Shown here in pieces: positions 1 through 64,000 of a stretch of 64,000 nucleotides of DNA. Both the position numbers and the translations under genes were made by a program. Source of the DNA: an uncultured Clostridia bacterium (GTDB taxonomy: Bacteria; Bacillota; Clostridia; Christensenellales; Borkfalkiaceae); contig CALVWI010000002.1 of NCBI GenBank assembly GCA_944367045.1, positions 56,625 to 120,624 of the forward strand, given 5' to 3'. Each line of letters opens with the position of its first letter. Positions within the stretch are counted from its first letter, which is position 1. The notes under the pieces were generated by a model. It saw only the letters and a list, made by a program, of their open reading frames with translations. It searched no databases and was not told where the DNA came from.

Positions 1-97
1 AAAACAGGCGGAATTTCTCGTCGAGATGGTCGTGCTGACGGGCATCCTCAACTGGAACTACGAGGTGCAGGTGCCGCTTGCGGGCGGGAAGGCGTGA
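1..97 (+). CDS. 3' end of an unidentified protein (partial)
   Basis: The window opens inside an open frame (codon phase starting at base 2) that ends at the TGA at 95-97. The visible 31 residues end in EVQVPLAGGKA. The frame, the GC-rich codon use and the stop just before the operator and promoter of the next operon fit a real gene end. Too little is present to assign a family or function. Confidence 0.55.
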   Translation, partial: KQAEFLVEMVVLTGILNWNYEVQVPLAGGKA

Positions 98-101
98 GCG
101 C

Positions 102-118
102 TTACAAAATCCTTACAA
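102..118 (+). promoter_or_regulatory. Direct-repeat operator of the two-component system
   Basis: TTACAAAATCCTTACAA contains two TTACAA half-sites 11 bp apart (102-107 and 113-118), the one-helical-turn spacing typical of OmpR-family regulators. The identical 17 bp recurs at 2419-2435 before the transporter genes, at nearly the same distance from a -10 box. Inferred to be the site of the response regulator encoded at 175. Confidence 0.7.
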
Positions 119-122
119 TTTC

Positions 123-153
123 CTGACGTTTTCCTGCGTTTGTATGCTATAAT
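123..153 (+). promoter_or_regulatory. Promoter of the two-component genes
   Basis: An extended -10 (TGc then TATAAT at 148-153) lies 29 bp after the operator. The -35 is poor; the best match is CTGACG at 123-128 with a 19-bp spacer. A weak -35 just downstream of a direct-repeat operator suggests an activator-dependent promoter, so the pair probably autoregulates. Confidence 0.6.
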
Positions 154-174
154 GAGGCCAAAAGGAGGCAATGC

Positions 175-846
175 ATGGTCAATATCCTCGTCGTCGAAGA
201 CGATACATCGCTCAACGGCAGCGTATGCCGCTATCTCGACCGCTGCGGCTACCGCACGAGCGGCGCGCTCAACGGGCAGGAGGCGCTTCGCCTCATGGAG
301 GAGCGCAAGTACGACCTCATCGTCAGCGACATCATGATGCCGCTCATGGACGGGTTCGAATTCGCCGAGACGGTGCGCGCCATCGACAAGACAACGCCCA
401 TCCTCTTCATGACGGCGAAGGACGATCTTGCCTCCAAGGAGCGCGGGTTTTCCAGCGGCGTCGACGACTACCTCGTTAAACCCTTCGAACTTGCAGAGCT
501 CAAGCTGCGCGTCGCCGCCCTCTTGAGGCGCGCGAAGATCGCCGAGGCGAAGAAGATCGAGATCGGGGAGTTCGTCATCAACGACGACGAGCACGCCGCC
601 TCCTACCGCGGAGAGGAGATCCCGCTCACCGTGAAGGAATTTTCCGTGCTGTATAAGCTTTTATCCTATCCCAAAAAGACGTTCTCCCGCGCGGCACTCA
701 TGGAGGAGTTCTGGGGGTACGACTCCGCCTCCACCTCGCGCGCCGTCGACGTGTGCATCGCAGAGCTGCGCAAGAAGATCATCCGCGTGGAGGAATTTGA
801 GATCGTCACCGTGCACGGGCTGGGCTACAAGGCGGTCTTAAAATGA
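175..846 (+). CDS. OmpR/PhoB-family response regulator
   Basis: A 223-residue DNA-binding response regulator. Receiver domain about residues 1-115: acidic pocket D9/D10, phospho-acceptor D52 in the SDIMMP loop, conserved T80 and K102 in KPF. Winged-helix effector domain about 125-223, ending in the usual VHGLGYKA wing. The start is set by AAAGGAGG at 161-168; an ATG at 171 is out of frame. Its stop overlaps the kinase start as ATGA. Together with the kinase and the transporters downstream it forms a cell-envelope-stress or peptide-resistance type module (inference from family context). Likely targets are its own promoter and the promoter at 2466, which share an identical direct-repeat operator. 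Confidence 0.95.
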   Translation: MVNILVVEDDTSLNGSVCRYLDRCGYRTSGALNGQEALRLMEERKYDLIVSDIMMPLMDGFEFAETVRAIDKTTPILFMTAKDDLASKERGFSSGVDDYLVKPFELAELKLRVAALLRRAKIAEAKKIEIGEFVINDDEHAASYRGEEIPLTVKEFSVLYKLLSYPKKTFSRAALMEEFWGYDSASTSRAVDVCIAELRKKIIRVEEFEIVTVHGLGYKAVLK

Positions 847-1874
847 AGAAGAAGCGCAGTACCTTCTCGGCCATGGGCTACCTCATCTTCTTTGTGACGG
901 TCGCCGCCATCATCACCTGCGCCGTGCTCATCTACTCCTTCCTCTCGGAGCGCGCGGGCAAGCTCACCATCGCCGTCGCCATGCTCATCGTCGTCGTGGT
1001 GCTTGCGGGGGTGTGCACGCTCATCGACGTCATCAGGCGCAAGTATATGGTCGAGCGGCCCGTCCGCGAGATCTTGAGAGCGACGGAGCGCATCGCCGCG
1101 GGCGACTTCAAGGTGCGGCTGACGGCGCGGCACGGCTACGAGCGATACGACGAATACGACGAGATCTACGAGAACATCAACCGCATGGCGGCCGAGCTCT
1201 CCCGCAACGAGGTGCTCAAGACCGACTTCATCTCCAACGTCTCGCATGAGATCAAGACGCCGCTCAGTGTCATCTCCAACCACGCCACGCTCCTGCAGGA
1301 CGAGACGCTCACCGAAGAGGAGCGCGCGGAGTACACCAAGGCGCTGCTGGCGGCCTCCAAACGGCTCACCGACCTCGTCACCGACATCCTCAAGCTCAAC
1401 AAGCTGGAAAATCAGGTCATTCCCGAACAGAAGACGACGCTGCACCTCGGCGACTTTCTGGGCGAGATCGTGCTCGGGTTCGAGGACCTCATCGAGGGGA
1501 AGAATATCGAGCTTACCTGCGACATCGACGATGTGACCTTCTCCGCCGACAAGACCTACCTTGAGATCATCTCAAACAACCTTCTTTCCAACGCGGTCAA
1601 GTTCACGCCCGAGGGCGGGAAGATAAGCGTCTCCCTCAAGGAGGGCGAGAAGGACGTCGTTTTGAAGGTCTCGGACACGGGGTGCGGCATGACGCCCGAG
1701 GTGGGCGCGCGCATCTTCGACAAGTTCTACCAGGGCGACACCTCGCACCGCCAACAGGGCAACGGGCTGGGGCTCGCGCTCGTCAAAAAGGTCATCGACC
1801 TCATGGGCGGGAGCATCCGCGTCGAGAGCGAACTCGGGAAAGGCTCGACCTTTTGGGTGACGCTGAAAAAGTGA
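843..1874 (+). CDS. Intramembrane-sensing sensor histidine kinase
   Basis: A 343-residue membrane kinase. Two transmembrane helices (about 12-34 and 41-62) are joined by only about six extracytoplasmic residues, so there is no sensor domain outside the membrane. This is the layout of BceS/LiaS-like intramembrane-sensing kinases, which often read the state of a partner transporter. A HAMP-like linker (about 63-115) follows, then the dimerisation helix with phospho-acceptor H135 in SNVSHEIKTP, and the ATPase domain with N box NNLLSNAVKF, G1 DTGCGM and G2 GNGLGLAL. It overlaps the regulator by 4 bp and is surely co-transcribed. The stimulus is unknown; an antimicrobial peptide or envelope stress is the likely class, given the transporters downstream. 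Confidence 0.93.
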   Translation: MKKKRSTFSAMGYLIFFVTVAAIITCAVLIYSFLSERAGKLTIAVAMLIVVVVLAGVCTLIDVIRRKYMVERPVREILRATERIAAGDFKVRLTARHGYERYDEYDEIYENINRMAAELSRNEVLKTDFISNVSHEIKTPLSVISNHATLLQDETLTEEERAEYTKALLAASKRLTDLVTDILKLNKLENQVIPEQKTTLHLGDFLGEIVLGFEDLIEGKNIELTCDIDDVTFSADKTYLEIISNNLLSNAVKFTPEGGKISVSLKEGEKDVVLKVSDTGCGMTPEVGARIFDKFYQGDTSHRQQGNGLGLALVKKVIDLMGGSIRVESELGKGSTFWVTLKK

Positions 1875-1964
1875 GGGCGCTTCGCCGCCCGATGCCGCGG
1901 ATTCTAATTGAAAGCGCGGCCGCTCCCCTCTCGCCGAACAGAGAGGCAACTTCGGAGGAACAAG

Positions 1965-2354
1965 ATGGACGAAAAATTTTCCTATACCTATTCCGCCCCC
2001 ACGCCGAGTGAGCGGGAGGAGATCAACAGCATCCGCAGCGCCTACCTGCCGCGCAAGGAGACCGACCTCGAACGGCTGCGCGCGCTCGACAGGAAGGTCC
2101 ATATGCCGCCCAAAGTCATCGCCATCGCGCTCGGCATCTTAGGCCTTCTCCTCTTTGGGCTGGGCATGACCCTCGCCCTCGAATGGGGGCTGCTCCTTTG
2201 GGGCATCGCCGTCGGCGTCGTCGGAGCGGCGGTCATGGGGATCGCCTACCCCGTCCACCGCGCCGTACTCGCCCGCCGCAAGAAGCGGTACGGCGACGAG
2301 ATCGTCCGCCTGAGCGACGCGCTCTTAGGCGAGGGGCAGGACGGGCAGAAATAA
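1965..2354 (+). CDS. Small two-helix membrane protein, first paralogue
   Basis: 129 residues. The start at 1965 is preferred over an upstream in-frame ATG at 1908 because GGAGGA at 1955-1960 precedes it. A soluble N-terminal part carries YLPRKETDLERLRALDRKV, then two hydrophobic helices (about 51-69 and 72-94) and a basic C-terminal tail. Residues YLPR, KxxxLExLRxLDxKV and the tail RxKKxYGxExxxLSDxLL are shared with the protein at 2504, so the two are paralogues. Similar small proteins travel with lantibiotic-protection ABC operons in Clostridia; a biochemical role is not established. It closes the two-component transcript, and a terminator follows. Confidence 0.82.
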   Translation: MDEKFSYTYSAPTPSEREEINSIRSAYLPRKETDLERLRALDRKVHMPPKVIAIALGILGLLLFGLGMTLALEWGLLLWGIAVGVVGAAVMGIAYPVHRAVLARRKKRYGDEIVRLSDALLGEGQDGQK

Positions 2355-2365
2355 CGTTTGAACAT

Positions 2366-2395
2366 AAAAAGGACCGTGGATATACGGTCCTTTTT
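2366..2395 (+). terminator. Rho-independent terminator, bidirectional
   Basis: A 12-bp perfect stem (2366-2377 with 2384-2395) whose arms start with A5 and end with T5. It separates the two-component genes from the transporter operon, so the latter needs its own promoter. Confidence 0.88.
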
Positions 2396-2397
2396 GC

Positions 2398-2435
2398 TTA
2401 CAAAAATCTTACCTTCGGTTACAAAATCCTTACAA
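2398..2435 (+). promoter_or_regulatory. Tandem direct-repeat operators before the ABC operon
   Basis: Two sites in a row. The proximal TTACAAAATCCTTACAA (2419-2435) is identical to the site at 102-118. The distal TTACAAAAATCTTACCT (2398-2414) matches the same 11-bp-spaced half-site pattern with mismatches. Together they should bind two regulator dimers, suggesting stronger induction here than at the regulator's own promoter. Confidence 0.68.
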
Positions 2436-2465
2436 GTTCCAAAAGAAAGCCAAACATCGGCGGAG

Positions 2466-2471
2466 TAAAAT
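2466..2471 (+). promoter_or_regulatory. -10 box of the ABC transporter operon
   Basis: TAAAAT followed by GAGG, as in the first promoter (TATAATGAGG). The operator starts 47 bp upstream here and 46 bp upstream there. No recognisable -35 is present, as expected for an activator-dependent promoter. Confidence 0.55.
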
Positions 2472-2503
2472 GAGGGCACAAAATCAAGAAGGAGATGACT
2501 TCT

Positions 2504-2863
2504 ATGAATACTCAGACCCAACAGACCTATGCCGAGAAACTGCGCGCGCAGTATCTTCCGCGCGAGGAGAACAAGCTCGAAACGCTCCGCAGACTGGACA
2601 AAAAGGTGAAGCGCCCCGCCAAGGTGTTCTCCTACATCTTCGGCACGGTGAGCGCGCTTGTCCTCGGCGCGGGCATGTGCCTTGCGATGGAGGTCATCGG
2701 CGCATCGGTGCCCGTTCTCATGCCCGTCGGCATCGCCGTGGGGTGCGTCGGCATCGCGCTGTGCATCGCCAATTACTTCATCTATAAGGGCATTCTGAGA
2801 TCGCGGAAGAAGAAGTACGGCGCCGAGGTGCTCGCCCTCTCCGACGAACTCCTCAACGCATAG
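2504..2863 (+). CDS. Small two-helix membrane protein, second paralogue
   Basis: 119 residues, paralogous to the protein at 1965: LRAQYLPREENKLETLRRLD, two hydrophobic helices, and a tail of KKKYGAEVLALSDELL. An ATG at 2495 is in frame but touches the Shine-Dalgarno; AAGAAGGAG at 2486-2494 with 9 bp spacing favours 2504. It is the first gene behind the regulated promoter and lies 9 bp before the first ATPase gene, so a role with the transporter (assembly, sensing or immunity) is plausible but unproven. Confidence 0.82.
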   Translation: MNTQTQQTYAEKLRAQYLPREENKLETLRRLDKKVKRPAKVFSYIFGTVSALVLGAGMCLAMEVIGASVPVLMPVGIAVGCVGIALCIANYFIYKGILRSRKKKYGAEVLALSDELLNA

Positions 2864-2872
2864 GAGCGCGCC

Positions 2873-3772
2873 ATGAATGCCATTGAAATTCGCTCTCTCA
2901 AAAAGAGCTTCCGCGGGCTGTATGCCCTGGACGGCCTCGACATGACCGTGCCGCAGGGCGCCATCTACGGCTTTATCGGCGAGAACGGCTCTGGCAAGTC
3001 GACGACGGAGAAGCTCATCTGCGGGCATCTCGTCCCCGACGGCGGAAGTATCCGTCTCTTCGGGCGGGACTACACCGACCCCGGCGTACGGGTGCGCGTG
3101 GGGGCGCTCATCGAAAATGCGGGGTGCTTTCCCGAGTCCTCCGTGCGCGCCAACCTCATGATGCAGTGCATCAATTTGGGGATAAAGGACGCCGCGGGAG
3201 AAATTGAGCGCGTCCTCAAGATCGTGCGCATGGAAGATGCGGCACATATCAAGTTCAAGAGCTGTTCGCTGGGAATGAAGCAGCGCATCGGCATTGCGAT
3301 GGCGCTCTTGGGCGACCCCGCCCTTCTCATTTTGGACGAGCCCATCAACGGCCTCGATGCGGACGGCATGCGCATCATGCGCGAGATCCTCGTCGACATC
3401 ACCAAGACGTACGGCTGCACGGTGCTCATCTCCTCGCATATCTTGAGCGAACTCGAGAAGATCGCCACGCACTACGGCATTATCCGCCAGGGGAAGATGC
3501 TCCGCGAGCTGACCGCAGCGGACCTCGAAGGGCGCGCCCGCGTCCTCATCTCCGTTAAGACGAGCGACGATGTGCAGGCGTTCGAGCTGCTCCGCCGCGG
3601 CTTTCCCGCCGTCAGATACGAGGACGGGCAGCTCAATGTGTACGGCGAGGAGGATCCGAAGAAGGTGACGGCGTACCTCCTCGAAAACGGGCAGGCCGTG
3701 CGCGAGGTGAGAAAGAACAAGATCGGGCTCGAGGAGTACTACGTCGAGCTCATGAGCAAAAAGGAGGCATAA
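2873..3772 (+). CDS. ABC transporter ATP-binding protein, lantibiotic-protection type (module 1)
   Basis: A 299-residue ATPase. Walker A GENGSGKST (36-44), signature LGMKQR (133-138, the divergent form common in bacitracin/lantibiotic-type ATPases), Walker B LLILDEP (151-157), switch H189. The usual Q-loop glutamine is not obvious (ALIENAG). About 65 residues follow the core, as in BcrA/NisF-like proteins. It pairs with the permease starting 2 bp after its stop. Homologues export or expel cationic peptides from the membrane. A second, closely similar ATPase lies at 5948, indicating duplication of the module. Confidence 0.93.
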   Translation: MNAIEIRSLKKSFRGLYALDGLDMTVPQGAIYGFIGENGSGKSTTEKLICGHLVPDGGSIRLFGRDYTDPGVRVRVGALIENAGCFPESSVRANLMMQCINLGIKDAAGEIERVLKIVRMEDAAHIKFKSCSLGMKQRIGIAMALLGDPALLILDEPINGLDADGMRIMREILVDITKTYGCTVLISSHILSELEKIATHYGIIRQGKMLRELTAADLEGRARVLISVKTSDDVQAFELLRRGFPAVRYEDGQLNVYGEEDPKKVTAYLLENGQAVREVRKNKIGLEEYYVELMSKKEA

Positions 3773-3774
3773 CG

Positions 3775-4587
3775 ATGGAGCAGACACAGCAGTTGACATT
3801 CCCCTCCCCCACACTCTTCAAGCGGCTCAAGGGGATGCTGGGCGTCGATTTTTACAGGCTGTTTCACACGCCCATGTTCTATATCTTCCTCGTCATCGCC
3901 GCCATCATTCCCGCGCTCGTCTCCATGGGGAGCTTTTCGGGGACAGGGCAGGAGGTCGGCAATGCGTGGAACATCATCGCCGCAAATTCGCCCCTCTATG
4001 TGGTGAATGACATCGGCGAATACGCCAATATGAACATGGTCTTTATCTTCGGCGGCATCATGGTTTCCATCTTTATCGGACACGACTACCGCAGCGGGTA
4101 CGTCAAGCAGCTGTTCACCACTCACCCCAAAAAGCAGGACTACATGATCTCCAAGACGCTCAGCTGCGCCTTTGCGATGGCGTGCATGTGCATCACCTAC
4201 CTCATCGGCGGCGTGGCTTCCGGACTCTTTACGGGCGCTTCCTTTGAAGTGGACGTCGGCTCTCTCGTCTGCGCCATTTTGGGAAAGATGATCATGTCGC
4301 TCGGCTGGGCGAGCCTCTACACCTTCCTCAATGTGCTCTTCCGCAGGTACTTCGGCATCTCCATCGCCCTCTCCTTCGTGCTGGGCACAGGCATCGTCAT
4401 CATCGGCGCGGCGGCGATCCTCGGCAATTCGCCCGTCCTCAACATCTTCCTGTACGGCTCGTCCGTCTATGCCTGCCTTTCGTCGAGCTTCACCGCCGTG
4501 CTCGTCTGCCTTGCCTGTTCGCTCGCATGGACGGTCGTCTACAACCTGCTCGGCTGGCTGGTTTTGCGCAAGAGCGACGTCTATTGA
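3775..4587 (+). CDS. ABC-2-type permease subunit (module 1)
   Basis: 270 residues with about six hydrophobic helices (roughly 33-50, 91-107, 127-147, 160-182, 192-213, 241-263) and a cytoplasmic N-terminus carrying an amphipathic KRLKGMLGVDFYRLF segment. The size and pattern match NisE/NisG-like or BcrB-like permeases. The SGYVKQLFTTHPKKQDY loop after helix 2 corresponds to SGYAKNLFTVRAGRADY in the second permease (6853), so the two are paralogues. Probably acts with the ATPase at 2873. Confidence 0.88.
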   Translation: MEQTQQLTFPSPTLFKRLKGMLGVDFYRLFHTPMFYIFLVIAAIIPALVSMGSFSGTGQEVGNAWNIIAANSPLYVVNDIGEYANMNMVFIFGGIMVSIFIGHDYRSGYVKQLFTTHPKKQDYMISKTLSCAFAMACMCITYLIGGVASGLFTGASFEVDVGSLVCAILGKMIMSLGWASLYTFLNVLFRRYFGISIALSFVLGTGIVIIGAAAILGNSPVLNIFLYGSSVYACLSSSFTAVLVCLACSLAWTVVYNLLGWLVLRKSDVY

Positions 4588-4595
4588 GGTGAATC

Positions 4596-5951
4596 ATGGC
4601 CAATTTCTTCTTACGACTGTTCAACGCCATGGAGCGCAGCAACAGGCGGCAGCTCATTGCAAATTCGGGCTCGGAGAGCACGGGCGGAAACGAGAAAGTG
4701 CGCGCGGGACAGAGCTATTTATACCGCAAAGACGGCATGGAGAGCGAGGTGTTCGAAGTGCGCTTTCATGAGAACGTCCGCGGCGGGGAGCTCAACCGTG
4801 CGCTTTCGGAGGCGCTGAAACGGTACCCCTACCTGAATACACGCCTTGTCGAGCTGGACGGCGATTTCTACATCGTGCAGGATCCCGTCTCGATGACGGC
4901 AAGAAGGAGCGAAAAGCTCCCCTCGCTCGGCGGCATTTCGGACGGGTATCACCTCGTCGACGTCACCTACTTCGGCAAGAGCGTGTACCTCTCCTTCCAT
5001 CACGCCCTGTGCGACGGGCGGGGCATCAAGCCCTTCCTTGAAACGCTGCTCTTTTACTACTGCGCGTACCGCTATCAGAGCAAGGAGCCGGGCGAGGGCA
5101 TCAGAAAGAGCGATCAGCCCCTTTTGGAGGGCGAGACGGCAGAGCCCTTCGAAAGTGCATACTCTTACGACGCAAGTAAAACGTTCCCCGCATTTGCGCG
5201 CGAGGCGTTCGCGCTTCCCGATAAGGACGAGGGCGACACGCGCTTTGAACTCGTGATGCCGCGGGAGAAGTTCCTCTCGGCGTGCAAAGGGATCGGCGCG
5301 ACACCCGCAATTTTTCTTGCAATGTGCATGAGCAAGGGCATCGCCGAGCTCTATCCCGATTTCGAAAAGCCCATCCATGCCAATATCGCCGCCGATATGC
5401 GCGCCGCGCTCGACGTGCCAAATACCTATAAGAACTGCGTCAGGACGCTCGTCCTGCCCTACGACAGGCAATTTGCGGCAAAGCCCGCAACTGAGCAGGC
5501 GGAGGAATACCGCGCGCTTCTGAACGCCCAGCGCGACCGCGACTGCTGCCGCAAGGCGGCAAACGAGATGCTGTCTCTCTTCGAAAAACTCGACTCCCTT
5601 CCCTCCTACGAACAAAAGCAGGCGATGATGTCCTTCTTCGAGGGCATGAAGCTCGATACCTATGTCATCAGTTATGTCGGCGATATGGTGCTCGGGGAAA
5701 ACGCAAGGCATATCGAAAGCATCCACCTCTACAATTCGGGAGCGCTCGGGCTGGGGCTCAATGCCGTCTGCTGCGGCGATAAGTTCATCCTCGACTTCAA
5801 GCAGAGCTTTTCGTCGGCAAGCTATGTGAATGCCTTTGAAACACAGCTCGACGCATACGGCATCCCCCACCGGACGAGCGGCGCGATCGGCTTTTCCACG
5901 CCCTCAGACTCCCTCATGCGTCGAGGAAAATCACAAGGAGCAAGCATATGA
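4596..5951 (+). CDS. Condensation-domain/alcohol-acetyltransferase-like acyltransferase
   Basis: A 451-residue soluble protein with HHALCDG at 135-141. This is the HHxxxDG active site of the CoA-dependent acyltransferase superfamily (NRPS condensation domains, PapA5, alcohol acetyltransferase). The second H would be the general base. The N-terminal half has the usual ELNRALSEALKRYPYL helix (H-donor style). The C-terminal half carries YVGDMVLGENARHI, reminiscent of the strand before the bridging region. No carrier-protein or adenylation domain is present. The gene begins 8 bp after one permease and overlaps the next ATPase start by 4 bp, so it is translated with both transporter modules. It may acylate an envelope lipid, an alcohol or an incoming antibiotic (inference). 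The substrate is unknown. Confidence 0.8.
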   Translation: MANFFLRLFNAMERSNRRQLIANSGSESTGGNEKVRAGQSYLYRKDGMESEVFEVRFHENVRGGELNRALSEALKRYPYLNTRLVELDGDFYIVQDPVSMTARRSEKLPSLGGISDGYHLVDVTYFGKSVYLSFHHALCDGRGIKPFLETLLFYYCAYRYQSKEPGEGIRKSDQPLLEGETAEPFESAYSYDASKTFPAFAREAFALPDKDEGDTRFELVMPREKFLSACKGIGATPAIFLAMCMSKGIAELYPDFEKPIHANIAADMRAALDVPNTYKNCVRTLVLPYDRQFAAKPATEQAEEYRALLNAQRDRDCCRKAANEMLSLFEKLDSLPSYEQKQAMMSFFEGMKLDTYVISYVGDMVLGENARHIESIHLYNSGALGLGLNAVCCGDKFILDFKQSFSSASYVNAFETQLDAYGIPHRTSGAIGFSTPSDSLMRRGKSQGASI

Positions 5952-6856
5952 ACGCGATCGAGATCAGAAATTTAAGCAAACACTTCGGCGCAAAGCAGGC
6001 GCTTGCAGGCCTCGACATGACCGTGCCGCAGGGCGCCATCTACGGTTTCATCGGCGAGAACGGCAGCGGCAAATCGACGACCGAAAAGATCATCTGCGGG
6101 CTGCTCCTTCCGAGCGGCGGCAGCGTCAAGCTGTTCGGCAAAGACTACACGGACGGCGACGTGCGCGCGAAAATCGGCGTGCTCATCGAACAGCCCGGGT
6201 GCTTTCCCAACTATTCCGTCTGGAACAATCTTCTCTTGCAGGCGGCAAACCTCGGCATCCAAAACGCCGAGGAGGAAGTGCGCAAGGTGCTCAAAATCGT
6301 GCGCATGGAGGGCTCGGCGTCCAACAAGTTCAAGAACTGCTCGCTCGGCATGAAGCAGCGCATCGGCATTGCGATGGCGCTCTTGGGCGACCCTGCTCTT
6401 CTCGTTTTGGACGAGCCCATCAACGGCCTCGATGCCGACGGCATGCGCATCATGCGCGAAGTGCTCGTCGACATCACCCGAAATCAGGGGCGCACTGTGC
6501 TCATCTCCTCGCACATCTTGAGCGAGCTGGAAAAGATCGCCACGCACTACGGCATCATCCGCGGCGGGAAGATGATCCGCGAGATGACCGCCGAGGAACT
6601 CGACGCCGACTGTCCCGTCTTTATCGCCCTGCGCGCCGAGAACATGGAGCTTGCCGAGACCCTCCTTCGCCGCCGCTTTCTGCGCGTCGAGAAGGACGAG
6701 GAGCGCGGGCTCCTGCGCGTCTATGACAGAGTGCCGCCCGAGGACGCTGCGCGCTATCTCTATGAACTCGGCGTGACCGTCTCCGAGATCTTCACGCAGA
6801 AGATAAGTTTGGAAGAATACTACACGAGCCTGATGCACGGGGAGGTGCGCGCATGA
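5948..6856 (+). CDS. ABC transporter ATP-binding protein, lantibiotic-protection type (module 2)
   Basis: 302 residues and collinear with the ATPase at 2873: Walker A GENGSGKST (36-44), Q-loop LIEQPG, signature LGMKQR (133-138), Walker B LLVLDEP, switch histidine in SSHILSELEKIATHYG. The highest identity is in the nucleotide-binding core, and the C-terminal 90 residues diverge, as expected if the two now serve different permeases or substrates. The start overlaps the acyltransferase stop and the stop overlaps the permease start (ATGA at both joints). Confidence 0.93.
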   Translation: MNAIEIRNLSKHFGAKQALAGLDMTVPQGAIYGFIGENGSGKSTTEKIICGLLLPSGGSVKLFGKDYTDGDVRAKIGVLIEQPGCFPNYSVWNNLLLQAANLGIQNAEEEVRKVLKIVRMEGSASNKFKNCSLGMKQRIGIAMALLGDPALLVLDEPINGLDADGMRIMREVLVDITRNQGRTVLISSHILSELEKIATHYGIIRGGKMIREMTAEELDADCPVFIALRAENMELAETLLRRRFLRVEKDEERGLLRVYDRVPPEDAARYLYELGVTVSEIFTQKISLEEYYTSLMHGEVRA

Positions 6857-7632
6857 CAAATGCAATGACTTTTGAACATCAAACGTTCGGGAAACGGCTC
6901 AAGACCATGTGCAAGGTCGACTTCCGCCGCATGTTCACGCAGCCGCTCGTCTATATCATGCTCGGCATCAGCCTTGTGATGCCCGCGCTCATCCTCATCA
7001 TGACCACCATGACGGGCGAGGGAGCGGGCGAAAGTGCCGAGATGTTCACCAATGTATGGCAAGCGGTAAGCTCTCTGAGCGGTGCGGGCGGCGGCATGAG
7101 CCTCACTTCCATGTGCAACATGAACCTCATCTACTTCCTTGCGGCGGTCTTGGTGTGCGTATTCGTGGCGGACGACTTCAGAAGCGGGTACGCGAAGAAT
7201 TTGTTCACCGTGCGTGCAGGGAGAGCGGACTATGCGTTCTCGAAATCGCTCGTCGGGTTTGTGTGCGGCGTCGGGATGCTCGTGTGCTATTTCGTCGGCG
7301 CGATGATCGGCGGAGCGATCGCGGGTCTCCCCTTTGCGATGGAGGGCTTCGGCGTCGGAAACCTTGTCGCCTGCCTGCTCGCAAAAGTTTTCCTGATGGC
7401 GGTGTTCACGTCCATCTTCCTTGTGATGAGCGTCATTGCGAAGCAGCGGCTGTGGCTTTCCATCGTGCTTTCGCTGGCGGCCGGCATGCTGCTGTTCACG
7501 ATGATCCCCATGATGACGCCGCTCGACGCGACCGTGCTGCACCCCGTACTGTGCCTTGCGGGAGGCGCGCTGTTCGGCGCGGGGCTCGGAGCCGTCTCGA
7601 CGGTCATTCTGAGAAAGACGAGCGTTGTTTGA
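6853..7632 (+). CDS. ABC-2-type permease subunit (module 2)
   Basis: 259 residues, about six transmembrane helices, and an N-terminal GKRLKTMCKVDFRRMF segment matching that of the first permease. Glycine/serine-rich loops follow the first helix. It forms the last gene of the operon; a GC-rich hairpin follows at 7659. With the ATPase at 5948 it completes a second exporter or immunity pump. Confidence 0.88.
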   Translation: MTNAMTFEHQTFGKRLKTMCKVDFRRMFTQPLVYIMLGISLVMPALILIMTTMTGEGAGESAEMFTNVWQAVSSLSGAGGGMSLTSMCNMNLIYFLAAVLVCVFVADDFRSGYAKNLFTVRAGRADYAFSKSLVGFVCGVGMLVCYFVGAMIGGAIAGLPFAMEGFGVGNLVACLLAKVFLMAVFTSIFLVMSVIAKQRLWLSIVLSLAAGMLLFTMIPMMTPLDATVLHPVLCLAGGALFGAGLGAVSTVILRKTSVV

Positions 7633-7658
7633 TGAAAATTGTTTGACGAAATTTGAAC

Positions 7659-7696
7659 GGCCGCCCGAGGCGCGAATTTTCGCGCCTCGGGCGGCC
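7659..7696 (+). terminator. Strong GC hairpin after the ABC operon
   Basis: A perfect 18-bp stem (7659-7676 with 7679-7696) with only two bases between the arms. There is no T-run after it, so it may be a 3'-end-stabilising or pausing hairpin rather than a classical intrinsic terminator. Confidence 0.6.
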
Positions 7697-7761
7697 CATC
7701 TTCCCACAAAATCTTGCTGCGCAATCTTTTGCGGGAGCCCTTTAAATGAAAATCCCTTACA

Positions 7762-7780
7762 GCGCAGAGACAGGGATTTG
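7762..7780 (+). repeat. Direct copy of the tRNA-Ser 3' end
   Basis: GCGCAGAGACAGGGATTTG is identical to 7965-7983, which is the acceptor and T-arm end of tRNA-Ser read on the plus strand. The rest of the tRNA is absent. It looks like an attachment-site or tRNA-gene remnant. Confidence 0.7.
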
Positions 7781-7897
7781 CGCCTTTGGCGGCGCGCCCC
7801 GGTAAACAGCCCACCGGGCTGTTTAGTTTGCGCCGAATCAATCTGTTATCTTACAATTCGCGCGCAAACCGCTCACTCTCGTTCGCGCCTCCACCCT

Positions 7898-7910
7898 CAA
7901 ATCCCTGTCT
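7898..7910 (+). repeat. Inverted copy of the tRNA-Ser 3' end
   Basis: CAAATCCCTGTCT is the reverse complement of 7768-7780. With the direct copy it brackets about 118 bp of sequence, so fragments of the same tRNA end occur in both orientations beside the intact gene. Confidence 0.6.
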
Positions 7911-7923
7911 AATTCGGAGACAA

Positions 7924-7962
7924 CGAAAAGAGAGCCAGCATTTTATGCCGGCTCTCTTTTCG
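7924..7962 (-). terminator. Terminator of tRNA-Ser
   Basis: A stem of about 17 bp with one mismatch (7924-7940 with 7946-7962), symmetric CGAAAAGAGAGCC arms, directly abutting the CCA end of the tRNA on the minus strand. Bidirectional in form. Confidence 0.8.
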
Positions 7963-8052
7963 TGGCGCAGAGACAGGGATTTGAACCCTGGTAGACATCA
8001 CTGCCTAACACGATTTCGAATCGTGCGCGTTCAGCCGCTCCGCCATCTCTGC
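7963..8052 (-). tRNA. tRNA-Ser(CGA)
   Basis: A 90-nt tRNA with an encoded CCA end (TGG at 7963-7965 on the plus strand). Acceptor GCAGAGA pairs with TCTCTGC. The anticodon stem CACGA/TCGTG holds the 7-nt loop TTCGAAA, giving anticodon CGA for UCG codons. A long variable arm, as serine tRNAs have, precedes the T-arm with GGTTCAAATCC. Confidence 0.93.
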
Positions 8053-8100
8053 AGATGTCCGCACCGAGGCCGCGAGGCGCAGCCGCATGGTGCATGAGAC

Positions 8101-8129
8101 ATTTTACAGGAAAACGGCAAAAATAGCAA
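8101..8129 (-). promoter_or_regulatory. Promoter of tRNA-Ser
   Basis: On the minus strand TTGCTA, 17 bp, TAAAAT. Predicted transcription start about 42 bp before the tRNA 5' end. Confidence 0.6.
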
Positions 8130-8175
8130 CCGATTTTGCCCCGTCTCGGCAAATTTTTTAATTTGTTTGGGGGAT

Positions 8176-11100
8176 TCACCTGATTTCAATTCTGCTATAG
8201 AAGAGGTCGACATAATTAGGGAAAAAATACTTAGTTAGTTTATCGCTAGTATTAGACAGTACATCAACGCCTTCATCATTATATTCTGGGTCGCCATAAG
8301 CATTACGACCTGCTGTTAAAATATTACTAAATTGAATTTCACTGTTACCAGAAATAGCGTTATGCGTCGCGCGATTATGTGCACCCCAGTCATTATAAAT
8401 TTCATTATCTCTTCCGTAGAAGGTGCCGGCAGAGATTTTGACATTTTCGGAACCGGGGTCGGCAGCAAAATACAATCCCGAACGGTTGCCGCCTTGGAAG
8501 GTTCCGTCATAAATGGTCAGCATGGCATTTCCGTTGCCGTACCAAATGCCATCGTTATCGCCCGTACCGGGGGTAATATTGTAATCAGTCGAGATGCCGC
8601 CCGTATAGGTTCCGCTGTAAATCGTGATCTGCGGAGCGATGGTCGTGTTCGTTTCGATTGCAATGCCCGTTGAAGCGGCATGGACGTTGACATTTGCGCC
8701 GGTCGTAGCCTTTTCAGAAGTCCCACCAAAGTACACGACTGCACCTTGCCAAGCGGAGACACCTGAAGCACCATTTGCAATGATGGTGCCCGATATAAAT
8801 TCGACTGTTCCTTCCATAGCAAACGCGCCGCCTGCATTGGAAGAAAACTCTCCGGCATATACGGTAAGATTGCCGCCTAACAGTTTGAAGCCGAAATTAC
8901 TGCCTGCTCCCGTATAGAAACCAGTAGTTCCATCTTGATTTTTATATTCGCGCTCGTCCCCTCCCGTGAATGTTCCGCCATTGACGGTTGCCGTGCCATT
9001 GGAGACCAAAATGCCGTTGCCGTATGCGGCGGTGTATTTGCCGCCGTCGACGGTCAAGGAGCCACCGACGATTTTGACCGCATCGCCGCCCGTCGTCGGG
9101 GGGCTGTAGGCCCACTCACCGCCTTTACCTTCGGGAATCAAATATTGAGAATAGTATCCATCGCCCTTTGCCGAAACCGTGGGCCCGGTAGTCCCCTGAC
9201 CTAAAACCACGGTGCCGCCGTTGACAAGCACGCCGCCGCCGACATCATTGGTGATGGTTCCCGCCACGATGGTGACGCTGTCGGTCTGCGTGCCGTCGTC
9301 CTCCGTTGTGTTGGCGCTCTCCACGCGCACGGCGTAGCTCTTGACTTTGAACTCGCGATATGCATTTTGCCCCGTAAGCCCCATATTATCACCACTATAA
9401 GGCGAAATGGCATCGCTCTCCACGCCCGTGAAATCGACGTTGAGGGTACCTCCCGATGAATCGAGCGAGCCGTTCTGCACATACACACCGTTGTAGATGT
9501 TGGGAGCGTTCGTAGGTTCGCTCGTTCCCGGGGGCGTGACCCAGCTATAATTTGCATTGTAAATTTTGCTTTCTACCTCGAGCGTTGCATTGTTCTTGAC
9601 CGTCAGCGTGCCGTTGTTGACATAGACGCCCGTGGCATTTTCGGTATTTACCTTCGTCGTGCCGCTCATGACATTGACCTCGCCGCGCGCCGTGATACCG
9701 AGGCTGTCCGACGAGATGTTGACGGTATTATTGAGGTTGATGATGCCGCCCTCCGAACTTACCGCCGAGGAAGTGAGCTGATCGCTCTCAATGCTATTCG
9801 CGACAGTGATATCAGTATCGGCCTTGCCATTCTCTGTGCCGCCGACATTGACCGTGCCCGCGGACGAGAGAACCCCTGCGGAATAGGTGCCGTTGACGGT
9901 AATCTTGCAGCCCGAAATGGTGACGGTGCCCTCTACGGCTTTGCCCGTCGTTTCATCGGTCGTCTCGGTACTGTAAATGCCGAACACGTTGGTGAGCGGA
10001 GCATCTGTACTGCCCGCAGTCATGTTGACGGAGTAGGTCCTGCTGTCGCTCTCGCCCGTGACGGTGCCGTTGACCGTCAGATCGCCGCCGAGCATGTGGA
10101 TGAGCGCGGTACGGGAGGCGGCATAATCGGTCGCCGTGGGGTTACCGGTCGGAACGGGGTGACTGCCCGTCTTCGTAAACGTGCCGCCGGTGACGGTCAT
10201 CTCACCGCCCGACATCAGAATGGTGTCGCCCACCTGGGACGAGAAGTTGCCGCTCGCAATGGTGAGCGTGTCCCCGTTGCTCGCGGACATGCCGATGCAG
10301 GTGCCCTCCCCCGTTGCCGTGAATTTGGGCGAGGAGCTCGCGCTGTCCGTGCCGACCGTCATCGTGCCGCCCACGGAATAGATGCCGTAGGTGTTGTCGG
10401 TGCCGAAGTTCGTCGTGAACGTGCCGCCGCGCGCGTGCGTCACGCCGCCCACGGTGCCGTCCTTCACCGAGCGGATCGCCGCATACGGCCAGGCGAGGCC
10501 CTTTTCTCTGAGGTCGACGGCGGTGGTGTCGTCAGTACTGTCCTCCGCAAGGCCCTTGACGTCGTTATAGCCGTAGACGACGGCGTAGGTCTGGGGCGAA
10601 GTGGCAGTGCCCGCCGTCCCGACGGGATAGTAATAATAGAAATCGCACGAGGCGACGTTGCAGATGGGCGTCAATTGGGTGCCCGTGACGGTGGTAGTCT
10701 GACTACCGCCCTCCCCCGTCGTCGAGGTGCTCTTCGCATTCACATAGAGTTGACCGTCGCTCACAAAGGCGTTCTCCTCTTCAGTGTAGATGAGGTAGGT
10801 GTCGTTTTCGATGTAGGTGTATTGCGTGGTATCGCCCGTGTAGTAGACGTCGCCGCCGAGAGAGGGCATTTCCGTAACAGTGGCATCGAACGCATAGTCC
10901 TCTGCATCGGGACGGGAGCCGTTTCGTTTGTAAACCGTAGCGGTCGTAGATGAAAGAGTTTCCGTTCCCTCAACATTCGGGCCGCTCTCGTAGGAGCCCG
11001 AGCCGATGGTCAGCGAGCCGCCGCTCGTCTGAAGAGCCGAGCCGACAGGGTTGTAGAAGCCGCCCGTCGCCCCCTCCGAGGAGTCGTAGACGAGCACGAC

Positions 11101-11475
11101 GGAGATGCTGCGGCGCACGTCGAGCACGGGGTTGCGGCTGTTGCGTATGACGGTCGTGCCGTTGACGTCCAGCACGAGGTTGGTGTAGACGTCGGCGATG
11201 TCCTCGTTGATGACGAAAGGATCTTCGGCGCCGTCGCCGATCTTGATGTAGGAATAGCCGTTTTCGATGGCGTTGACGAACTCTTCGGGCGACGTGACCG
11301 TGAAAGCCGTCGCGCCGACGAAGTCGATGAGGTCGTCGTAGGTGCTGTTGTCGTCCAGCCTGCCGCCCGTGTAGCGGCCGTAGGTAAAGGCATAGCAGAG
11401 CGACGCCGCCATCAGCGAGATGATGAGCGCCGCCATCACGGCCATGATGAGAATTTTCCTTGTCTTTTCTTTCAT
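8176..11475 (-). CDS. Giant secreted repeat protein, beta-helix-like, SipW-type signal peptide
   Basis: 1099 residues. The N-terminal basic/hydrophobic segment ends in AFTYGRYTGG, matching the F-A-R-Y signature at the signal-peptide ends of its cluster neighbours, so it is a probable SipW substrate. From about residue 130 to the end there are dozens of degenerate 20-25-residue strand-turn units of the type GGxLTVxGGxFT and GTVxVxxGxxT, rich in T, G, N and S. This is the look of a right-handed parallel beta-helix or autotransporter-like adhesin. There is no LPXTG, and the C-terminus ends in SRIEIR without a TM anchor. Likely an extracellular matrix or adhesive component of the fibre system. 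RBS AAGGAGCAGCT; last gene of the operon. The 3' quarter is visibly more AT-rich than the 5' part. Confidence 0.8.
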   Translation of the reverse strand: MKEKTRKILIMAVMAALIISLMAASLCYAFTYGRYTGGRLDDNSTYDDLIDFVGATAFTVTSPEEFVNAIENGYSYIKIGDGAEDPFVINEDIADVYTNLVLDVNGTTVIRNSRNPVLDVRRSISVVLVYDSSEGATGGFYNPVGSALQTSGGSLTIGSGSYESGPNVEGTETLSSTTATVYKRNGSRPDAEDYAFDATVTEMPSLGGDVYYTGDTTQYTYIENDTYLIYTEEENAFVSDGQLYVNAKSTSTTGEGGSQTTTVTGTQLTPICNVASCDFYYYYPVGTAGTATSPQTYAVVYGYNDVKGLAEDSTDDTTAVDLREKGLAWPYAAIRSVKDGTVGGVTHARGGTFTTNFGTDNTYGIYSVGGTMTVGTDSASSSPKFTATGEGTCIGMSASNGDTLTIASGNFSSQVGDTILMSGGEMTVTGGTFTKTGSHPVPTGNPTATDYAASRTALIHMLGGDLTVNGTVTGESDSRTYSVNMTAGSTDAPLTNVFGIYSTETTDETTGKAVEGTVTISGCKITVNGTYSAGVLSSAGTVNVGGTENGKADTDITVANSIESDQLTSSAVSSEGGIINLNNTVNISSDSLGITARGEVNVMSGTTKVNTENATGVYVNNGTLTVKNNATLEVESKIYNANYSWVTPPGTSEPTNAPNIYNGVYVQNGSLDSSGGTLNVDFTGVESDAISPYSGDNMGLTGQNAYREFKVKSYAVRVESANTTEDDGTQTDSVTIVAGTITNDVGGGVLVNGGTVVLGQGTTGPTVSAKGDGYYSQYLIPEGKGGEWAYSPPTTGGDAVKIVGGSLTVDGGKYTAAYGNGILVSNGTATVNGGTFTGGDEREYKNQDGTTGFYTGAGSNFGFKLLGGNLTVYAGEFSSNAGGAFAMEGTVEFISGTIIANGASGVSAWQGAVVYFGGTSEKATTGANVNVHAASTGIAIETNTTIAPQITIYSGTYTGGISTDYNITPGTGDNDGIWYGNGNAMLTIYDGTFQGGNRSGLYFAADPGSENVKISAGTFYGRDNEIYNDWGAHNRATHNAISGNSEIQFSNILTAGRNAYGDPEYNDEGVDVLSNTSDKLTKYFFPNYVDLFYSRIEIR

Positions 11476-11484
11476 AGCTGCTCC

Positions 11485-12861
11485 TTATGCTTTGGGCGTC
11501 TCCGAGAACTGCACGAACGTCGCGGAAAAGCTCACGCCGAATGCGCGCTGCTGGATGGGCGCGTAGGTGTTGGTATCGTCGTAGCGGATCATGCTGACGT
11601 CCTCCTCGCTGAAGGTGCCGTCGAACGAAGTGATGTTGATCCGCACGCCGTTTTTGCAAGCGTAGATGTTCTCTTGCCCCTCTACCTTCGTAAGCGGGTG
11701 GGCGTAGGCGCCGTCGTCGCCCTCGAGGGTCTCGACGTGGAAGTATTCGGGGTCGCCGCCGAACGTCTGCTTGACGCGGACGGTGGTCGTTTCGCCGGTC
11801 GAGCCGCTTACCACGGGAATGCCCGAGACGTCGAAGTGATAGCCGGTGACGGTGATGGTGTCGGAAACGCCGTCGCCGTCGCCGTCGCTCGGGATTGTAA
11901 AGGGCGCAGTCTTGGTCGCCAAATCGTTCCAAAAATCATAATCGGCGGCGGTGGAGTTGTTGATGGCGGCGTTCGTCCAGGTGAGCCAGACGACGATGCG
12001 CTGCTCGCCCGCCTTATCGCCCTGCTTTGCGTCCACGTTGAGGTCGGCGAGGTCGATGTCGATGGAATAGATGGTCATCTCCTTTTTGCAGTCGACGTAG
12101 ATGGGCGAGAGAAGGCCGTTGTCGTCCTCGCGGACGAACCCGACGGAATAGGCGCGCTTCTCCTCTTTCGCGGAGATGGTCAAAGTATTCTCGTTGCTTT
12201 CGCCCCAAGTTGCGGTGACGGAGCCTCCGACGGTACCGTCTTCATTCTCCGTAAGGCCGCCGTTCATGGTGAGCGTGGCATCCTCCGTTCCCAAGGAGCC
12301 GTAATCTGTGGAATCTGCGGTATTGAACGAGCCGCTCGTGCCCCAATCTTTATACTCGCCGTAGGTGATATCGTGGTCACCTTCGGAGTTCCTCACTTTC
12401 ACGAGGTCGGCGATGACGAACTGCGGGGTGAGGACGGAATCCGAGGCGATGTTGCGCGATGTCGTGAGCTGCAGGGCGATGTTGTTCCAATAATCGGCGG
12501 GACCCTCTAAATGGAGGGTGGGATGCACGTCGGTGTCGCCGTTGTTCTTTAAGGTGATGCCCACGGTGATGGCGGTGCCTGCGCCCTGCGCGATCTGAGT
12601 CCCGCCCGCGGTGATGTAGTAGTCCTGATTGCCGAAGGACGTCGTGTTGACGCGGTCGATGGAATAGGTCGCGTCGAAGGCGGCGATGCCGACGGAGGCG
12701 TCCACCTTGTCGTTCGTAAGATAGCGCGCAAACGTCACGCCGGAGAAGAGCAGCGTCACGGCGAGAAGTAAGCTGAGATATTTAATAAAAGGATATTGAA
12801 TTTTTTCCGCGCCTGCGGGCACAGCCCTTCGGGAGGGCGATTCAGTTTTCCTTCTCCTCAT
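11485..12861 (-). CDS. Secreted TasA/CalY-like or adhesin protein with SipW-type signal peptide
   Basis: 458 residues. A basic N-terminus (MRRRKTESPSRR) is followed by the hydrophobic core KYLSLLLAVTLLFSGVTFARYLT, after which the mature part starts DASVGIAAFDATYSI. The same 'xSxGIAxFD/EWDV' start follows the signal in the TasA-like protein at 14549. The signal peptide type is the one processed by SipW-class peptidases. The remainder is beta-rich, acidic and Thr/Asn-rich without a sortase motif. The start overlaps the sipW-like gene's end by 20 bp and has AAGGAG in front, so expression is coupled. Probable fibre or matrix subunit; the exact fold is not assignable by eye. Confidence 0.8.
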   Translation of the reverse strand: MRRRKTESPSRRAVPAGAEKIQYPFIKYLSLLLAVTLLFSGVTFARYLTNDKVDASVGIAAFDATYSIDRVNTTSFGNQDYYITAGGTQIAQGAGTAITVGITLKNNGDTDVHPTLHLEGPADYWNNIALQLTTSRNIASDSVLTPQFVIADLVKVRNSEGDHDITYGEYKDWGTSGSFNTADSTDYGSLGTEDATLTMNGGLTENEDGTVGGSVTATWGESNENTLTISAKEEKRAYSVGFVREDDNGLLSPIYVDCKKEMTIYSIDIDLADLNVDAKQGDKAGEQRIVVWLTWTNAAINNSTAADYDFWNDLATKTAPFTIPSDGDGDGVSDTITVTGYHFDVSGIPVVSGSTGETTTVRVKQTFGGDPEYFHVETLEGDDGAYAHPLTKVEGQENIYACKNGVRINITSFDGTFSEEDVSMIRYDDTNTYAPIQQRAFGVSFSATFVQFSETPKA

Positions 12862-13384
12862 GGCTTGGCTCCTTTTTGGTTTTTTTACGGCTCACAAGGT
12901 CGCACAGCACCCAAATGAGCGCCGCTGCGACGACGATGACGAACATCCCCAAGGGGGTCTGACAGAATGCGGCGACGTTGCCGAAGCCGCGCAGGACGAG
13001 CACCACCTCGCCCACGATGTCCTCTTCATGGACGATCCACGGGTCGACGGACCCGCCGTTGTTGTCCCCCATCGTGCGGAAGCCCTCCTCGGTCTCCTCC
13101 ACGATGCGGTGGGTGGTGTAGACGCCGTCGTTTTCATACATGACGATATCGCCCACTTCGTAGCTGTCCTTCGCGAGGGTGACGATGTAGTCGCCCGTGT
13201 TGATGGCGGGCTCCATGCTGCCCGAGAGGACCGCCGCCGTCGCAAAGCCCAGAAAGACGGGCATCTGCTGCTTATAGGCAAGTTTTGCCACCATCACGTA
13301 GATGTTGTAGATGAGCAGGATCCCCACGAAGAGGATGAGGAGGACGCGCACGGCGATGGAGATGGCGGAGAGCGCCTTCTTCAT
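12842..13384 (-). CDS. sipW: Signal peptidase I, SipW/ER type
   Basis: A 180-residue membrane peptidase. TM about 9-31; catalytic S56 in LSGSMEP; catalytic H92 in TTHRIVE (ER/SipW-type His replacing the bacterial Lys); GDNN at 106-109 with D114 as candidate third residue; second TM about 141-161; basic tail. In Bacillus subtilis, SipW removes the signal peptides of TasA and TapA. Its location among three proteins with matching signal peptides says it does the same here. It overlaps the upstream membrane protein gene by 4 bp. Confidence 0.92.
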   Translation of the reverse strand: MKKALSAISIAVRVLLILFVGILLIYNIYVMVAKLAYKQQMPVFLGFATAAVLSGSMEPAINTGDYIVTLAKDSYEVGDIVMYENDGVYTTHRIVEETEEGFRTMGDNNGGSVDPWIVHEEDIVGEVVLVLRGFGNVAAFCQTPLGMFVIVVAAALIWVLCDLVSRKKTKKEPSHEEKEN

Positions 13385-14373
13385 GCGGTCTCCTCCGCGT
13401 CATGCTTCATGGCGGAGATGGTGAGCGTGAAGGTGTACTCCGCGCCGTTTTCGCCCGCGTTGGTGTCGACGGGGTCGTCGTCCGCCCAGTACCACTCGAG
13501 CACGAAGAACTGCGACGAACCGCTCATGATGGTGAGGTCATAGTCCATGTTCTCGATGTCGTCGTAGCCCTCCTCCGCGGTGAGGTAGTGGCCGTCGCGC
13601 AGGAGGCGGTAGCGGATGTCGATGCCGAAGTCGTTCTCCTCGGTGCAGACGAGGGTGTAGTCGAGCGGGTACTCGTTGAGGTTTTCGAGAATGAAGCGGT
13701 AGGAGCCGCTCATGCCGGGGATGATGGCGTCCGTATCGAAGTAGTCGTTCTCAAAGATGGGCAGGTTTTGGATGTGCTGCCAATCGGTGCCCTCGACGTC
13801 GGTGATGCGGATGACGGGCACGTCGTCTGCATCGGAATTGATGACGAAGAAGGAGCCGACCACGCCCGTGATGAGGGTGAGGAGCAGCAAAAAAGCGAGC
13901 GGCAGCACGAGCCACATCCGTTCGAAGGCGCGGATGGTGGCAAGGTGCGCGTGCTCGTTGGAAAAGACGTTATGGTCGCGGTCGACATAGCCGAGCGCCT
14001 TCTCGCCGTCGCGGAAGAGGACGTGCGCGCCCTCTTTGACGAACTCGCCGAGACGGCTGCCCGATTCGTCGTACCAGACACTGTTTTTGATTTTTCCCAT
14101 GCGGCGGCCGTCGCGTGCAAAGGCCTTGCCGCGCCTCGGGAGTTTTCCCTCGGGGATATTCTGCGCGGGAGGGGTTTGGGGCTCCTCCGCGGTGTTTTCG
14201 GAAAAAGTAGTTTGTTCTTCGGGAGCTTCCGAAGGCGCTGCTTCGGGCGCTGCCTGTTCTTCGGCGGACACTTCGGGTGCCGCTTGTTCCTCGGCGGGTG
14301 CCGAGGCGATACTCTGTTCGCCCTCTGCGGGCGTGACGCCCTCTTCGGGGCCGAGATGTTCGAGATCGGTCAT
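13381..14373 (-). CDS. Membrane-anchored TasA-like protein with disordered cytoplasmic arm
   Basis: 330 residues from the ATG at 14373, chosen over a farther upstream in-frame ATG because GGAAGGGGGG precedes it. Residues 1-73 are acidic and Pro/Ala/Glu-rich. Residues about 76-150 form a basic, beta-hairpin-like domain (VWYDESGSRLGEF, VLFRDGEKALGYVDRD). One TM helix is at about 154-177. The extracytoplasmic 150 residues resemble the TasA-type sandwich (GSYRFILENLNEYPLDYTL). No cleavable signal is seen, so it is predicted N-in/C-out and could anchor the fibre at the membrane, analogous to TapA (inference). It overlaps the sipW start. Confidence 0.72.
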   Translation of the reverse strand: MTDLEHLGPEEGVTPAEGEQSIASAPAEEQAAPEVSAEEQAAPEAAPSEAPEEQTTFSENTAEEPQTPPAQNIPEGKLPRRGKAFARDGRRMGKIKNSVWYDESGSRLGEFVKEGAHVLFRDGEKALGYVDRDHNVFSNEHAHLATIRAFERMWLVLPLAFLLLLTLITGVVGSFFVINSDADDVPVIRITDVEGTDWQHIQNLPIFENDYFDTDAIIPGMSGSYRFILENLNEYPLDYTLVCTEENDFGIDIRYRLLRDGHYLTAEEGYDDIENMDYDLTIMSGSSQFFVLEWYWADDDPVDTNAGENGAEYTFTLTISAMKHDAEETA

Positions 14374-14458
14374 ATTCCCCCCTTCCGCACGGGCAAAACT
14401 GCCTGCGGGTATGGACAAAGAGAGTGCTTTTCGGGCGCGATGCGCCGATACGGATGAC

Positions 14459-14499
14459 AAAAGAGGCAGCCGCACCGCCGCCATACCAGCGGCGCGGCT
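14459..14499 (-). terminator. Intra-operon attenuating terminator
   Basis: On the minus strand, GC-rich arms (14499-14489 with 14481-14468, one bulge region) are followed by CTCTTTTG. It sits directly after the abundant-subunit gene and before the anchor, peptidase and large-protein genes, so partial readthrough would set high subunit and low accessory expression. Confidence 0.55.
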
Positions 14500-14548
14500 C
14501 TCCCTTTAAAATTGCCTCAAATGTATGGATTTGAGATTTTAGGTTTGG

Positions 14549-15208
14549 TTATGGTTGGGTTTTGTCTGGAATCTGAGAGTCCTGGACTGCGGTGTAAGTA
14601 AGCGTCCAGGAAACCTTGGTTGCATACTGACCGATCCAGGTATCGAGGGAATCGCCAGCGGTACCATCGGAGCCACTATCCTGCGTGGTCCAAGTGATCT
14701 GCGCGAAGATATACAGAGTACCGTTTTCGGCAACAACATTTTCAGTTGCGCCAAGCTCCGTAGTCGTGGTCGTATCGGTAGCATTTTCACCCTTGTAGAA
14801 TTTGATCGAGAAGCATGCTGCTGCCTCAGAACTTCTATCGGTTCCAGTATAACCAGAAGCCGTAACGGTAGCCGTACCATTGCCCGTAACTGTAACAAGC
14901 GCATCAACATCGCCGGTATTGGTGATGGTTGCGACAAGGAACTTCTCGGTAGAGTTGGAACGAGTAGTTTCAGCATCCGTATATGCCGTTTTGGAAGGCG
15001 AAAGCTTATTGGCATCTTGTTCCACATCAAACTCAGCAGAGGGAGTAACTGTGACGTCCCACTCTGCCACGCCAATGGAAGCGGCACCCGAACCACTTGC
15101 AGTATATCTTGCAAACGTACTGCCGAGGAAGCAGCAGCTCAGAAGCGTCAGAGCGGCGATCACGATGAGCACTCTGGTCAGAATGCGCTTCTTATCTGAT
15201 TTTTCCAT
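14549..15208 (-). CDS. TasA/CalY-like fibre subunit
   Basis: 219 residues. Signal peptide core LIVIAALTLLSCCFLGSTFARYT, then SGAASIGVAEWDVTV. This matches the SipW-cognate signal and the start of mature TasA/camelysin proteins. The body is a small Thr/Ala-rich beta sandwich with ATITNTGDVDALVTVTG and FAQITWTTQ, as in TasA-family repeats. A strong AAAGGAGAT RBS, codon use and GC content lower than its neighbours, and a hairpin right after the gene all fit a highly expressed structural subunit. Probably polymerises outside the cell as a biofilm-type filament. Confidence 0.82.
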   Translation of the reverse strand: MEKSDKKRILTRVLIVIAALTLLSCCFLGSTFARYTASGSGAASIGVAEWDVTVTPSAEFDVEQDANKLSPSKTAYTDAETTRSNSTEKFLVATITNTGDVDALVTVTGNGTATVTASGYTGTDRSSEAAACFSIKFYKGENATDTTTTTELGATENVVAENGTLYIFAQITWTTQDSGSDGTAGDSLDTWIGQYATKVSWTLTYTAVQDSQIPDKTQP

Positions 15209-15287
15209 AATGTATCTCCTTTCAATTTATTTGCAAACCGGCCCGGTATGGCGTCAGGCCGTTTTCGCAATCGTATTTTACGGGGCC

Positions 15288-16508
15288 TTACCCCTCCACG
15301 GGAGGCTCCGCGGCCTCCATTGCCTCCACGGGCGCCTCTTCGGGCACTTCGGCGGGCATTTCCGCGGGCATTTCCGCGGGAACTTCGCTATCGACGGGCG
15401 CTTCCACAACTGCCTCCACGGCCTCTGCGGCGGCCTCTGCCACTTCCGCGGGAACGGAGACGAGCGCCTTGAGACGGGCGATCTCCTCGTCCTTCCTGCG
15501 CAGGCGCTCCTCCTCGGCGGCACGCTTCTTGCGGCTGTCGATGGAGATGCGGATGATGTCGTAGATGACATACAGGACGACGGGAATGCCCACGAACACG
15601 AGCACGCCGACGGGCGTCTGCAGGAACATCGCAAACGCGCCGAGGCCCGCAACGCTGCCCGTGACGATGCCGATGACGTTATCTGCCGACACGGTGAGCG
15701 GCACGGTGACGCCCTCGATGACGTCGTTGTCGCCGATGACGCCGAAGGCGATGACCTCGCCCGCGTCGTTTCGCATGACCTCCGCAATGCGCAGCGTGAC
15801 AAACAGGTCGTCGCTCGAACGGAAGGTGACGACGTCGCCCACCTCGAGCGCGGAAACTTCCTCGGGCGTGAGAAGGTCGACGAAGATGAGCGAACCTTCA
15901 TCGAAACAGCCCTCTTCATCGCCCGCCATGGAATCCGTCGTGACGGCGAGCGGGGCGACGCCGAAGAGATCGGGCGGCATCTCGGGGTTCAAACTCCCCT
16001 TGATGATGAGCGTGAGATTGATGCATAAGAGCGGCAAAAGCAGCACAATGAGAAGGACCGTCACCGTGATGGCGATGGCGTTCCTCACCTTGTGCTGCTT
16101 GGGAGCAGGCTCTGCCGCCGCAGCTTCGCTCGCTGCGGGCACAGCCGTATTGTTCTGTTGTACTGCCTCCCCTTCGGGCACGGCATCGGCGGCCTCGGGC
16201 GCTCCTTCCGCGGGTGCGGCCTCTTCCGAAAGTTCGGCAGTTTCGGGCGCTTCGGCGGTTTCGGGTGCGGCGTCGGGGACATAGTCCGCCCCGTCGACGG
16301 GCACATATGCCTCGTCCGCGGAGGCAGCGTCAAGCGGCGCCCCGTCGGGTGCGCCCGCCTCGTTCGATTGATTCAGCGGCGTTTCTTGTTCGGGACAGGA
16401 AGAATGTGCCTGCGCCTCCGCGCCCTCCGCCGACTGCGCGGCAAACGGCTCGGCGGACTGCAAGCCCTCCGTCCCGGCGGGATCGTCCCGCACAGGTCTA
16501 TCGTCCAT
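15288..16508 (-). CDS. SipW-like signal peptidase homologue lacking the catalytic His (pseudo-peptidase)
   Basis: 406 residues. A disordered Ala/Glu/Pro-rich N-terminus (1-135), TM about 143-169, then a SipW-like domain. The serine is kept (TTDSMAG, S193), but the position of His in the intact peptidase (TTHRI) is Leu239 (VTLRI). GDND (259-262) is followed by E265 rather than the usual spaced Asp. A second TM about 286-318, a charged helix (EEERLRRKDEEIARLK) and a C-terminal repeat PAEMPAEMPAEVPEE follow. It is the first gene of the fibre operon, behind the consensus promoter and an AAGGAGGAG site. Probably inactive as a protease; it may bind substrates or scaffold the active SipW (inference). 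Confidence 0.8.
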   Translation of the reverse strand: MDDRPVRDDPAGTEGLQSAEPFAAQSAEGAEAQAHSSCPEQETPLNQSNEAGAPDGAPLDAASADEAYVPVDGADYVPDAAPETAEAPETAELSEEAAPAEGAPEAADAVPEGEAVQQNNTAVPAASEAAAAEPAPKQHKVRNAIAITVTVLLIVLLLPLLCINLTLIIKGSLNPEMPPDLFGVAPLAVTTDSMAGDEEGCFDEGSLIFVDLLTPEEVSALEVGDVVTFRSSDDLFVTLRIAEVMRNDAGEVIAFGVIGDNDVIEGVTVPLTVSADNVIGIVTGSVAGLGAFAMFLQTPVGVLVFVGIPVVLYVIYDIIRISIDSRKKRAAEEERLRRKDEEIARLKALVSVPAEVAEAAAEAVEAVVEAPVDSEVPAEMPAEMPAEVPEEAPVEAMEAAEPPVEG

Positions 16509-16661
16509 TTCTCCTCCTTGAAGGGCGGCCCGTATGGCAGAGGCACGGCCCTTCTTCAGTTCATTTTAATGCGCTCACGCCGACGTACTTTGCGGAAGTG
16601 CGCCGACGGGAGAGCTTTCGGGAAATGAAAATATGCCGATGAATTGCTTCATCGCGGAGTT

Positions 16662-16690
16662 ATTATAGCACGGGGAAAGGGCGCTGTCAA
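16662..16690 (-). promoter_or_regulatory. Consensus promoter of the fibre operon
   Basis: Minus strand TTGACA (16685-16690), 17-bp spacer, TATAAT (16662-16667) with a TGc extension. The untranslated leader to the first gene at 16508 is about 145 nt, long enough for post-transcriptional control. Confidence 0.85.
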
Positions 16691-16797
16691 TTCCTTTAAG
16701 AAAAAAAATATGCCTTTGAAAGATGAAATTTTTTCGCTATATTGCCTATTTTTACATGTCCTGTAAAAAATTAACAAGTTAAATCTCTTAACAAGCA

Positions 16798-16810
16798 CCC
16801 CCCCCCCCCC
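16798..16810. repeat. Homopolymeric tract of 13 cytosines
   Basis: C13 on the plus strand (G13 on the minus), about 108 bp upstream of the -35 of the fibre operon promoter. Such tracts are prone to slippage in replication and in sequencing. Confidence 0.9.
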
Positions 16811-16900
16811 ATCTGTACACTAAGTTTAGCACTTTACCATGTTTTTGCGGAAAAACGCACGTAATATTCAAACGTTTGCACAAACGGGCGCAAACAAAAG

Positions 16901-16926
16901 CAGACGGGCCGTGTGTGACCCGTCTG
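16901..16926 (-). terminator. Terminator of the amylase gene
   Basis: An 8-bp stem CAGACGGG/CCCGTCTG (16901-16908 with 16919-16926), followed on the minus strand by CTTTTGTTTG. Confidence 0.75.
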
Positions 16927-16969
16927 AAAATGTAAATTTAAGTTAATTGAGTTTTAGCAAATTCCGCGC

Positions 16970-18283
16970 TCAGTTCCTGCGATAGATGCTCGCCGTGAAG
17001 GGCGGGAGGTAGATGTCGTTGAGGTTCCGCACCTGCCCCGTGAGAAGGTCGACTCCTTCAGCTTCTTCAACGCGGATGGTGCAGTCGTGGTCCTCGATGT
17101 TGATGGCAACGATGATGCGCTCGCCCTCGTATTCGCGCACGAAGGAGAAGTTGCGATTCATGATGGTCGCCTTCTTGTAGGTGCCGTAGCAGAGGGCGCG
17201 GCTCCCCTTGCGAATTTTGGCGAGGAGCTTGATGCGTTCGACGAGCTCGGGGTGGGCGGTCTTGTCGATGTCGCCGATGTAGGGGCGGAGCTTGTAGTCG
17301 AAGTCGGACTTATCCCCCTCCGCGCCGAATTCCGAGCCGTAGTAGACGCACGGAATGCCGGGCATCGTGAAGAGCAGCGTGTAGAGGTTTAAAAGGTTGC
17401 GCTTCTCCTTGAGGGCGGTGTACGCGCGGATGACGTCGTGGTTGTCGACGAAGTTGAGCATGCGCTTGCCCGTGTAGAGCGCCCAGGGCTCGGAGGAAAA
17501 CAGGCGGGTGAGCGAGGACTCGATCTCGAAGAGGTTATCGGAATTGAACGCCGAGATCATGCCCTTGAAGCACTCGTAGTCGGTGATGGAGTTGAGGCGT
17601 TCGGGGCAGATGTTCATCTGGAAGTTGCCGCAGTGGATGACCTCGCCCACGAGGAAGAAGTCCTCTTTTTCCGCATTGACGGTGCGGCGGAGGAGCTCCA
17701 TGAACCACTGGGGAAGGAGGTAGCAGACGTCGAGGCGGAGGCCGTCGATCCCGAATTCGCGGATCCAATAGCGGACGGCGTCCATGAGGTAGTTCTGAAG
17801 GTCGACGTTTTCAAGGCGAAGCTTGACGAGCTCGGGGTGGCCCTCCCAGTTCTCGTAGTCGAGGCCGTCGTTGTAGCGGGAATTGCCGTGGAAATTGATG
17901 TTGAACCAGAAGCGGTAGTCGGTACCCTCGCGCTTTTCGAGGACCTCCTTGAAGGGCGGGAAGGCGCGGCCGACGTGGTTGAAGACGCCGTCGAGGACAA
18001 CGCGGATGCCCGCTTCGTGGAACTTTTCAACGAGGGCCTTGAATTCCTCGTTGGTGCCGAGGCGGCGGTCGATGTGATAGAAATCGACGGTGTCGTAGCC
18101 GTGGCGCTCGCTCTCAAACAGCGGGTTGAAGAGCACCGCCCCCACCCCGAGTTCCTTGAGGCGCGGGATCTCCGCCTCGATGAGGGAGAGGCGGTGGCGC
18201 ACCTCGCCGAAGTCGTTCTCCCGCTCCGCCCCGCAGAACCCGAGCGGATAGATCTGATAAAACATGCTTTCGTCAAACCACAT
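16970..18283 (-). CDS. Cytoplasmic GH13 alpha-amylase-family glycosidase
   Basis: 437 residues without signal peptide, so it acts on imported maltodextrins or glycogen. The four GH13 regions are present: DGVFNH (98-103), GLRLDV with nucleophile D185, GEVIH with acid/base E214, and FVDNHD with transition-state stabiliser D283. The short C-terminal domain is beta-rich. It opens with FDESMFYQIYPLGF, typical of neopullulanase/cyclomaltodextrinase-like intracellular enzymes lacking the N-terminal CBM. It has its own promoter and terminator, so it is monocistronic. RBS ATAGGAGAT. Confidence 0.92.
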   Translation of the reverse strand: MWFDESMFYQIYPLGFCGAERENDFGEVRHRLSLIEAEIPRLKELGVGAVLFNPLFESERHGYDTVDFYHIDRRLGTNEEFKALVEKFHEAGIRVVLDGVFNHVGRAFPPFKEVLEKREGTDYRFWFNINFHGNSRYNDGLDYENWEGHPELVKLRLENVDLQNYLMDAVRYWIREFGIDGLRLDVCYLLPQWFMELLRRTVNAEKEDFFLVGEVIHCGNFQMNICPERLNSITDYECFKGMISAFNSDNLFEIESSLTRLFSSEPWALYTGKRMLNFVDNHDVIRAYTALKEKRNLLNLYTLLFTMPGIPCVYYGSEFGAEGDKSDFDYKLRPYIGDIDKTAHPELVERIKLLAKIRKGSRALCYGTYKKATIMNRNFSFVREYEGERIIVAINIEDHDCTIRVEEAEGVDLLTGQVRNLNDIYLPPFTASIYRRN

Positions 18284-18313
18284 ATGGTATCTCCTATTTC
18301 AAGTCTGGGGTAT

Positions 18314-18342
18314 ATTATAGCATATCTTGCGGCGGTTTTCAA
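18314..18342 (-). promoter_or_regulatory. Promoter of the amylase gene
   Basis: Minus strand TTGAAA (18337-18342), 17 bp, TATAAT (18314-18319) preceded by TGc. Confidence 0.75.
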
Positions 18343-18394
18343 GGGGGCTTAACAAAAAAAACGCGCGGAGAATATGGCGGAGACGGAGAGAAAC

Positions 18395-18432
18395 GGGGCG
18401 GCGCGGCGTTCGAAAGAACGCCGCGCCGCCCC
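18395..18432 (-). terminator. Terminator after the GH3/SIMPL pair
   Basis: A perfect 17-bp GC stem (18395-18411 with 18416-18432) closed by a GAAA tetraloop on the plus strand (TTTC on the minus). Only a weak pyrimidine tract follows on the minus strand. Confidence 0.75.
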
Positions 18433-18484
18433 TGAAAAGTCATGGGTGTCGGGGGAAGGCCCGTTTAAGGCCCTGCCCCGCCGT

Positions 18485-19099
18485 TTAGTTGAGTTCGAAC
18501 TGCACGGAGAGCGTCGCTTCCGTGCGCACGTCGTCGGGGGTGAAGTCCATGCGCGCGGAGCGCACCGAGAGCGCCGCCGCCCCCGCGAAGTTCATGGCCC
18601 GCACGCCGCCGAAGTCGAGCGAGGCCTCCTTGACCTCCCCCACCGTAAGGCCGCTTGCCTCGGCGAAGAGCTGCGCCTGCGACAAGGCGTCCGCCCATGC
18701 CGAACGCACGGTCTCTTGCCGCACCGCCTCGGTGTCCTTGACGGAGAAAGCGATGGAGAGTTCCTCCGCACCTTCGGAGAGCGCTTCGACGGCAAGTGAG
18801 AGCGCCTCGGGCGTGAAGTCGAGCGCAAAGCGCAGCGCGATGCGGCAGGAATAGCCCGCCTGCTCGCGGCGGTGTTCGGGGGCCCCCTTATAATAGGGCG
18901 AGATGTCGAAGGACATCGCCTTCAACCCCTTCTCGTCGAAGCCGCGCTCCCGAAGGCGCATGCCGAGCACCTTGACCGTCCCGTTCGCCCCTTCCGAGGC
19001 GAGCGCGCAGGTCGTTTTGACGCAGCTCACGACAAGGCGCACTTCCGCCCTGTCGGCGGGGCGAAAAGCGGTGCCCCTCCCCGTGATGTGCAAGATCAT
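18485..19099 (-). CDS. SIMPL (DUF541) domain protein
   Basis: 204 residues. It opens ILHITGRGTAFRPADRAEVRL, the strand typical of SIMPL proteins (GxGxxxxxPDxxxxxxxV), and continues with an alternating helix/strand pattern including SFDISPYY and a C-terminal LSVQFELN strand. No signal peptide, so unlike BP26 it appears cytoplasmic. The start at 19099 has GGGAGG and overlaps the GH3 stop by 4 bp (ATGA), so the two are co-translated. SIMPL proteins form oligomeric rings or channels; the role with a glucosidase is unknown. Confidence 0.8.
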   Translation of the reverse strand: MILHITGRGTAFRPADRAEVRLVVSCVKTTCALASEGANGTVKVLGMRLRERGFDEKGLKAMSFDISPYYKGAPEHRREQAGYSCRIALRFALDFTPEALSLAVEALSEGAEELSIAFSVKDTEAVRQETVRSAWADALSQAQLFAEASGLTVGEVKEASLDFGGVRAMNFAGAAALSVRSARMDFTPDDVRTEATLSVQFELN

Positions 19100-21513
19100 T
19101 TTGCCTCCCTGTTCATCGCCGAGGAATGCAGCACGAACGCGAGCACTTCCTCCGCATTGCGGCGCAGTTCGCCCAGCGTGAGCGCGCCCTTCTTGTAGGC
19201 CTTGCGGACGGTGCCGTCCGGCTTGCGCTTGCCGAGGTGTCCGCCGCCCGGCATGAGCACGTTGACGCCCGCGCGGATGCGGTAGGCGTTGTCCTTGAGG
19301 CGGGGATCCTCGGGACAGCGGGCGCTCTTCATCCACCAGTCGGTGATGACGCAGCCGCCGAACCCCCACTCGCCGCGCAAAATGCCGCGGACGAGATCGA
19401 AGTGATAGTGCGACCACACGCCGTTTACCTTATTATAAGAGGTCATGATGCAGTGCGGGTTTGCCTCGCGCACGCAGATCTCAAAGCCTTTGAGGTAAAT
19501 TTCACGGAGGGCACGCTCGGAGACGCGCGCGTCGTGGTTGTTGCGGTTGAACTCCTGGTTGTTGCACGCAAAGTGCTTGGGGCAGGCCGAGACGCCCTCG
19601 CCCTGCAGGCCCTTGACGGCCGCCGCCGCGATCTTGCCCGCCACGACGGGGTCCTCGGAGTAGTACTCGAAGTTGCGCCCGCACAGGGGGCTGCGCTGAA
19701 TGTTCATGCCCGGGGCGAGCAGCACGTCGCTGCCGCGCTCCTTCATCTCCCTGCCCACGGCCGCGTAGACTTCGGTGACGAGCGCCTCGTCGAAGGTGGA
19801 GGCGAGCAGCGTTCCGATGGGAAGGAGAGAGCTTGCGCACTTCAGACGGATGCCCGAGGGGCCGTCCGTAGTGATGACGGGCGGCACGCCCTTCTTGTTG
19901 AGCGAAGGCAGCACGCCGCCGAGCGCGCCCGCGTTGCCGTCGGGGCCAAGAGGGCTGTTCATCGTGTAGTCGCCTCTTGAGATGGCTTCAAGCTCGTCGA
20001 AGGAGAGCTGCGCGACAAAGGCCCGGAGGGGCACCTTGCCCGCCCTGACGTCCTCGAACGTGCAGGGATTGTCGTGAATGTCCCACAGATTTTCGGGAGG
20101 AACGGAAGCGGCCATCTCGGCCTTTAAGTCGGCCTTTGCAAGGCGCACGGGAACTTTCGTGAGGGCGTATTCCTCCCCCTTCTTCTCGGCGCGGAACACC
20201 TTGAAGGGCACACGGGGAGCGCCGCGCTCGCCGAAATAGCGAAGGACGCGCCCCTCCGTCTTGACGCGGCCCACTTCCTTTGCAGAGCGCACGTCCTCGC
20301 CCATGAAGAAGATGAACTCGCCGCCCAAGAGGACGTCGGAAGAGGTCTCGTCGTCGTAGGTCGTCAGACGGTAGATGGGGAAAGCGAGCGTGAGCTCTTC
20401 CTCGCCGCCCGCGGGAAGGAGGGAGGTCTTTTGGAAGCAGGCGAGCTCGCGCTTGGGGTTGCCGCCCTTGCCGAAGGGCTTCTGCATATACGCCTGAACG
20501 ACGCACCTGCCCGCGCAGCTGCCGATGTTTTTGACTTTGACTTTGATCTCTGCCCCGCTCTGCGTATAGGTGAGGGCGCTCTCAAGCGAGAACTTGGTGT
20601 AGGAAAGCCCGTAGCCGAAGGGGTAGCGCACCTTGTCCTTCGCGAACGTCTCGAAATAGCGATAGCCGACGTAGATGTCCTCGATATACTCGGTATAGGC
20701 GGCGTCGCCGAAGTTCTGCGCGGGGTAGTCCTTGTAAGTTTTGGGAATGCAGACGGTGAGCTTGCCCGAGGGGTTTGTTTCGCCCGAAAGGAGCTTTGCA
20801 CAGGCATTGCCCGCCTCCATGCCGCCCTGCCACAAAAGGAGGATGGCGTTGGGCTTAAAGTCGTCCGCCCACGAGAAGTCGATGACGCTGCCGATGTTGA
20901 GGAGCACGACGAGCTTTTTGAAGTACTTCTTGGTGAGAGCGAGCATCTGCCGCTCATCGGATTTTAAGTAGTAGCTGCCCTCTTCGAGAAGGTTGTCCCG
21001 ATCCTCGCCCGAGGCGCGCCCAATGACAACGACCGCCGTCTCCGCACGCTCGGAGACGCCCTTCACGAAGGCCTCGGAAAGGGGCATTTCGGGATAATTC
21101 AACGGCCAGTTGCCCCAGAAGCCGTGGTCGACGGGGTGCTCCTTCGCCCACTTCTGATAGATTTCGGCGAGCTCCCTGTCGGGCGCGAGACCGCGCTCTT
21201 TTAAGATGCCGTCTAAGATGCTCACACGATAGGGCTTGACGACGTCTCCGCCCGAGCCGTAGCCCGTATAGAAGCTGTCGACCTGCGTGCGGCCGAAGAT
21301 GGCGAACTTGTCGCGAAGGGGCAGGACGCCGTCGTTTTCGAGCAGGACGGCCCCCTCCGAGGCGGCGCGCGAAAGAAGTTCGCTCATGCCGGGCGTTGCG
21401 GCGCTCTCCCCTTCCGGCGCCATGTTTTCGCCCTGTGCAAGGGAACTTCCCGTAAATTTAACGTAGAGTTTTACCACCTGATTCCGCAGGCTGCGGCGTA
21501 ATTTTTCTAACAT
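19096..21513 (-). CDS. Domain-permuted GH3 beta-glucosidase
   Basis: 805 residues. The order is reversed relative to classical GH3: the alpha/beta sandwich comes first (AVLLENDGVLPL near residue 55, YPFGYGLSYTKF near 300), then a fibronectin-III-like part, then the TIM barrel with KHFACNNQ and the nucleophile D725 in VITDWW. This permuted order is known from Ruminococcus and Clostridium beta-glucosidases. No signal peptide, hence intracellular action on oligosaccharides or aryl-glucosides. No Shine-Dalgarno precedes the ATG, which lies at the predicted transcription start; a leaderless message or a later start is possible. Co-transcribed with the SIMPL gene. Confidence 0.9.
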   Translation of the reverse strand: MLEKLRRSLRNQVVKLYVKFTGSSLAQGENMAPEGESAATPGMSELLSRAASEGAVLLENDGVLPLRDKFAIFGRTQVDSFYTGYGSGGDVVKPYRVSILDGILKERGLAPDRELAEIYQKWAKEHPVDHGFWGNWPLNYPEMPLSEAFVKGVSERAETAVVVIGRASGEDRDNLLEEGSYYLKSDERQMLALTKKYFKKLVVLLNIGSVIDFSWADDFKPNAILLLWQGGMEAGNACAKLLSGETNPSGKLTVCIPKTYKDYPAQNFGDAAYTEYIEDIYVGYRYFETFAKDKVRYPFGYGLSYTKFSLESALTYTQSGAEIKVKVKNIGSCAGRCVVQAYMQKPFGKGGNPKRELACFQKTSLLPAGGEEELTLAFPIYRLTTYDDETSSDVLLGGEFIFFMGEDVRSAKEVGRVKTEGRVLRYFGERGAPRVPFKVFRAEKKGEEYALTKVPVRLAKADLKAEMAASVPPENLWDIHDNPCTFEDVRAGKVPLRAFVAQLSFDELEAISRGDYTMNSPLGPDGNAGALGGVLPSLNKKGVPPVITTDGPSGIRLKCASSLLPIGTLLASTFDEALVTEVYAAVGREMKERGSDVLLAPGMNIQRSPLCGRNFEYYSEDPVVAGKIAAAAVKGLQGEGVSACPKHFACNNQEFNRNNHDARVSERALREIYLKGFEICVREANPHCIMTSYNKVNGVWSHYHFDLVRGILRGEWGFGGCVITDWWMKSARCPEDPRLKDNAYRIRAGVNVLMPGGGHLGKRKPDGTVRKAYKKGALTLGELRRNAEEVLAFVLHSSAMNREAK

Positions 21514-21519
21514 GCCTAT

Positions 21520-21548
21520 ATCTTAACATATTTTGTGCACTTTGTCAA
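21520..21548 (-). promoter_or_regulatory. Promoter of the GH3/SIMPL operon
   Basis: Minus strand TTGACA (21543-21548), 17 bp, TAAGAT (21520-21525). The expected start point falls on or within a base or two of the ATG at 21513. Confidence 0.75.
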
Positions 21549-21595
21549 TATCTGCATTTCAAGAAGCGGCCCGCTCCGCAAGGTGCGGGAAGTTC

Positions 21596-21623
21596 TTGCA
21601 TTTTGCCGCAGATGTGGTATAAT
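21596..21623 (+). promoter_or_regulatory. Promoter of the M18 aminopeptidase gene
   Basis: TTGCAT (21596-21601), 16 bp, TATAAT (21618-21623). Divergent from the GH3 promoter, about 48 bp away. Confidence 0.7.
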
Positions 21624-21649
21624 AGGCAAAAAACGCAAAGGATACAAGC

Positions 21650-22897
21650 ATGAACGAACTTTCAACCATTCCGGGGCTTGCCCGCTTTTTGGGGAGCTCC
21701 TACACATCCTTCCACGCCGTCGAACACGCCGCCGCCTTCCTCACCGCCGAGGGGTTCCTTCCCCTCTCCGAGTACGAGCCGTGGCAGCTCGAGCGCGGCA
21801 AGAAGTACTTTGTGACGCGGGGCGGGAGCGCGCTCATCGCCTTTTGTATGAACGAGGTGAGCGCATTCAAGATCGTCGCCTCGCACACCGACTCGCCCGC
21901 GCTCAAATTGAAGGAGCACGCCGCATGGCACGAAGGCCCCTTCACGCGGCTCAACGTCGAACCGTACGGCGGGGGCATCTGGTACTCCTTCCTCGACCGC
22001 CCCTTGAAGATCGCGGGGCGCGTGGTGAGAGAGAAGGAGGGCGCGCTTCACGCCGAGACCTTCGTGAGCGAAAATGACGTCGTCATCCCCTCGCTCGCCG
22101 TCCACATGGACCGCACCGTCAACGAGAAGTTCTCCCCCGACCTGCAGAAGGCGATGCTCCCCCTCTACTCCTTGGGCGAGGAGGACATCGCGGGGCTGGA
22201 GGGGGCCATCTCGTACGATTTATTCGCCGCTTCGGTTGAGCAGCCGTTTTTGAGCGGGAAACACGGGGAGTTCCTCTCCTCGCCGCGCATCGACAACCTG
22301 ACGAGCGTCGCCGCTTCCCTTGCGGCCCTTGCAGACATGGAACTCGCCGAGGGCATCCCCATGGCGGTGTGCTTCGACAATGAAGAGATCGGCAGCCGCA
22401 CGCTGCAGGGCGCGGGCAGCGGGTTCTTGAAGAGCGTGCTTTGCCGCATCATGGAGGAACTTTCGGAGAGCGAGCGCGAGAGCGTGCTCATGCGGTCCTT
22501 CCTCGTCTCGCTCGACAACGCGCACTCGGTGCACCCCAACTATCCCGAGAAGTGCGACCCCACCAACCGCGCCGTGATGGGCGGGGGCGTCGTGATCAAG
22601 GGGCACGCGGGCGGGGCGTACATGACGGACGCGCTCTCCTCCGCCGTTATAAAGCGCATCTTCTCTCGGGCGGGCGTGAAGTACCAGGCGTTCTATAACC
22701 GCTCGGATATGAAGAGCGGCTCAACGCTCGGGGCCATCTCCGTCTCCGAAGTGCCCCTCCGCACGGCGGACTTGGGACTTGCCCAGCTTGCCATGCACTC
22801 CGCCGTCGAGACCTTCGCCCATGCGGACTATTTGGAGCTTTTGAAGGGCCTTACGGCATTCTACAATGCAAAGACGGACGACCTCATCGTAAAATGA
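21650..22897 (+). CDS. apeB: M18-family (aspartyl) aminopeptidase
   Basis: A 415-residue cytosolic zinc exopeptidase that releases N-terminal Asp/Glu (or other) residues from peptides. Metal and catalytic motifs: H79 in SHTDSP, D215 in SSPRIDNL, E245/E246 in DNEEIGS, D289 in DNAHSVHPN and a final H in AMHSAVET. Length is typical of the family. Start supported by AAAGGAT, 7-8 bp upstream. Monocistronic, with terminator at 22904. Confidence 0.92.
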   Translation: MNELSTIPGLARFLGSSYTSFHAVEHAAAFLTAEGFLPLSEYEPWQLERGKKYFVTRGGSALIAFCMNEVSAFKIVASHTDSPALKLKEHAAWHEGPFTRLNVEPYGGGIWYSFLDRPLKIAGRVVREKEGALHAETFVSENDVVIPSLAVHMDRTVNEKFSPDLQKAMLPLYSLGEEDIAGLEGAISYDLFAASVEQPFLSGKHGEFLSSPRIDNLTSVAASLAALADMELAEGIPMAVCFDNEEIGSRTLQGAGSGFLKSVLCRIMEELSESERESVLMRSFLVSLDNAHSVHPNYPEKCDPTNRAVMGGGVVIKGHAGGAYMTDALSSAVIKRIFSRAGVKYQAFYNRSDMKSGSTLGAISVSEVPLRTADLGLAQLAMHSAVETFAHADYLELLKGLTAFYNAKTDDLIVK

Positions 22898-22903
22898 CAG
22901 CAA

Positions 22904-22929
22904 AAAACGGAGCCGTAAAGCTCCGTTTT
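22904..22929 (+). terminator. Bidirectional terminator between convergent genes
   Basis: A 10-bp perfect stem AAAACGGAGC/GCTCCGTTTT with a 6-nt loop and T-runs on either strand. It serves the aminopeptidase gene and the convergent epimerase-like gene. Confidence 0.88.
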
Positions 22930-22939
22930 GTTTTTGGAT

Positions 22940-23935
22940 TCAGATGCGGCCCTGAGAGGAAAGCCATGCGACGGTGTCCGAAACGGTGTCGCGGATGGGA
23001 CGGGGCGAAAAGTCCAGCTCCTTTACAGCCTTCTCGTGCGTGAACGTGACGTGCGTGGAGATGGTGTAGAGCGAGTAGCGCGTATAGAGGGGCGGCTGCT
23101 TCAAGAGGGCGTAGTAGGCCTCCGAGAGCGGCGCCGTCGCCTTCGCGAGCCACATGGGCAGCACAACCTTGATCTTCTTGGTGCCGCGCACTTCGCTGAC
23201 GGTGTCGAGCAGTTCCTTGATCTCCACATAGCGGTTGGAGAGGATATAGCACTCCCCCGTCCTGCCGCGCTCGGCGGCGCTCAAAATGCCTGCGGCGACG
23301 TCGCGGACGTCCACAAAGTCGTATCCGCCCTTGACGCACGCCCCGAGTTTGCCGTTGCAGAAGTCGAGGACGAGCTGCGTCAGGTGGCTGTGGCCGAAGT
23401 CGTGCGGCCCGAGCATGCCCGAAGGGTGCACGATGACGACGTCCAGCCCGCGCTCGCGGCTCATCTTGAGGAGCGCGTTCGCCGTCTCCGCCTTGGTCTT
23501 GGCGTACTGACCGACGACGAGTTCGGGGTCAAATTCCTTCGTTTCGCCGATGACCTTCTGCCCGCGCTCGGGAATGGCGTGGACGCTGCTCACATACACG
23601 AGGCGTGCGCCGATAGCAAGCGCCTTCTCGGCGACGTTGAGTGCGCCGCCCACGTTGACGTCGTACACCTTCTGATTGAATTTGGACTTGACGGTGACGA
23701 TAGCCGCGCAGTGGATGACGACGGTCTCCGAACCGTCTTCCACCGTAAAAATGTCCCCGAGCGTCTCGGGTTTGGTGACGTCGCCTTCATAGAGGGTGCA
23801 GCGAAGGCCGTCGAGGGAATGAAGTTTGTCGCCGGGCATCACGAGGGCGCGGATCTCGCAATCCTCATTCTGCAATTCCCGCACGATGTTGTTGCCCAAA
23901 AAGCCGTTGGCTCCGGTGATGATATAGGTCTTCAA
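22940..23935 (-). CDS. Extended SDR, NAD-dependent epimerase/dehydratase family
   Basis: 331 residues starting at a TTG (23935) placed 8 bp after GGAGG. An upstream GTG overlaps the Shine-Dalgarno and is less likely. Rossmann motif TGANGFLG (7-14), catalytic YAKTK (Y144, K148) and SSVHA strand. The family covers dihydroflavonol-reductase-like and sugar-nucleotide epimerase-like enzymes. The late region HVTFTHEKAVKELDFSPRPI is common in the dihydroflavonol-reductase-like branch. Substrate unknown. Monocistronic. Confidence 0.85.
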   Translation of the reverse strand: MKTYIITGANGFLGNNIVRELQNEDCEIRALVMPGDKLHSLDGLRCTLYEGDVTKPETLGDIFTVEDGSETVVIHCAAIVTVKSKFNQKVYDVNVGGALNVAEKALAIGARLVYVSSVHAIPERGQKVIGETKEFDPELVVGQYAKTKAETANALLKMSRERGLDVVIVHPSGMLGPHDFGHSHLTQLVLDFCNGKLGACVKGGYDFVDVRDVAAGILSAAERGRTGECYILSNRYVEIKELLDTVSEVRGTKKIKVVLPMWLAKATAPLSEAYYALLKQPPLYTRYSLYTISTHVTFTHEKAVKELDFSPRPIRDTVSDTVAWLSSQGRI

Positions 23936-23958
23936 GAGGATCACCTCCTTACACTATT

Positions 23959-23986
23959 ATTATACCACACCTTTCAAAAAGCGCAA
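23959..23986 (-). promoter_or_regulatory. Promoter of the epimerase-like gene
   Basis: Minus strand TTGCGC (23981-23986), 16 bp, TATAAT (23959-23964). Confidence 0.6.
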
Positions 23987-24041
23987 CAGGCGCGCCGTCA
24001 CGACTTCCTGTGACACGCCCATGACTGGACTATGACTGAAC

Positions 24042-24086
24042 AAAAAAACGGCCGAATTTACGGGCAGTTTCCGCAAGCTCGGCCGT
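24042..24086 (-). terminator. Terminator of the Gfo/Idh/MocA gene
   Basis: An 8-bp stem ACGGCCGA/TCGGCCGT (24048-24055 with 24079-24086) and a run of seven T on the minus strand. Confidence 0.75.
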
Positions 24087-24113
24087 GATTTTTCAGGTTT
24101 TGAGGGAGCGGGC

Positions 24114-25055
24114 TCACTTCTCGCTCGGGTAGACGAGCCCCATCTGGCGGCGGCACTCGTCCAGGATGCGCATGACGTCGAGGGTGTGCTCGGGAGGGCA
24201 GAGCGCGCTCTCCTTCTTCCCGGCTGCGATCTCCTCGCTCACGCGGCGGAACTCCGTGCCGTACTTCTTGCACTTGTCCTCGAAGTGCACCTCCTCCTCA
24301 CCCGAGAGGAAGGCCTCCTCGGCGCAGTGGAAGAAGGGCACGCGGATGCTCCCCTTCTCGCCCTCGACACAGAATTCCTCCCCCTTCCACTCGTCCATGT
24401 TGACGGAGAGTTCGGCCGTGAAGCCGTCGTAGGTGAGGGTAATTTCCTCCTCGTGGTCGACGCCGTCCTCGACACGCCCCTTGCAGGAAATGGCCTTGGG
24501 ATAGCCGAAGAGTTCATAGGCGTAGCGAATGGGATAGACGCCGATGTCGACGAGCGCGCCGCCGAGACGGACGGGGTCGACGAGGCGGGGGTTATTGGAG
24601 ATGGGCACGCAGTACTTCGCCGTCACCTTCTTGACGGGGCCGATCTTTTCAAGCCAGCTCCTGACGGTGAGCGCAGGAGAGTTGAACCACGTCCACATCG
24701 CCTCGCAGAGGTAGACGCCCTTCTCCTTCGCGAGCGCGAAGGCCTCCTCGGCTTCCTTCAGGTTGACCGTGAAGGGCTTTTCGCAGAGGACGGGCACGCC
24801 CGCCTCCAAGCAGAGGCGGATGTAGTCGAGGTGCTTGTCCGCCGTGACCGCGATGTAGACGGCGTCGACGCCCTCCGCTTTGATGGCCTCCTCGGGGGTA
24901 AAAAAGGCGCGGCAGCCGTACTTTTCGGCGAATTTCTCCGCGCGCTCCTTCGAGCGGTTCCAGCAGGAGACGAGTTTCTGCCCCTCCTCGAGAATGAGTT
25001 CGTCCGCGACCTGCCCTGCAATGCTGCCGCAGCCCAAAAATGCCCAACCAAACAT
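24114..25055 (-). CDS. Gfo/Idh/MocA-family NAD(P)-dependent oxidoreductase
   Basis: 313 residues. N-terminal Rossmann fold with GCGSIAG (8-14) and the family's CEKPF (E92-K93-P94) at the sugar site. The C-terminal alpha/beta domain includes GGALVDIGVYPIRYAYELFG with the active-site D/H-region motif of this family. Such enzymes oxidise or epimerise sugars, inositols or trans-dihydrodiols. RBS AAGGAGGAAATT. The upstream HAD gene is 51 bp away on the same strand, so both may share a transcript. Substrate unknown. Confidence 0.9.
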   Translation of the reverse strand: MFGWAFLGCGSIAGQVADELILEEGQKLVSCWNRSKERAEKFAEKYGCRAFFTPEEAIKAEGVDAVYIAVTADKHLDYIRLCLEAGVPVLCEKPFTVNLKEAEEAFALAKEKGVYLCEAMWTWFNSPALTVRSWLEKIGPVKKVTAKYCVPISNNPRLVDPVRLGGALVDIGVYPIRYAYELFGYPKAISCKGRVEDGVDHEEEITLTYDGFTAELSVNMDEWKGEEFCVEGEKGSIRVPFFHCAEEAFLSGEEEVHFEDKCKKYGTEFRRVSEEIAAGKKESALCPPEHTLDVMRILDECRRQMGLVYPSEK

Positions 25056-25067
25056 AATTTCCTCCTT

Positions 25068-25130
25068 GTGCGGCCGTCTGCCGTTATTTCGTGCGGCCGT
25101 CTGCCGTTATTTCGTGCGGCCGTCTGCCGC
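25068..25130. repeat. 23-bp tandem repeat over the 3' end of the HAD gene
   Basis: The unit GTGCGGCCGTCTGCCGTTATTTC occurs at 25068-25090 and 25091-25113, with a 17-bp partial unit from 25114. The unit carries the last codons and stop of the HAD gene, so the stop context is duplicated downstream. Slippage product. Confidence 0.9.
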
Positions 25131-25775
25131 CAATGTTTCGATGATCTCCAGCGCCTCCTGCGGGGTGCCTGCGATGTAGTCCGCACCCGCTTCGATCAGT
25201 TCCTCGCGGCTGCCGAAGCCAAAGAGAACGCCCATCGAGGCGATCTTGTTCTCCTTCGCGCCCAAAATGTCGTGCTTTCTGTCGCCCGCCATGAGCGCGG
25301 TCTCGGGCGGGAGATTGCCCTCTTTCAGGGCGTAGGCGATGACCTCCCCCTTCTCGGTGCGGGTCTCGTCGAGGCTCGCCCCATATACGCGGGTGATGAA
25401 TTTATCGAGCGCGAAATGCGAGATGATGCGCTCCGCAAAGAGTTCGGGCTTGGAGGTCGCAACGAAGAGCCGCAGGCCGCGGTCTTTGAGGGTCTTCAGA
25501 AGCTCCGGAATGCCCTCGATGACGGCGTTCTCGAAGATGCCGCGCTCCGAATAGTACTCGCGGTAAAAGCCGACGGCGCGGCGGGCGTCCTCGGGAGGCA
25601 TGCCGTAAAAATCGCGGAAGGACGCGATGAGGGGCGGGCCGATGAACGCTGCAAGTTTCCCGCGGTCTTGCTCCTCGATGCCCATCTTTTTGAGGGCATA
25701 GAGGACGGAATTGGTGATGCCTTCGAAGGGGTCCGTGAGCGTCCCGTCGAGGTCAAAGAGTATATTTTCGATCAT
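25107..25775 (-). CDS. HAD-family phosphatase (phosphoglycolate phosphatase/PpaX-like)
   Basis: 222 residues from the ATG at 25775, chosen by the family's start MIENILFDLDGT. Nucleophile D8 and D10 in DLDGTLTD, motif II in FVATSKP, motif III K in the KGEVIAYAL region and motif IV GDRKHDILGA. The helical cap is between residues about 16 and 80. Upstream in-frame ATGs exist (25808, 25853). The first lies 10 nt after the predicted transcription start, so the true start needs evidence. Its last codons lie in a 23-bp tandem repeat. Confidence 0.87.
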   Translation of the reverse strand: MIENILFDLDGTLTDPFEGITNSVLYALKKMGIEEQDRGKLAAFIGPPLIASFRDFYGMPPEDARRAVGFYREYYSERGIFENAVIEGIPELLKTLKDRGLRLFVATSKPELFAERIISHFALDKFITRVYGASLDETRTEKGEVIAYALKEGNLPPETALMAGDRKHDILGAKENKIASMGVLFGFGSREELIEAGADYIAGTPQEALEIIETLAADGRTK

Positions 25776-25824
25776 GGGGGTTATAGTTTTGAAGTGAGTT
25801 TGAGGCATGACGCCGTACTTCTTT

Positions 25825-25853
25825 ATATTAACGCAAATATCTGTTTCTGTCAA
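25825..25853 (-). promoter_or_regulatory. Promoter of the HAD gene
   Basis: Minus strand TTGACA (25848-25853), 17 bp, TAATAT (25825-25830). It lies within 20 bp of the AIPR gene's stop. Confidence 0.7.
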
Positions 25854-25869
25854 GGGGAAGACATATGAT

Positions 25870-27708
25870 TCAATTCAACCTCTCAAAAATGGCCTTAATA
25901 TTTGAAGACAACGAATCCCAATCAAAATTGAGAATCAGATAATAATTTCTATCGACTTTTAGGAAATTGGACTCATTGAGTGAACTATCAGATTCTTTCT
26001 TAGCCCTATAATACCTCCTACCCGACTTGATAATCATATCAAAGAGCTTATATAGAACCTCTTCTAAATTATCCTTATTATCAAAGACTTTAGACGGGAA
26101 CAAATTCCCTATCCCATCGACCTTTTTAAAGATGTCGTAATAGTATTCATCATAAGCTTTCTCTAAATCTACTTTTTCAAAGAAAATCTTAAGATCTTCT
26201 TTTGTGATGTTGTTCTTGACCCATCTGGCAGCGAAAGCTACAAATGCGATGCAAATCGTCCTTGCATTATGGGCAAGAGGAATTAACTCAGCCGCGTACG
26301 GGGAATCAGCATTGTCTTTATCAAACTTTGAAACGAAACACTTTCTGTAATAATAATCAACATATAGCAATTCCTTTACAATTCGACTAACCTTTGTCTG
26401 ATTTTCGATGAAAATCGGATTATAATATTTTTCTGAATAGAGCATTGATGGATTTGATCTGCTTTTCCCAGGTAGCTGAAAAATTCCTGCCAAGCATAGT
26501 TTCCCGACTTCAACAAGATCAGTGTTTAAATACTCCTCCCTATACCTCTTCGGAATTTCCTCACCGCGTTTTGTTTGATAAAAAATGCCTTCGCCGCGCA
26601 ATTCATTACCAAATCTGACCTGTTCCGGAGCATTCGCTTTTAAGTCATTTTGCTTAATGGCTTTCTGCGAGTTCGTAGCTTTTGCAATTTCTAAGCTAAA
26701 TTCATTCTTATCGTCTTCCGTCTCTCCCTGTGTACATATAATTTTACACGGAAGATAAAAATCATGTTCTCTATTGATGTCTTTGCTCTTGTGCAGCAAA
26801 GTCGTTGTCTGCCCACCGTTTACGATAGAAAAGTTTTGCAACTTTACTTCTTTTCCGCTAACCCAAAAGTCATCACAAATAATTGTCAGCCCATTATTTT
26901 TATACCAGAAAGATTCGGGGCTATTACGAATTGTATCATTGATTGAAGCATCAATGTCTCGTTTTTTTATAAAATACCTGAGATTTCTGGAAAGCAAATT
27001 TGTACTATGCTGAGCATAAAGTTCCTTAATAGAAAAAGCGGAGACGTTTACAATAATGGCACCGTCGCCATATTCAAGAACATTGTTTGCCTTATCGACA
27101 ACAATTTTTCCACTCTCAACCGATGGCCTACGCGATTCTGATTCCTTAATTTCATCAACCACATCATCAGAAAAATATAATTGAATCTCGTAATGCGCAG
27201 GATCTAAGCCATGCTCACGTAAAAGCTTTTGAATGCGATCTTCACGGATACCACTTTTAGGCGCGCTTGTAAAAAACACAAAACAAACTTTAGACTCCTC
27301 CCCCACTTCTGCGTTCAATGACAAAAACGTACGTTGAACCTTTAAATTGACAGATTCATATTCTCCCCTCTGCATACTTTTATAAAATAAGATCATCTTC
27401 GCAACAGCGTCGCGAACAGCATCACACGTGATTGTCTGATAAAACTTTGATTGGCAAATCATTAAATTGCTTGTCTCGGAATTCGGATCCGTCAGCAATG
27501 CATCCACCCCGCCATCTTTCACGGAGTCAACAAGAAAATCTTCTATTTTCAGTTCTGTAAACAATAAAGACGGATTTTTATAAAAAACCGACTTTACGCA
27601 AAGAGCCGTGAAAACCCGCTCATCAGGTTCGTTTCTTAAAGAAGGATAGAGCTCTTTCATCGAGTTGATTATGCCACAAATTGTTTCATAAGAATTAGCT
27701 TTTGTCAT
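25870..27708 (-). CDS. AIPR-family abortive-infection/phage-resistance protein
   Basis: 612 residues from the ATG at 27708 (AAGAGGT RBS; a farther upstream ATG at 27756 lacks one). The AIPR core is marked by FWYKNNGLTIIC (268-278) and IVNGGQTTT (295-303), the hallmark pair of this family. The N-terminal part carries DGGVDA (65-70) and CQSK (85-88), a D-x17-Q-x-K arrangement like a PD-(D/E)xK nuclease core. The known family role is phage defence by abortive infection, sometimes within restriction-like systems. The gene is strikingly AT-rich with A/T-ending codons, unlike every neighbour, and lies downstream of tRNA-Ala. It is therefore probably horizontally acquired. No methylase or second component is adjacent, so it may act alone. 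Confidence 0.85.
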   Translation of the reverse strand: MTKANSYETICGIINSMKELYPSLRNEPDERVFTALCVKSVFYKNPSLLFTELKIEDFLVDSVKDGGVDALLTDPNSETSNLMICQSKFYQTITCDAVRDAVAKMILFYKSMQRGEYESVNLKVQRTFLSLNAEVGEESKVCFVFFTSAPKSGIREDRIQKLLREHGLDPAHYEIQLYFSDDVVDEIKESESRRPSVESGKIVVDKANNVLEYGDGAIIVNVSAFSIKELYAQHSTNLLSRNLRYFIKKRDIDASINDTIRNSPESFWYKNNGLTIICDDFWVSGKEVKLQNFSIVNGGQTTTLLHKSKDINREHDFYLPCKIICTQGETEDDKNEFSLEIAKATNSQKAIKQNDLKANAPEQVRFGNELRGEGIFYQTKRGEEIPKRYREEYLNTDLVEVGKLCLAGIFQLPGKSRSNPSMLYSEKYYNPIFIENQTKVSRIVKELLYVDYYYRKCFVSKFDKDNADSPYAAELIPLAHNARTICIAFVAFAARWVKNNITKEDLKIFFEKVDLEKAYDEYYYDIFKKVDGIGNLFPSKVFDNKDNLEEVLYKLFDMIIKSGRRYYRAKKESDSSLNESNFLKVDRNYYLILNFDWDSLSSNIKAIFERLN

Positions 27709-27830
27709 AATTTTACCTCTTTTGACAATTATACCAAATTTAAATAAAAAGATCAAGAGAATAAAATGACTCTACCGCAAAACATAGGATGATAGAACGA
27801 TCTGCGCCTTCTCCTCTCGAGCGGCCGCGC

Positions 27831-27883
27831 CCTCACGCGAACCCGAGGGGTTCGGAATGAGCCCCTTAGCCCACAAAAAGGCG
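27831..27883 (+). repeat. 53-bp perfect direct repeat, copy 1
   Basis: Identical to 27943-27995 (period 112 bp). It includes the palindrome CGAACCCGAGGGGTTCG and a segment (GGGGTTCGGAAT then CCCCTTAGC) resembling the 3' end of the adjacent tRNA-Ala read in the opposite orientation. Confidence 0.9.
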
Positions 27884-27942
27884 AGCGGGTATCCAGCTGA
27901 CACCCCGGAGGGGTCCCCTCGGCTGAGTTTCGGCGCAAAGCG

Positions 27943-27995
27943 CCTCACGCGAACCCGAGGGGTTCGGAATGAGCCCCTTAGCCCACAAAAAGGCG
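27943..27995 (+). repeat. 53-bp perfect direct repeat, copy 2
   Basis: Second copy, whose last bases form the first arm of the tRNA-Ala terminator hairpin. Confidence 0.9.
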
Positions 27996-28027
27996 CCGCC
28001 GCGGCAAAAGCCGCGGCGGCGCCTTTT
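27988..28027 (-). terminator. Terminator of tRNA-Ala
   Basis: A perfect 18-bp GC stem (27988-28005 with 28010-28027) with an A4 loop on the plus strand, ending in T5 on the minus strand. Confidence 0.9.
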
Positions 28028-28028
28028 C

Positions 28029-28104
28029 TGGTGGAGCTAAGGGGATTCGAACCCCTGACCTTTTGAATGCCATTCAAACGCGCTACCAACTGCGCTATAA
28101 CCCC
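28029..28104 (-). tRNA. tRNA-Ala(GGC)
   Basis: A 76-nt tRNA with encoded CCA. Acceptor GGGGTTA/TAGCTCC contains the G3:U70 pair that identifies alanine tRNA. Anticodon arm TTTGA-ATGGCAT-TCAAA gives GGC (reads GCC). T-arm GGGGTTCGAATCCCC. Confidence 0.95.
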
Positions 28105-28116
28105 ATTGGTAGTTAT

Positions 28117-28146
28117 ATTATACCCGAAAGTACACGCAGATGGCAA
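28117..28146 (-). promoter_or_regulatory. Promoter of tRNA-Ala
   Basis: Minus strand TTGCCA (28141-28146), 18 bp, TATAAT (28117-28122), 12 bp before the tRNA. Confidence 0.7.
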
Positions 28147-28230
28147 GCAATTTTTGTTCCTTCTTCCGAGAAAATTCCCGCTTTCGCGCGAGAAATTTAT
28201 CGCTCGCGCGAAATCGCAGGGAAAATTTCC

Positions 28231-29580
28231 TCAGAGTTCCTCCCCGTTCGTTTTGATGACGTTTGCATAGTAACCGAACGAACGCTTGGGGATGAGGGCG
28301 AGCGAGTCCTTCTCCACCGCGGCGAGGCCGTAGTGATAGCGGTAGCCCGCGCTCCACTCCCAGTTGTCCATGACGGACCAATAGCAATACCCCTTGATGG
28401 GATACCCCTCTTCGACGAGCGCTTTGACGCGCGTGAGCATCTCACGGATGTATTTGATGCGCTCCTCATCGTCGATGACGCCGTCTTCACCCGCCCTTTC
28501 CGTCTCGGCCGAATAGCCGTTCTCGGTGATGATGACGGGCAGGTGCATGTCGTACTGCGTCTGCAAAACGTTCATGACGTCGCGGAGGGCGTCGTAGAAG
28601 ACGATGCCCTGCACGGAGGGGTCGGACTGCTGGAAGTTGCCGCCGTTCTTGCCGTCGAGGCGCACCTCCCCTTCCGCACGGTCGTAGATGGCGTTGTAGA
28701 AGTTGAGGCCGAAGAAGTCGAGCGGCTCCTTGATCGTATCGAAGTCCCCTTCCTCGACGGGCGGCATGAGGCCGTTTTGTTCAAGGTACTCCGTGCACAG
28801 CTTGGAATATCCCCCCACGAAGATGGGATGCAGGAACATGCCGTAGCCCGCCGTCTGATTGTTGAAATCGGCAAGCGCCGCATCGTCCGCGTTGTCCGCC
28901 CTCAGGGGGTAGTGATGCCAGACATCGACGACGATGCCCACCTTGGCGCGGGGGAAGTGATAGCTTCTGAAGAGCTTGACTGCCTCGCCGTGGCAGAGCA
29001 GGAGGTGATGAATGGCGCGGCGGGCGTAGCGCTCGTTTTTAAGGCCGGGCGCGAAGAAGCCGAGCGCATAGCCGACGTAGACCGCGATGGGCTCGTTGAA
29101 GGTCGCCCAATAGGCGACGTCGTCGCCGAACGCGTCGAAGAGCACCTTCGCGTAGCGCAAAAACCACTGCACGCACTCGCGGTTGCCGAAGCCGCCCATC
29201 AGCTGGAGCGCATAGGGAAGATCCCAGTGGTAGATGGTCGCAACGGGCGCGATGCCGTTCTCCTTGAGAAGGTCGAGAAGTTTCCTGTAGTAGGCAAGGC
29301 CCTTCTCGTTGACTTCGCCGATGCCGTCGGGCAAGATGCGGCTCCACGAGAAGGAGAAGCGGTAGCACTTGACGCCCAGTTTCTTTAAGAGGGCGACGTG
29401 CTCCTCGAGGCGGTGATATTCATCGCAGGTAACTTCTGGCGTTGAGCCGTCATACACCATACCGGGGATACAGGCGTACACGTCCCAGATGGAGAGACCC
29501 TTGCCGTCCTCGCGCGCCGCGCCTTCGACTTGGGCAGCAGACGTCGAGACGCCCCATAAAAAGTCCTTTGGAAAGCTCAT
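28231..29580 (-). CDS. GH1 beta-glycosidase, second tandem copy
   Basis: 449 residues, cytoplasmic. The opening KDFLWGVSTSAAQVEGA is the GH1 signature. Acid/base E163 in FNEP, nucleophile E353 in ITENG, and YHWDLP plus WSVMDNWEW substrate-site motifs. Without a lysine-rich phosphate site it reads as a beta-glucosidase/galactosidase rather than a clear 6-phospho enzyme. The start overlaps the previous GH1 stop (ATGA). The two GH1 proteins share their ends (VIKTNGEEL at both C-termini), so they arose by tandem duplication and may split aglycone specificity. Last gene of the glycoside operon. Confidence 0.93.
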   Translation of the reverse strand: MSFPKDFLWGVSTSAAQVEGAAREDGKGLSIWDVYACIPGMVYDGSTPEVTCDEYHRLEEHVALLKKLGVKCYRFSFSWSRILPDGIGEVNEKGLAYYRKLLDLLKENGIAPVATIYHWDLPYALQLMGGFGNRECVQWFLRYAKVLFDAFGDDVAYWATFNEPIAVYVGYALGFFAPGLKNERYARRAIHHLLLCHGEAVKLFRSYHFPRAKVGIVVDVWHHYPLRADNADDAALADFNNQTAGYGMFLHPIFVGGYSKLCTEYLEQNGLMPPVEEGDFDTIKEPLDFFGLNFYNAIYDRAEGEVRLDGKNGGNFQQSDPSVQGIVFYDALRDVMNVLQTQYDMHLPVIITENGYSAETERAGEDGVIDDEERIKYIREMLTRVKALVEEGYPIKGYCYWSVMDNWEWSAGYRYHYGLAAVEKDSLALIPKRSFGYYANVIKTNGEEL

Positions 29581-30884
29581 AATTCCTCCCCGTTCGTCTT
29601 GATGACGTCCGCATAGAAGTAAGCGGAATCCTTCCAGATGCGCTCGCAGGTGGTATAGTTGACGAACCACAGCCCGAAGCGGGTGTCGTAGCCGTCGCAC
29701 CACTCCATGTTGTCCATGAGCGACCAGTGGCAATAGCCGAGGACGGGCACTTCGTCCGCCGCGCGCTTTAACTCATGCAGATACTTCTTCAAAAAGTCGA
29801 TGTGCTGCGGGTCGTGCACCTTGCCGTCCGACATCAAAAAGTCGATGCCCGCAAAGCCGTTCTCCGTGATGAGAATGGGAAGGTTGTAGCGGCGATAGAG
29901 GAACTTGGGGCCCCAGTAGAGGGCTTCAGGCTCGATGGGCCAGCCGCAGGCATTGCGGGGATAGCCGCGGTCCTTCTCGGGGTCGAGGGGCGTGAACCGG
30001 TCGCCCGAATAGATGTTGACGCCGAAGAAGTCGAGCGGCTGCGAGATGAGCGCGCGCTCCTCCTCGGTGACCTTCCCGAACGTCTTTTCGTCCACGTCGC
30101 CGAAGACGATGGCATCCGCCCAGTGATACTCGCCCGCATGGGGAAGGCCCTCGGCGCTCTCGTTTGAGAACGTCTTGTTGTAGGAAGGCTCCTCTTCCTC
30201 CTTCAAAGCGGGGAGGACGGGCGAGCACGTCGTCGCAAGGCCGACAAGGGGCGGAAGTGCGGCGCGCTCGCGGATGACCTCCACCGCCCTGCCGTGCGAG
30301 AGCAGGATGTTCTTCATCACCTTTTGAAGGGGCGCGCCCGAAAGGCGCATGAAGGGCGGGTGGACTGCGACCTGCCACGAGACGGGCCCGAAACAGACGG
30401 GCTCGTTGATGGTCAGCCAATAGCGCACCTTATCGGAGAGGGCGTCGACGACGACCTCCACATAGTGCGCAAACCAATCGGCGATGTCGTCGTTGAGCCA
30501 GCCGCCGTGCTCGTACGCCCACATGGGGAGATCCCAGTGGAAGAGCGTGACGAGGGGCTCGATGCCCGCCGCTTCGAGTTCATCGACGAGGGAGCGGTAG
30601 AAGTCGAGGCCCTTTTGGTTGACGGTGCCCTCGACGTCGGAGATGACGCGCGGCCAAGCGACGGAGAAGCGGTAGCACTTGAGCCCCATCTTCTTCATCG
30701 CGGCAACGTCCTCCTTCATGCGGTGGTAGTGGTCGCAGGCATAGGTGCCCGTCTCATTGTGGCGGACGTGCCCCTGCGTCATGGCGTCCCAGGTGCTGGG
30801 CACGCGGCCGTCCTCGAAGGCAGCGCCCTCGATCTGATAGGCGGCCGTTGCGGCGCCCCATAAAAAGTCTTTCGAAAATCCCAT
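29577..30884 (-). CDS. GH1 beta-glycosidase, first tandem copy
   Basis: 435 residues, cytoplasmic. N-terminal KDFLWGAATAAYQIEGA, acid/base E161 in INEP, nucleophile E341 in ITENG, FHWDLP, and SLMDNMEW near the C-terminus. Same operon as the rhamnosidase and the SDR upstream; the likely job is removal of beta-linked glucose after rhamnose has been cut. Alternative substrates include beta-galactosides or fucosides. RBS CAGGAAC is moderate; 15 bp after the SDR stop. Confidence 0.93.
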   Translation of the reverse strand: MGFSKDFLWGAATAAYQIEGAAFEDGRVPSTWDAMTQGHVRHNETGTYACDHYHRMKEDVAAMKKMGLKCYRFSVAWPRVISDVEGTVNQKGLDFYRSLVDELEAAGIEPLVTLFHWDLPMWAYEHGGWLNDDIADWFAHYVEVVVDALSDKVRYWLTINEPVCFGPVSWQVAVHPPFMRLSGAPLQKVMKNILLSHGRAVEVIRERAALPPLVGLATTCSPVLPALKEEEEPSYNKTFSNESAEGLPHAGEYHWADAIVFGDVDEKTFGKVTEEERALISQPLDFFGVNIYSGDRFTPLDPEKDRGYPRNACGWPIEPEALYWGPKFLYRRYNLPILITENGFAGIDFLMSDGKVHDPQHIDFLKKYLHELKRAADEVPVLGYCHWSLMDNMEWCDGYDTRFGLWFVNYTTCERIWKDSAYFYADVIKTNGEEL

Positions 30885-30899
30885 AAGTCTGTTCCTGCT

Positions 30900-31871
30900 T
30901 TAATATTGATCCTTGAGTGCGGCGAAGGTGTAGTCCTTCATGAGGTCTTTGACTGCGTTTTCAAGCTCCTCCTGCGTCCAGAGGCCGTCGTCCTTTTGGA
31001 TGCGGCTTAAAATGAGGGGATCGGAGTAGAGCTCGACTTTGCCCGAGGCCTTGACGGAGAACACCGCGCCCGAGATGTGCTTGCCCTGCTCCGTGCAGAG
31101 GTACGCGAGGAAGGGCCCGAGGTTGTAGGCGTCGCCGTGGTCCTTGTCCACTTCGGCGCGGAGGGAAGGGTCCATCTCCGCCTTGCCGATGGCAGACTGG
31201 AGCGTGCGCAGCACCTCGGAAAAGCCTGCGACGTGCCCCGGCGAGGCCGCCTGCGGGCAGTAGACGTTGCAGTTGATGTGATGGCGGTAAAGCTCGGCGG
31301 CAGTCGCCTTGGTGAGGCCGACGATGCCCGCATTTGCGGCGCTGTATGCCGCCATGTCCCCCACGCCCGTCCATGCGTCCGAGGCGCAGTTGAGAACGCT
31401 CCCGCCGCCCTGTTCGACCATGAGCGGCACGGCGTGCTTCATGCAGTTGAACGCGCCCTTCATCTTGACGACGGTCTCCTTGTCCCAGTCCTCTTCGGTG
31501 ATGTTTAAAAGAGATCCCGCCCGCGTGACGGCGGCGTTGTTGATGAGGATGTCCACTCTTCCGAACGTCTTCTTCGCAAAGGCGATGAGTTCGCCCGCTT
31601 CCTTGTAGCTCGAGATGTCACAGAAGAAGGGCTGCGCCTCGCCGCCCGCCTCGCGGATCTCCTCGGCGACCGTCGCCGCGTCCCCGCGGAGCGCGAGCCA
31701 TGCCTTTCTCTCCTCGGGGGAAAGGTCCTGCGGCACGTCTGAGGGCTTCATGGGACGGCGGTTGTTGGTGACGACCTTCGCCCCCGCCGCCGCGAAATAG
31801 CGTGCGATGCCGCGTCCGACGCCCTGACCTGAGCCCGTGACGACGGCAACTTTTCCTGCAAGTTCCTTCAT
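30900..31871 (-). CDS. Short-chain dehydrogenase with altered active-site lysine
   Basis: 323 residues, somewhat long for a classical SDR. Cofactor motif TGSGQGVG (12-19), NNAA (111-114), catalytic S164 and Y176 are present. The YxxxK lysine is replaced by N180 (YSAAN). A 50-residue C-terminal extension follows (DPLILSRIQKDDGLWTQEEL), as in some steroid- or multifunctional-type SDRs. Loss of the lysine normally weakens NAD(P)-dependent chemistry, so activity is uncertain. It sits between the cupin (12 bp upstream) and the GH1 pair, so it may modify an aglycone or released sugar. Confidence 0.85.
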   Translation of the reverse strand: MKELAGKVAVVTGSGQGVGRGIARYFAAAGAKVVTNNRRPMKPSDVPQDLSPEERKAWLALRGDAATVAEEIREAGGEAQPFFCDISSYKEAGELIAFAKKTFGRVDILINNAAVTRAGSLLNITEEDWDKETVVKMKGAFNCMKHAVPLMVEQGGGSVLNCASDAWTGVGDMAAYSAANAGIVGLTKATAAELYRHHINCNVYCPQAASPGHVAGFSEVLRTLQSAIGKAEMDPSLRAEVDKDHGDAYNLGPFLAYLCTEQGKHISGAVFSVKASGKVELYSDPLILSRIQKDDGLWTQEELENAVKDLMKDYTFAALKDQY

Positions 31872-31883
31872 AGTCCCCTCCTT

Positions 31884-32297
31884 TTAAGGTAATTTTTCAT
31901 ATTCTTCGTCCGAGACGGGATCGCAGCCCTCGGAGAGGCCCTCCTGCGGGTTGGTGATGATCCCGATGTGTGCAAAGTAGCTGTCCTTGGCGGCGCCGTG
32001 CCAGTGCCTGACGCCGGGCGGGACGATGACCGAGTCCCCCGCGTGCAGCTCGCGCGCAGGTTTTCCCTCCTCCTGATACCAGCCTCTGCCGCCCGTCACG
32101 AGCAGTACCTGCCCGCCCGGGTGGGTGTGCCAGCAGTTGCGGCTCCCGGGGGAGTAGGTCACATACCCGACGGGGCAGTTGTATTCGGAGATGAAGGGCG
32201 TGAACATGTGGTTCCACACCTTTCCGCCCGAAAAGCCGTGCGGGGAGGCGTCGGACGCGCACTCGCCGCGTGAAAAGAGATCGTAAAACGCTTCCAT
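31884..32297 (-). CDS. Small cupin-domain protein
   Basis: 137 residues from the ATG at 32297, which overlaps the rhamnosidase stop (TGATG). Single cupin: motif 1 NCWHTHPGGQVLLVTGGRGW supplies two His ligands, with motif 2 around PPGVRHWHGA. Similar small cupins are often annotated as carboxymuconolactone-decarboxylase-associated or quercetin-dioxygenase-like. In this operon an action on a phenolic aglycone or a released sugar is plausible, but the substrate is unproven. Confidence 0.85.
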   Translation of the reverse strand: MEAFYDLFSRGECASDASPHGFSGGKVWNHMFTPFISEYNCPVGYVTYSPGSRNCWHTHPGGQVLLVTGGRGWYQEEGKPARELHAGDSVIVPPGVRHWHGAAKDSYFAHIGIITNPQEGLSEGCDPVSDEEYEKLP

Positions 32298-35005
32298 CAG
32301 TTCACCCCCTTTTTCTTGCAGTAGCTGCGGAGCTTCTCCTCCAATGCGGGATACTTCAAGGCTAGCGTCTTGAGCGTCTGATCGGAGCCGTACGCCCACG
32401 CCATCGCGTAGTCGTCCGCCGCCATGACCGCCTTGATGGCCGCGCTCATCTCCTCGTCCTTGAAGAGTTCGCCGACGAGCACTTTATCGAGCGGGTCGCT
32501 CACGCGGACGCAGGCCGTCTCTTCGGGCATTTCATAGGAATAGCTGCCCGAGCCGACTTCGTATCTTTCGCCGTTCGGAAGGTCGATCACAGCCGTCGCA
32601 TTGACGGGAATTTCGATGCCGAAGCGGGCCTTGCCGTTCTCGTAAGTGACCGCGACGGAGACGCTGCCGCAGGGCGTCAGGTAGGAGCAGGTGAAGTTCC
32701 CGATCTCCTTCACGGGGCGGGGACGGAGGAGGAGGTTCTTGTAGCCCGCGCCCACGGTGTTGATGCCGACGACGCGGCGGTACAGCCAGTCGCCCGCGCT
32801 GCCGTAGGCGTAGTGGTTGAAGGAGCTCATGTCGGGGGGATAGAAGGAGCCGTCCTCGCGGATGCCGTTCCAGCGCTCCCAGACGGTGGTCGCGCCCTTC
32901 TTGACGGCGTACAGCCAAGAGGGGAAGTCGTCGTTCATAAAGAGCTTGGCGGCGAGATCGTGCCGTCCGTTCTCGGAGAGGACGTGTAAAAGGTGCGGCG
33001 TTCCGACGAAGCCCGTCGTGAGGTGGTCGTTGTACTTGTGAAGGTTGTTGACGAGCCCCTCAAGTTCGCGGGCGCGGAAACGATCGGGCACGAGGCCGAG
33101 GGCGAGCGCAAGCACATACGAGGTCTGCGTCTCGGTGACGAGCCGCCCCGTCTCCGTCACATATTCCTTGCGGAAGGCCGTGATGATGTCGTCGTGGAGC
33201 TGCTGATAGTCGGCGGCGTCCTTCTCATACCCTAAGACCTTGGCGGCCTTGGAGACGAGCTCGGCCGAGTAGGCGTAGTAGGCGGAGGCGATAAAGTAGA
33301 CGTCCGTCGCGCCGACGTTGTCCTTGACTTCGCCCCTGTCGAGCGCGAGCCAGTCGCCGAACTGGAAGTCCTTCTGCCAGAGGTGGTTCTCGGAGCGCGA
33401 GGTGATGTAGTCCACCCAGCCCTTCATGGAGGGGTACTGCTCGGCGAGGATGCGCTTGTCGGCGTAGACGGTGTAGAGCGTCCACGGCATGATGGTCGCC
33501 GCATCGCCCCAGACGGCCGCGCCCTTCTCGTTGCCGGGAATGACGTTAGGCACCGTGACGGGCACGCCGCTCTCCGGCGTCTGTTCGTTGCGGAGGTCTT
33601 GCAGCCACTTCCGATAGAAGCGCTCGCAGTTGTAGTGGAAGGCCGCCGTGCGGGTGAACACCTGCGCATCCGCCGTCCAGCCGAGGCGCTCGTCGCGCTG
33701 CGGGCAGTCGGTGGGAATGTCGAAGAAGTTGCCCCGCTGCCCCCAGACGAAGTTCTGCTGCAGGCGGTCGACGAGGGCGTTCTCGCAAGTAAAACTTGCC
33801 GTCTTCTCGAGATCGGAGTGAAGGACGAGGGCGCGGAAGTCGGAAAGGCTGACCTCGCCGAAGCCCGTGAGCTTGATGTAGCGGAAGCCGTGGCTCGTGA
33901 AGCGGGGCCTTCTCGTCCTGCGGGTGCCGTCCAGGACGTAACAGTCGAGGGCGGTCGCCCAGCGCAAATTGGCGGTGTAGAAATTGCCCTCGGGGTCGAG
34001 GATTTCGGCGTGGTCGACGGAGACTTCCTGCCCCTTCTCGCCCTCGTAATCGAACTCGACGATGCCCGTCATGTTCTGGCCGAAGTCGATGACGCGCTCG
34101 CCCTTGGGCGTCGTGATGAACACCTTGGCGGGCAGCACCTCGGTGACGCGGACGGGCTCGTCCATCTGCGCGACGATGACCGACTTGTCGAAGGGAACGA
34201 CTTCAACGGCGTGCACTTCCCCTGCGGGACGCGTCTCGTCGCAGCGTTCGCCCTTCAAAAATTCGCTGTCCAAAAGCTCGGAGGAAGTGACGCCCCAGTC
34301 GCTCCCTGTGGAGATGACCTGCGTGGTGCCGTCCGCGTAGTCGAGATAGAGGTCGAGGCAGAGCGCCGCGCGGTCTCCGTAGCAGTGCTCCTGATGGAAG
34401 TAGCCCACATACCCCGCGTACCAGCCTCTGCCGACGAGGGCGGAGAGTTCGTTCTCCCCTTCAAGGAGCGCGGTGACGTCGTACGTCTGATACTGGAGGG
34501 TGTGGGTGTAGCTCGTCCAGCCGGGGGCGTCGTAGGCATCCCCCACCCGCTTGCCGTTGAGGGTGAGCTCATAGACGCCCAGCGCCGTCGCATACACCCG
34601 CGCGCGCACGGGCCTCTTTGCAAGGGTGAACTTCTTGAAGAAGCGGGGCACGGTCTCCTCGCGGTGAGAGATGAACTCGCCCGCGGGGGCAGCCATGAGG
34701 CCGGTCTCGAAATATGTCGAGGCCTCCGCCCCTTCGCCGCGGTTATTTTTGACGGCGACGGTGACTTCGTAGCGCGTGCGGGGAGCAAGCGCTTCGCCCG
34801 CATACTCGACGAGGCTGTTCTGGGAGCTTGCAACCTCGCCGCTGTCCCAGACGGACTTTTCCCCCGCCTTCACGGTGACGCGGTAACTCACTTGCGTGAC
34901 GTTCTGCCCGTCCGCCTTCATCTCCCACGAGAAGCGGGGCTTCTTTTCGTCCAGCCCGAGGGGGCAGACGGCATATTCGGTTCGGATTCGTACGATTTCA
35001 AACAT
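32297..35005 (-). CDS. GH78 alpha-L-rhamnosidase
   Basis: 902 residues without signal peptide. N-terminal fibronectin-like and beta-sandwich domains (LGLDEKKPRFSWEM near the start is typical), then the alpha/alpha barrel with DIPTDCPQRDERLGWTADAQ, whose D/E residues are the GH78 catalytic cluster, followed by the C-terminal jelly-roll (SFNHYAYGSAGDWLYRRV). It cleaves terminal alpha-L-rhamnose from plant glycosides or pectic fragments inside the cell. Translation is coupled to the cupin. RBS AGAGGT, 5 bp upstream. Confidence 0.95.
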   Translation of the reverse strand: MFEIVRIRTEYAVCPLGLDEKKPRFSWEMKADGQNVTQVSYRVTVKAGEKSVWDSGEVASSQNSLVEYAGEALAPRTRYEVTVAVKNNRGEGAEASTYFETGLMAAPAGEFISHREETVPRFFKKFTLAKRPVRARVYATALGVYELTLNGKRVGDAYDAPGWTSYTHTLQYQTYDVTALLEGENELSALVGRGWYAGYVGYFHQEHCYGDRAALCLDLYLDYADGTTQVISTGSDWGVTSSELLDSEFLKGERCDETRPAGEVHAVEVVPFDKSVIVAQMDEPVRVTEVLPAKVFITTPKGERVIDFGQNMTGIVEFDYEGEKGQEVSVDHAEILDPEGNFYTANLRWATALDCYVLDGTRRTRRPRFTSHGFRYIKLTGFGEVSLSDFRALVLHSDLEKTASFTCENALVDRLQQNFVWGQRGNFFDIPTDCPQRDERLGWTADAQVFTRTAAFHYNCERFYRKWLQDLRNEQTPESGVPVTVPNVIPGNEKGAAVWGDAATIMPWTLYTVYADKRILAEQYPSMKGWVDYITSRSENHLWQKDFQFGDWLALDRGEVKDNVGATDVYFIASAYYAYSAELVSKAAKVLGYEKDAADYQQLHDDIITAFRKEYVTETGRLVTETQTSYVLALALGLVPDRFRARELEGLVNNLHKYNDHLTTGFVGTPHLLHVLSENGRHDLAAKLFMNDDFPSWLYAVKKGATTVWERWNGIREDGSFYPPDMSSFNHYAYGSAGDWLYRRVVGINTVGAGYKNLLLRPRPVKEIGNFTCSYLTPCGSVSVAVTYENGKARFGIEIPVNATAVIDLPNGERYEVGSGSYSYEMPEETACVRVSDPLDKVLVGELFKDEEMSAAIKAVMAADDYAMAWAYGSDQTLKTLALKYPALEEKLRSYCKKKGVN

Positions 35006-35111
35006 GATGGACCTCTGATTTTTCTTACACTATAACAGGAAACACGCATTCCTTCTATCAAGATTTTTGCGTCGATTACAAAATTTCATCCTTTCCGCAC
35101 GGCGTGTTATC

Positions 35112-37112
35112 TCACTTGACGACGACGCGCGCGCGGTCGAGGTTGAACACTTGGGTATAGACGTCCGCCTTGTTGCCCTCGCGCTGGACGCAGGCGCGGC
35201 AGGTCGCGAAGTGCGTGCCGGCCGTCTCGTAGCGGTGAGAGATCTTCGCGGTCGCCTTGCCCTCTTCCTGCGCGAAGGGGCCCTCGGTGTAGTCCGTGCC
35301 GTCGTCGAACGTCCACTCGACGCGCGTGACGGTGCCCGTGCCCTCCTGAGGGATGATCTCGGCGGTGAGCTCGACTTCCTCGCCCGCATTGATATCGGCG
35401 CGCTTGCCGCCGTTTGCGTTGAGGCAGACGATGGGCTGGAGGCCGCAGCGGTCGTTCTCCGCCAGAATGACCTGACTGTCGCGGATGGTATAGCGGGAGG
35501 TCTTTCTCGGCTCGATGCCGCGCTCCACCCAGTCGCTCAGATCGAGCAGCGCCTGCTGCAGGCCGCCCAAATAGGAGATGAGGTGCGTCTCGTCCACGGT
35601 GTGTTCGCTGTCGTCGTGGAAGCTGTGGTCGAAGAAGTAGAGGCGGTAGTGATCGTCCGTCTCGTCGCCGAAGTGATCCTTCACCTTATTGCGGTACCAG
35701 TCCGCCTGCCAAGGGTAAGCGCTCTCGTCCATCGTCGCGGCGACGACGAACATCTTGCCCTCGAACTTGCCCGACTGCAGACTGCCGCAGCTGCCGTTTG
35801 CAATGATGGGCCCGACGATCATATCGCGCGTCGGATAGATGCACTTGCCGTCCGCCGTCTTGTACTGGTCCCAGCCGATGTAGCCCTCCTCTTTGGGGGT
35901 CTGGTGGCGGTGGTAGGTCTGCGCGGCGAGGTAGTCGGAGTTGTCGAGGCGGACCTTATCCCCCTTCTTCACGCGGGAGAGGCGCTCGTAGAGGTGCTCG
36001 ACGCCGAAGCTTGCCCCCACGGCGGCGACGTCGCCGCGGATCTCATGCAGCGTGACGGCAAGACCCGCTTCCTCGCCCGTGAGGACGGTGAGCTTGGTGC
36101 CGTAGGCGTAGAGGTCGCCCTCGGGAATGCCATTGAGGCGGAGAAGGATGCGCCCGCTGATACCGAAGTCGGAAAAGCGCTTCTTCCAGTTGCTGTCCGC
36201 GCCCGTGAGCTTCTCGCGCGCCGAGGCGATCTCCCCCTCCCCCATCGATCCGGGCAGCCAGGTGTCCTCGACGACGCAGTCGCAGACGATGCGGTCATCA
36301 TGCACCGAGGAATGAGGGTCGGCGCCGAGATAGCCGGGCTTTGTCCAAAAGTCGGTGAAGTACGCCTTGTCCATGCCGATGGTCGCGTCGGCCACGACGG
36401 GCAATGCGCCGTCGTCGAGGTCCTTCCAATAGAACCAGCTGCGGAGCGGGAAGCCCATTCTCGTCACTTCGAGAAGGGTGCGGCGCTCCTCGTCCGAGAG
36501 GCCGTCGAAGACGTCCCCGCTGCCGCCCGGCTCGATGGCGTCGACGATCTTGGGGAAGACGTGACGCAGAACGCGCTTGCCGAGCGCGCGGCTCGTGAAC
36601 ATGGAGGGAATGGCCATGGGCGAGCCGTGAATGTAGGGAATGGCGCCGTCCCATGCGTCGGTGTGCTCGAAGCAGCTCGTCGTCTTGTACGCGCCGCCCG
36701 AGCCGCCGTAGAGGTACCCGTAGGGACGGTGCTCGCCGAAGAGACGGCGGGCGACGTCGCGGGAGAATTCCGCACTCGCGGCGCTCGCGCGGTAGACGAT
36801 GGTGATGTCGCTCTTGCCCGAGGGCCCCACGCCCATGTTGGTCTCGACGAAGTACGCCCCGTGCGAGACGGCAAAGCCTATTTTATCCTCCATGCCCTTT
36901 CTGCCGATGGAGGCATTTTCGCTCCCCTCTGCGGGAGCCATGAACTGGAAGAAGCGGCCCTTATAATCTTCCTTCTTGGGGTAGAAGAAGGAGAACTTGG
37001 TCTCCGTGCCTTCGAACCCGCCGTGGACGTAGTAATAGCCCTCTTCCTGCCGTTCGATGTCGATGTATGGTTTCTGAAATTCAGGGTCGTTTTTTGCGTG
37101 ATAGCGTTGCAT
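35112..37112 (-). CDS. Tannase/feruloyl-esterase-like alpha/beta hydrolase with PKD-like C-terminus
   Basis: 666 residues from the ATG at 37112 (GGGAGG). No signal peptide. YGGSGGAYKT supplies the nucleophile elbow (GxSxG) of an alpha/beta hydrolase, and the following DGAIPYIHGSPMAIP resembles the tannase/feruloyl-esterase lid region. HTVDETH in the last third is a candidate for the catalytic His. The final 110 residues (EEVELTAEI, RVEWTFDDG, ISHRYETAGTHFATC) are a PKD/immunoglobulin-like domain. Inferred to de-esterify acylated plant glycosides before the GH enzymes act. The assignment to a named family is tentative. Confidence 0.62.
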   Translation of the reverse strand: MQRYHAKNDPEFQKPYIDIERQEEGYYYVHGGFEGTETKFSFFYPKKEDYKGRFFQFMAPAEGSENASIGRKGMEDKIGFAVSHGAYFVETNMGVGPSGKSDITIVYRASAASAEFSRDVARRLFGEHRPYGYLYGGSGGAYKTTSCFEHTDAWDGAIPYIHGSPMAIPSMFTSRALGKRVLRHVFPKIVDAIEPGGSGDVFDGLSDEERRTLLEVTRMGFPLRSWFYWKDLDDGALPVVADATIGMDKAYFTDFWTKPGYLGADPHSSVHDDRIVCDCVVEDTWLPGSMGEGEIASAREKLTGADSNWKKRFSDFGISGRILLRLNGIPEGDLYAYGTKLTVLTGEEAGLAVTLHEIRGDVAAVGASFGVEHLYERLSRVKKGDKVRLDNSDYLAAQTYHRHQTPKEEGYIGWDQYKTADGKCIYPTRDMIVGPIIANGSCGSLQSGKFEGKMFVVAATMDESAYPWQADWYRNKVKDHFGDETDDHYRLYFFDHSFHDDSEHTVDETHLISYLGGLQQALLDLSDWVERGIEPRKTSRYTIRDSQVILAENDRCGLQPIVCLNANGGKRADINAGEEVELTAEIIPQEGTGTVTRVEWTFDDGTDYTEGPFAQEEGKATAKISHRYETAGTHFATCRACVQREGNKADVYTQVFNLDRARVVVK

Positions 37113-37254
37113 AATGCCTCCCAATATCGGTTTTCGGGCACAAAATAAGGGGCGCGCCCGCAAGCGCACCCCCGTTTTGCCCGTTTGAGCACGGCTTGCT
37201 CAATGATCGTCAGTCAAAAAACTTTGAAAAGCCGCTGTCTGTTGTGAGGGCCTC

Positions 37255-38862
37255 TCAGCCGATCGTGTACATCCAGCGCATCGTGCCCGTGAAGGTGAGC
37301 GCCATGGCAACGGGATCGCCGACGCCCGTGTCGAGGGAGACCGACTGCGCTTCTGCCGTGTAGATGATGTCGAGCGGGATACCCGAAGGGGTCGCACCGG
37401 CGTAATCGGGAGCAGCTGCCACTTCGCCTGCCGTCTCGAAGGTCACGGTGACGGCGGGGATCATGCCGGAGGTGTCCATCGTGTAGGTGCCCGTGTCAAC
37501 GACGCCGGTCGCGTTCATGGCGCCCATCGAGATGGAGAGCGAGAGCACGGCAGTGCCGTCGTTGTAGAGGTCGAGCGTGAGCGTGCCGGGAAGCGCGGTG
37601 CCCTCGGGCAGGCCGGAGATACCCGTGACCTGAACGTTCTCTGCCGTGAAGGAGCGCTCGACATAGACGAGGGCGAACTCGCCGAGGAGCGTGACGTCGA
37701 CGCCTTCTGCAAGCACGTCGCCTGCGGGAAGGGTGAGGTCGACGGAGACGACATTCCCCTCTGCGGGCGCGGTGCTCGTGAAGGTCTCATCGCCGAAGGT
37801 GAGCACGAGCTCACCGTTCTCGCCGCCCTCGTAGGTGCCCGAAAGCACGGTGTAGGTGGAGAAGGAGCCGCTCATCTGCGTGATGGCAACGTCTGCCGTC
37901 ATGTCCTCCCAGAGCCTGAGCATGACGAGGACGTCCTCGGAAGCGCTCTCGCCCGCTAAGGTGACGGAGACGGCCTCCTGATTTTCCGTCGTGAGGGTGA
38001 AGTCTGCCGTCCATGCCTCGGTGACAAGGGTGACGGGCTCTTCGCCGCTTAAGGTGTAGGTGTAGGTCTCGCCCGAGACGACGAGCGTCGCATACTCGGT
38101 GCCGCCGTCCTTGAGGGAGTAGGTGACGGTGCCGTCCTCTGCCTCCGTCTTCGTGTAGGTGCCGTTGACGGGCGTTTCGCCGAGGTTATCGTACATCGTG
38201 CCGTCGCTCGTCATGCTGGCGTCGATGATGATGGTCTTGCTGCCGTCCTTGGGAAGGCAGAGGGTGTAGTCGGTGATAGCGACTTCGTCGACGCTCTCGT
38301 TCCACTCATACTCGGCATTCTGCACCATCGTCTCATAGCTGATGCCCTGCAGGGTGGGACGCTGCATATTCCAGATGCGGCCGTCCGCATAGGCGCCCAC
38401 ATAGGTCGCGCCGTCGTACGCGGTGAGGACGAGCGTCTGAGGCGCCGTCTTCTCCTCGAGGCCTGCGATCTCCTCGGGAGGCGTCTCGCCGTAAGGATCG
38501 CCCATGTTGATCTCGTAGTACTTCTTCTCCTCGTCGACAAGCTCCCACGAGCCCATCGTGTCCACCCAGGCGGAGTACATATAGAAGGTGCCGTCCTCCT
38601 TGAGCTTGAGGTGGCCGCCCGAATCATCGCGGTCGGGACCGGTCGAGATGGTCTCCCATCTGCCGTCGGTGATCTTGACTTCTACGGGCTCGGTCGTACC
38701 CATCTCCTCGCCGCAGACGTCGCACAGTCCGTCGCCGTTCTCGTCGATATGGGTGGTATGCTCTTCGGGCTCTTCGGGGTCTTTGCAGCCCGCAAGCGCG
38801 AAGGTAAAGGTGAGGCATACGGCAGCGGTGAGCGCCGCCATCGTTTTTATCCATTTTTTCAT
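37255..38862 (-). CDS. Secreted lipoprotein of unknown function
   Basis: 535 residues. Lipoprotein signal with FALAGC, then a short linker with HIDENGDGLCDVCGEEMG, a cysteine-containing dockerin/thrombospondin-like tag seen in several gut Clostridia proteins. The rest is repeated beta-rich lipocalin-like units of the type GxWExxxxG...YxxxxDG. It lies 27 bp after the solute-binding protein gene, so it is probably a surface glycan-binding or docking partner of the transporter (inference). Confidence 0.75.
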   Translation of the reverse strand: MKKWIKTMAALTAAVCLTFTFALAGCKDPEEPEEHTTHIDENGDGLCDVCGEEMGTTEPVEVKITDGRWETISTGPDRDDSGGHLKLKEDGTFYMYSAWVDTMGSWELVDEEKKYYEINMGDPYGETPPEEIAGLEEKTAPQTLVLTAYDGATYVGAYADGRIWNMQRPTLQGISYETMVQNAEYEWNESVDEVAITDYTLCLPKDGSKTIIIDASMTSDGTMYDNLGETPVNGTYTKTEAEDGTVTYSLKDGGTEYATLVVSGETYTYTLSGEEPVTLVTEAWTADFTLTTENQEAVSVTLAGESASEDVLVMLRLWEDMTADVAITQMSGSFSTYTVLSGTYEGGENGELVLTFGDETFTSTAPAEGNVVSVDLTLPAGDVLAEGVDVTLLGEFALVYVERSFTAENVQVTGISGLPEGTALPGTLTLDLYNDGTAVLSLSISMGAMNATGVVDTGTYTMDTSGMIPAVTVTFETAGEVAAAPDYAGATPSGIPLDIIYTAEAQSVSLDTGVGDPVAMALTFTGTMRWMYTIG

Positions 38863-38889
38863 AATGATCCTCCTGATCCGATGCTGTGC

Positions 38890-40920
38890 TTAGCTGTTAT
38901 ACACGCGGTCGAGGACAGCCTGATAGGCTTCTGTCGCACCCTGAACAGTGTTGCCGCGGTAGTTGAGGGAGTTGATGGACGAGCAGAAGGAGATCCACGA
39001 CGCGTTGTCGAGCGGGGTCTCGCCCGTGATGAACTTATAGACGTTGCGGTAGAGGAAGTTGTTCTCGAGGTTGACGCGGACGTCCTCAATGAGGTCTGCC
39101 TCCTCCGTCGTGCGCTGGTTGCCGAGCAGGCCCTGTATGAAGCCCGTTGCCTCGTACTTGGTCCACTGATGGCGCTCGTACTGGTAGGTCTCTGGATAGG
39201 TGTAGCGGATCTTGCTGTTCATCTTGAGGCCGGGAAGGCGGTTGCCCGACATGGCGGCACGCATATCCGCGATGCTCTCCTCCATCGCCTTGACGTAGGT
39301 GTAGGTGCCGTCGCCGTTATCGGTGTAAGCGCCGCCCGAAAGGCCGTTCTGCTGATAGATGTCGCTGTCTGCGGCCTCCTCTGCGTTGAGGCCCATCGTG
39401 ATGAGTCTGGAGCCCTCCTCGCTGAAGAGGTAGTCGAAGAAGCGCATCAGAAGCACGATGTCCTTCTGTTCTGCCGTCTGCTTGGTGATGACGGCGGAGA
39501 TCGAAGCGCGCTCGCTCTGATAGAGGCAAGTCGGGATCTGAAGCATATAGTCGCTGCCCGTGCCGCCGCTCATCGCTGCCTGCGCCTGCTCTTCGGTCGC
39601 CTGCACGGTGTAGTCCGTCGTTGCGGGGTTGCCGTCGTAGGCGGGGATGTCGTTGATGGGCATGGCCGCAAGGGAGACGATCGCGCCCGCCGTGTGCTCG
39701 AAGCCCGTCTGATCGCTGACCATACGCGTGCCCATACGGTTGGCGTTGCCCATCCACACGGGGATGAGGCCGCGGCCGACGTCTGCGTTGTCGATCTCAT
39801 AGAAGGGGACGCCCGAGTTGGTGTTGAAGCCGTTGTCCACCCACTTCTCGTTGTACCAGTTGTTCATGCACTCGAGGTAAGCGCGGAAGCCCGTCTCGGT
39901 CGCACCGAACTTGGCGGTCATGACGCCGTCCGCTTCCTCCTTGTACCAGAGCACACCGCCGCCGCCAAAGCCGGAGACAAGGTCGCCGTTGGCGTTGTAG
40001 CCGGGGTAGAACTGGCTGATCATGTAGCTGCCCTCGATGCCCTCGGCCGCCATTGCGGTCTCGTAGATCTCAAACATCCACTGCCAGTCGGAGACGTACA
40101 CGGGGGTCCTGAAGCCGCTGGGGAAGAGAAGGTCGTCCTCCCAGCTCAGGCCGTTCGCGCCCTCGGGAAGGTCGGTATTGAGGCTGACGGGGTCGTTTCT
40201 TTCCGTGCCGTCGTCGTTGACGGTGAAGTGGCCGCCCTCGAAGGGCTTGCCGCCGTCGGGGTTCTCGCCCTGCTTGACGGGCTCCTCGCCTGCGACCGCG
40301 CCCATCGGGCTGTAGTAGTAGTCTGGCTGCGTGCCGTACTTCAGGAGCCAGTCGCGGCGGTAGTTATAGCCGAAGGACTGAAGCTCGTCGTCCACGACCT
40401 CGTTGACCGAAGGGATGCCGAGGTACTTCTGCACGATCTGCCCGTCCTCTTCGACCGTCGTCATGAGCAGGTTGGCGATGTCGGGGTTGGCCTCGAGGTA
40501 GGCGCTCAAGTTGGGCATGACCTCGGGGTCGGTCACATAGGGCGTGAGGTCGATGATGATGTCGTTCTCATACAGCTCGTTGAGCTGCGCCATCGTGGGA
40601 TCGAGGACGTTCTCGAGACGATCGGGGCTCTGCATCTTGTTGTCCCAGTCCTGACGGGCCGCCTCCGTAGATGCGGGCGTCGTGAAGTCGAAGGAGATGT
40701 TCTGCATCTCGCCGTCGCTTCCCTCGAACTGCACATTCTTGGAGATGTAGTCGATGACGGGGTTGTCCTCATATTCGAGGTAATAGTAAGGGTCGCCCGA
40801 GACCAGCCACCAGGTGAAGGTCGTCGCACCGCCCGTGTTCTTGCAGCCTGCGAAAGCTGCCGTCGCACCGCAGGCGAGCACCGCCGCGAGCGAGACCGCC
40901 AAAAGTTTTCCTTTCTTCAT
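38890..40920 (-). CDS. Extracellular solute-binding lipoprotein of a sugar ABC transporter, very large
   Basis: 676 residues, about 150 longer than most LplA/YtcQ-type binding proteins. The lipoprotein signal ends AAFAGC, and the mature part opens TTFTWWLVSG. Clear bilobal binding-protein features include YGYNYRRDWLLKYG and the C-terminal RFFDYLFSEEGSRLITMGLN. It is encoded directly after the two permease genes and delivers oligosaccharide or glycoside substrates to them. The start is defined by AGGAGGAAAAAT. Confidence 0.9.
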   Translation of the reverse strand: MKKGKLLAVSLAAVLACGATAAFAGCKNTGGATTFTWWLVSGDPYYYLEYEDNPVIDYISKNVQFEGSDGEMQNISFDFTTPASTEAARQDWDNKMQSPDRLENVLDPTMAQLNELYENDIIIDLTPYVTDPEVMPNLSAYLEANPDIANLLMTTVEEDGQIVQKYLGIPSVNEVVDDELQSFGYNYRRDWLLKYGTQPDYYYSPMGAVAGEEPVKQGENPDGGKPFEGGHFTVNDDGTERNDPVSLNTDLPEGANGLSWEDDLLFPSGFRTPVYVSDWQWMFEIYETAMAAEGIEGSYMISQFYPGYNANGDLVSGFGGGGVLWYKEEADGVMTAKFGATETGFRAYLECMNNWYNEKWVDNGFNTNSGVPFYEIDNADVGRGLIPVWMGNANRMGTRMVSDQTGFEHTAGAIVSLAAMPINDIPAYDGNPATTDYTVQATEEQAQAAMSGGTGSDYMLQIPTCLYQSERASISAVITKQTAEQKDIVLLMRFFDYLFSEEGSRLITMGLNAEEAADSDIYQQNGLSGGAYTDNGDGTYTYVKAMEESIADMRAAMSGNRLPGLKMNSKIRYTYPETYQYERHQWTKYEATGFIQGLLGNQRTTEEADLIEDVRVNLENNFLYRNVYKFITGETPLDNASWISFCSSINSLNYRGNTVQGATEAYQAVLDRVYNS

Positions 40921-40946
40921 ATTTTTCCTCCTGAAATTTACTTTTT

Positions 40947-41909
40947 TTACCCTTTGACGGCACCGCCGATCACGCCCGACTCGATCTGGTTCTGGAAGAA
41001 GGGCATTAAGATCATGATGGGAAGCGTCGCCATGATGATGCCTGCAAACTGGACCGTGACGAGCGGGAACATGGATGCGCCGCCCGTGCCCTGCAGGTAG
41101 GAATTGATCTGATTCTTGATGGAATCGAGGATGAGCTGCAGGGGATAGAGGTCGTTGTTGCCGAAGTTGAACAGCTGCGCCCCGACGAAGGAGTTCCACG
41201 CCGCGACGAAGGTGAAGAGCACCGTCACCATGAAGAGGCTGAAGCACTGGGGCAGCATGATCTGGAACATGATGCGGAGGTGCCCCGCGCCCTCGAGCTC
41301 CGCCGATTCCACCGTCGACTGGGGAACGGAGCGGAACGCCATCGCGCCGATGATCATGTACATGCCCATCGTCGCCTCGGTGAGGATGACGGAGAAGTAG
41401 GTGTTGGTGAGGCCCAGACTGTCGACCACCCAGTAGAGGGGCGCCTGGCCGCCCGTGAAGATGACGGTGAAGACGCAGATGCCGCTGAAGACGCCCGAGA
41501 GCTTGCTGTCGCGCGAGAGGGCGTACCCTGCGAGGACGTTGAGAACGAGCCCGAGGCCCACCGTGCCGACGACGTAGATGACGGTGTTGAGATACCCCTT
41601 CCAGATGAGGCCGTCGCCGTACTCGAAGAGCTCCTTATAGCCGTTGAAGGTGAACCCGCCCTGCGGGATGAGCGCAAGGCCCTCGAAGTTGTAGACCGTG
41701 AAGCCGTCCGAGAGCGAGAGCATGAGCACGTGCCACATGGGGACGATGCAGATGACCGCCGCGAATACGACCAGGAAGACGAGGACGATGTCCGCGATGA
41801 TGGCACCGGGCGTCCTTGCCCTGACCATGCCCGCGCGGGGCTTTTTCATCTTCTTGGGCTTTTCCTTAACGGGCGCCTCTGCCTTGTTTTCCAAAACTTG
41901 TTCGGTCAT
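40947..41909 (-). CDS. Sugar ABC transporter permease, LplC/YtcP type
   Basis: 320 residues, six transmembrane helices after a Lys-rich cytoplasmic N-terminus. EAA loop LEGAGHLRIMFQIMLPQC contacts the ATPase, and the C-terminus is FFQNQIESGVIGGAVKG, typical of the family. No ATPase gene is present nearby, so a shared MsmK-like ATPase encoded elsewhere is expected. Confidence 0.93.
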   Translation of the reverse strand: MTEQVLENKAEAPVKEKPKKMKKPRAGMVRARTPGAIIADIVLVFLVVFAAVICIVPMWHVLMLSLSDGFTVYNFEGLALIPQGGFTFNGYKELFEYGDGLIWKGYLNTVIYVVGTVGLGLVLNVLAGYALSRDSKLSGVFSGICVFTVIFTGGQAPLYWVVDSLGLTNTYFSVILTEATMGMYMIIGAMAFRSVPQSTVESAELEGAGHLRIMFQIMLPQCFSLFMVTVLFTFVAAWNSFVGAQLFNFGNNDLYPLQLILDSIKNQINSYLQGTGGASMFPLVTVQFAGIIMATLPIMILMPFFQNQIESGVIGGAVKG

Positions 41910-41920
41910 ATCTCCCCTCC

Positions 41921-42961
41921 TCAGAACATCGAGACCTGAACGGTCTTCTTGCTGATATAGTTGCCTCCCAGGAGCAGGATGGTGCCCACTACCGACTGGA
42001 AGAGGCTGGATGCCGTCGCAAGGCCGAGATCTCCGTTCTGCGTGTTGCGCATCGTGTAGGAGAACAGGGTGTCGATGTATTCGGCATTGGTGGACGGGTT
42101 GTAGAGCAGCTGCGTCTTATCGAAGCCGACCTTGAACACGACGCCGATCTGCAGTATCCAGAGCATGAGCACCATGGGCATGATGTTGGGAAGGGTTATC
42201 TTCCACATCATCTGCCAGCGGTTTGCCCCGTCGATGGACGCCGCCTCATAGAGGTCTCCGTCGATGTTGGAGATGGCCGAGACGTAGGTGATGGAGCCGT
42301 AGCCGAACCCCTGCCAGACGCCGAACAGGATGTACCACCACCAGATCGCGGACGAGTTGTTGTTCGTCCAGTCGATGCGCGGAGCGCCGAAGAGATCGGA
42401 GCAGAGGATGGTGAGCGGGCCGTCCTCGCCGATGAGGTTCTGCATGAGCTGCACGATGACGACTGCCGAGACGAAGTTGGGCAGATAGGAGATCATCTGG
42501 CAGACGCGCTTGAGTTTCTTCTGCGTGAGCTGCGAGAGAATGAGCGCAAAGATGACGGGGACGACGTACCCGATCGTAAGATTGAGCGCACCGATGGCGA
42601 GCGTGTTGCGGAGCGCGTACAGGAAGTCGAGGCTCCCCGTGCCGCCGCCCGTGAACAGGATCTCGAAGTTGGCCCACCCGATCCACTGGCTCCCGAAGAT
42701 GCCGTCGTAGACGTCATAGTCCTTGAACGCGAGCACGAGACCCACCATCGGGACATAGCAGAAGATGACGAGCCATGCCAGAACGGGCAGGAAGAGAAGA
42801 TAGGATGCCCCGTTCTTCTTGAGGTCCTTCTTCCAGCTCGCCTTGAATTTCTGCCACTTCCCTCCTTTGGGAGCGCGTTCCGCCGCTTTCACGGCCGCCG
42901 CTTCCTCCGCTGCCTGAGGAACGGCTTCTTCCGTTACGGCGTTCAAAGCGTCCTTTTCCAT
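41921..42961 (-). CDS. Sugar ABC transporter permease, LplB type
   Basis: 346 residues from the ATG at 42961 (GGGAGGT). An Ala/Glu-rich N-terminus, then LLFLPVLAWLVIFCYVPMVGLVLAFKDY, the usual first helix and loop, six helices in all, and EAA loop ASIDGANRWQMMWKITLPN. First gene of the minus-strand glycoside operon, divergent from the AraC regulator. Confidence 0.93.
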   Translation of the reverse strand: MEKDALNAVTEEAVPQAAEEAAAVKAAERAPKGGKWQKFKASWKKDLKKNGASYLLFLPVLAWLVIFCYVPMVGLVLAFKDYDVYDGIFGSQWIGWANFEILFTGGGTGSLDFLYALRNTLAIGALNLTIGYVVPVIFALILSQLTQKKLKRVCQMISYLPNFVSAVVIVQLMQNLIGEDGPLTILCSDLFGAPRIDWTNNNSSAIWWWYILFGVWQGFGYGSITYVSAISNIDGDLYEAASIDGANRWQMMWKITLPNIMPMVLMLWILQIGVVFKVGFDKTQLLYNPSTNAEYIDTLFSYTMRNTQNGDLGLATASSLFQSVVGTILLLGGNYISKKTVQVSMF

Positions 42962-42993
42962 AATTACCTCCCTTACCTTCAAATGATACCCGT

Positions 42994-43018
42994 ATTATAA
43001 TTGTTTGCCGAAAGCAAA
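42994..43018 (-). promoter_or_regulatory. Promoter/operator of the glycoside operon
   Basis: Minus strand TATAAT at 42994-42999. A 15-bp palindrome TTTGC-N5-GCAAA (43004-43018) takes the place of the spacer and -35. The absence of a good -35 suggests activator control, probably by the divergent AraC-type regulator. Confidence 0.55.
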
Positions 43019-43060
43019 TATTGCAGAAAATATACCTCGGTTTTATTTTTTTGATTTATC

Positions 43061-43088
43061 TTGACAAAATCTGAAAAATTCATATAAT
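43061..43088 (+). promoter_or_regulatory. Promoter of the AraC-type regulator gene
   Basis: TTGACA (43061-43066), 16 bp, TATAAT (43083-43088). Confidence 0.8.
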
Positions 43089-43149
43089 TACTATCAAGGG
43101 GAAATGTTATGAAGGACGAATTACTTTTTGATTTTGCAAATCGCTCGCA

Positions 43150-44322
43150 ATGGTCTACGCGCTGCCCGTCCGCCTCTATAAAGGAGACGAACAGGTCGCC
43201 TGTTTTGAAAACTTCCCGCTCAACAAAAAGCTCGAGGACTACTTCATCGGGAACACCTACCGCATCCTCAAAAAGAGCGGCAAGACGACGGACGTGCACA
43301 TCTCGCTGAACCTCTTCGAGTACGGCATCTGCAAAAATTTGGAGGGCGAACTCACCGTCTTTGTGGGGCCGGCGCGTACCCTGCCCGTCAACGAGACGAT
43401 GGCACACACCCTCGCCGAGCGCAGCGGCGCCGACAAGGAGGACTGGCCCGAATTCATCAAGTACACCACCGCCGTCGGGCTCATGCAGATCAAGCGGTTT
43501 CTGCACATCATGATCGTCATCCACGAGGCGCTCAACGGCACAAAGCTGGACATTTCCGAGTTCTATATGGACGACATGGAGCGCGAGACCAACGAGAAGG
43601 CGCTCTCCGACCTCACGGAGCACCTGCGCAGGGTGACGTATGAGTTCGAGACCAAGATGGACTACTACGATTCCGAGCAGCGCATCCTCTTCTACATCAC
43701 GAACGGCATGACCGAACAGGTCAAGACGTTCTGGCAGGAGGCGAACGTCGACCAATACACGGCGGACGACAAGGAGACGCTGCGCATCGTCAAGAACTTC
43801 TGCATCGCCTCCGTCGCCATTGTCACGCGCGCCGTGCTCGCCTCCGACCTCAACCCCGAGGACATCTATTTCCTCCGCGACGAGTACATCATGCAGGTGG
43901 AGATGTGCAAGTCGGTGCCCGAGACCTTAAAGCTCCGCTACAACATGCTCATCGACTTTTCCGAGCGCATCCGCAAGCTCAAGTGCGGAGATTCCGACCA
44001 CCCGCTCGTGGGCAGAGTCGCCTCGTACGTGCAGAAGAACGTGGAGAAGCGCATCACGCTCGACGACCTCGCCGAGGAGATGAAGACCAACCGCGCGTAT
44101 CTTTGCCGCAAGTTCCGCGAGGAGACGGGCATGCACCTCACCGAGTACATCCACCGCCAGAAGATCACCGAAGCCAAGCGGCTCTTGCGCTTCACAGATT
44201 CCTCGCTCATCGACATCGCGCACCACCTCTCCTTCTCCTCGCAGAGCCACTTCCAGAAGGTGTTCAAGGAGATCGAGGGCATCACGCCGCTCGAGTACCG
44301 CAACAAGAAGCTGTTGGAATAA
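43150..44322 (+). CDS. AraC/YesN-family transcriptional regulator; 5' end uncertain
   Basis: 390 residues as an open frame from the ATG at 43150. The C-terminal 100 residues hold the two AraC helix-turn-helix motifs (ITLDDLAEEMKTNRAYLCRKF and LIDIAHHLSFSSQSHFQKVFK). The N-terminal 280 residues are a ligand-binding region without TM. The ATG at 43150 has no Shine-Dalgarno, whereas an ATG at 43109 with AAGGGG seven bases before it lies in another frame (MKDELLFDFANRS) that could join this one by a 1-nt shift near 43140-43150. Either the start is 43150, or the gene carries a small frameshift. Expected to control the divergent glycoside operon. Confidence 0.88.
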   Translation: MVYALPVRLYKGDEQVACFENFPLNKKLEDYFIGNTYRILKKSGKTTDVHISLNLFEYGICKNLEGELTVFVGPARTLPVNETMAHTLAERSGADKEDWPEFIKYTTAVGLMQIKRFLHIMIVIHEALNGTKLDISEFYMDDMERETNEKALSDLTEHLRRVTYEFETKMDYYDSEQRILFYITNGMTEQVKTFWQEANVDQYTADDKETLRIVKNFCIASVAIVTRAVLASDLNPEDIYFLRDEYIMQVEMCKSVPETLKLRYNMLIDFSERIRKLKCGDSDHPLVGRVASYVQKNVEKRITLDDLAEEMKTNRAYLCRKFREETGMHLTEYIHRQKITEAKRLLRFTDSSLIDIAHHLSFSSQSHFQKVFKEIEGITPLEYRNKKLLE

Positions 44323-44328
44323 AAAGAC

Positions 44329-44354
44329 CTCCCGTATGTCTGAGCATACGGGAG
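44329..44354 (+). terminator. Terminator of the AraC-type regulator gene
   Basis: A 10-bp perfect stem CTCCCGTATG/CATACGGGAG, followed by TTATTCGTTTTTT. Confidence 0.85.
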
Positions 44355-44445
44355 TTATTCGTTTTTTACCGCAGTTTTTGGAGAAATAGCGCAAAAATTT
44401 GATATGAAACGAAAAACGATACAATACGAGCGGAGGCGAACGTGT

Positions 44446-44451
44446 TATAAT
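44446..44451 (+). promoter_or_regulatory. Possible orphan promoter in a gene-free gap
   Basis: TATAAT with a TGt extension (43-45 of this line), about 50 bp before a strong hairpin and with no gene behind it. Could drive a short RNA, or be chance. Confidence 0.3.
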
Positions 44452-44502
44452 ATGGTCAAGATTTGTAAATATCCCCCTATTTACATCTTTTTTCCCCCTT
44501 AG

Positions 44503-44540
44503 CAAACAGCGGGAACGCATGGACGCGTTCCCGCTGTTTG
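44503..44540 (-). terminator. Terminator of the nucleoside-hydrolase operon
   Basis: A perfect 16-bp stem (44503-44518 with 44525-44540). On the minus strand GGGGGAAAAAAG follows rather than a T-run; on the plus strand it is followed by TATTTTG. It may act in both directions. Confidence 0.75.
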
Positions 44541-44549
44541 TATTTTGCG

Positions 44550-45593
44550 TCAGTTTTTCCCGTAGCACGTCTTGAGCTTGGCGTACATGTCCTCGAAGGT
44601 GAGACGCACGTCGACGTCCTTATACACGCGGACGAGTTTTGCGTTCTCGCGGGGAGCATGCGTCGCGTCATCGTTGAAGAAGGGCGCGGGCTTCAGCTCG
44701 TAGCGGTCGGGGTTCTCGTCCATGAGGACGGTGAGCGACGGGCTGTCGCCGAGGGCCCACACCTCGCGGCGGGTGCCGTCCATCATGCGCTGCGTCTTGG
44801 AAAATTCGATGAGCTGGTCGAAGAGGTACTTGCCGAGCTTGCCGCAGTGGGAGACGCGCGCCTCGAGCTCCGCGAACGTCACTTTCATCATGCCGTACAC
44901 CGTCTGATTGACCTGCCAGACAGGCACGGGGCTGCCGAAGACGATGTTGGCGGCCTGAATGTCCTGGCAGAGGTTGAACTCCACCCCGCCTGCGGGGTAC
45001 GGGCCGCCGCCGATCCAGACGACCGTCATCTTCTCGGCGATCTTGGGCTCCTTTTTAAGGGCGACGGCGACGTCGGTGATGCTGCCGAGCACGCACACAT
45101 ACAGCGGGCGGGAGTCCTCCTTCATTGCCTCTTGGACGATGAAGTCAGAGCCCTCGCTCTCGGGAAGGGTGCCGTCCTCTGCGATCTCCCGCGTCGCGCC
45201 GCGAAGCAGGGGCACGTCGTCCATCTCGGCGAGCTCCAAGAGGAGCTTGCCCTCCTCGTAGCTTTGCTCCATCGTCTTGAAGCGCGAGTGATAGATGCCG
45301 CTCCCCTCGATGAGAGACTTATCGATCTTCCTGTCGCCGAACGCGCTCTTGCAGAACGCCTTGTCGCAGGTGTCGGGCTCCACACCCTCGACGAGCTTGT
45401 GCATGAGGCGGGGGAACCACTCGAAGTGCGCGGCGACGATGCCCACGACGTCCTCGCCGGGCGTCAAGAGGTGGTGCATGACGGCGTACTGGTCGTCCGC
45501 TTCGTTTTTAAGGTCGGTGCTCAAGATCACGCGGCGGCGCCTCTCCTTGGGGAGGGAATAGCCGAGGCGGGATAAGATCTCTTCTCTTTTCAT
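44550..45593 (-). CDS. Nucleoside-hydrolase-like protein
   Basis: 347 residues. The N-terminal [19 protein letters not shown] replaces the DTDPGxDDAxAL calcium site of classical IunH-type hydrolases, keeping the DD pair. [12 protein letters not shown] and [17 protein letters not shown] match the central IunH strands (GPLTNxA, MGG...EFN). The divergence at the first motif resembles the DUF1593-like branch. Expected to cleave an N- or O-glycosidic bond of a furanoside. It is the last gene of the LacI-controlled operon (13 bp after the kinase), so the released furanose would feed the isomerase and kinase. Natural substrate unknown. Confidence 0.82.
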
Positions 45594-45606
45594 AAAAATT
45601 ATCTCC

Positions 45607-47046
45607 TTATCTTTCTATTTTATCGTTTTGGATACAGGCTGTCAAGCAGGCGTTCCAGCGGGAACGCTTGCCTTCGACGGCCTCTTTCGCCATTTTGGGG
45701 GCATACTCGCCCTGAAAGGCGGGCGCATAGCTTTGATACAGCCCCACGCCCCTGCCCGCAAGCAGCGCGGCACCCAAAGCGGACAGCTCCTGCACGGCGG
45801 AGACGCGCACGGTACAATTTGCGAAGTCGGCCTCCCGCTGCATGAGGAACTTGTCCCCCGTCGCCCCGCCGTCCGCGTTGATGCAGTCGAGCGCATAGCC
45901 TGTGTCGGCGCGCAGGCAGTCGAGGATGTCCGCGATCTGAAAGGCGATGCTCTCCTCGGCGGCGCGGCAAAATTCCTTTTTCCCCGTCGTGCGGGTCATT
46001 CCGAAGACTGCCGCCTTTGCGTTCTCCTTCCAATAGGGCGCGGAGAGGCCCGAAAAGGCGGGAATGAGCACTGCGGTGTCCTGCTCGTTGGCCTCTTCGG
46101 CGAGCGTACCCGCCTCCTTGGCTGAAGAGATCAGGCCCATATCGTCCTTGAGCCAGGTGATGACGGCGCAGGAGTAGTTGATGTTGCCCTCGAGGACGTA
46201 GTTGACCTCCCCGCCGATTTTCCATGCGAGCGACGACGCGAGCCCATGGCGGCTGCCCTTGAAGGCGGTGCCGACGTTCATCATCACCGAGCTGCCCGTG
46301 CCGTAGGTCACCTTGCACGCACCGGGAGCGGTGCAGCCCTCCGCATAGAGCGCGGCGTGGGAATCGCCGAGGACGCCCGTGACGGGCACGGGGCGAGGCA
46401 GGATGCCGTCGAGCGTCGTCTCGCCGAACTTCTCGTCGCTCGGCACGACTTCGGGAAGCATCCCCCTTTCGATGCCGAAGATGCGGCAGAGTTCCTCGTC
46501 CCACGAAAGCGCGTGCAGATCAAAGAGCTGCGTGCGCGAGGCGTTGGAATAGTCGGTGAGGTGCCGCCCCGTCATCTTGAAGAGCAGGAAGCTGTCCACC
46601 GTGCCGAGGCGGACATTGCCCGAAAGGGCGGTGTGTTTCAAGAGCCATGCGTACTTTCCCGCGGGGAAGTAGGGCGAGAGCGGAAGGCCCGTCTTTTCGC
46701 GAATGAGGTCGGCGTATTCGCCGAGCGTGTCCGTCACCTCCTTCCCCCGCGCGCACTGCCACACGACGGCGGGCGCAAGCGGGCCCTCGTCGTTCCAGAT
46801 GCAGCTCGTCTCGCGCTGGTTGGAGATGCCGATGCAAGCGACCTCCCCTTCCCTTCCCGCGATACACTCCTTCACCGCCGAAAGCAGGTTCTCCCAAATT
46901 TCACCCAAATCGTGGGAGATGTAGCCGTTGGCGTCGATGAGCTGGCGGTGGGAGCGGTACGCCTTTTGGGCGATCTTGCCTTCCTCGTCGAAGAGAATGG
47001 CTTTGGTGCCCTGCGTGCTCTGGTCGATGGCGAGAACGTATTTCAT
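45607..47046 (-). CDS. FGGY-family carbohydrate kinase
   Basis: 479 residues. ATPase-fold phosphate-1 motif [13 protein letters not shown], then [11 protein letters not shown] and [13 protein letters not shown], a region close to glycerol kinase, and the C-terminal [12 protein letters not shown] of the adenosine site. The family phosphorylates glycerol, pentuloses, tetritols or apulose. The isomerase and split transketolase upstream make a ketose such as a pentulose or apulose more likely than glycerol here (inference). The start overlaps the transketolase C-terminal subunit gene by 4 bp. Confidence 0.9.
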
Positions 47047-47969
47047 GAAAGTGCCCTCTTGACGGACGCCGCGATGCCCTCCTTCGTAAGGCCGTAGTAG
47101 TTGAAGGCCTCCTCCGCCGTGCCCGTAACGATGTGCCCGTCGGGAAGGGAGAGCTCGAGGACTTTTTTAGGGTCATTCGCGGAAATAAGCTGTGCGACCA
47201 TGCTGCCGAGACCGCCGTAGGGAGAGTGTTCCTCCGCCGTGACGACGAGCTTGACGCCCTTCGCAGCCTTTAAGATGAGTTCGCCGTTGAGGGGCTTTAA
47301 GCAGTAGGCGTCGATAACGCCCGCAGAGATGCCCTCTTTCTCCAAAAGTTCCGCCGCATGGAGACAGCGCGAGACCATCTCCCCGCACGCGACGAGGAGC
47401 ACGTCCTTGCCCTCTTTGAGCAGGACGGCGCCGTCCGAGAAGGCGGTATTTTCATCGTAGATGTCCTCACTCGCCCCGCGCGAGACGCGAAGGTATGCGG
47501 GCTTGGTGTCCTTGAGAAGTTCCTTGACGACCGCGGCCGTTTGAAAGCGGTCGGAGGGAAGATAGACGCGCATGCCGGGGAGCGCGGAGAGCGCCGCGAT
47601 ATCCTGCAGGGAGTGGTGCGTCATGCCGAGCGCACCGTAACTGATGCCGCCCGAGATGCCCACGAGCGTGACGTTGGTCTCCGCATAGGCGACGTCCACC
47701 TTGGCCTGCTCGTAGGAGCGCGTCGAGAGGAAGCAGGCGGGCGAGACGGCGAACACCTTCTTCCCGCAGGAGGCGAGGCCCGCCGAGACGGACACGAGGT
47801 CCTGCTCCGCGATGCCGATCTCGACGGACTGCTTCGGGTACGTCTCGAAGAACTTGGTCATGGAGCCCGAACCGCGCGAGTCCGAGCAGGCGACGATGAT
47901 ATCTTTATCCGTCTTTGCCGCCTCTAAGAGCGTGTCGCAAATTGCCTGACGATTGGTGATGTTACTCAT
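47043..47969 (-). CDS. Transketolase, C-terminal (pyrimidine-binding plus C-domain) subunit
   Basis: 308 residues. VEIGIAEQDLVSVSAGLA carries the conserved catalytic Glu that activates thiamine diphosphate. MTHHSLQDIAALSALPGM and SRGASEDIYDE follow, and the C-domain ends EEAFNYYGLTKEGI. It forms a two-chain transketolase with the gene at 47962, with which it overlaps by 8 bp. Moves two-carbon units between sugar phosphates. Confidence 0.93.
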   Translation of the reverse strand: MSNITNRQAICDTLLEAAKTDKDIIVACSDSRGSGSMTKFFETYPKQSVEIGIAEQDLVSVSAGLASCGKKVFAVSPACFLSTRSYEQAKVDVAYAETNVTLVGISGGISYGALGMTHHSLQDIAALSALPGMRVYLPSDRFQTAAVVKELLKDTKPAYLRVSRGASEDIYDENTAFSDGAVLLKEGKDVLLVACGEMVSRCLHAAELLEKEGISAGVIDAYCLKPLNGELILKAAKGVKLVVTAEEHSPYGGLGSMVAQLISANDPKKVLELSLPDGHIVTGTAEEAFNYYGLTKEGIAASVKRALS

Positions 47970-48780
47970 AGCGCGCCTCCAATTCTTTGACTGCCGTCTC
48001 GTACTGTTCCTTGGTCATCACGCCGTGATGCCACTTGACGTTGTTCTCCATGAAGGAGACACCCTTGCCCTTGACGGTGTGTGCAATGACGGCCGTGGGC
48101 TTGCCCTTGCACGCTTTCGCCTGCTCATAGGCGGCGATGAGCTGATCGCAATCGTTGCCGTCCTGAACTTCGATGACGTTCCAGCCGAAGGAGGCGAACT
48201 TTTCGCCGAGGGGCGCGGTGTTCATGACGTCCTTCGTGGGACCCGAGATCTGCAGGCCGTTGAGATCGACGGTCGCGCAGAGGTTGTCGAGCGAGTACTG
48301 AGCGGCCGCCATCATGGCCTCGTAGTTGCTGCCCTCCGCCATCTCGCCGTCGCCGAGGACGACGTAGGTGCGGTAGGCACGCCCGTCCATCTTTGCCGCG
48401 AGCGCCATGCCGACGCCCACCGCAAGGCCGTGGCCCAAGGAGCCGCCGTTCATCTCCACGCCCTCAATGGCGGTATTCGTGTGGCCGATGAAGCGGCTTT
48501 GAAACTTTTCAAAGGTCGTGAGATATTCGTTTATATCGAAGTACCCCTTGTCGCCGAGGACGGCGTAGAGGCAGTCCGCGCAGTGCGCCTTGCTCAAGAT
48601 GAAGCGGTCCCTGTCGGGGTCGTGCGCCTTTTCGGGCGAGACGTTCATGATGCGGTTGTAGAGGACGTTCAAAATGTCCACGACGGAGAGGTCGCCGCCG
48701 ATGTGCCCCGAGGACGCGCGGTACACGGCCTCGATGACGGAGCGGCGGAGTTTATATGACTTTTTGGTGAGTTCGTCCAT
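47962..48780 (-). CDS. Transketolase, N-terminal (thiamine-diphosphate-binding) subunit
   Basis: 272 residues from the ATG at 48780 (GGGGGGAG). GHIGGDLSVVDIL, substrate His in SKAHC, GSLGHGLAVGVGMAL, and the thiamine-diphosphate motif GDGEMAEGSNYEAM...DLNGLQ. Split transketolases of this size often belong to sugar-specific loci, such as apulose-4-phosphate transketolase, rather than to the central pathway. It lies 1 bp after the isomerase stop. Confidence 0.93.
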   Translation of the reverse strand: MDELTKKSYKLRRSVIEAVYRASSGHIGGDLSVVDILNVLYNRIMNVSPEKAHDPDRDRFILSKAHCADCLYAVLGDKGYFDINEYLTTFEKFQSRFIGHTNTAIEGVEMNGGSLGHGLAVGVGMALAAKMDGRAYRTYVVLGDGEMAEGSNYEAMMAAAQYSLDNLCATVDLNGLQISGPTKDVMNTAPLGEKFASFGWNVIEVQDGNDCDQLIAAYEQAKACKGKPTAVIAHTVKGKGVSFMENNVKWHHGVMTKEQYETAVKELEARYE

Positions 48781-48781
48781 C

Positions 48782-50179
48782 TTACTCCCCCCGAATGTAG
48801 GCCTTGACCTCTTCCTCAATGGGATCGTAGAGGTCGGGCGTGATGCCGAGGTACTTGCATGCCTCGTAGAGGACGGGCACGACGTCCTCGTGAATGCCGA
48901 CGCAGTGGTGGATATACGGGCCCTCGACGATCTTCGCCTCGAGGCGCTTCCAGTTCTTGACCTCCACCCACACATAGGTGCCCTTGGTGTAGGGGCCGTC
49001 GATGCCCTTCGCGTTGCCGAGGAGCAGCGAGTACTTGCCGTTGTCGCCGTCGAAGCGGCAGAGCGTCATCTCGCCGTGCTTGGCCTCGCCCGCGACCGCG
49101 CCCGGGTAGTTGAACGCGAGGGGATAGCAGATCTCGGGCTTGCACGAAAGGCAGCTCTTGGGCCAGGGGCCGCAGTGCTGTAAAAGTTCGCCGTTCTCGT
49201 TGTCGGGATGGCGCACCGTCCAGTCGGCAAAGAAGGAGCGCTTTGCATTCATCGCCGCCGCCTCGACGAGCACAGAGGTGATCGCGCCGTGAATGTCCGT
49301 CTCGCACGCGACGGGGAAGCCCTCCTCGTTGAGGATGCTGTTCGCGGCGCAGGGCATGATGCCGATCTCGTCCTGCAGGGCGTTCCAGCACTGGATGCAC
49401 CCCGCGTTGCAGCCGTACTTTTCGGCGAGCGCGGAGATGGCGCCCTTGAGCGCGGCGACGTTCTCGAGCTCCTCGTCCGAGACGGAGATCTTGAAGTTCT
49501 CGCGGCAGTAGGAAACAATTTCGGAAAGCTGCTTCTTGTCCGCCTTGACCTTGTTCATCTCGGCGGTGAGCTCGGGAAGCGGCACGGGCGCGAGCTGGAT
49601 ATTGAATTTTTCAAGCAGTTCGCCCTCGTTGCACATCGTCGACCAGAAGTCGAAGGGGCGCGGGCCGATCTGCAAAATGCGCGTCTTCCGGAACGCTCTC
49701 ACGACGTTGCAGACGGCGAGGAAGAGACGAACGCCCCGCTCGAAGGCCTCGTCCGAGAGGTTGCAGTTGCAAAGGTAGGTGAAGGGCACCTCAAAGCGGC
49801 GCAAAACCTTCCCCGTTGCGAAGAGACCGCACTGGCTGTCGCGCAGGCGCACGCCGTTTGCATCGGGGCGCTCGTCGCGCGGCCCCCAAAGGAGCACGGG
49901 AACACCCAGTTCCTTCGCAAGGCGGGCGACCTCGTACTCGGTGCCGAAATTGGTGTGCGGCACAAACAGGCCGTCCACCTTGGCCGCCTTGAACTTAGCG
50001 GCGATCTTCTCCCTGTCGTGATCGTCGTGGAGAAGGCCGTCCTCCGAAATGTCCGTGATGTCGACGTACGAAACGCCCATCTCGTTGAGCTTGTTCCGCG
50101 TGTAGTTTGCATACTCCACCGCCGCGGGCGCGGAGAAGATGCTGCGCCGCGTGGGCGCAAATCCGATCGTTATCTCCAT
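48782..50179 (-). CDS. L-fucose/L-arabinose-isomerase-like protein
   Basis: 465 residues. The layout matches the FucI/AraA superfamily: N-terminal Rossmann-like half with DGLFVPHTNFGTEYEVARLAKEL, a middle domain with CIQCWNALQDEIGIMPCAANS (candidate metal-ligand E), and a C-terminal beta-rich half with CHCxPW-like DWTVRHPDNENGE and HHCVGIHEDV (candidate ligand His). Would isomerise an aldose to a ketose for the kinase downstream. First gene of the operon, divergent from the LacI regulator. Confidence 0.85.
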   Translation of the reverse strand: MEITIGFAPTRRSIFSAPAAVEYANYTRNKLNEMGVSYVDITDISEDGLLHDDHDREKIAAKFKAAKVDGLFVPHTNFGTEYEVARLAKELGVPVLLWGPRDERPDANGVRLRDSQCGLFATGKVLRRFEVPFTYLCNCNLSDEAFERGVRLFLAVCNVVRAFRKTRILQIGPRPFDFWSTMCNEGELLEKFNIQLAPVPLPELTAEMNKVKADKKQLSEIVSYCRENFKISVSDEELENVAALKGAISALAEKYGCNAGCIQCWNALQDEIGIMPCAANSILNEEGFPVACETDIHGAITSVLVEAAAMNAKRSFFADWTVRHPDNENGELLQHCGPWPKSCLSCKPEICYPLAFNYPGAVAGEAKHGEMTLCRFDGDNGKYSLLLGNAKGIDGPYTKGTYVWVEVKNWKRLEAKIVEGPYIHHCVGIHEDVVPVLYEACKYLGITPDLYDPIEEEVKAYIRGE

Positions 50180-50198
50180 ATCGTTACCTCCTGCGGAT

Positions 50199-50227
50199 AT
50201 TTTAGCGGAAGTTTACTTAATTTTGAA
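50199..50227 (-). promoter_or_regulatory. Promoter of the isomerase operon
   Basis: Minus strand TTCAAA (50222-50227), 17 bp, TAAAAT (50199-50204). A CTTAATTTTG element (50216-50225) overlaps its -35. Confidence 0.6.
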
Positions 50228-50245
50228 GAAAAATTCAGTTATCCA

Positions 50246-50274
50246 TTGACTTAATTTGCTTAATTTGATAGAAT
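50246..50274 (+). promoter_or_regulatory. Promoter of the LacI regulator with direct repeats in the spacer
   Basis: TTGACT (50246-50251), 17 bp, TAGAAT (50269-50274). The spacer contains CTTAATTTG twice in tandem (50250-50258, 50259-50267). A third, near-identical element overlaps the divergent -35, suggesting a shared operator region. Confidence 0.7.
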
Positions 50275-50290
50275 ATGCGTGGAGGCAGCG

Positions 50291-51304
50291 ATGATCACGG
50301 CAAAGGAACTTGCAAAACTTTTAGGACTCTCGGAGGCGGCCGTCTCGATGGCGCTCAACGGGAAACCGGGCGTGAGCGAAAAGACGCGGGAACGCGTCGT
50401 GCAGGCGGCGCGGCGGCACGGGTACGACTTCTCGCGGATCAGGGAAAAGTCGTACGACAGGACGCACTTGAACGGCACGGTGTGCTTCGTGCTGTTTTTA
50501 AAGCACGGGGCGGTCGTCGCGGACACCCCCTTCTTCTCGCAGCTCGCGCAGGGCATCGAGACGCAGTGCAGAAGCTTCGGCTACAACCTCGCAGTCAGGT
50601 ACGTCTACGGCGGCGAGACGGCCGAATCGGACTTTTCCGCCATCGGCAGAGAGGGCTACGGCGGGGCCATCGTCCTCGGCACGGAGATGGACGAGCACGA
50701 CTTTACCTTCCTCGAACAGCTCACCCTCCCCCTCGTGCTCCTCGACAGCTACTCCGAGCGCGCGGCGTGCGACTGCGTGCTCATCAACAACCGTCAGGGG
50801 GCGTTCGCCGCGACGAATTACCTCATCTCCAAGTACAAGGCGCAGGCGGGGTATCTGCACTCAGCGTACCCCATCCACAACTTCTCGGAACGCGCCGACG
50901 GCTTCTACAAGGCCATCCGCGAGCACGGGATGTCCCCCTCGCGGTGCGTGCGGCACGAGCTCACCCCCGCCGTAGAGGGCGCCTATGCCGACATGAAGAG
51001 CATTTTCGAAAGCGGCGAGAAGCTCGCAAGATGCTACTTTGCGGACAACGACCTCATCGCCGCAGGCGCCATGCGTGCCATTTCGGAGGCGGGGTATAAG
51101 CTCCCGCAGGACGTCGCCGTCGTCGGGTTCGACGACATGCCCCTCTGTACCTACACCTCCCCCTCCCTCACGACGGTGGGCGTGCCCAAGCAGTTCATGG
51201 GAAAGATCGCGGCCGAGCGCATCTTCGCCCGCATGAACGCCCCCGACGCCGAAACCACCACGACGGAGATCAACACCAAACTCATTCGCCGCGGCTCGGC
51301 GTAA
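50291..51304 (+). CDS. LacI-family transcriptional regulator
   Basis: 337 residues from the ATG at 50291 (GGAGG, 5 bp upstream). N-terminal helix-turn-helix TAKELAKLLGLSEAAVSMAL with hinge ARRHGYDFSRI, then a periplasmic-binding-protein-like effector domain ending VGFDDMPLCTYTSPSLTTV. Divergent from the isomerase operon, which it probably represses until the sugar is present. Predicted 5' leader only about 10 nt. Confidence 0.93.
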   Translation: MITAKELAKLLGLSEAAVSMALNGKPGVSEKTRERVVQAARRHGYDFSRIREKSYDRTHLNGTVCFVLFLKHGAVVADTPFFSQLAQGIETQCRSFGYNLAVRYVYGGETAESDFSAIGREGYGGAIVLGTEMDEHDFTFLEQLTLPLVLLDSYSERAACDCVLINNRQGAFAATNYLISKYKAQAGYLHSAYPIHNFSERADGFYKAIREHGMSPSRCVRHELTPAVEGAYADMKSIFESGEKLARCYFADNDLIAAGAMRAISEAGYKLPQDVAVVGFDDMPLCTYTSPSLTTVGVPKQFMGKIAAERIFARMNAPDAETTTTEINTKLIRRGSA

Positions 51305-51330
51305 TGCCCGCCCGTTTTTTGCATGAAAAA

Positions 51331-51360
51331 AGCGCCCCGAAGGGCGCTCTTTTTGTTTTT
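51331..51360 (+). terminator. Bidirectional terminator between convergent genes
   Basis: A 7-bp stem AGCGCCC/GGGCGCT flanked by A6 and a T-run. Serves the LacI gene and the convergent GH3 gene. Confidence 0.85.
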
Positions 51361-53741
51361 TACAGGACCTTTGCGAGGCACACCCTTTCTTTGGGTTCGC
51401 CGTCCTCGACGATTTGCACGCTCTTTTGAAGGGACAGATCCTCGGAGGACGTGCCGCACATCAGCACGATCTCGCCCTTCTCCACCTTGCGGCGCATGTC
51501 CTCACCGCAGAAGGCGAACATGCCGGCAGAGGCCTCCAGCGTGACGCGCTGTCTCTCGCCCGCCTGAAGGGGCACGCGCGCAAAGCCTAAAAGCTGCTTG
51601 TTCGGCCGCGCGATGCTCGCGACGGGGTCGGAAAAATACACCTGCACGACTTCCGTGCCCGCGCGCTCGCCCGTGTTTTCGACGGTGACGGAGACGGTGA
51701 ACCTGTCGCCCGCGCGAAGTTCGGCCTTGGAGACTTCGAAATCGGAGAGCGCGAACGAAGTGTAGCTCAACCCATACCCGAAGGGATAGCGGGGCGTGCG
51801 GGGACTGTCGATATAGGCGAAGTCGCCGAAGTAGTCGTTGGCGTGCCACGAGGAGCCGAACTGATGCGAATAATACATCGGGAGCTGCCCGACGCTCCTT
51901 GCGACGGTGACGGGGAGCTTGCCGCTCGGGGAAATTTCTCCCTTCAGGACGGAGACGATGGCCTTCGTGCCGCCCTCGGAGGGGAGCCAGCACTCGAGGA
52001 GCGCGTCGAGGCACTCGTCCGCCGCGTCCGAAGCGATGGGCCGCCCGTCAAAGTGGAGCCCGACCATGGGCTTGTCGAGGGAAGCGGCGAGGCGAATGAA
52101 TTTCTCCTGTGCGGGAGGGAGGCCGATGTTGACGCCGTTGATGTTCTCCCCCATTGAGGTCATCGCGCCCGTGCCGTTCTTGCCGCCGAGGGCGAGGATG
52201 ATGAGGTCGGCCGTCTTGCAGAGTTCCAAAGCCTCTTCAAAGCCGCTCTCGTCGTTGCCCGCGTAGTCGAAGCCGTGGGCGTAGACGACGTCGCTCTCGG
52301 GGAAGGCGGCGCGGAGGCCCTCATAGAGGGGCACGCAGTCGGGGTGCATGTGGCGGGCGAGCGCTTCGAACTCGTCGAACATCGCGTCCTCGCGCAGCAC
52401 CTTGCAGCCGGGGTAACAGTCCTCTTTTCTGACGCCGCCGCAGCCGTCGACACCCGCCATCGTGCCCGTCGAGGCGATGAGCCCCTCCGTCATGCTCAGG
52501 TGCGTGTAGCCGCCGAACATCCCGCGCACCGTCTTGCCGTGATAGCCGACGACGGCGATCTTCTTGTAGTTCTTGTTCAGGGGCAGCACGCCGTTGTTCT
52601 TCAAAAGGACGAAGGATTCCTCCGCCGAGCGCAGCGTGAGCGCCCTGGCGCCCTCGTCTTCAAAGGTCTTGCGATAGTCCTCCGCGGCGAAGGGGTGCTC
52701 GAAGAGGCCCATGCGGAACTTGGCCTCGAGGACGCGCAGGACGGCCTCGTCGAGGAGCGCCATATCCGCCTCGCCCGAGGCGAACATCTGCTTCAATTCG
52801 TCGTTGTAGCCGTAGGGGAATTGCAGTTCGACGTCCATGCCCCCCTTGATGGCACGGAGGCCCGCTTCGACGGGCGTCGCCGCGACGTGGTTGCACGTCA
52901 CGCCGTTCTGCACGGCACAGTAGTCGGAGACGGTCACGCCCTCAAAGCCCAGCTCCCCGCGCAGAAGGTCGCGCAGGTAGTGGGCGGAATAGGACATGAA
53001 CTCCCCGTTGATGGTGTTGTAACAGGGCATGATGCCCTTGAGCCCCGCGAGGCGGATTGCCGCTTCGAAGGGCTTCGAATAAACTTCCCGCAGCTCGCGC
53101 TCGGAGATAGAGACCTCCGCGCCGTGCAGGCCGCCCATTCCCTTGTGGAAGGCGAGGAAGTGCTTGGCAACGCCCTCGATTTGGACGTTCTCCTTCTCCT
53201 CCTGAAGGCCGCGGGTATAGGCCGTGCCGAGGGAGGCAACGAGCGTCTCGTCCTCGCCGTAGCTCTCGTTCATGCGGCCGAAGCGGGCGTCGCGGGTGAC
53301 GTCGAGAACGGGCGCAAAGATGTGCGAGATGCCAATGGCCGAGGCCTCCTTCCCCACCGTGCGGCCGAGTTCTTCTTCGAGCGCCGTATCAAAGGACGCG
53401 CCCCGTCCGATGGGTGCAGGCAGGCTGACGGCGTCCTGAACGAGGAGCCCGCAGATGCCCTCCATGTGGAAGATGGCAGGAATATGATGGGGCGAGAGCG
53501 CCATGATGCGCTTCTGAAGGTCGCGCTGAAGGGCGACGCACTCCTCGAGCGTCTTGAAGGGGCGCATTTCGAGCGCACTCACCTCGCCGATGCCGTAGGG
53601 GCAGCTCTCCTCCACGCTCTTGGCGGTGGGCTGAAAGAAGTAGCAGTTGATCTGCGCCATCTTCTCGTCGAGCGAGAGTTCCTGTAACAGCGCCTCGGCG
53701 CGCTCGGCGGCAGAAAGTCCGGTGTTTTCGTATCTCTTCAT
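51360..53741 (-). CDS. GH3 beta-glycosidase (xylosidase/glucosidase type), classical domain order
   Basis: 793 residues, no signal peptide. TIM barrel first (GVAKHFLAFH near 190, nucleophile D273 in VTVSDYC), then the alpha/beta sandwich (SFVLLKNNGVLPLNKN), then fibronectin-III (YPFGYGLSYTSFALSD). This is the opposite domain order to the GH3 at 19096. RBS AAGGAG; 3 bp after the GH43-like gene. Likely removes xylose or glucose from imported oligosaccharides. Confidence 0.93.
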   Translation of the reverse strand: MKRYENTGLSAAERAEALLQELSLDEKMAQINCYFFQPTAKSVEESCPYGIGEVSALEMRPFKTLEECVALQRDLQKRIMALSPHHIPAIFHMEGICGLLVQDAVSLPAPIGRGASFDTALEEELGRTVGKEASAIGISHIFAPVLDVTRDARFGRMNESYGEDETLVASLGTAYTRGLQEEKENVQIEGVAKHFLAFHKGMGGLHGAEVSISERELREVYSKPFEAAIRLAGLKGIMPCYNTINGEFMSYSAHYLRDLLRGELGFEGVTVSDYCAVQNGVTCNHVAATPVEAGLRAIKGGMDVELQFPYGYNDELKQMFASGEADMALLDEAVLRVLEAKFRMGLFEHPFAAEDYRKTFEDEGARALTLRSAEESFVLLKNNGVLPLNKNYKKIAVVGYHGKTVRGMFGGYTHLSMTEGLIASTGTMAGVDGCGGVRKEDCYPGCKVLREDAMFDEFEALARHMHPDCVPLYEGLRAAFPESDVVYAHGFDYAGNDESGFEEALELCKTADLIILALGGKNGTGAMTSMGENINGVNIGLPPAQEKFIRLAASLDKPMVGLHFDGRPIASDAADECLDALLECWLPSEGGTKAIVSVLKGEISPSGKLPVTVARSVGQLPMYYSHQFGSSWHANDYFGDFAYIDSPRTPRYPFGYGLSYTSFALSDFEVSKAELRAGDRFTVSVTVENTGERAGTEVVQVYFSDPVASIARPNKQLLGFARVPLQAGERQRVTLEASAGMFAFCGEDMRRKVEKGEIVLMCGTSSEDLSLQKSVQIVEDGEPKERVCLAKVL

Positions 53742-53744
53742 AAT

Positions 53745-54791
53745 TTACTCCTTGATAAAGTCCTCTATTTTCCAGCTGTCGAACCATCTGATGACGGGTC
53801 TCTCCCCTTCGAACGTGACGGGCAGCCAGACGTAGTCCGAAAGCGACGTATTCGCCGCCGTGTCCGCAAAATACTTCTCCTCCTCGGGAAGGGGCTGCTC
53901 GCCCTTGATGAACCGCCGCTCGAACGCCTTTTCATAGTCCTCGTAATTGTACGGGCAGTCGGGCAGCCAACGGTCGGCAAGGGCGATGTAGAGGTCGGTA
54001 TTCGGCACATGGAACACCGAGCTTATTTGCGAATGGAAGGAAGTGCGGCTCTCATCGCCCACATGCGGGTCGCCGAGGACGCGGTACGGGCCGTGCCAGG
54101 TGTCCGCGACGGCGGCCTCGGACGGGTTGGGGAAGTACCCCGTCGTGCCCGACGTGATGAGGTAGTGCTTGCCCCCTCGCATAAAGTGCGCCGTTGCCTC
54201 GCGCACATAGGGCGGGCCCAAGTGCGGGAAGTGCGTCGAGTAGTACCCCGTCACATCGGTGTAGTCCTCGGTGAGGTCGGCGATGATGGTCTCGGAGTGG
54301 ACGCGTTCGAAGAAGTAATACCCCTTTCCGTCGGGGGCCTTACAAAGGTCGAAGTCGCCCGCGCTCATGCCGAGGGGTCTCAAACCCGTCCGTACGATGG
54401 CGTAGGGGCCCAAGAGACGGTCCGCCGAAAGGACGGTCTCTGTCTGCCGCCCGTCCAACCCCATGATCTTGAGCCAGCAGACGTACTTTTTCGTCTCGTC
54501 GTTATAGAGGATATGCGGGCGATCCATCATGGACGAGGGGTGGAGCGGCGAGGTCTCGTCGTTTAAATCGGGCGGAATGATGACGCCCTCGTCTTTCCAG
54601 TTGTATAGATCGCGCGAGGAATAGCACCTCACGCCCCAGTGCCAGACGCCGTTCTTGCCGTCGGAGTGCTCCTTGTTCTCGCCGTACCAATAATAAGTGC
54701 CGTTCTCGTAAAGAATGGAGCCGCCGTGCGCGTGGATGCGCTTGCCGTCGGTATCCAGCCAGACTTTCCCGGGTTCAAAGCAGTTCCGCAT
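53745..54791 (-). CDS. GH43-like five-bladed beta-propeller glycosidase
   Basis: 348 residues from the ATG at 54791 (GGGGGAG). The opening HAHGGSILYENGTYYWYGENKE is typical of GH43 subfamilies acting on galactans or arabinans, with the general-base Asp expected in this first blade. SMMDRPHILYN (second blade) and ERVHSETIIADL (candidate general-acid Glu) follow. No signal peptide. In operon with the GH3 downstream, suggesting stepwise degradation of an imported oligosaccharide. Confidence 0.82.
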   Translation of the reverse strand: MRNCFEPGKVWLDTDGKRIHAHGGSILYENGTYYWYGENKEHSDGKNGVWHWGVRCYSSRDLYNWKDEGVIIPPDLNDETSPLHPSSMMDRPHILYNDETKKYVCWLKIMGLDGRQTETVLSADRLLGPYAIVRTGLRPLGMSAGDFDLCKAPDGKGYYFFERVHSETIIADLTEDYTDVTGYYSTHFPHLGPPYVREATAHFMRGGKHYLITSGTTGYFPNPSEAAVADTWHGPYRVLGDPHVGDESRTSFHSQISSVFHVPNTDLYIALADRWLPDCPYNYEDYEKAFERRFIKGEQPLPEEEKYFADTAANTSLSDYVWLPVTFEGERPVIRWFDSWKIEDFIKE

Positions 54792-54896
54792 AGTCTCCCC
54801 CATTGTTTTTTGCGCATTATACCCCGAATTGCCGCGCCGTTCTATCATAAAATTCTTCCCTATTGCATGATTTTTTCTTTTTTTGCGAAAATGCAA

Positions 54897-54925
54897 CAAA
54901 AAAGGCCCGGACGTGTGCCCGAGCC
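54897..54925 (-). terminator. Terminator of the ABC exporter operon
   Basis: On the minus strand GGCTCGG pairs with CCGGGCC (one G-U), 8-nt loop, then T7. Confidence 0.8.
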
Positions 54926-54934
54926 GTTGTTTTT

Positions 54935-56695
54935 TCAGGAAGCGAACTGCGCGTTGTAGAGCTTGGTGTAGAACCCGCCGCGTGTAATAAGTTCCTCGTG
55001 CGTGCCCTGCTCGACGATGTCGCCGTGGTCAAGCACCAAGATGAGGTCGGCGTTCTTGATGGTGGAAAGCCTGTGAGCGATGACGAAGCTCGTCTTGTCC
55101 TTGGTGAGGGCGTCCATCGCGCTCTGGATCATCTGCTCGGTGCGGGTATCGACGTTGCTTGTCGCCTCGTCCAAAATGAGCATGGGCGCGCCGTCCACCA
55201 TCGCGCGGGCAATGGTGATGAGCTGTTTCTGCCCGCCCGAGAGCATGCCCTCGCTGAGGACGGTATCCCCGCCCTCGGGCAGCGTGCGGACGAGGTGCCA
55301 AATGCCCGATGCCCTGACCGCCTCGACGACCTTCTCCTCGGAGATGTTCTCCTTGCAGTAGAGAATGTTCTCCTTGAGCGTGCCCTCGAACACCCACGCG
55401 TCTTGGAGCACCATCGAGAAGAGGTCTCTCACGTTCTCGCGGGTCATGGCCTTCGTCGAGACGCCGTCGATCTTGATGTCGCCGCCGCACTCGTAGAAGC
55501 GCATCAAGAGGTTGACGAGCGTCGTCTTGCCCGCGCCCGTGGGGCCGACGATGGCGACCTTCTGCCCCGCCTTGACGGTTGCGGAGAAGTCGTGAATGAC
55601 GGGCTTTGCGGGATCGTAACCGAAGTTGACGTGCGAGAAGGTGACGTCGCCGTGCACGGTTTCGGGCGTGATGGCCGCGGAGGGCGTCTCGCGGGGTTCC
55701 TCCTCTTCCTCGAGGAATTCGAACACGCGCCCTGCGGCGGCTGCCGCCATCTGGAACTGCCCTGCGACTTGCCCGAGCTGCGATAAGGGAGACTGAAAGA
55801 GGTTGATATAGATGAGGAAGGCCGCGAGTTCGCCGAGCGAAGTGCCGCCGCCCGCCATCAGCACGCCGCCCACCACGCAGATGGCGACGTAGCCGAGCTT
55901 GGAGACGAAGGTCGTCAGGGGGTGCGAGATCGCAGACAGCACGTTGGCCTTGTACATCGCACCCTGCAGTTTCTTGTTCTGCGTCTCAAAGACTTGGACG
56001 GCGCGCTCCTCCGCGTTGCAGGCGCGCAGCAGTTCGAGCGCCGAGTAGTACTCCTCCGCATTGCCGTTGAGGGCGCCGAGTTCCCTCTGCTGGGCGCGGA
56101 AGTACTTCTGCGACACGCGCACGACGAGGAAGAGGACGATCAGCGAGAGCGGCACGGTCGCAAAGGCGGTGAGCGTCATCTGCCAGTTGGTCGCAAACAT
56201 CATGACGACGACGATGACGAGCTGCACCGCGGCGGTGACGGCCGTCGCGACAGAGGCGTTCATGGACTGCGCGACGGTATCGACGTCGTTGGTGACGCGG
56301 GAGAGCGTATCCCCCACGGCATGCGTGTCGAAGTAGCGCATGGGAAGGAGATTGACCTTCGCCGAGATGTCCGAGCGGAGACGCAGCGCGATCTTTTGGT
56401 TGACGCCCGCCATCAAAAACGCCTGAACGTAGCTGCACGCCGCCGAGCCGACGTACATTCCGAGCAGAATGACGCACAGGCGGACGACGTTGTTCATGTC
56501 GAGTACCTCCGCCATCGTGTGCCCCTCCGCGGCAAGGCGGGAGGCCTCGTCGATGTAGTCGGTGAGTTCGCTCAAGTACGTCGTCGCGTACACGGTGAGA
56601 AAGACGCTCACGATGCTCAAAATAAGCACGACGGCGAGGGCGAAGAAGTGGCGCTTGCAATAGCGCATGAGTTTGGAAAGAGCTGACTTTTTCAT
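54935..56695 (-). CDS. ABC exporter half-transporter with canonical nucleotide-binding domain
   Basis: 586 residues: six-helix exporter domain (about 1-320), then ATPase with Walker A GPTGAGKTT, signature LSGGQKQ, Walker B MLILDEATSNVD with catalytic Glu, and switch His in IAHRLST. It pairs with the half-transporter at 56692, whose Walker B is degenerate, giving a heterodimeric multidrug/lipid exporter like LmrCD/BmrCD. The genes overlap by 4 bp. Confidence 0.93.
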   Translation of the reverse strand: MKKSALSKLMRYCKRHFFALAVVLILSIVSVFLTVYATTYLSELTDYIDEASRLAAEGHTMAEVLDMNNVVRLCVILLGMYVGSAACSYVQAFLMAGVNQKIALRLRSDISAKVNLLPMRYFDTHAVGDTLSRVTNDVDTVAQSMNASVATAVTAAVQLVIVVVMMFATNWQMTLTAFATVPLSLIVLFLVVRVSQKYFRAQQRELGALNGNAEEYYSALELLRACNAEERAVQVFETQNKKLQGAMYKANVLSAISHPLTTFVSKLGYVAICVVGGVLMAGGGTSLGELAAFLIYINLFQSPLSQLGQVAGQFQMAAAAAGRVFEFLEEEEEPRETPSAAITPETVHGDVTFSHVNFGYDPAKPVIHDFSATVKAGQKVAIVGPTGAGKTTLVNLLMRFYECGGDIKIDGVSTKAMTRENVRDLFSMVLQDAWVFEGTLKENILYCKENISEEKVVEAVRASGIWHLVRTLPEGGDTVLSEGMLSGGQKQLITIARAMVDGAPMLILDEATSNVDTRTEQMIQSAMDALTKDKTSFVIAHRLSTIKNADLILVLDHGDIVEQGTHEELITRGGFYTKLYNAQFAS

Positions 56696-58419
56696 ACGGC
56701 AAGTTCCTCCTCGGAGAGCTGGGAGAGCGCGATCTCGCGGTAGACGGGGCAGTTCTGCATGAGTTCCTTGTGCGTGCCCACGCCTGCCATCTTGCCCTCC
56801 GAAAGTACGACGATGACGTCCGCATCGCGCACCGTGGAGATGCGCTGGGCGACGATGACCTTGGTCGCCTCGGGAAGAGCTTTCTTGAGATTCCCGCGCA
56901 CCTTGGCGTCCGTTGCGAAGTCGAGCGCCGAGAAGCTGTCGTCAAACAGGAGAATTTGCGGTCTCTTTGCAACGGCGCGGGCAATGGAGAGGCGCTGTCT
57001 CTGTCCGCCCGAGAAGTTGCGGCCGCCCTGTTCGACGCGGGCGGAAAGTCCCCCCTTCTCGGCGATGAACTCGTCGGCGCAGGCGATCTTCGCGGCGTCC
57101 TCGAGCGCCGATTCGGGAAGGTCGGGGTCGGTGAAGGCGAGGTTGCCGGCGATGGTGCCCGAAAGCAGCACGCTCTTCTGCGGGGCATAGCCGAGGCCTT
57201 CCCTCAGCTGCGCCTGCGTGAGCTCTTTGACGGGCTTGCCGCCCATCCTGACGGTGCCCGACGAGGCATCGAGGAAGCGGAGCATGAGCTTTAAGACAGT
57301 CGTCTTGCCCGCGCCCGTGCCGCCCACGACGGCGAGCGTCTGCCCCCTCTCCACGCGGAAGGTGAGGCCCGAGAGGACGGGCTTGCCGCCGTAGCCGACG
57401 GAGACGTCGTCAAACTCGATGCTGCCGTCCGAGGTGTAGTCGGAGGGCGACGCGGGGTCGAGGATGTCCGACTTCTTATCGAGCACCTCTAAGATTCGCT
57501 TTGCCGAGACCTGCGCGCGGGGCAGAAGGTTGAAGAGCATCACGAGCACCATGAACGCCGTGACGACCTGCGAGGCGAGCTGGGTGAAGGAGAACATCGT
57601 CGGGAAGAACGCGGCGTTGTTGTCGCGCACGATGATGAAGCACCCGATCCAATAGATGGCAAGGGAGAGCCCGTTGTAGACGAGCAGCATGAGGGGCGAC
57701 ATGAGTGCCGTCACCCTGCCCGCAAAGAGGTTGTTCTTCGCGAAGGCCTCGCTCGCCTCGTCGAAGCGCTTCTTCTGGAAGTCCTCGGCGTTGTAGGCGC
57801 GCACGACGCGGATACCCGTCAGCGTATCGCGCATGGTGCCGTTTAATTTATCGGTGAGCTTTTGGATGAGCTTGAAGCGGGGCAGGACGAGCATTAAGAT
57901 CGCCATGATGCCCGCAAGCAGGATAAACACGGCGACGCCCGTCGCAAGCGTGAGTTCCCCGCTCGACTGCGCGATCTTCACGATCGCCATCACCGCCATG
58001 AGGGGCGCGCCCACGCCGAGGCGGAGCCCCAAGACCATCGCCGAGACCACCTGCTGCACGTCGTTGGTCGTGCGCGTTAAGAGCGAGCCCGCCGAGAAGC
58101 TCATTGCGTCGCGGTCTGAAAAGTGCACGACGTGGGAGAACACCTCCCCTCTCAGCCGCCGCCCGAGGCGCGTGGAGATCTGCGCGGAGAGGATCGTCTC
58201 AAAGATGGTCGCGACGACGCTCCCCGCCGCAAAGGCGAGCATGATGCCGCCCGTCGTGAGAATGGACGAGGCCGCCGCGCCCGCCTGCATCTTCGCGACG
58301 ATCTCCGCCGTGTAGGTCGGAAGCGTCACGTCGCAGAAGATCTGCCCCACCAAAAAGGCGAGAAGGCCTACGAACATGACGATCTCCGTTCCCTTCAAAT
58401 ACTTAAATAGTCTTAACAC
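56692..58419 (-). CDS. ABC exporter half-transporter with degenerate Walker B
   Basis: 575 residues starting at GTG (58419) with AAGGAG upstream. Exporter membrane domain, Walker A GGTGAGKTT, signature FSGGQRQR, and Walker B ILLFDDSFSALD, where the catalytic Glu is replaced by Asp. This is the usual asymmetry of heterodimeric exporters. The promoter carries an operator for the divergent TetR-family regulator, so it is probably induced by the exported drug or metabolite. Confidence 0.93.
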   Translation of the reverse strand: MLRLFKYLKGTEIVMFVGLLAFLVGQIFCDVTLPTYTAEIVAKMQAGAAASSILTTGGIMLAFAAGSVVATIFETILSAQISTRLGRRLRGEVFSHVVHFSDRDAMSFSAGSLLTRTTNDVQQVVSAMVLGLRLGVGAPLMAVMAIVKIAQSSGELTLATGVAVFILLAGIMAILMLVLPRFKLIQKLTDKLNGTMRDTLTGIRVVRAYNAEDFQKKRFDEASEAFAKNNLFAGRVTALMSPLMLLVYNGLSLAIYWIGCFIIVRDNNAAFFPTMFSFTQLASQVVTAFMVLVMLFNLLPRAQVSAKRILEVLDKKSDILDPASPSDYTSDGSIEFDDVSVGYGGKPVLSGLTFRVERGQTLAVVGGTGAGKTTVLKLMLRFLDASSGTVRMGGKPVKELTQAQLREGLGYAPQKSVLLSGTIAGNLAFTDPDLPESALEDAAKIACADEFIAEKGGLSARVEQGGRNFSGGQRQRLSIARAVAKRPQILLFDDSFSALDFATDAKVRGNLKKALPEATKVIVAQRISTVRDADVIVVLSEGKMAGVGTHKELMQNCPVYREIALSQLSEEELAV

Positions 58420-58448
58420 GTTTGCCGCTCCTTATCGTTCTTGCCCCT

Positions 58449-58477
58449 ATTCTATCATAGACTTTACACTTTGTCAA
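58449..58477 (-). promoter_or_regulatory. Promoter of the exporter operon
   Basis: Minus strand TTGACA (58472-58477), 17 bp, TAGAAT (58449-58454). The operator at 58463-58477 covers the -35 and half of the spacer. Confidence 0.85.
58463..58477. promoter_or_regulatory. TetR-type operator 1
   Basis: TTTACACTTTGTCAA, a near-palindrome matching operator 2 at 13 of 15 positions. It overlaps the exporter -35. Confidence 0.75.
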
Positions 58478-58495
58478 CAATTTTGCGGAAAAAAG

Positions 58496-58510
58496 TTTAC
58501 ACTCTGTAAA
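58496..58510. promoter_or_regulatory. TetR-type operator 2
   Basis: TTTACACTCTGTAAA, a perfect TTTACA-N3-TGTAAA palindrome, 33 bp from operator 1 and on the regulator side of the gap. Suggests autorepression. Confidence 0.78.
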
Positions 58511-58562
58511 TAATTTTTCGGAAACGCTTGCGTTCTCCCGAAAAATGTGGTAAACTTTGCAT

Positions 58563-59165
58563 ATGAACAAGTTCGAACAGCAGCGCGCCGAGCGCACGCA
58601 GAAAATTTTGACGGAAGCGAAGAAGCTCATTCTCTCCCGCGGCATTTCGGACGGGCTGATGAGCGAGATCGCAGCGCGCGCGGGCATCTCCCGTCAGCGG
58701 CTGTACGCCTACTTTGAGAACATCGACGAGATTTTGGACGGCATCATGGAGGGCATCATCGAGCGCTCCTACCTCGCGCGCATCGCGGACGCGCCCGAGG
58801 TCGACACCCCGGACGGCATCATCCGCTACTCCATCCTCTCCTTCTCCCGCCTCTCGGACGAGGCCCACGACGATTTGCTGTTCCTCTCCCTCTACGGCGT
58901 CTACGCCGCCACCAACCCCCACGCGAAGAGCCACGTCCACGCGCGCATTTTGCTCTTCGAAAAGCAGATCCGGGCGGGGCGGGAGAGCGGCCTCTTCCGC
59001 ACGGACAAGTCTCTCGAAGAGCTCACCGCCGTCGTCTCGCACATTCTCGCTGGCTACACGACGTACATCGAGACGCTCTCGGGCATGGAGAAGACGCTCA
59101 TGCTCTCGGACGAGCTTCTGAACCGCCTCGCCGACATGGTGCTCGCGTACCTCAAAAATGAATAG
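58563..59165 (+). CDS. TetR-family transcriptional repressor
   Basis: 200 residues from the ATG at 58563; an in-frame TTG six bases upstream is possible. Helix-turn-helix LMSEIAARAGISRQRLYAYF (about 34-53), then an all-helical ligand domain. Divergent from the ABC exporter, with two matching 15-bp palindromes between them, so it very likely represses the exporter and itself until a ligand binds. Shine-Dalgarno weak. Confidence 0.92.
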   Translation: MNKFEQQRAERTQKILTEAKKLILSRGISDGLMSEIAARAGISRQRLYAYFENIDEILDGIMEGIIERSYLARIADAPEVDTPDGIIRYSILSFSRLSDEAHDDLLFLSLYGVYAATNPHAKSHVHARILLFEKQIRAGRESGLFRTDKSLEELTAVVSHILAGYTTYIETLSGMEKTLMLSDELLNRLADMVLAYLKNE

Positions 59166-59181
59166 ATACGAACGCGACCTG

Positions 59182-59215
59182 AAAAGGGGCGGCCCCGCTT
59201 GGAGCTGCCCCTTTT
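59182..59215 (+). terminator. Bidirectional terminator between TetR and LysR genes
   Basis: A 9-bp stem AAAAGGGGC/GCCCCTTTT (59182-59190 with 59207-59215), followed by GTTTTG. Serves both convergent genes. Confidence 0.8.
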
Positions 59216-59234
59216 GTTTTGCGGTCTTTCCTCT

Positions 59235-60119
59235 TTAAGAAGCGCCGCCGATGACCTCGCCCATCACTTGCAGGAACTTCTGCCCCGCGCGCGAGAACAC
59301 CTGATACTTCTTCCACGCGAAGAAGAGCGCGGCCTCGATGGCGGGCTCGAGCGGGCGGAAGGTGAGCGGCGTGCCCTGCGTGTTGACGAGGCGGTCGATG
59401 GTGAGCGCGCACCCCATGCCCGCCTTCACCATGAGCGCCGTGTTGTTGACGAGGTTGTGCGTGGAGACGATGTTGAGCTTGGAGAAGTCATAGCCGAGCC
59501 AGCCCGAAAGCTCGTTGGAGTGGAGCGCCTGCCGCGAACAGAGGAGCGGCACCTCGGCAAGATCGCTCGGCCGCACCGAAGCGGCCTGCGCCAAGGGGTG
59601 ATCCCGCCGCATCAAAAGCCCCCACCGGTCGCCCTTGGGGAGCTTCAGATAGTCGTACTTTTCAAGGTCGGTGTTGCCGACGAACAGCCCGAAGTCGACG
59701 AGCCCGTTCATGAGCCGCTCCGAAACGTCCTCGTCGTTGCCGCTGTAGAGATGAAAGCGGACGAACGGGTGCGCTTCGTGGAGCCGCTTCATCGCCTCGA
59801 TGACGAGCTCCATCCCCTCCGTCTCGCCGCAGCCGATGGAGATGTCCCCCGTGACCGCCTCGTCCGTGCCCTGAAGCGCCGCCTGCGTCATGTCCGCGAG
59901 GTCGACGATCTCCTGCGCGCGACGGAAGAGGAACATTCCGTCCTCGGTGAGCGTCGTCTTGCGCTTGCCGCGCACGAGCAGCTGTTTGCCGAGCTCCGCC
60001 TCGAGTTCCATCAGCTGTTTGGAGAGCGTCGACTGCGTGATGAAGAGCCGCTCCGCCGCCGCCGTGATGTTCTGCTCCCGCGCCACCTCGATAAAGTATC
60101 GGAGTACTCTCAGTTCCAT
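59235..60119 (-). CDS. LysR-family transcriptional regulator
   Basis: 294 residues from the ATG at 60119 (AAGGAGGGG). N-terminal winged helix YFIEVAREQNITAAAERLFITQSTLSKQL, linker helix, then a substrate-binding domain. Divergent from the alcohol dehydrogenase/FMN reductase/AKR operon. TGATAG-N7-CTATCA lies between them, as expected for a LysR activator that also controls itself. Confidence 0.93.
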   Translation of the reverse strand: MELRVLRYFIEVAREQNITAAAERLFITQSTLSKQLMELEAELGKQLLVRGKRKTTLTEDGMFLFRRAQEIVDLADMTQAALQGTDEAVTGDISIGCGETEGMELVIEAMKRLHEAHPFVRFHLYSGNDEDVSERLMNGLVDFGLFVGNTDLEKYDYLKLPKGDRWGLLMRRDHPLAQAASVRPSDLAEVPLLCSRQALHSNELSGWLGYDFSKLNIVSTHNLVNNTALMVKAGMGCALTIDRLVNTQGTPLTFRPLEPAIEAALFFAWKKYQVFSRAGQKFLQVMGEVIGGAS

Positions 60120-60141
60120 GCGTTCCCCTCCTTTTTCTCCA

Positions 60142-60160
60142 TGATAGCACAATTCTATCA
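60142..60160. promoter_or_regulatory. LysR-type binding palindrome
   Basis: TGATAG-N7-CTATCA, perfectly symmetric. A second palindrome, AACAG-N11-CTGTT (60178-60198), abuts the -35 of the plus-strand promoter, giving the usual recognition-site/activation-site pair. Confidence 0.65.
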
Positions 60161-60197
60161 TTCTCGCAAGCGATTATAACAGATAGAAAATAACTGT

Positions 60198-60226
60198 TTG
60201 CAATCGTAGAGACGGTGTGATACACT
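60198..60226 (+). promoter_or_regulatory. Promoter of the alcohol dehydrogenase operon
   Basis: TTGCAA (60198-60203), 17 bp, TACACT (60221-60226). Confidence 0.6.
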
Positions 60227-60273
60227 GTAGGCGTAGGAAACTGCCTCAAATCCATTCTTTCAGGAGGGAAACA

Positions 60274-61446
60274 ATGATCAACTTTAACTTTTTTAACCCC
60301 ACGCGCATCGTATTCGGCAGCGGGAAGCTCCAAACGCTTGCGGAGCAGACGCTCCCCGGCAAGAAGGCCATGCTGCTCATCTCGTGCGGCAAGTCGACGA
60401 AGGTGAACGGCTCGCTCGACACCGTGAAGGAGCAGCTCGACAAGGCGGGCATCTCTTACGCCGTCTTCGACAAGGTCATGGAGAACCCCGTCAAGGAGGT
60501 CATCATGGAGGGTGCGGCGTTTGCAAGAGAGAACGGCTGCGACTTCATCCTCGCGCTCGGCGGCGGGGCGGTGCTCGACTCCTCCAAGGCCATCTCCGCG
60601 ATGGCGACGAATGAGGGCGATTTGTGGGACTACGTCTCGGGCGGCACGGGCAAGGGCAAGCCGCTCGCGAACAAGGGCCTCCCCATCGTGACCGTTCCCA
60701 CCTCTTCGGGCACGGGGAGCGAGATCAACTGCTGGGGCGTCATCTCCAATTTGGAGACGCACGAGAAGATCGGCTTCGGCGCGGAATGCCTCGACCCCGT
60801 CCTCTCCATCGTCGACCCCGAACTCATGAAGACGGTGCCGCCCAAGTACACGGCCTTCCAGGGCTTCGACGCGCTCTTCCACAATACCGAAGTCATGATG
60901 AGTAACGGCGTCAACGTGCTGAGCGAGGCAATCGCGCTCTCCGCCATCGAAAATATTGCCAAATACCTGCCGCGTGCCGTCAAGGACGGAAACGACCTTG
61001 AAGCGCGTGAGCACGTCGCCTACGGTTCCACCGTCGCGGGCATCACGATGCAGCTCACCTCGACCACGGCGCAGCACTCCATGGAGCACGCCATGAGCGC
61101 ATACCATCACAGCCTCCCCCACGGCGCGGGACTCATCATGATCTCTTTGGAGTTCGCCCGCTACTTCATCGAAAAGCACGCCTGCGATGGGCAGTTCATT
61201 AAGATGGCGCGCGCGATGGGCATGAAGGACGCCGACAAGCCCGAGGACTTCCTCACCGCCCTTTCGGACCTTCAGAAGGCGTGCGGCGTGGACGATCTCA
61301 AGATGAGCGACTACGGCATCGAAAAGAGCGAATGCATGACGCTTGCCGTCAATGCACGCGAGACGATGGGCGGCCTCTTCCACGCCAACCCCTGCGAGCT
61401 CAATGACGCGAACTGCGCGGGCATCTTCGAGAGGTCGTACCGCTGA
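60274..61446 (+). CDS. Iron-containing alcohol dehydrogenase
   Basis: 390 residues from the ATG at 60274 (AGGAGGG). Typical opening FNPTRIVFGSGKL, NAD-binding ALGGGAVLDSSKAIS, PTSSGTGSEIN, and metal-site region with FDALFHNTE and EHAMSAYHHSLPHG (Asp/His ligands). Family reactions include butanol, 1,3-propanediol, lactaldehyde and other aldehyde/alcohol interconversions. First gene of a LysR-controlled redox operon; stop and next start overlap (TGATG). Confidence 0.93.
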   Translation: MINFNFFNPTRIVFGSGKLQTLAEQTLPGKKAMLLISCGKSTKVNGSLDTVKEQLDKAGISYAVFDKVMENPVKEVIMEGAAFARENGCDFILALGGGAVLDSSKAISAMATNEGDLWDYVSGGTGKGKPLANKGLPIVTVPTSSGTGSEINCWGVISNLETHEKIGFGAECLDPVLSIVDPELMKTVPPKYTAFQGFDALFHNTEVMMSNGVNVLSEAIALSAIENIAKYLPRAVKDGNDLEAREHVAYGSTVAGITMQLTSTTAQHSMEHAMSAYHHSLPHGAGLIMISLEFARYFIEKHACDGQFIKMARAMGMKDADKPEDFLTALSDLQKACGVDDLKMSDYGIEKSECMTLAVNARETMGGLFHANPCELNDANCAGIFERSYR

Positions 61447-62066
61447 TGAGAGTCCTTCTCTTCAACGGCAGCACGCGCGAGAACGGCTGCACCTATACCG
61501 CGCTCCAGGAGATCGCCGCCGTCCTCAACGAAGAGGGCATCGAGACGGAGATCTTGCAGATGGGCGCGAAGGCCGTCCGCGACTGCACGGGGTGTAATGC
61601 CTGCCAAAGGACGGGCAAGTGCGTGTTCGACGACATCGTCAACGTCCTCATTGAAAAGGCGAAGGAGGCGGACGGGTTTGTGTTCGGCTCGCCCGTCTAC
61701 TACGCCCACCCCACCGGGCAGGTGCAGGCGGTTTTGGACCGCGCGTTCTATGCGGGCGGACAGCACTTTGCGTATAAACCGGGCGCAGCCATCGTTACGG
61801 CGAGGCGCGCGGGCACGACGGCCTCTCTGGACGTCCTCAATAAATACTTCACCGACGCGTGCATGCCCGTCGTCTCCTCCACCTATTGGAACATGGCGCA
61901 CGGCAATACGCCCGAAGAGGTGAAACGCGACGACGAGGGGCTGCAGACCATGCGCAATTTGGGGCGCAACATGGCTTGGCTCTTAAAATGCATCGAGGCG
62001 GGCAAAGCGGCGGGCGTCTCTCACCCCACCCCCGAGACCGCCGCATGGACAAATTTTATCCGGTGA
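61446..62066 (+). CDS. NADPH-dependent FMN reductase/flavodoxin-fold protein
   Basis: 206 residues. FMN-binding loop LFNGSTRENGCTYTAL, DCTGCNACQRTGKCVFDD (the cysteine cluster of iron-sulfur-flavoprotein-like/multimeric flavodoxin proteins, though only CxxCxxxxxC is present), and GSPVYYAHPTGQVQAVLDR. Cytosolic flavin oxidoreductase. Likely shares electrons or substrates with the dehydrogenase before it and lies 9 bp before the exported fusion protein. Confidence 0.9.
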   Translation: MRVLLFNGSTRENGCTYTALQEIAAVLNEEGIETEILQMGAKAVRDCTGCNACQRTGKCVFDDIVNVLIEKAKEADGFVFGSPVYYAHPTGQVQAVLDRAFYAGGQHFAYKPGAAIVTARRAGTTASLDVLNKYFTDACMPVVSSTYWNMAHGNTPEEVKRDDEGLQTMRNLGRNMAWLLKCIEAGKAAGVSHPTPETAAWTNFIR

Positions 62067-62075
62067 GGGACACAG

Positions 62076-63542
62076 ATGAAAAAGTATCTTGCAATATTGC
62101 TTTCGCTCTTTCTGATGCTGTTCGGCCTCACGGCCTGCGCGGAAGACCCCGACAGCAGCGGCTCGAGCGGCGGCAACGGCACGGATCCTCCCGCCGTCAC
62201 GGCGGACAATGTGCTTATCGCCTACTTCTCCTGCACGGGCACGACGGAAGGCATCGCCGAACTTATTGCCGAAGAGACGGGCGGCACCCTGCATGAGATC
62301 CTTCCCGAAGTGCCCTATACCGAGGAGGACCTCGACTACTACAGCGGCGGAAGAGCCGACCAGGAGCAGGCGGATCCCACCGCCCGCCCCGCCATCGCCA
62401 ACAGCGTGGAGGATATGGAAGGGTACGACGTCATCTTCCTAGGCTACCCCATCTGGCACGGGCAGGCGCCGAAAATCATCTACACCTTCCTGGAAAGCTA
62501 TGACTTTTCGGGCAAGACGCTCATCCCCTTCTGCACGTCGCACTCGAGCAGCATCGGAACGAGCGACGACAACCTGCATCCCCTCGCCGAAAATGCCGAA
62601 TGGAGGGAGGGCCGGCGGTTTGCGGGCACGGAGAGCGCGGAGACCATTGCACAATGGCTGGAGGAACTCGATTTGACGATGAAAAACGACGTTTCAACGT
62701 TTGATCTGGCAAGCGGCGAGAACGGCAGAGCTCCCACCGTCACGCTGAACAGCGGGTACGAGATGCCCGTCTTGGGCCTCGGCACTTACTCACTGCACGG
62801 CGATACGGTGAAAAATTCCGTCCGTGCGGCGATCGAGAGCGGCGTGCGGCTCATCGACACCGCCTCCGCCTACGGCAATGAGACGGAGATCGGCGAGGCC
62901 ATCCGCGAGGCAATCGAGGACGGCATCGTCGAGCGCGAGGAGCTCTTCGTCATCACCAAAATTTACCCCGGGAGCGAGATGGCCAACCCCGAAGCGGCCA
63001 TTCAGGGCTGCCTCGACCGCTTAAACATCGGCTATGTCGACATGATGCTCCTGCACCACCCCGACCGCAACGACGTCAAGACATATAAGGCAATGGAAAC
63101 GTTTGCGGAAAACGGGCAGATCCGCTCTTTGGGCCTTTCCAACTGGTACATCGAGGAGATCGACAATTTCATCGCCGAGGTGGACATCATGCCCGCGCTC
63201 ATTCAGAATGAGATCCACATCTACTATCAGGAGCAGGACGTCGTGCCGTACATGCACAACTTGGGCATCGTCATGCAGGCGTGGTATCCCTTCGGCGGGA
63301 GAGGACATACGGGCGAGATTTTGAACGATCCGACCATTTTGGAGATCGCCGAGGCACACGACAGGACGGCGGCGCAGGTGATCCTTCGCTGGCATCTGCA
63401 GCGCGGCGTGGTGGCGATCCCCGGCTCGTCCGACCCCGACCATATCCTCGAAAACATCTCCGTCTTCGACTTCTCCTTGAGCGGCGAGGAGATGCAAGCG
63501 ATCGCAGCGCTCGACAGAGGGACTAAGTTCGACTGGTATTGA
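62076..63542 (+). CDS. Exported lipoprotein fusing a flavodoxin-like domain to an aldo-keto reductase
   Basis: 488 residues in one open frame. Lipoprotein signal LMLFGLTAC with lipid Cys21 and no twin arginine, then a Ser/Gly linker. Flavodoxin-4-like domain about 45-200, with FMN phosphate loop FSCTGTTEG (51-59) and GYPIWHG. AKR domain about 218-488 with the full tetrad D261, Y266, K295, H327, and NADPH-site motifs GLSNWY and IPGSSDPDH. Both domains usually need cytosolic cofactors, so export is surprising unless FMN and NADPH-like reductant are supplied outside or the signal is an uncleaved anchor. Third gene of the redox operon. Separate exported flavodoxins are known in Clostridia; this fusion is unusual. 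Confidence 0.85.
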   Translation: MKKYLAILLSLFLMLFGLTACAEDPDSSGSSGGNGTDPPAVTADNVLIAYFSCTGTTEGIAELIAEETGGTLHEILPEVPYTEEDLDYYSGGRADQEQADPTARPAIANSVEDMEGYDVIFLGYPIWHGQAPKIIYTFLESYDFSGKTLIPFCTSHSSSIGTSDDNLHPLAENAEWREGRRFAGTESAETIAQWLEELDLTMKNDVSTFDLASGENGRAPTVTLNSGYEMPVLGLGTYSLHGDTVKNSVRAAIESGVRLIDTASAYGNETEIGEAIREAIEDGIVEREELFVITKIYPGSEMANPEAAIQGCLDRLNIGYVDMMLLHHPDRNDVKTYKAMETFAENGQIRSLGLSNWYIEEIDNFIAEVDIMPALIQNEIHIYYQEQDVVPYMHNLGIVMQAWYPFGGRGHTGEILNDPTILEIAEAHDRTAAQVILRWHLQRGVVAIPGSSDPDHILENISVFDFSLSGEEMQAIAALDRGTKFDWY

Positions 63543-63559
63543 GGGTTTCAAAATTTAAG

Positions 63560-63591
63560 GCACTCCGGCATGGCGCCGGGGTGCTTTTTTT
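63560..63591 (+). terminator. Terminator of the redox operon
   Basis: A GC stem (63560-63569 with 63575-63584, one wobble) followed by T7. Confidence 0.88.
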
Positions 63592-63618
63592 GCACTCTCT
63601 GATAAGCGCCCCATGAAA

Positions 63619-63644
63619 AAGGCCGCCCACGAAGAGGCGGCCTT
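63619..63644 (-). terminator. Terminator for the minus-strand gene at the right edge
   Basis: Stem GGCCGCC/GGCGGCC (63621-63627 with 63636-63642) extended by AA/TT pairs. On the minus strand it ends in TTTTTC. Confidence 0.7.
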
Positions 63645-63664
63645 AAGGAGGAGTTCAGCAAGCT

Positions 63665-63721
63665 ATGGCTGAAGTATGGGAAAAGCAAAATGAGGTGTTT
63701 AAATTTGATGAGCAATCATAA
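63665..63721 (+). CDS. Possible 18-residue small protein
   Basis: ATG at 63665 preceded by AAGGAGGAG (63644-63652, 12 bp away). It would encode a short acidic/aromatic peptide (MAEVWEKQNEVF then KFDEQS). No promoter is clear, and the spacing is long. It may be a leader peptide, a gene remnant or chance. Confidence 0.2.
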   Translation: MAEVWEKQNEVFKFDEQS

Positions 63722-63863
63722 TTTTACTCGGTATTTAGAGCGTTTCAGCAATACTATGCGTGACATAATACTATGCAAAACGGCGAATTTCGCGATTTTG
63801 CCCTCAAATTTTGCGATAAAACAGGCAAGATCTTTGCATTTCAGCAAAATTCTGTCCTCCCCC

Positions 63864-64000
63864 CTACACGCGCTCGATTTCAGAAAGACGCTTCCGATAG
63901 GAGGCGATCTCCTCATCGCTTAGGAGGCTTCCCGTCATATTCAGGACCTTGGCGACCGAATAATTCTTCATATTGCGGACGGCATTGCCGCCCTCGGTGA
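63864..64000 (-). CDS. 3' end of an unidentified protein (partial)
   Basis: An open frame from the right edge to TAG at 63864-63866. The visible 44 residues include NYSVAKVLNMTGSLLSDEE and end in YRKRLSEIERV, a charged helical tail. GC-rich codons match the genome. Only the C-terminus is visible, so no function is assigned. Confidence 0.55.
   Translation of the reverse strand, partial: TEGGNAVRNMKNYSVAKVLNMTGSLLSDEEIASYRKRLSEIERV

Follow-up and report, generated by a model that had tools for sequence, protein, structure and literature searches.

The six-gene operon reported here looks like a variable coat in uncultured Clostridia: its presumed subunit gene moves between species, some of its promoters in related genomes are slippery, and one of its peptidases has turned into a pseudoenzyme. 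We consider it probable that the product is a surface fibre of the TasA kind, with an exchanged subunit (g2), switching by nucleotide tracts in several relatives and a retained g1. It is tempting to go further and propose a surface-variation programme, in which poly-G turns a TasA-type fibre on and off, subunit cassettes are traded, the export and anchor core is fixed, and one SipW serves as a non-catalytic assembly scaffold; we hold this fuller proposal tentatively, at slightly less than an even chance. TasA-type fibres have mostly been studied as building blocks of Bacillus biofilms. If the proposal is right, these Clostridia would possess a system of phase and antigen variation open to testing through long-read metagenomes, without culture, and they would offer a natural test of the second role of SipW in biofilms. 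A sequence-only reading of the same DNA had proposed a SipW/TasA-type fibre operon; the gene set stood, and so did the kind of system as far as prediction tells. We regard the system as a presumed variant of TasA-type fibres and not as a sequence member of that family; the subunit exchange, the slippery tracts and the kept pseudopeptidase are its more important features.

The six open reading frames lie on the minus strand of the window (the whole stretch of 64,000 nucleotides that was analysed), from 16508 down to 8176, as that reading had listed them, and form one operon (Table 1). The g3/g4 and g4/g5 pairs overlap, g5 and g6 are 9 bp apart, and gaps follow g1 and g2. The gap between g2 and g3 holds a hairpin (folding z -4.86 for 14450-14548), of which L057 and L058 have a near-identical copy. 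A terminator after g2 was considered as a general rule and rejected, because it is found in only 10 of 40 loci. A general signal peptidase is also encoded in the window's genome, and a PADLOC search gave no match.

Table 1. Operon features in the window, in the order of transcription
Feature	Position	Strand	Remarks
G13 tract	16798..16810	-	about 108 bp from the -35 of the operon promoter, on its upstream side; no other G/C run of at least 8 in the 64-kb window
Operon promoter	16662..16690	-	TTGACA-17-TATAAT, TG before the -10; 12/12 of the sigma-70 consensus
g1, SipW-like pseudopeptidase	15288..16508	-	406 aa; Ser kept, His replaced by Leu
g2, putative fibre subunit	14549..15208	-	219 aa; SipW-type signal peptide (FARY), TasA-like beta-sandwich
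Terminator-like hairpin, g2-g3 gap	14468..14499	-	13 pairs, then GCCTCTTTTG; possible partial terminator
g3, putative anchor	13381..14373	-	330 aa; disordered arm, beta-flower (81-148), TM helix (153-179), sandwich ectodomain (184-329)
g4, intact SipW-type signal peptidase	12842..13384	-	180 aa; TIGR02228
g5, secreted protein	11485..12861	-	458 aa; first ~110 residues homologous to g2; co-inherited with g6
g6, secreted glycine-rich repeat protein	8176..11475	-	1099 aa; shares with g2 only the signal peptide

Scanning one short peptide pattern over a collection of 84,980 species gave 46 loci; their named carriers are Candidatus Gallimonas, Borkfalkia, Scatosoma and Coproplasma. In 33 of the 46 the full set of six stands in the same order and on one strand, which is more than chance and bears out the co-occurrence in related genomes that the earlier reading had put forward as a check. 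The remaining 13 comprise nine loci cut by contig ends (one of them, L074, with g2 undetected between g1 and g3), L082, which is without g1 and has g5 and g6 each split over two reading frames, and three distant relatives (L099-L101). A protein search with g3 sampled 201 genomes of the family and found matches in 28, counting the window's own; they cover 8 of 18 genera. Three loci of another family (L134-L136) have the genes arranged as g5-g6-g2-g3-g4, with no g1 detected in that stretch; g1 may accordingly be an addition to a g2-g3-g4 core. A g3 profile run over the order matched 135 of 297 genomes; most of the matches listed cover only profile positions ~10-160, an N-terminal domain that is also found elsewhere. 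Eight matches that reach the ectodomain were taken further. In many relatives (e.g., L061:8726-10798), the window not being one of them, this extra cytoplasmic N-terminal domain is fused to g3; it had no Pfam match in the two proteins scanned, and profile matches to it recur across the order, often several per genome.

The predicted fold of g2 is that of a TasA-like, donor-strand-type beta-sandwich subunit: its best Foldseek match is the TasA fibre and it groups with donor-strand pilins, which agrees with the small TasA-like subunit proposed earlier, while 8aur stands only 41st in the VIA-align list. Residues 29-46 form a low-confidence N-terminal stretch that would fit a free donor strand. 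PF12389 (TasA/camelysin) has no match in the window's own genome and is not among the families matched by g2 or its 34 aligned relatives (E up to 0.1). With the TapA model TIGR04087, at E up to 0.1, 3 of 16 g2 proteins gave a match (best 0.0011); that of the window is not among the three. NCBIfam and Pfam gave only scattered weak matches for g2, g5 and g6, and sequence searches of the PDB with g2, g3, g5 and g6 profiles returned nothing useful.

The peptidase g4 scores 75.4 bits against TIGR02228, above the cut-off of 51.85, and 66.8 bits against the SipW-Bacillus model NF046067, below its cut-off of 190; the catalytic Ser and His are both kept in 44 of 44 g4 proteins. The intact SipW peptidase of the sequence-only reading is thus g4, a SipW/ER-type peptidase encoded together with its presumed substrates. 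The signal peptides end in FARY (g2), FARY (g5) and YGRY (g6), and a loose form of this motif occurs in 36/40 g2, 39/42 g5 and 26/40 g6 proteins, as against 47/938 other reading frames, most of the printed misses being mis-called starts. The shared ending noted earlier in three proteins is accordingly far commoner in g2, g5 and g6 than elsewhere, and the expected 458-residue substrate and giant repeat protein, g5 and g6, both carry it.

For g3 the most likely start is 14373, after GGAAGGGGGGAAT, and not 14484, which falls inside the g2-g3 hairpin. In this membrane-tethered protein, for which a disordered cytoplasmic arm had been proposed earlier, the cytoplasmic part numbered from the corrected start has low confidence over residues 1 to ~70, and residues 81-148 are confidently predicted to fold as eight short strands (pLDDT ~96). 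These strands fit the match to the beta-flower family PF21785 (24 bits, below the curated cut-off of 38; E 3.5e-5), which is found at E up to 0.01 in 2 of 20 g3 proteins. No homology of g3 to g2 or to g5 was demonstrated by profiles, and 8aur is not among the best 50 Foldseek matches for g3. Judged by eye from its residues, g6 appears beta-helix-like. In the pair L063/L066, g5 and g6 have an identity of 0.38-0.40, far below that of g1, g3 and g4 (0.62-0.73); g5 and g6 may be exchanged as a second module.

Comparison of the operons indicates that g2 moves as a cassette between species. Synonymous divergence of g2 departs from that of its neighbours in both directions: in one pair dS is 0.06 in g2 and 1.2-2.0 in the neighbours, and another pair shows the opposite. 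For L057/L058, dS is 1.55 in mature g2, 0.12 in the signal-peptide part of the same gene and 0.12-0.43 across the remaining genes; for the window and L056 the values are 1.28, 0.27 and 0.21-0.82. In sliding windows over these two pairs, identity is high along the signal-peptide codons, drops to roughly 30-56% in mature g2, and has risen again by the g2 end or within the g2-g3 gap. For L068/L085, just g2 and its near flanks are covered by an 893-bp block at 97.4%. All-against-all comparison of 38 g2 proteins (those of L064 and L087 having been dropped) gave two pairs above 94% identity and one more at 66%. Taken together, the sliding-window, dS and identity patterns imply that g2 alleles move between genomes. 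Over 31 taxa (34 complete sets less L087, L093 and L094, which have fused or over-long reading frames; the same set was used for the trees), distances of mature g2 correlate with those of the other genes at a Spearman coefficient of 0.21-0.32, compared with 0.60-0.83 for all other single-gene pairs. AU tests were set aside as evidence, since they reject foreign topologies for control genes as well; what sets g2 apart are the RF distances and dS.

At the nucleotide level the window's g2 is matched in 36 of 398 genomes of the family, its own included, and only over the first 158 nt or in short patches. A search for a silent store of g2 copies in its own genome (93% complete) found only the g2-like N-terminus of g5; with no second full copy there, the source of replacement is probably outside. 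A surface-structure gene is likewise exchanged by recombination in the S-layer cassettes of Clostridioides difficile, whose SlpA is a phage receptor; the protein is different and here the exchange crosses species.

Long G runs gather at the operon. The tract of the window is 13 long, as against a longest run of 11 in 40 simulated windows (first-order Markov), and L056 carries a G13 just as far from g1. Over 44 operons (the window and L056-L098), the operon regions (376 kb) hold 19 runs of at least 8, of which 17 stand between or before genes, as against 2 in 369 kb outside; the binomial p of 2e-4 assumes an independence that these loci do not have. In 7 of the 44 loci the run lies within the -35/-10 spacer, before g1 in L057, L058, L059, L067 and L081 and between g1 and g2 in L068 and L085; these promoters match at 11 or 12 of 12 positions with spacers of 15-19 nt (17, 18, 15 and 19 nt in L057, L058, L068 and L081, respectively), the best fit having been picked for each run. 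A G tract inside the spacer is a signature of phase variation: in Bordetella and Neisseria, the promoters of phase-variable fimbriae and porins have a homopolymer of G or C in this position. The present cases are clostridial, and many genomes have several such promoters. From these positions, phase switching of the operon by G slippage seems likely in several members; the window's own tract lies outside the spacer, and for this copy switching is unproven. G9-G11 runs also stand 18-51 nt before the called start of g3 in L072, L083, L084, L087 and L093, without a promoter match, and could possibly mediate translational switching.

Beyond the operon, the exact promoter TTGACA/G8/TATAMT occurs at least once in 129 of 398 genomes of the family, with up to 18 in one genome; the reversed pattern, the sole control for composition, was absent among the matches listed. 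Across the class it was found in 1 of 196 genomes, a member of the same order, and the reversed control also matched once. Among 28 first reading frames downstream of 30 fetched sites, 18 have a hydrophobic N-terminus, as against 67 of 344 control frames (at least 200 aa, from other loci); a few of the 28 look mis-called, and they are not independent, as L163 and L172 show the same start. In these fetched loci (L161-L190) the promoters stand mostly before lipoprotein-like or exported proteins; in L187 and L188 one precedes ABC-transporter ATPases, by eye. The window's own genome has no exact TTGACA/G8/TATAMT and six separate tracts of G10 or longer, one of them at the operon.

The product of g1 consists of an acidic N-terminal arm of ~132 residues, a TM segment, the peptidase domain, a second TM segment and a charged, apparently coiled-coil cytoplasmic tail. 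It scores 58.5 bits against the Bacillus SipW model (cut-off 190), contains TTDSM, and has VTLRI where its relatives have THRI; the Leu at the catalytic His position confirms the His-less SipW homologue seen earlier. In 38 g1 proteins (a g1-like match in L101 was excluded beforehand) the Ser-His pair is intact in 33/33 outside the window's clade and broken in 5/5 inside it; three more g1 proteins from other families (L129, L130, L132) keep the pair, by eye. The five-member clade has a support of 100 on g3+g4, 96 on g5+g6 and only 44 on g1. Its members have Ser/Leu (the window and L056), Ala/Tyr (L057 and L058), or Asp with the His shifted one place (L059); the reading frame, TM segments and tail are retained in all five. 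The dN/dS of the g1 core is 0.10-0.15 for L057/L058 and 0.14-0.45 for the window and L056, compared with 0.10-0.13 and 0.16-0.33 in g4. By these ratios the clade's g1 appears to be under purifying selection near that of g4, somewhat weaker by one method (NG86, window/L056: 0.45 in g1, 0.33 in g4). The simplest reading would be one loss of catalysis with the fold retained for another task, that is, a kept pseudopeptidase. A second role of Bacillus SipW, in surface-attached biofilms, is mentioned in the accessible text of PMC4238804, citing Terra et al. 2012. In the part of the open-access literature that was covered, we found no description of SipW pseudoenzymes or of g2 exchange in SipW/TasA systems, and we make both claims of novelty weakly.

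One may object that g1 is merely decaying in the Gallimonas clade, given that Ser and His are altered differently among its members and that the NG86 ratio for the window and L056 is higher in g1 than in g4. However, a frame, TM segments and tail intact in all five members and a core dN/dS near that of intact g4 in both pairs make decay unlikely. We have still less belief in the view that the products are monomeric secreted or lipid-anchored surface proteins rather than fibre subunits. It would take the two adjacent Cys codons of the g2 signal peptide (15131-15136) for a lipobox, and among 35 aligned g2 proteins Cys26 indeed never varies and Cys25 hardly ever does, the pair being more conserved than most of the mature protein. 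Yet the hydrophobic stretch runs past the Cys pair to the FARY end common to g5 and g6, neither of which has such a pair, and the predicted g2 fold groups with donor-strand pilins; we consider the lipobox account very improbable.

Two other objections concern the variation itself. The operon could encode a plain TasA-type biofilm fibre with no variation programme, g2 changing by fast point mutation and the G tracts being incidental; mature g2 identity is 0.32-0.42 in seven of the eight closest pairs, as in many surface proteins. That account is quite unlikely, for synonymous divergence jumps too (L057/L058, window/L056), two pairs have near-identical g2 inside divergent operons, and G runs cluster at the operon. 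Chimeric metagenome assembly might also imitate exchange: the titles mark the loci as MAGs, misjoins are plausible where a variable gene sits between conserved flanks, L074 lacks a detected g2 between g1 and g3, and L068 and L085 have similar bin names. Against such an artefact, four pairs show exchange, in both directions; L063/L070 and L057/L058 come from different record series; in the exchange pairs g2 lies within one contig with its flanking genes; and in the 398 genomes of the family the window's g2 finds matches for no more than its first 158 nt and short patches. We regard a chimeric origin as no less doubtful than the plain fibre.

The sequences themselves establish the gene set, the loss of the g1 catalytic pair under constraint, the exchange of g2 and where the tracts lie; the rest of what follows is a proposal. 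The mechanism that we propose for a TasA-kind fibre with a traded subunit is as follows. The g2 product would be exported and its signal peptide cut by g4; the freed N-terminal strand would complete the beta-sandwich of the next subunit by donor-strand exchange. Held in the membrane by one TM helix, g3 would provide the fibre base with its sandwich ectodomain, the beta-flower and disordered arm remaining inside the cell. With an N-terminal region in common with g2, g5 could be a minor subunit or an adaptor carrying g6, and the latter an adhesin or sheath. In most relatives g1 would be a second peptidase; in the window's clade it has presumably lost catalysis and been retained, possibly to serve as a membrane scaffold. 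In the window, the hairpin behind g2 may raise the g1-g2 message above the rest, and more subunit than base would then be made. The fibre would be a variable structure, its g2 swapped by cassettes from other species between the conserved signal-peptide end and the g2-g3 gap, and in several relatives slippage of poly-G in the promoter spacer should turn the operon on and off. The cause may lie in phage, host antibody or rivals.

The closest operon that we found described is sipW-bsaABCRSD of Clostridium perfringens, also in Clostridia. In the accessible text of PMC7395162, it likewise has a SipW-type gene directly before a small fibre subunit, a predicted terminator after the subunit and further secreted proteins downstream; unlike it, the present operon has two peptidase genes, a beta-flower/TM protein, a giant repeat protein and subunit exchange, with no two-component genes among the six. 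With tapA-sipW-tasA of Bacillus subtilis, so far as the available parts of PMC9674648 and PMC10151520 describe it, the set shares SipW and a TasA-like subunit whose best Foldseek match is the TasA fibre, and g5, by its g2-like N-terminus, could play the part of TapA. As the sequence-only reading maintained, the set differs from the Bacillus operon, namely in the pseudo-SipW, the membrane-tethered sandwich protein, g6 and the absence of a PF12389 match. The short-stranded barrel of g3 beside a hydrophobic helix resembles the beta-flower fold (PF21784/PF21785; PMC10584680), although its score is below the curated cut-off and it is fused to a sandwich ectodomain, a context without mention in the accessible text of that paper.

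A few observations concern the surroundings. Amylase and sugar-hydrolase genes adjoin the window's operon, and in the loci searched their high-identity counterparts were found only beside L056-L058. A small reading frame inside the 1.5-kb g1-g2 gap of L096 (L096:7307-7591) resembles a GIY-YIG nuclease gene. Just downstream of the operon, the 3' end of tRNA-Ser (CGA) is present as a 19-bp direct repeat (7762-7780 and 7965-7983, 203 bp apart), which looks like a remnant attachment site; a tRNA-Ser also follows the operon in L056, L057 and L058, in the last on the other strand.
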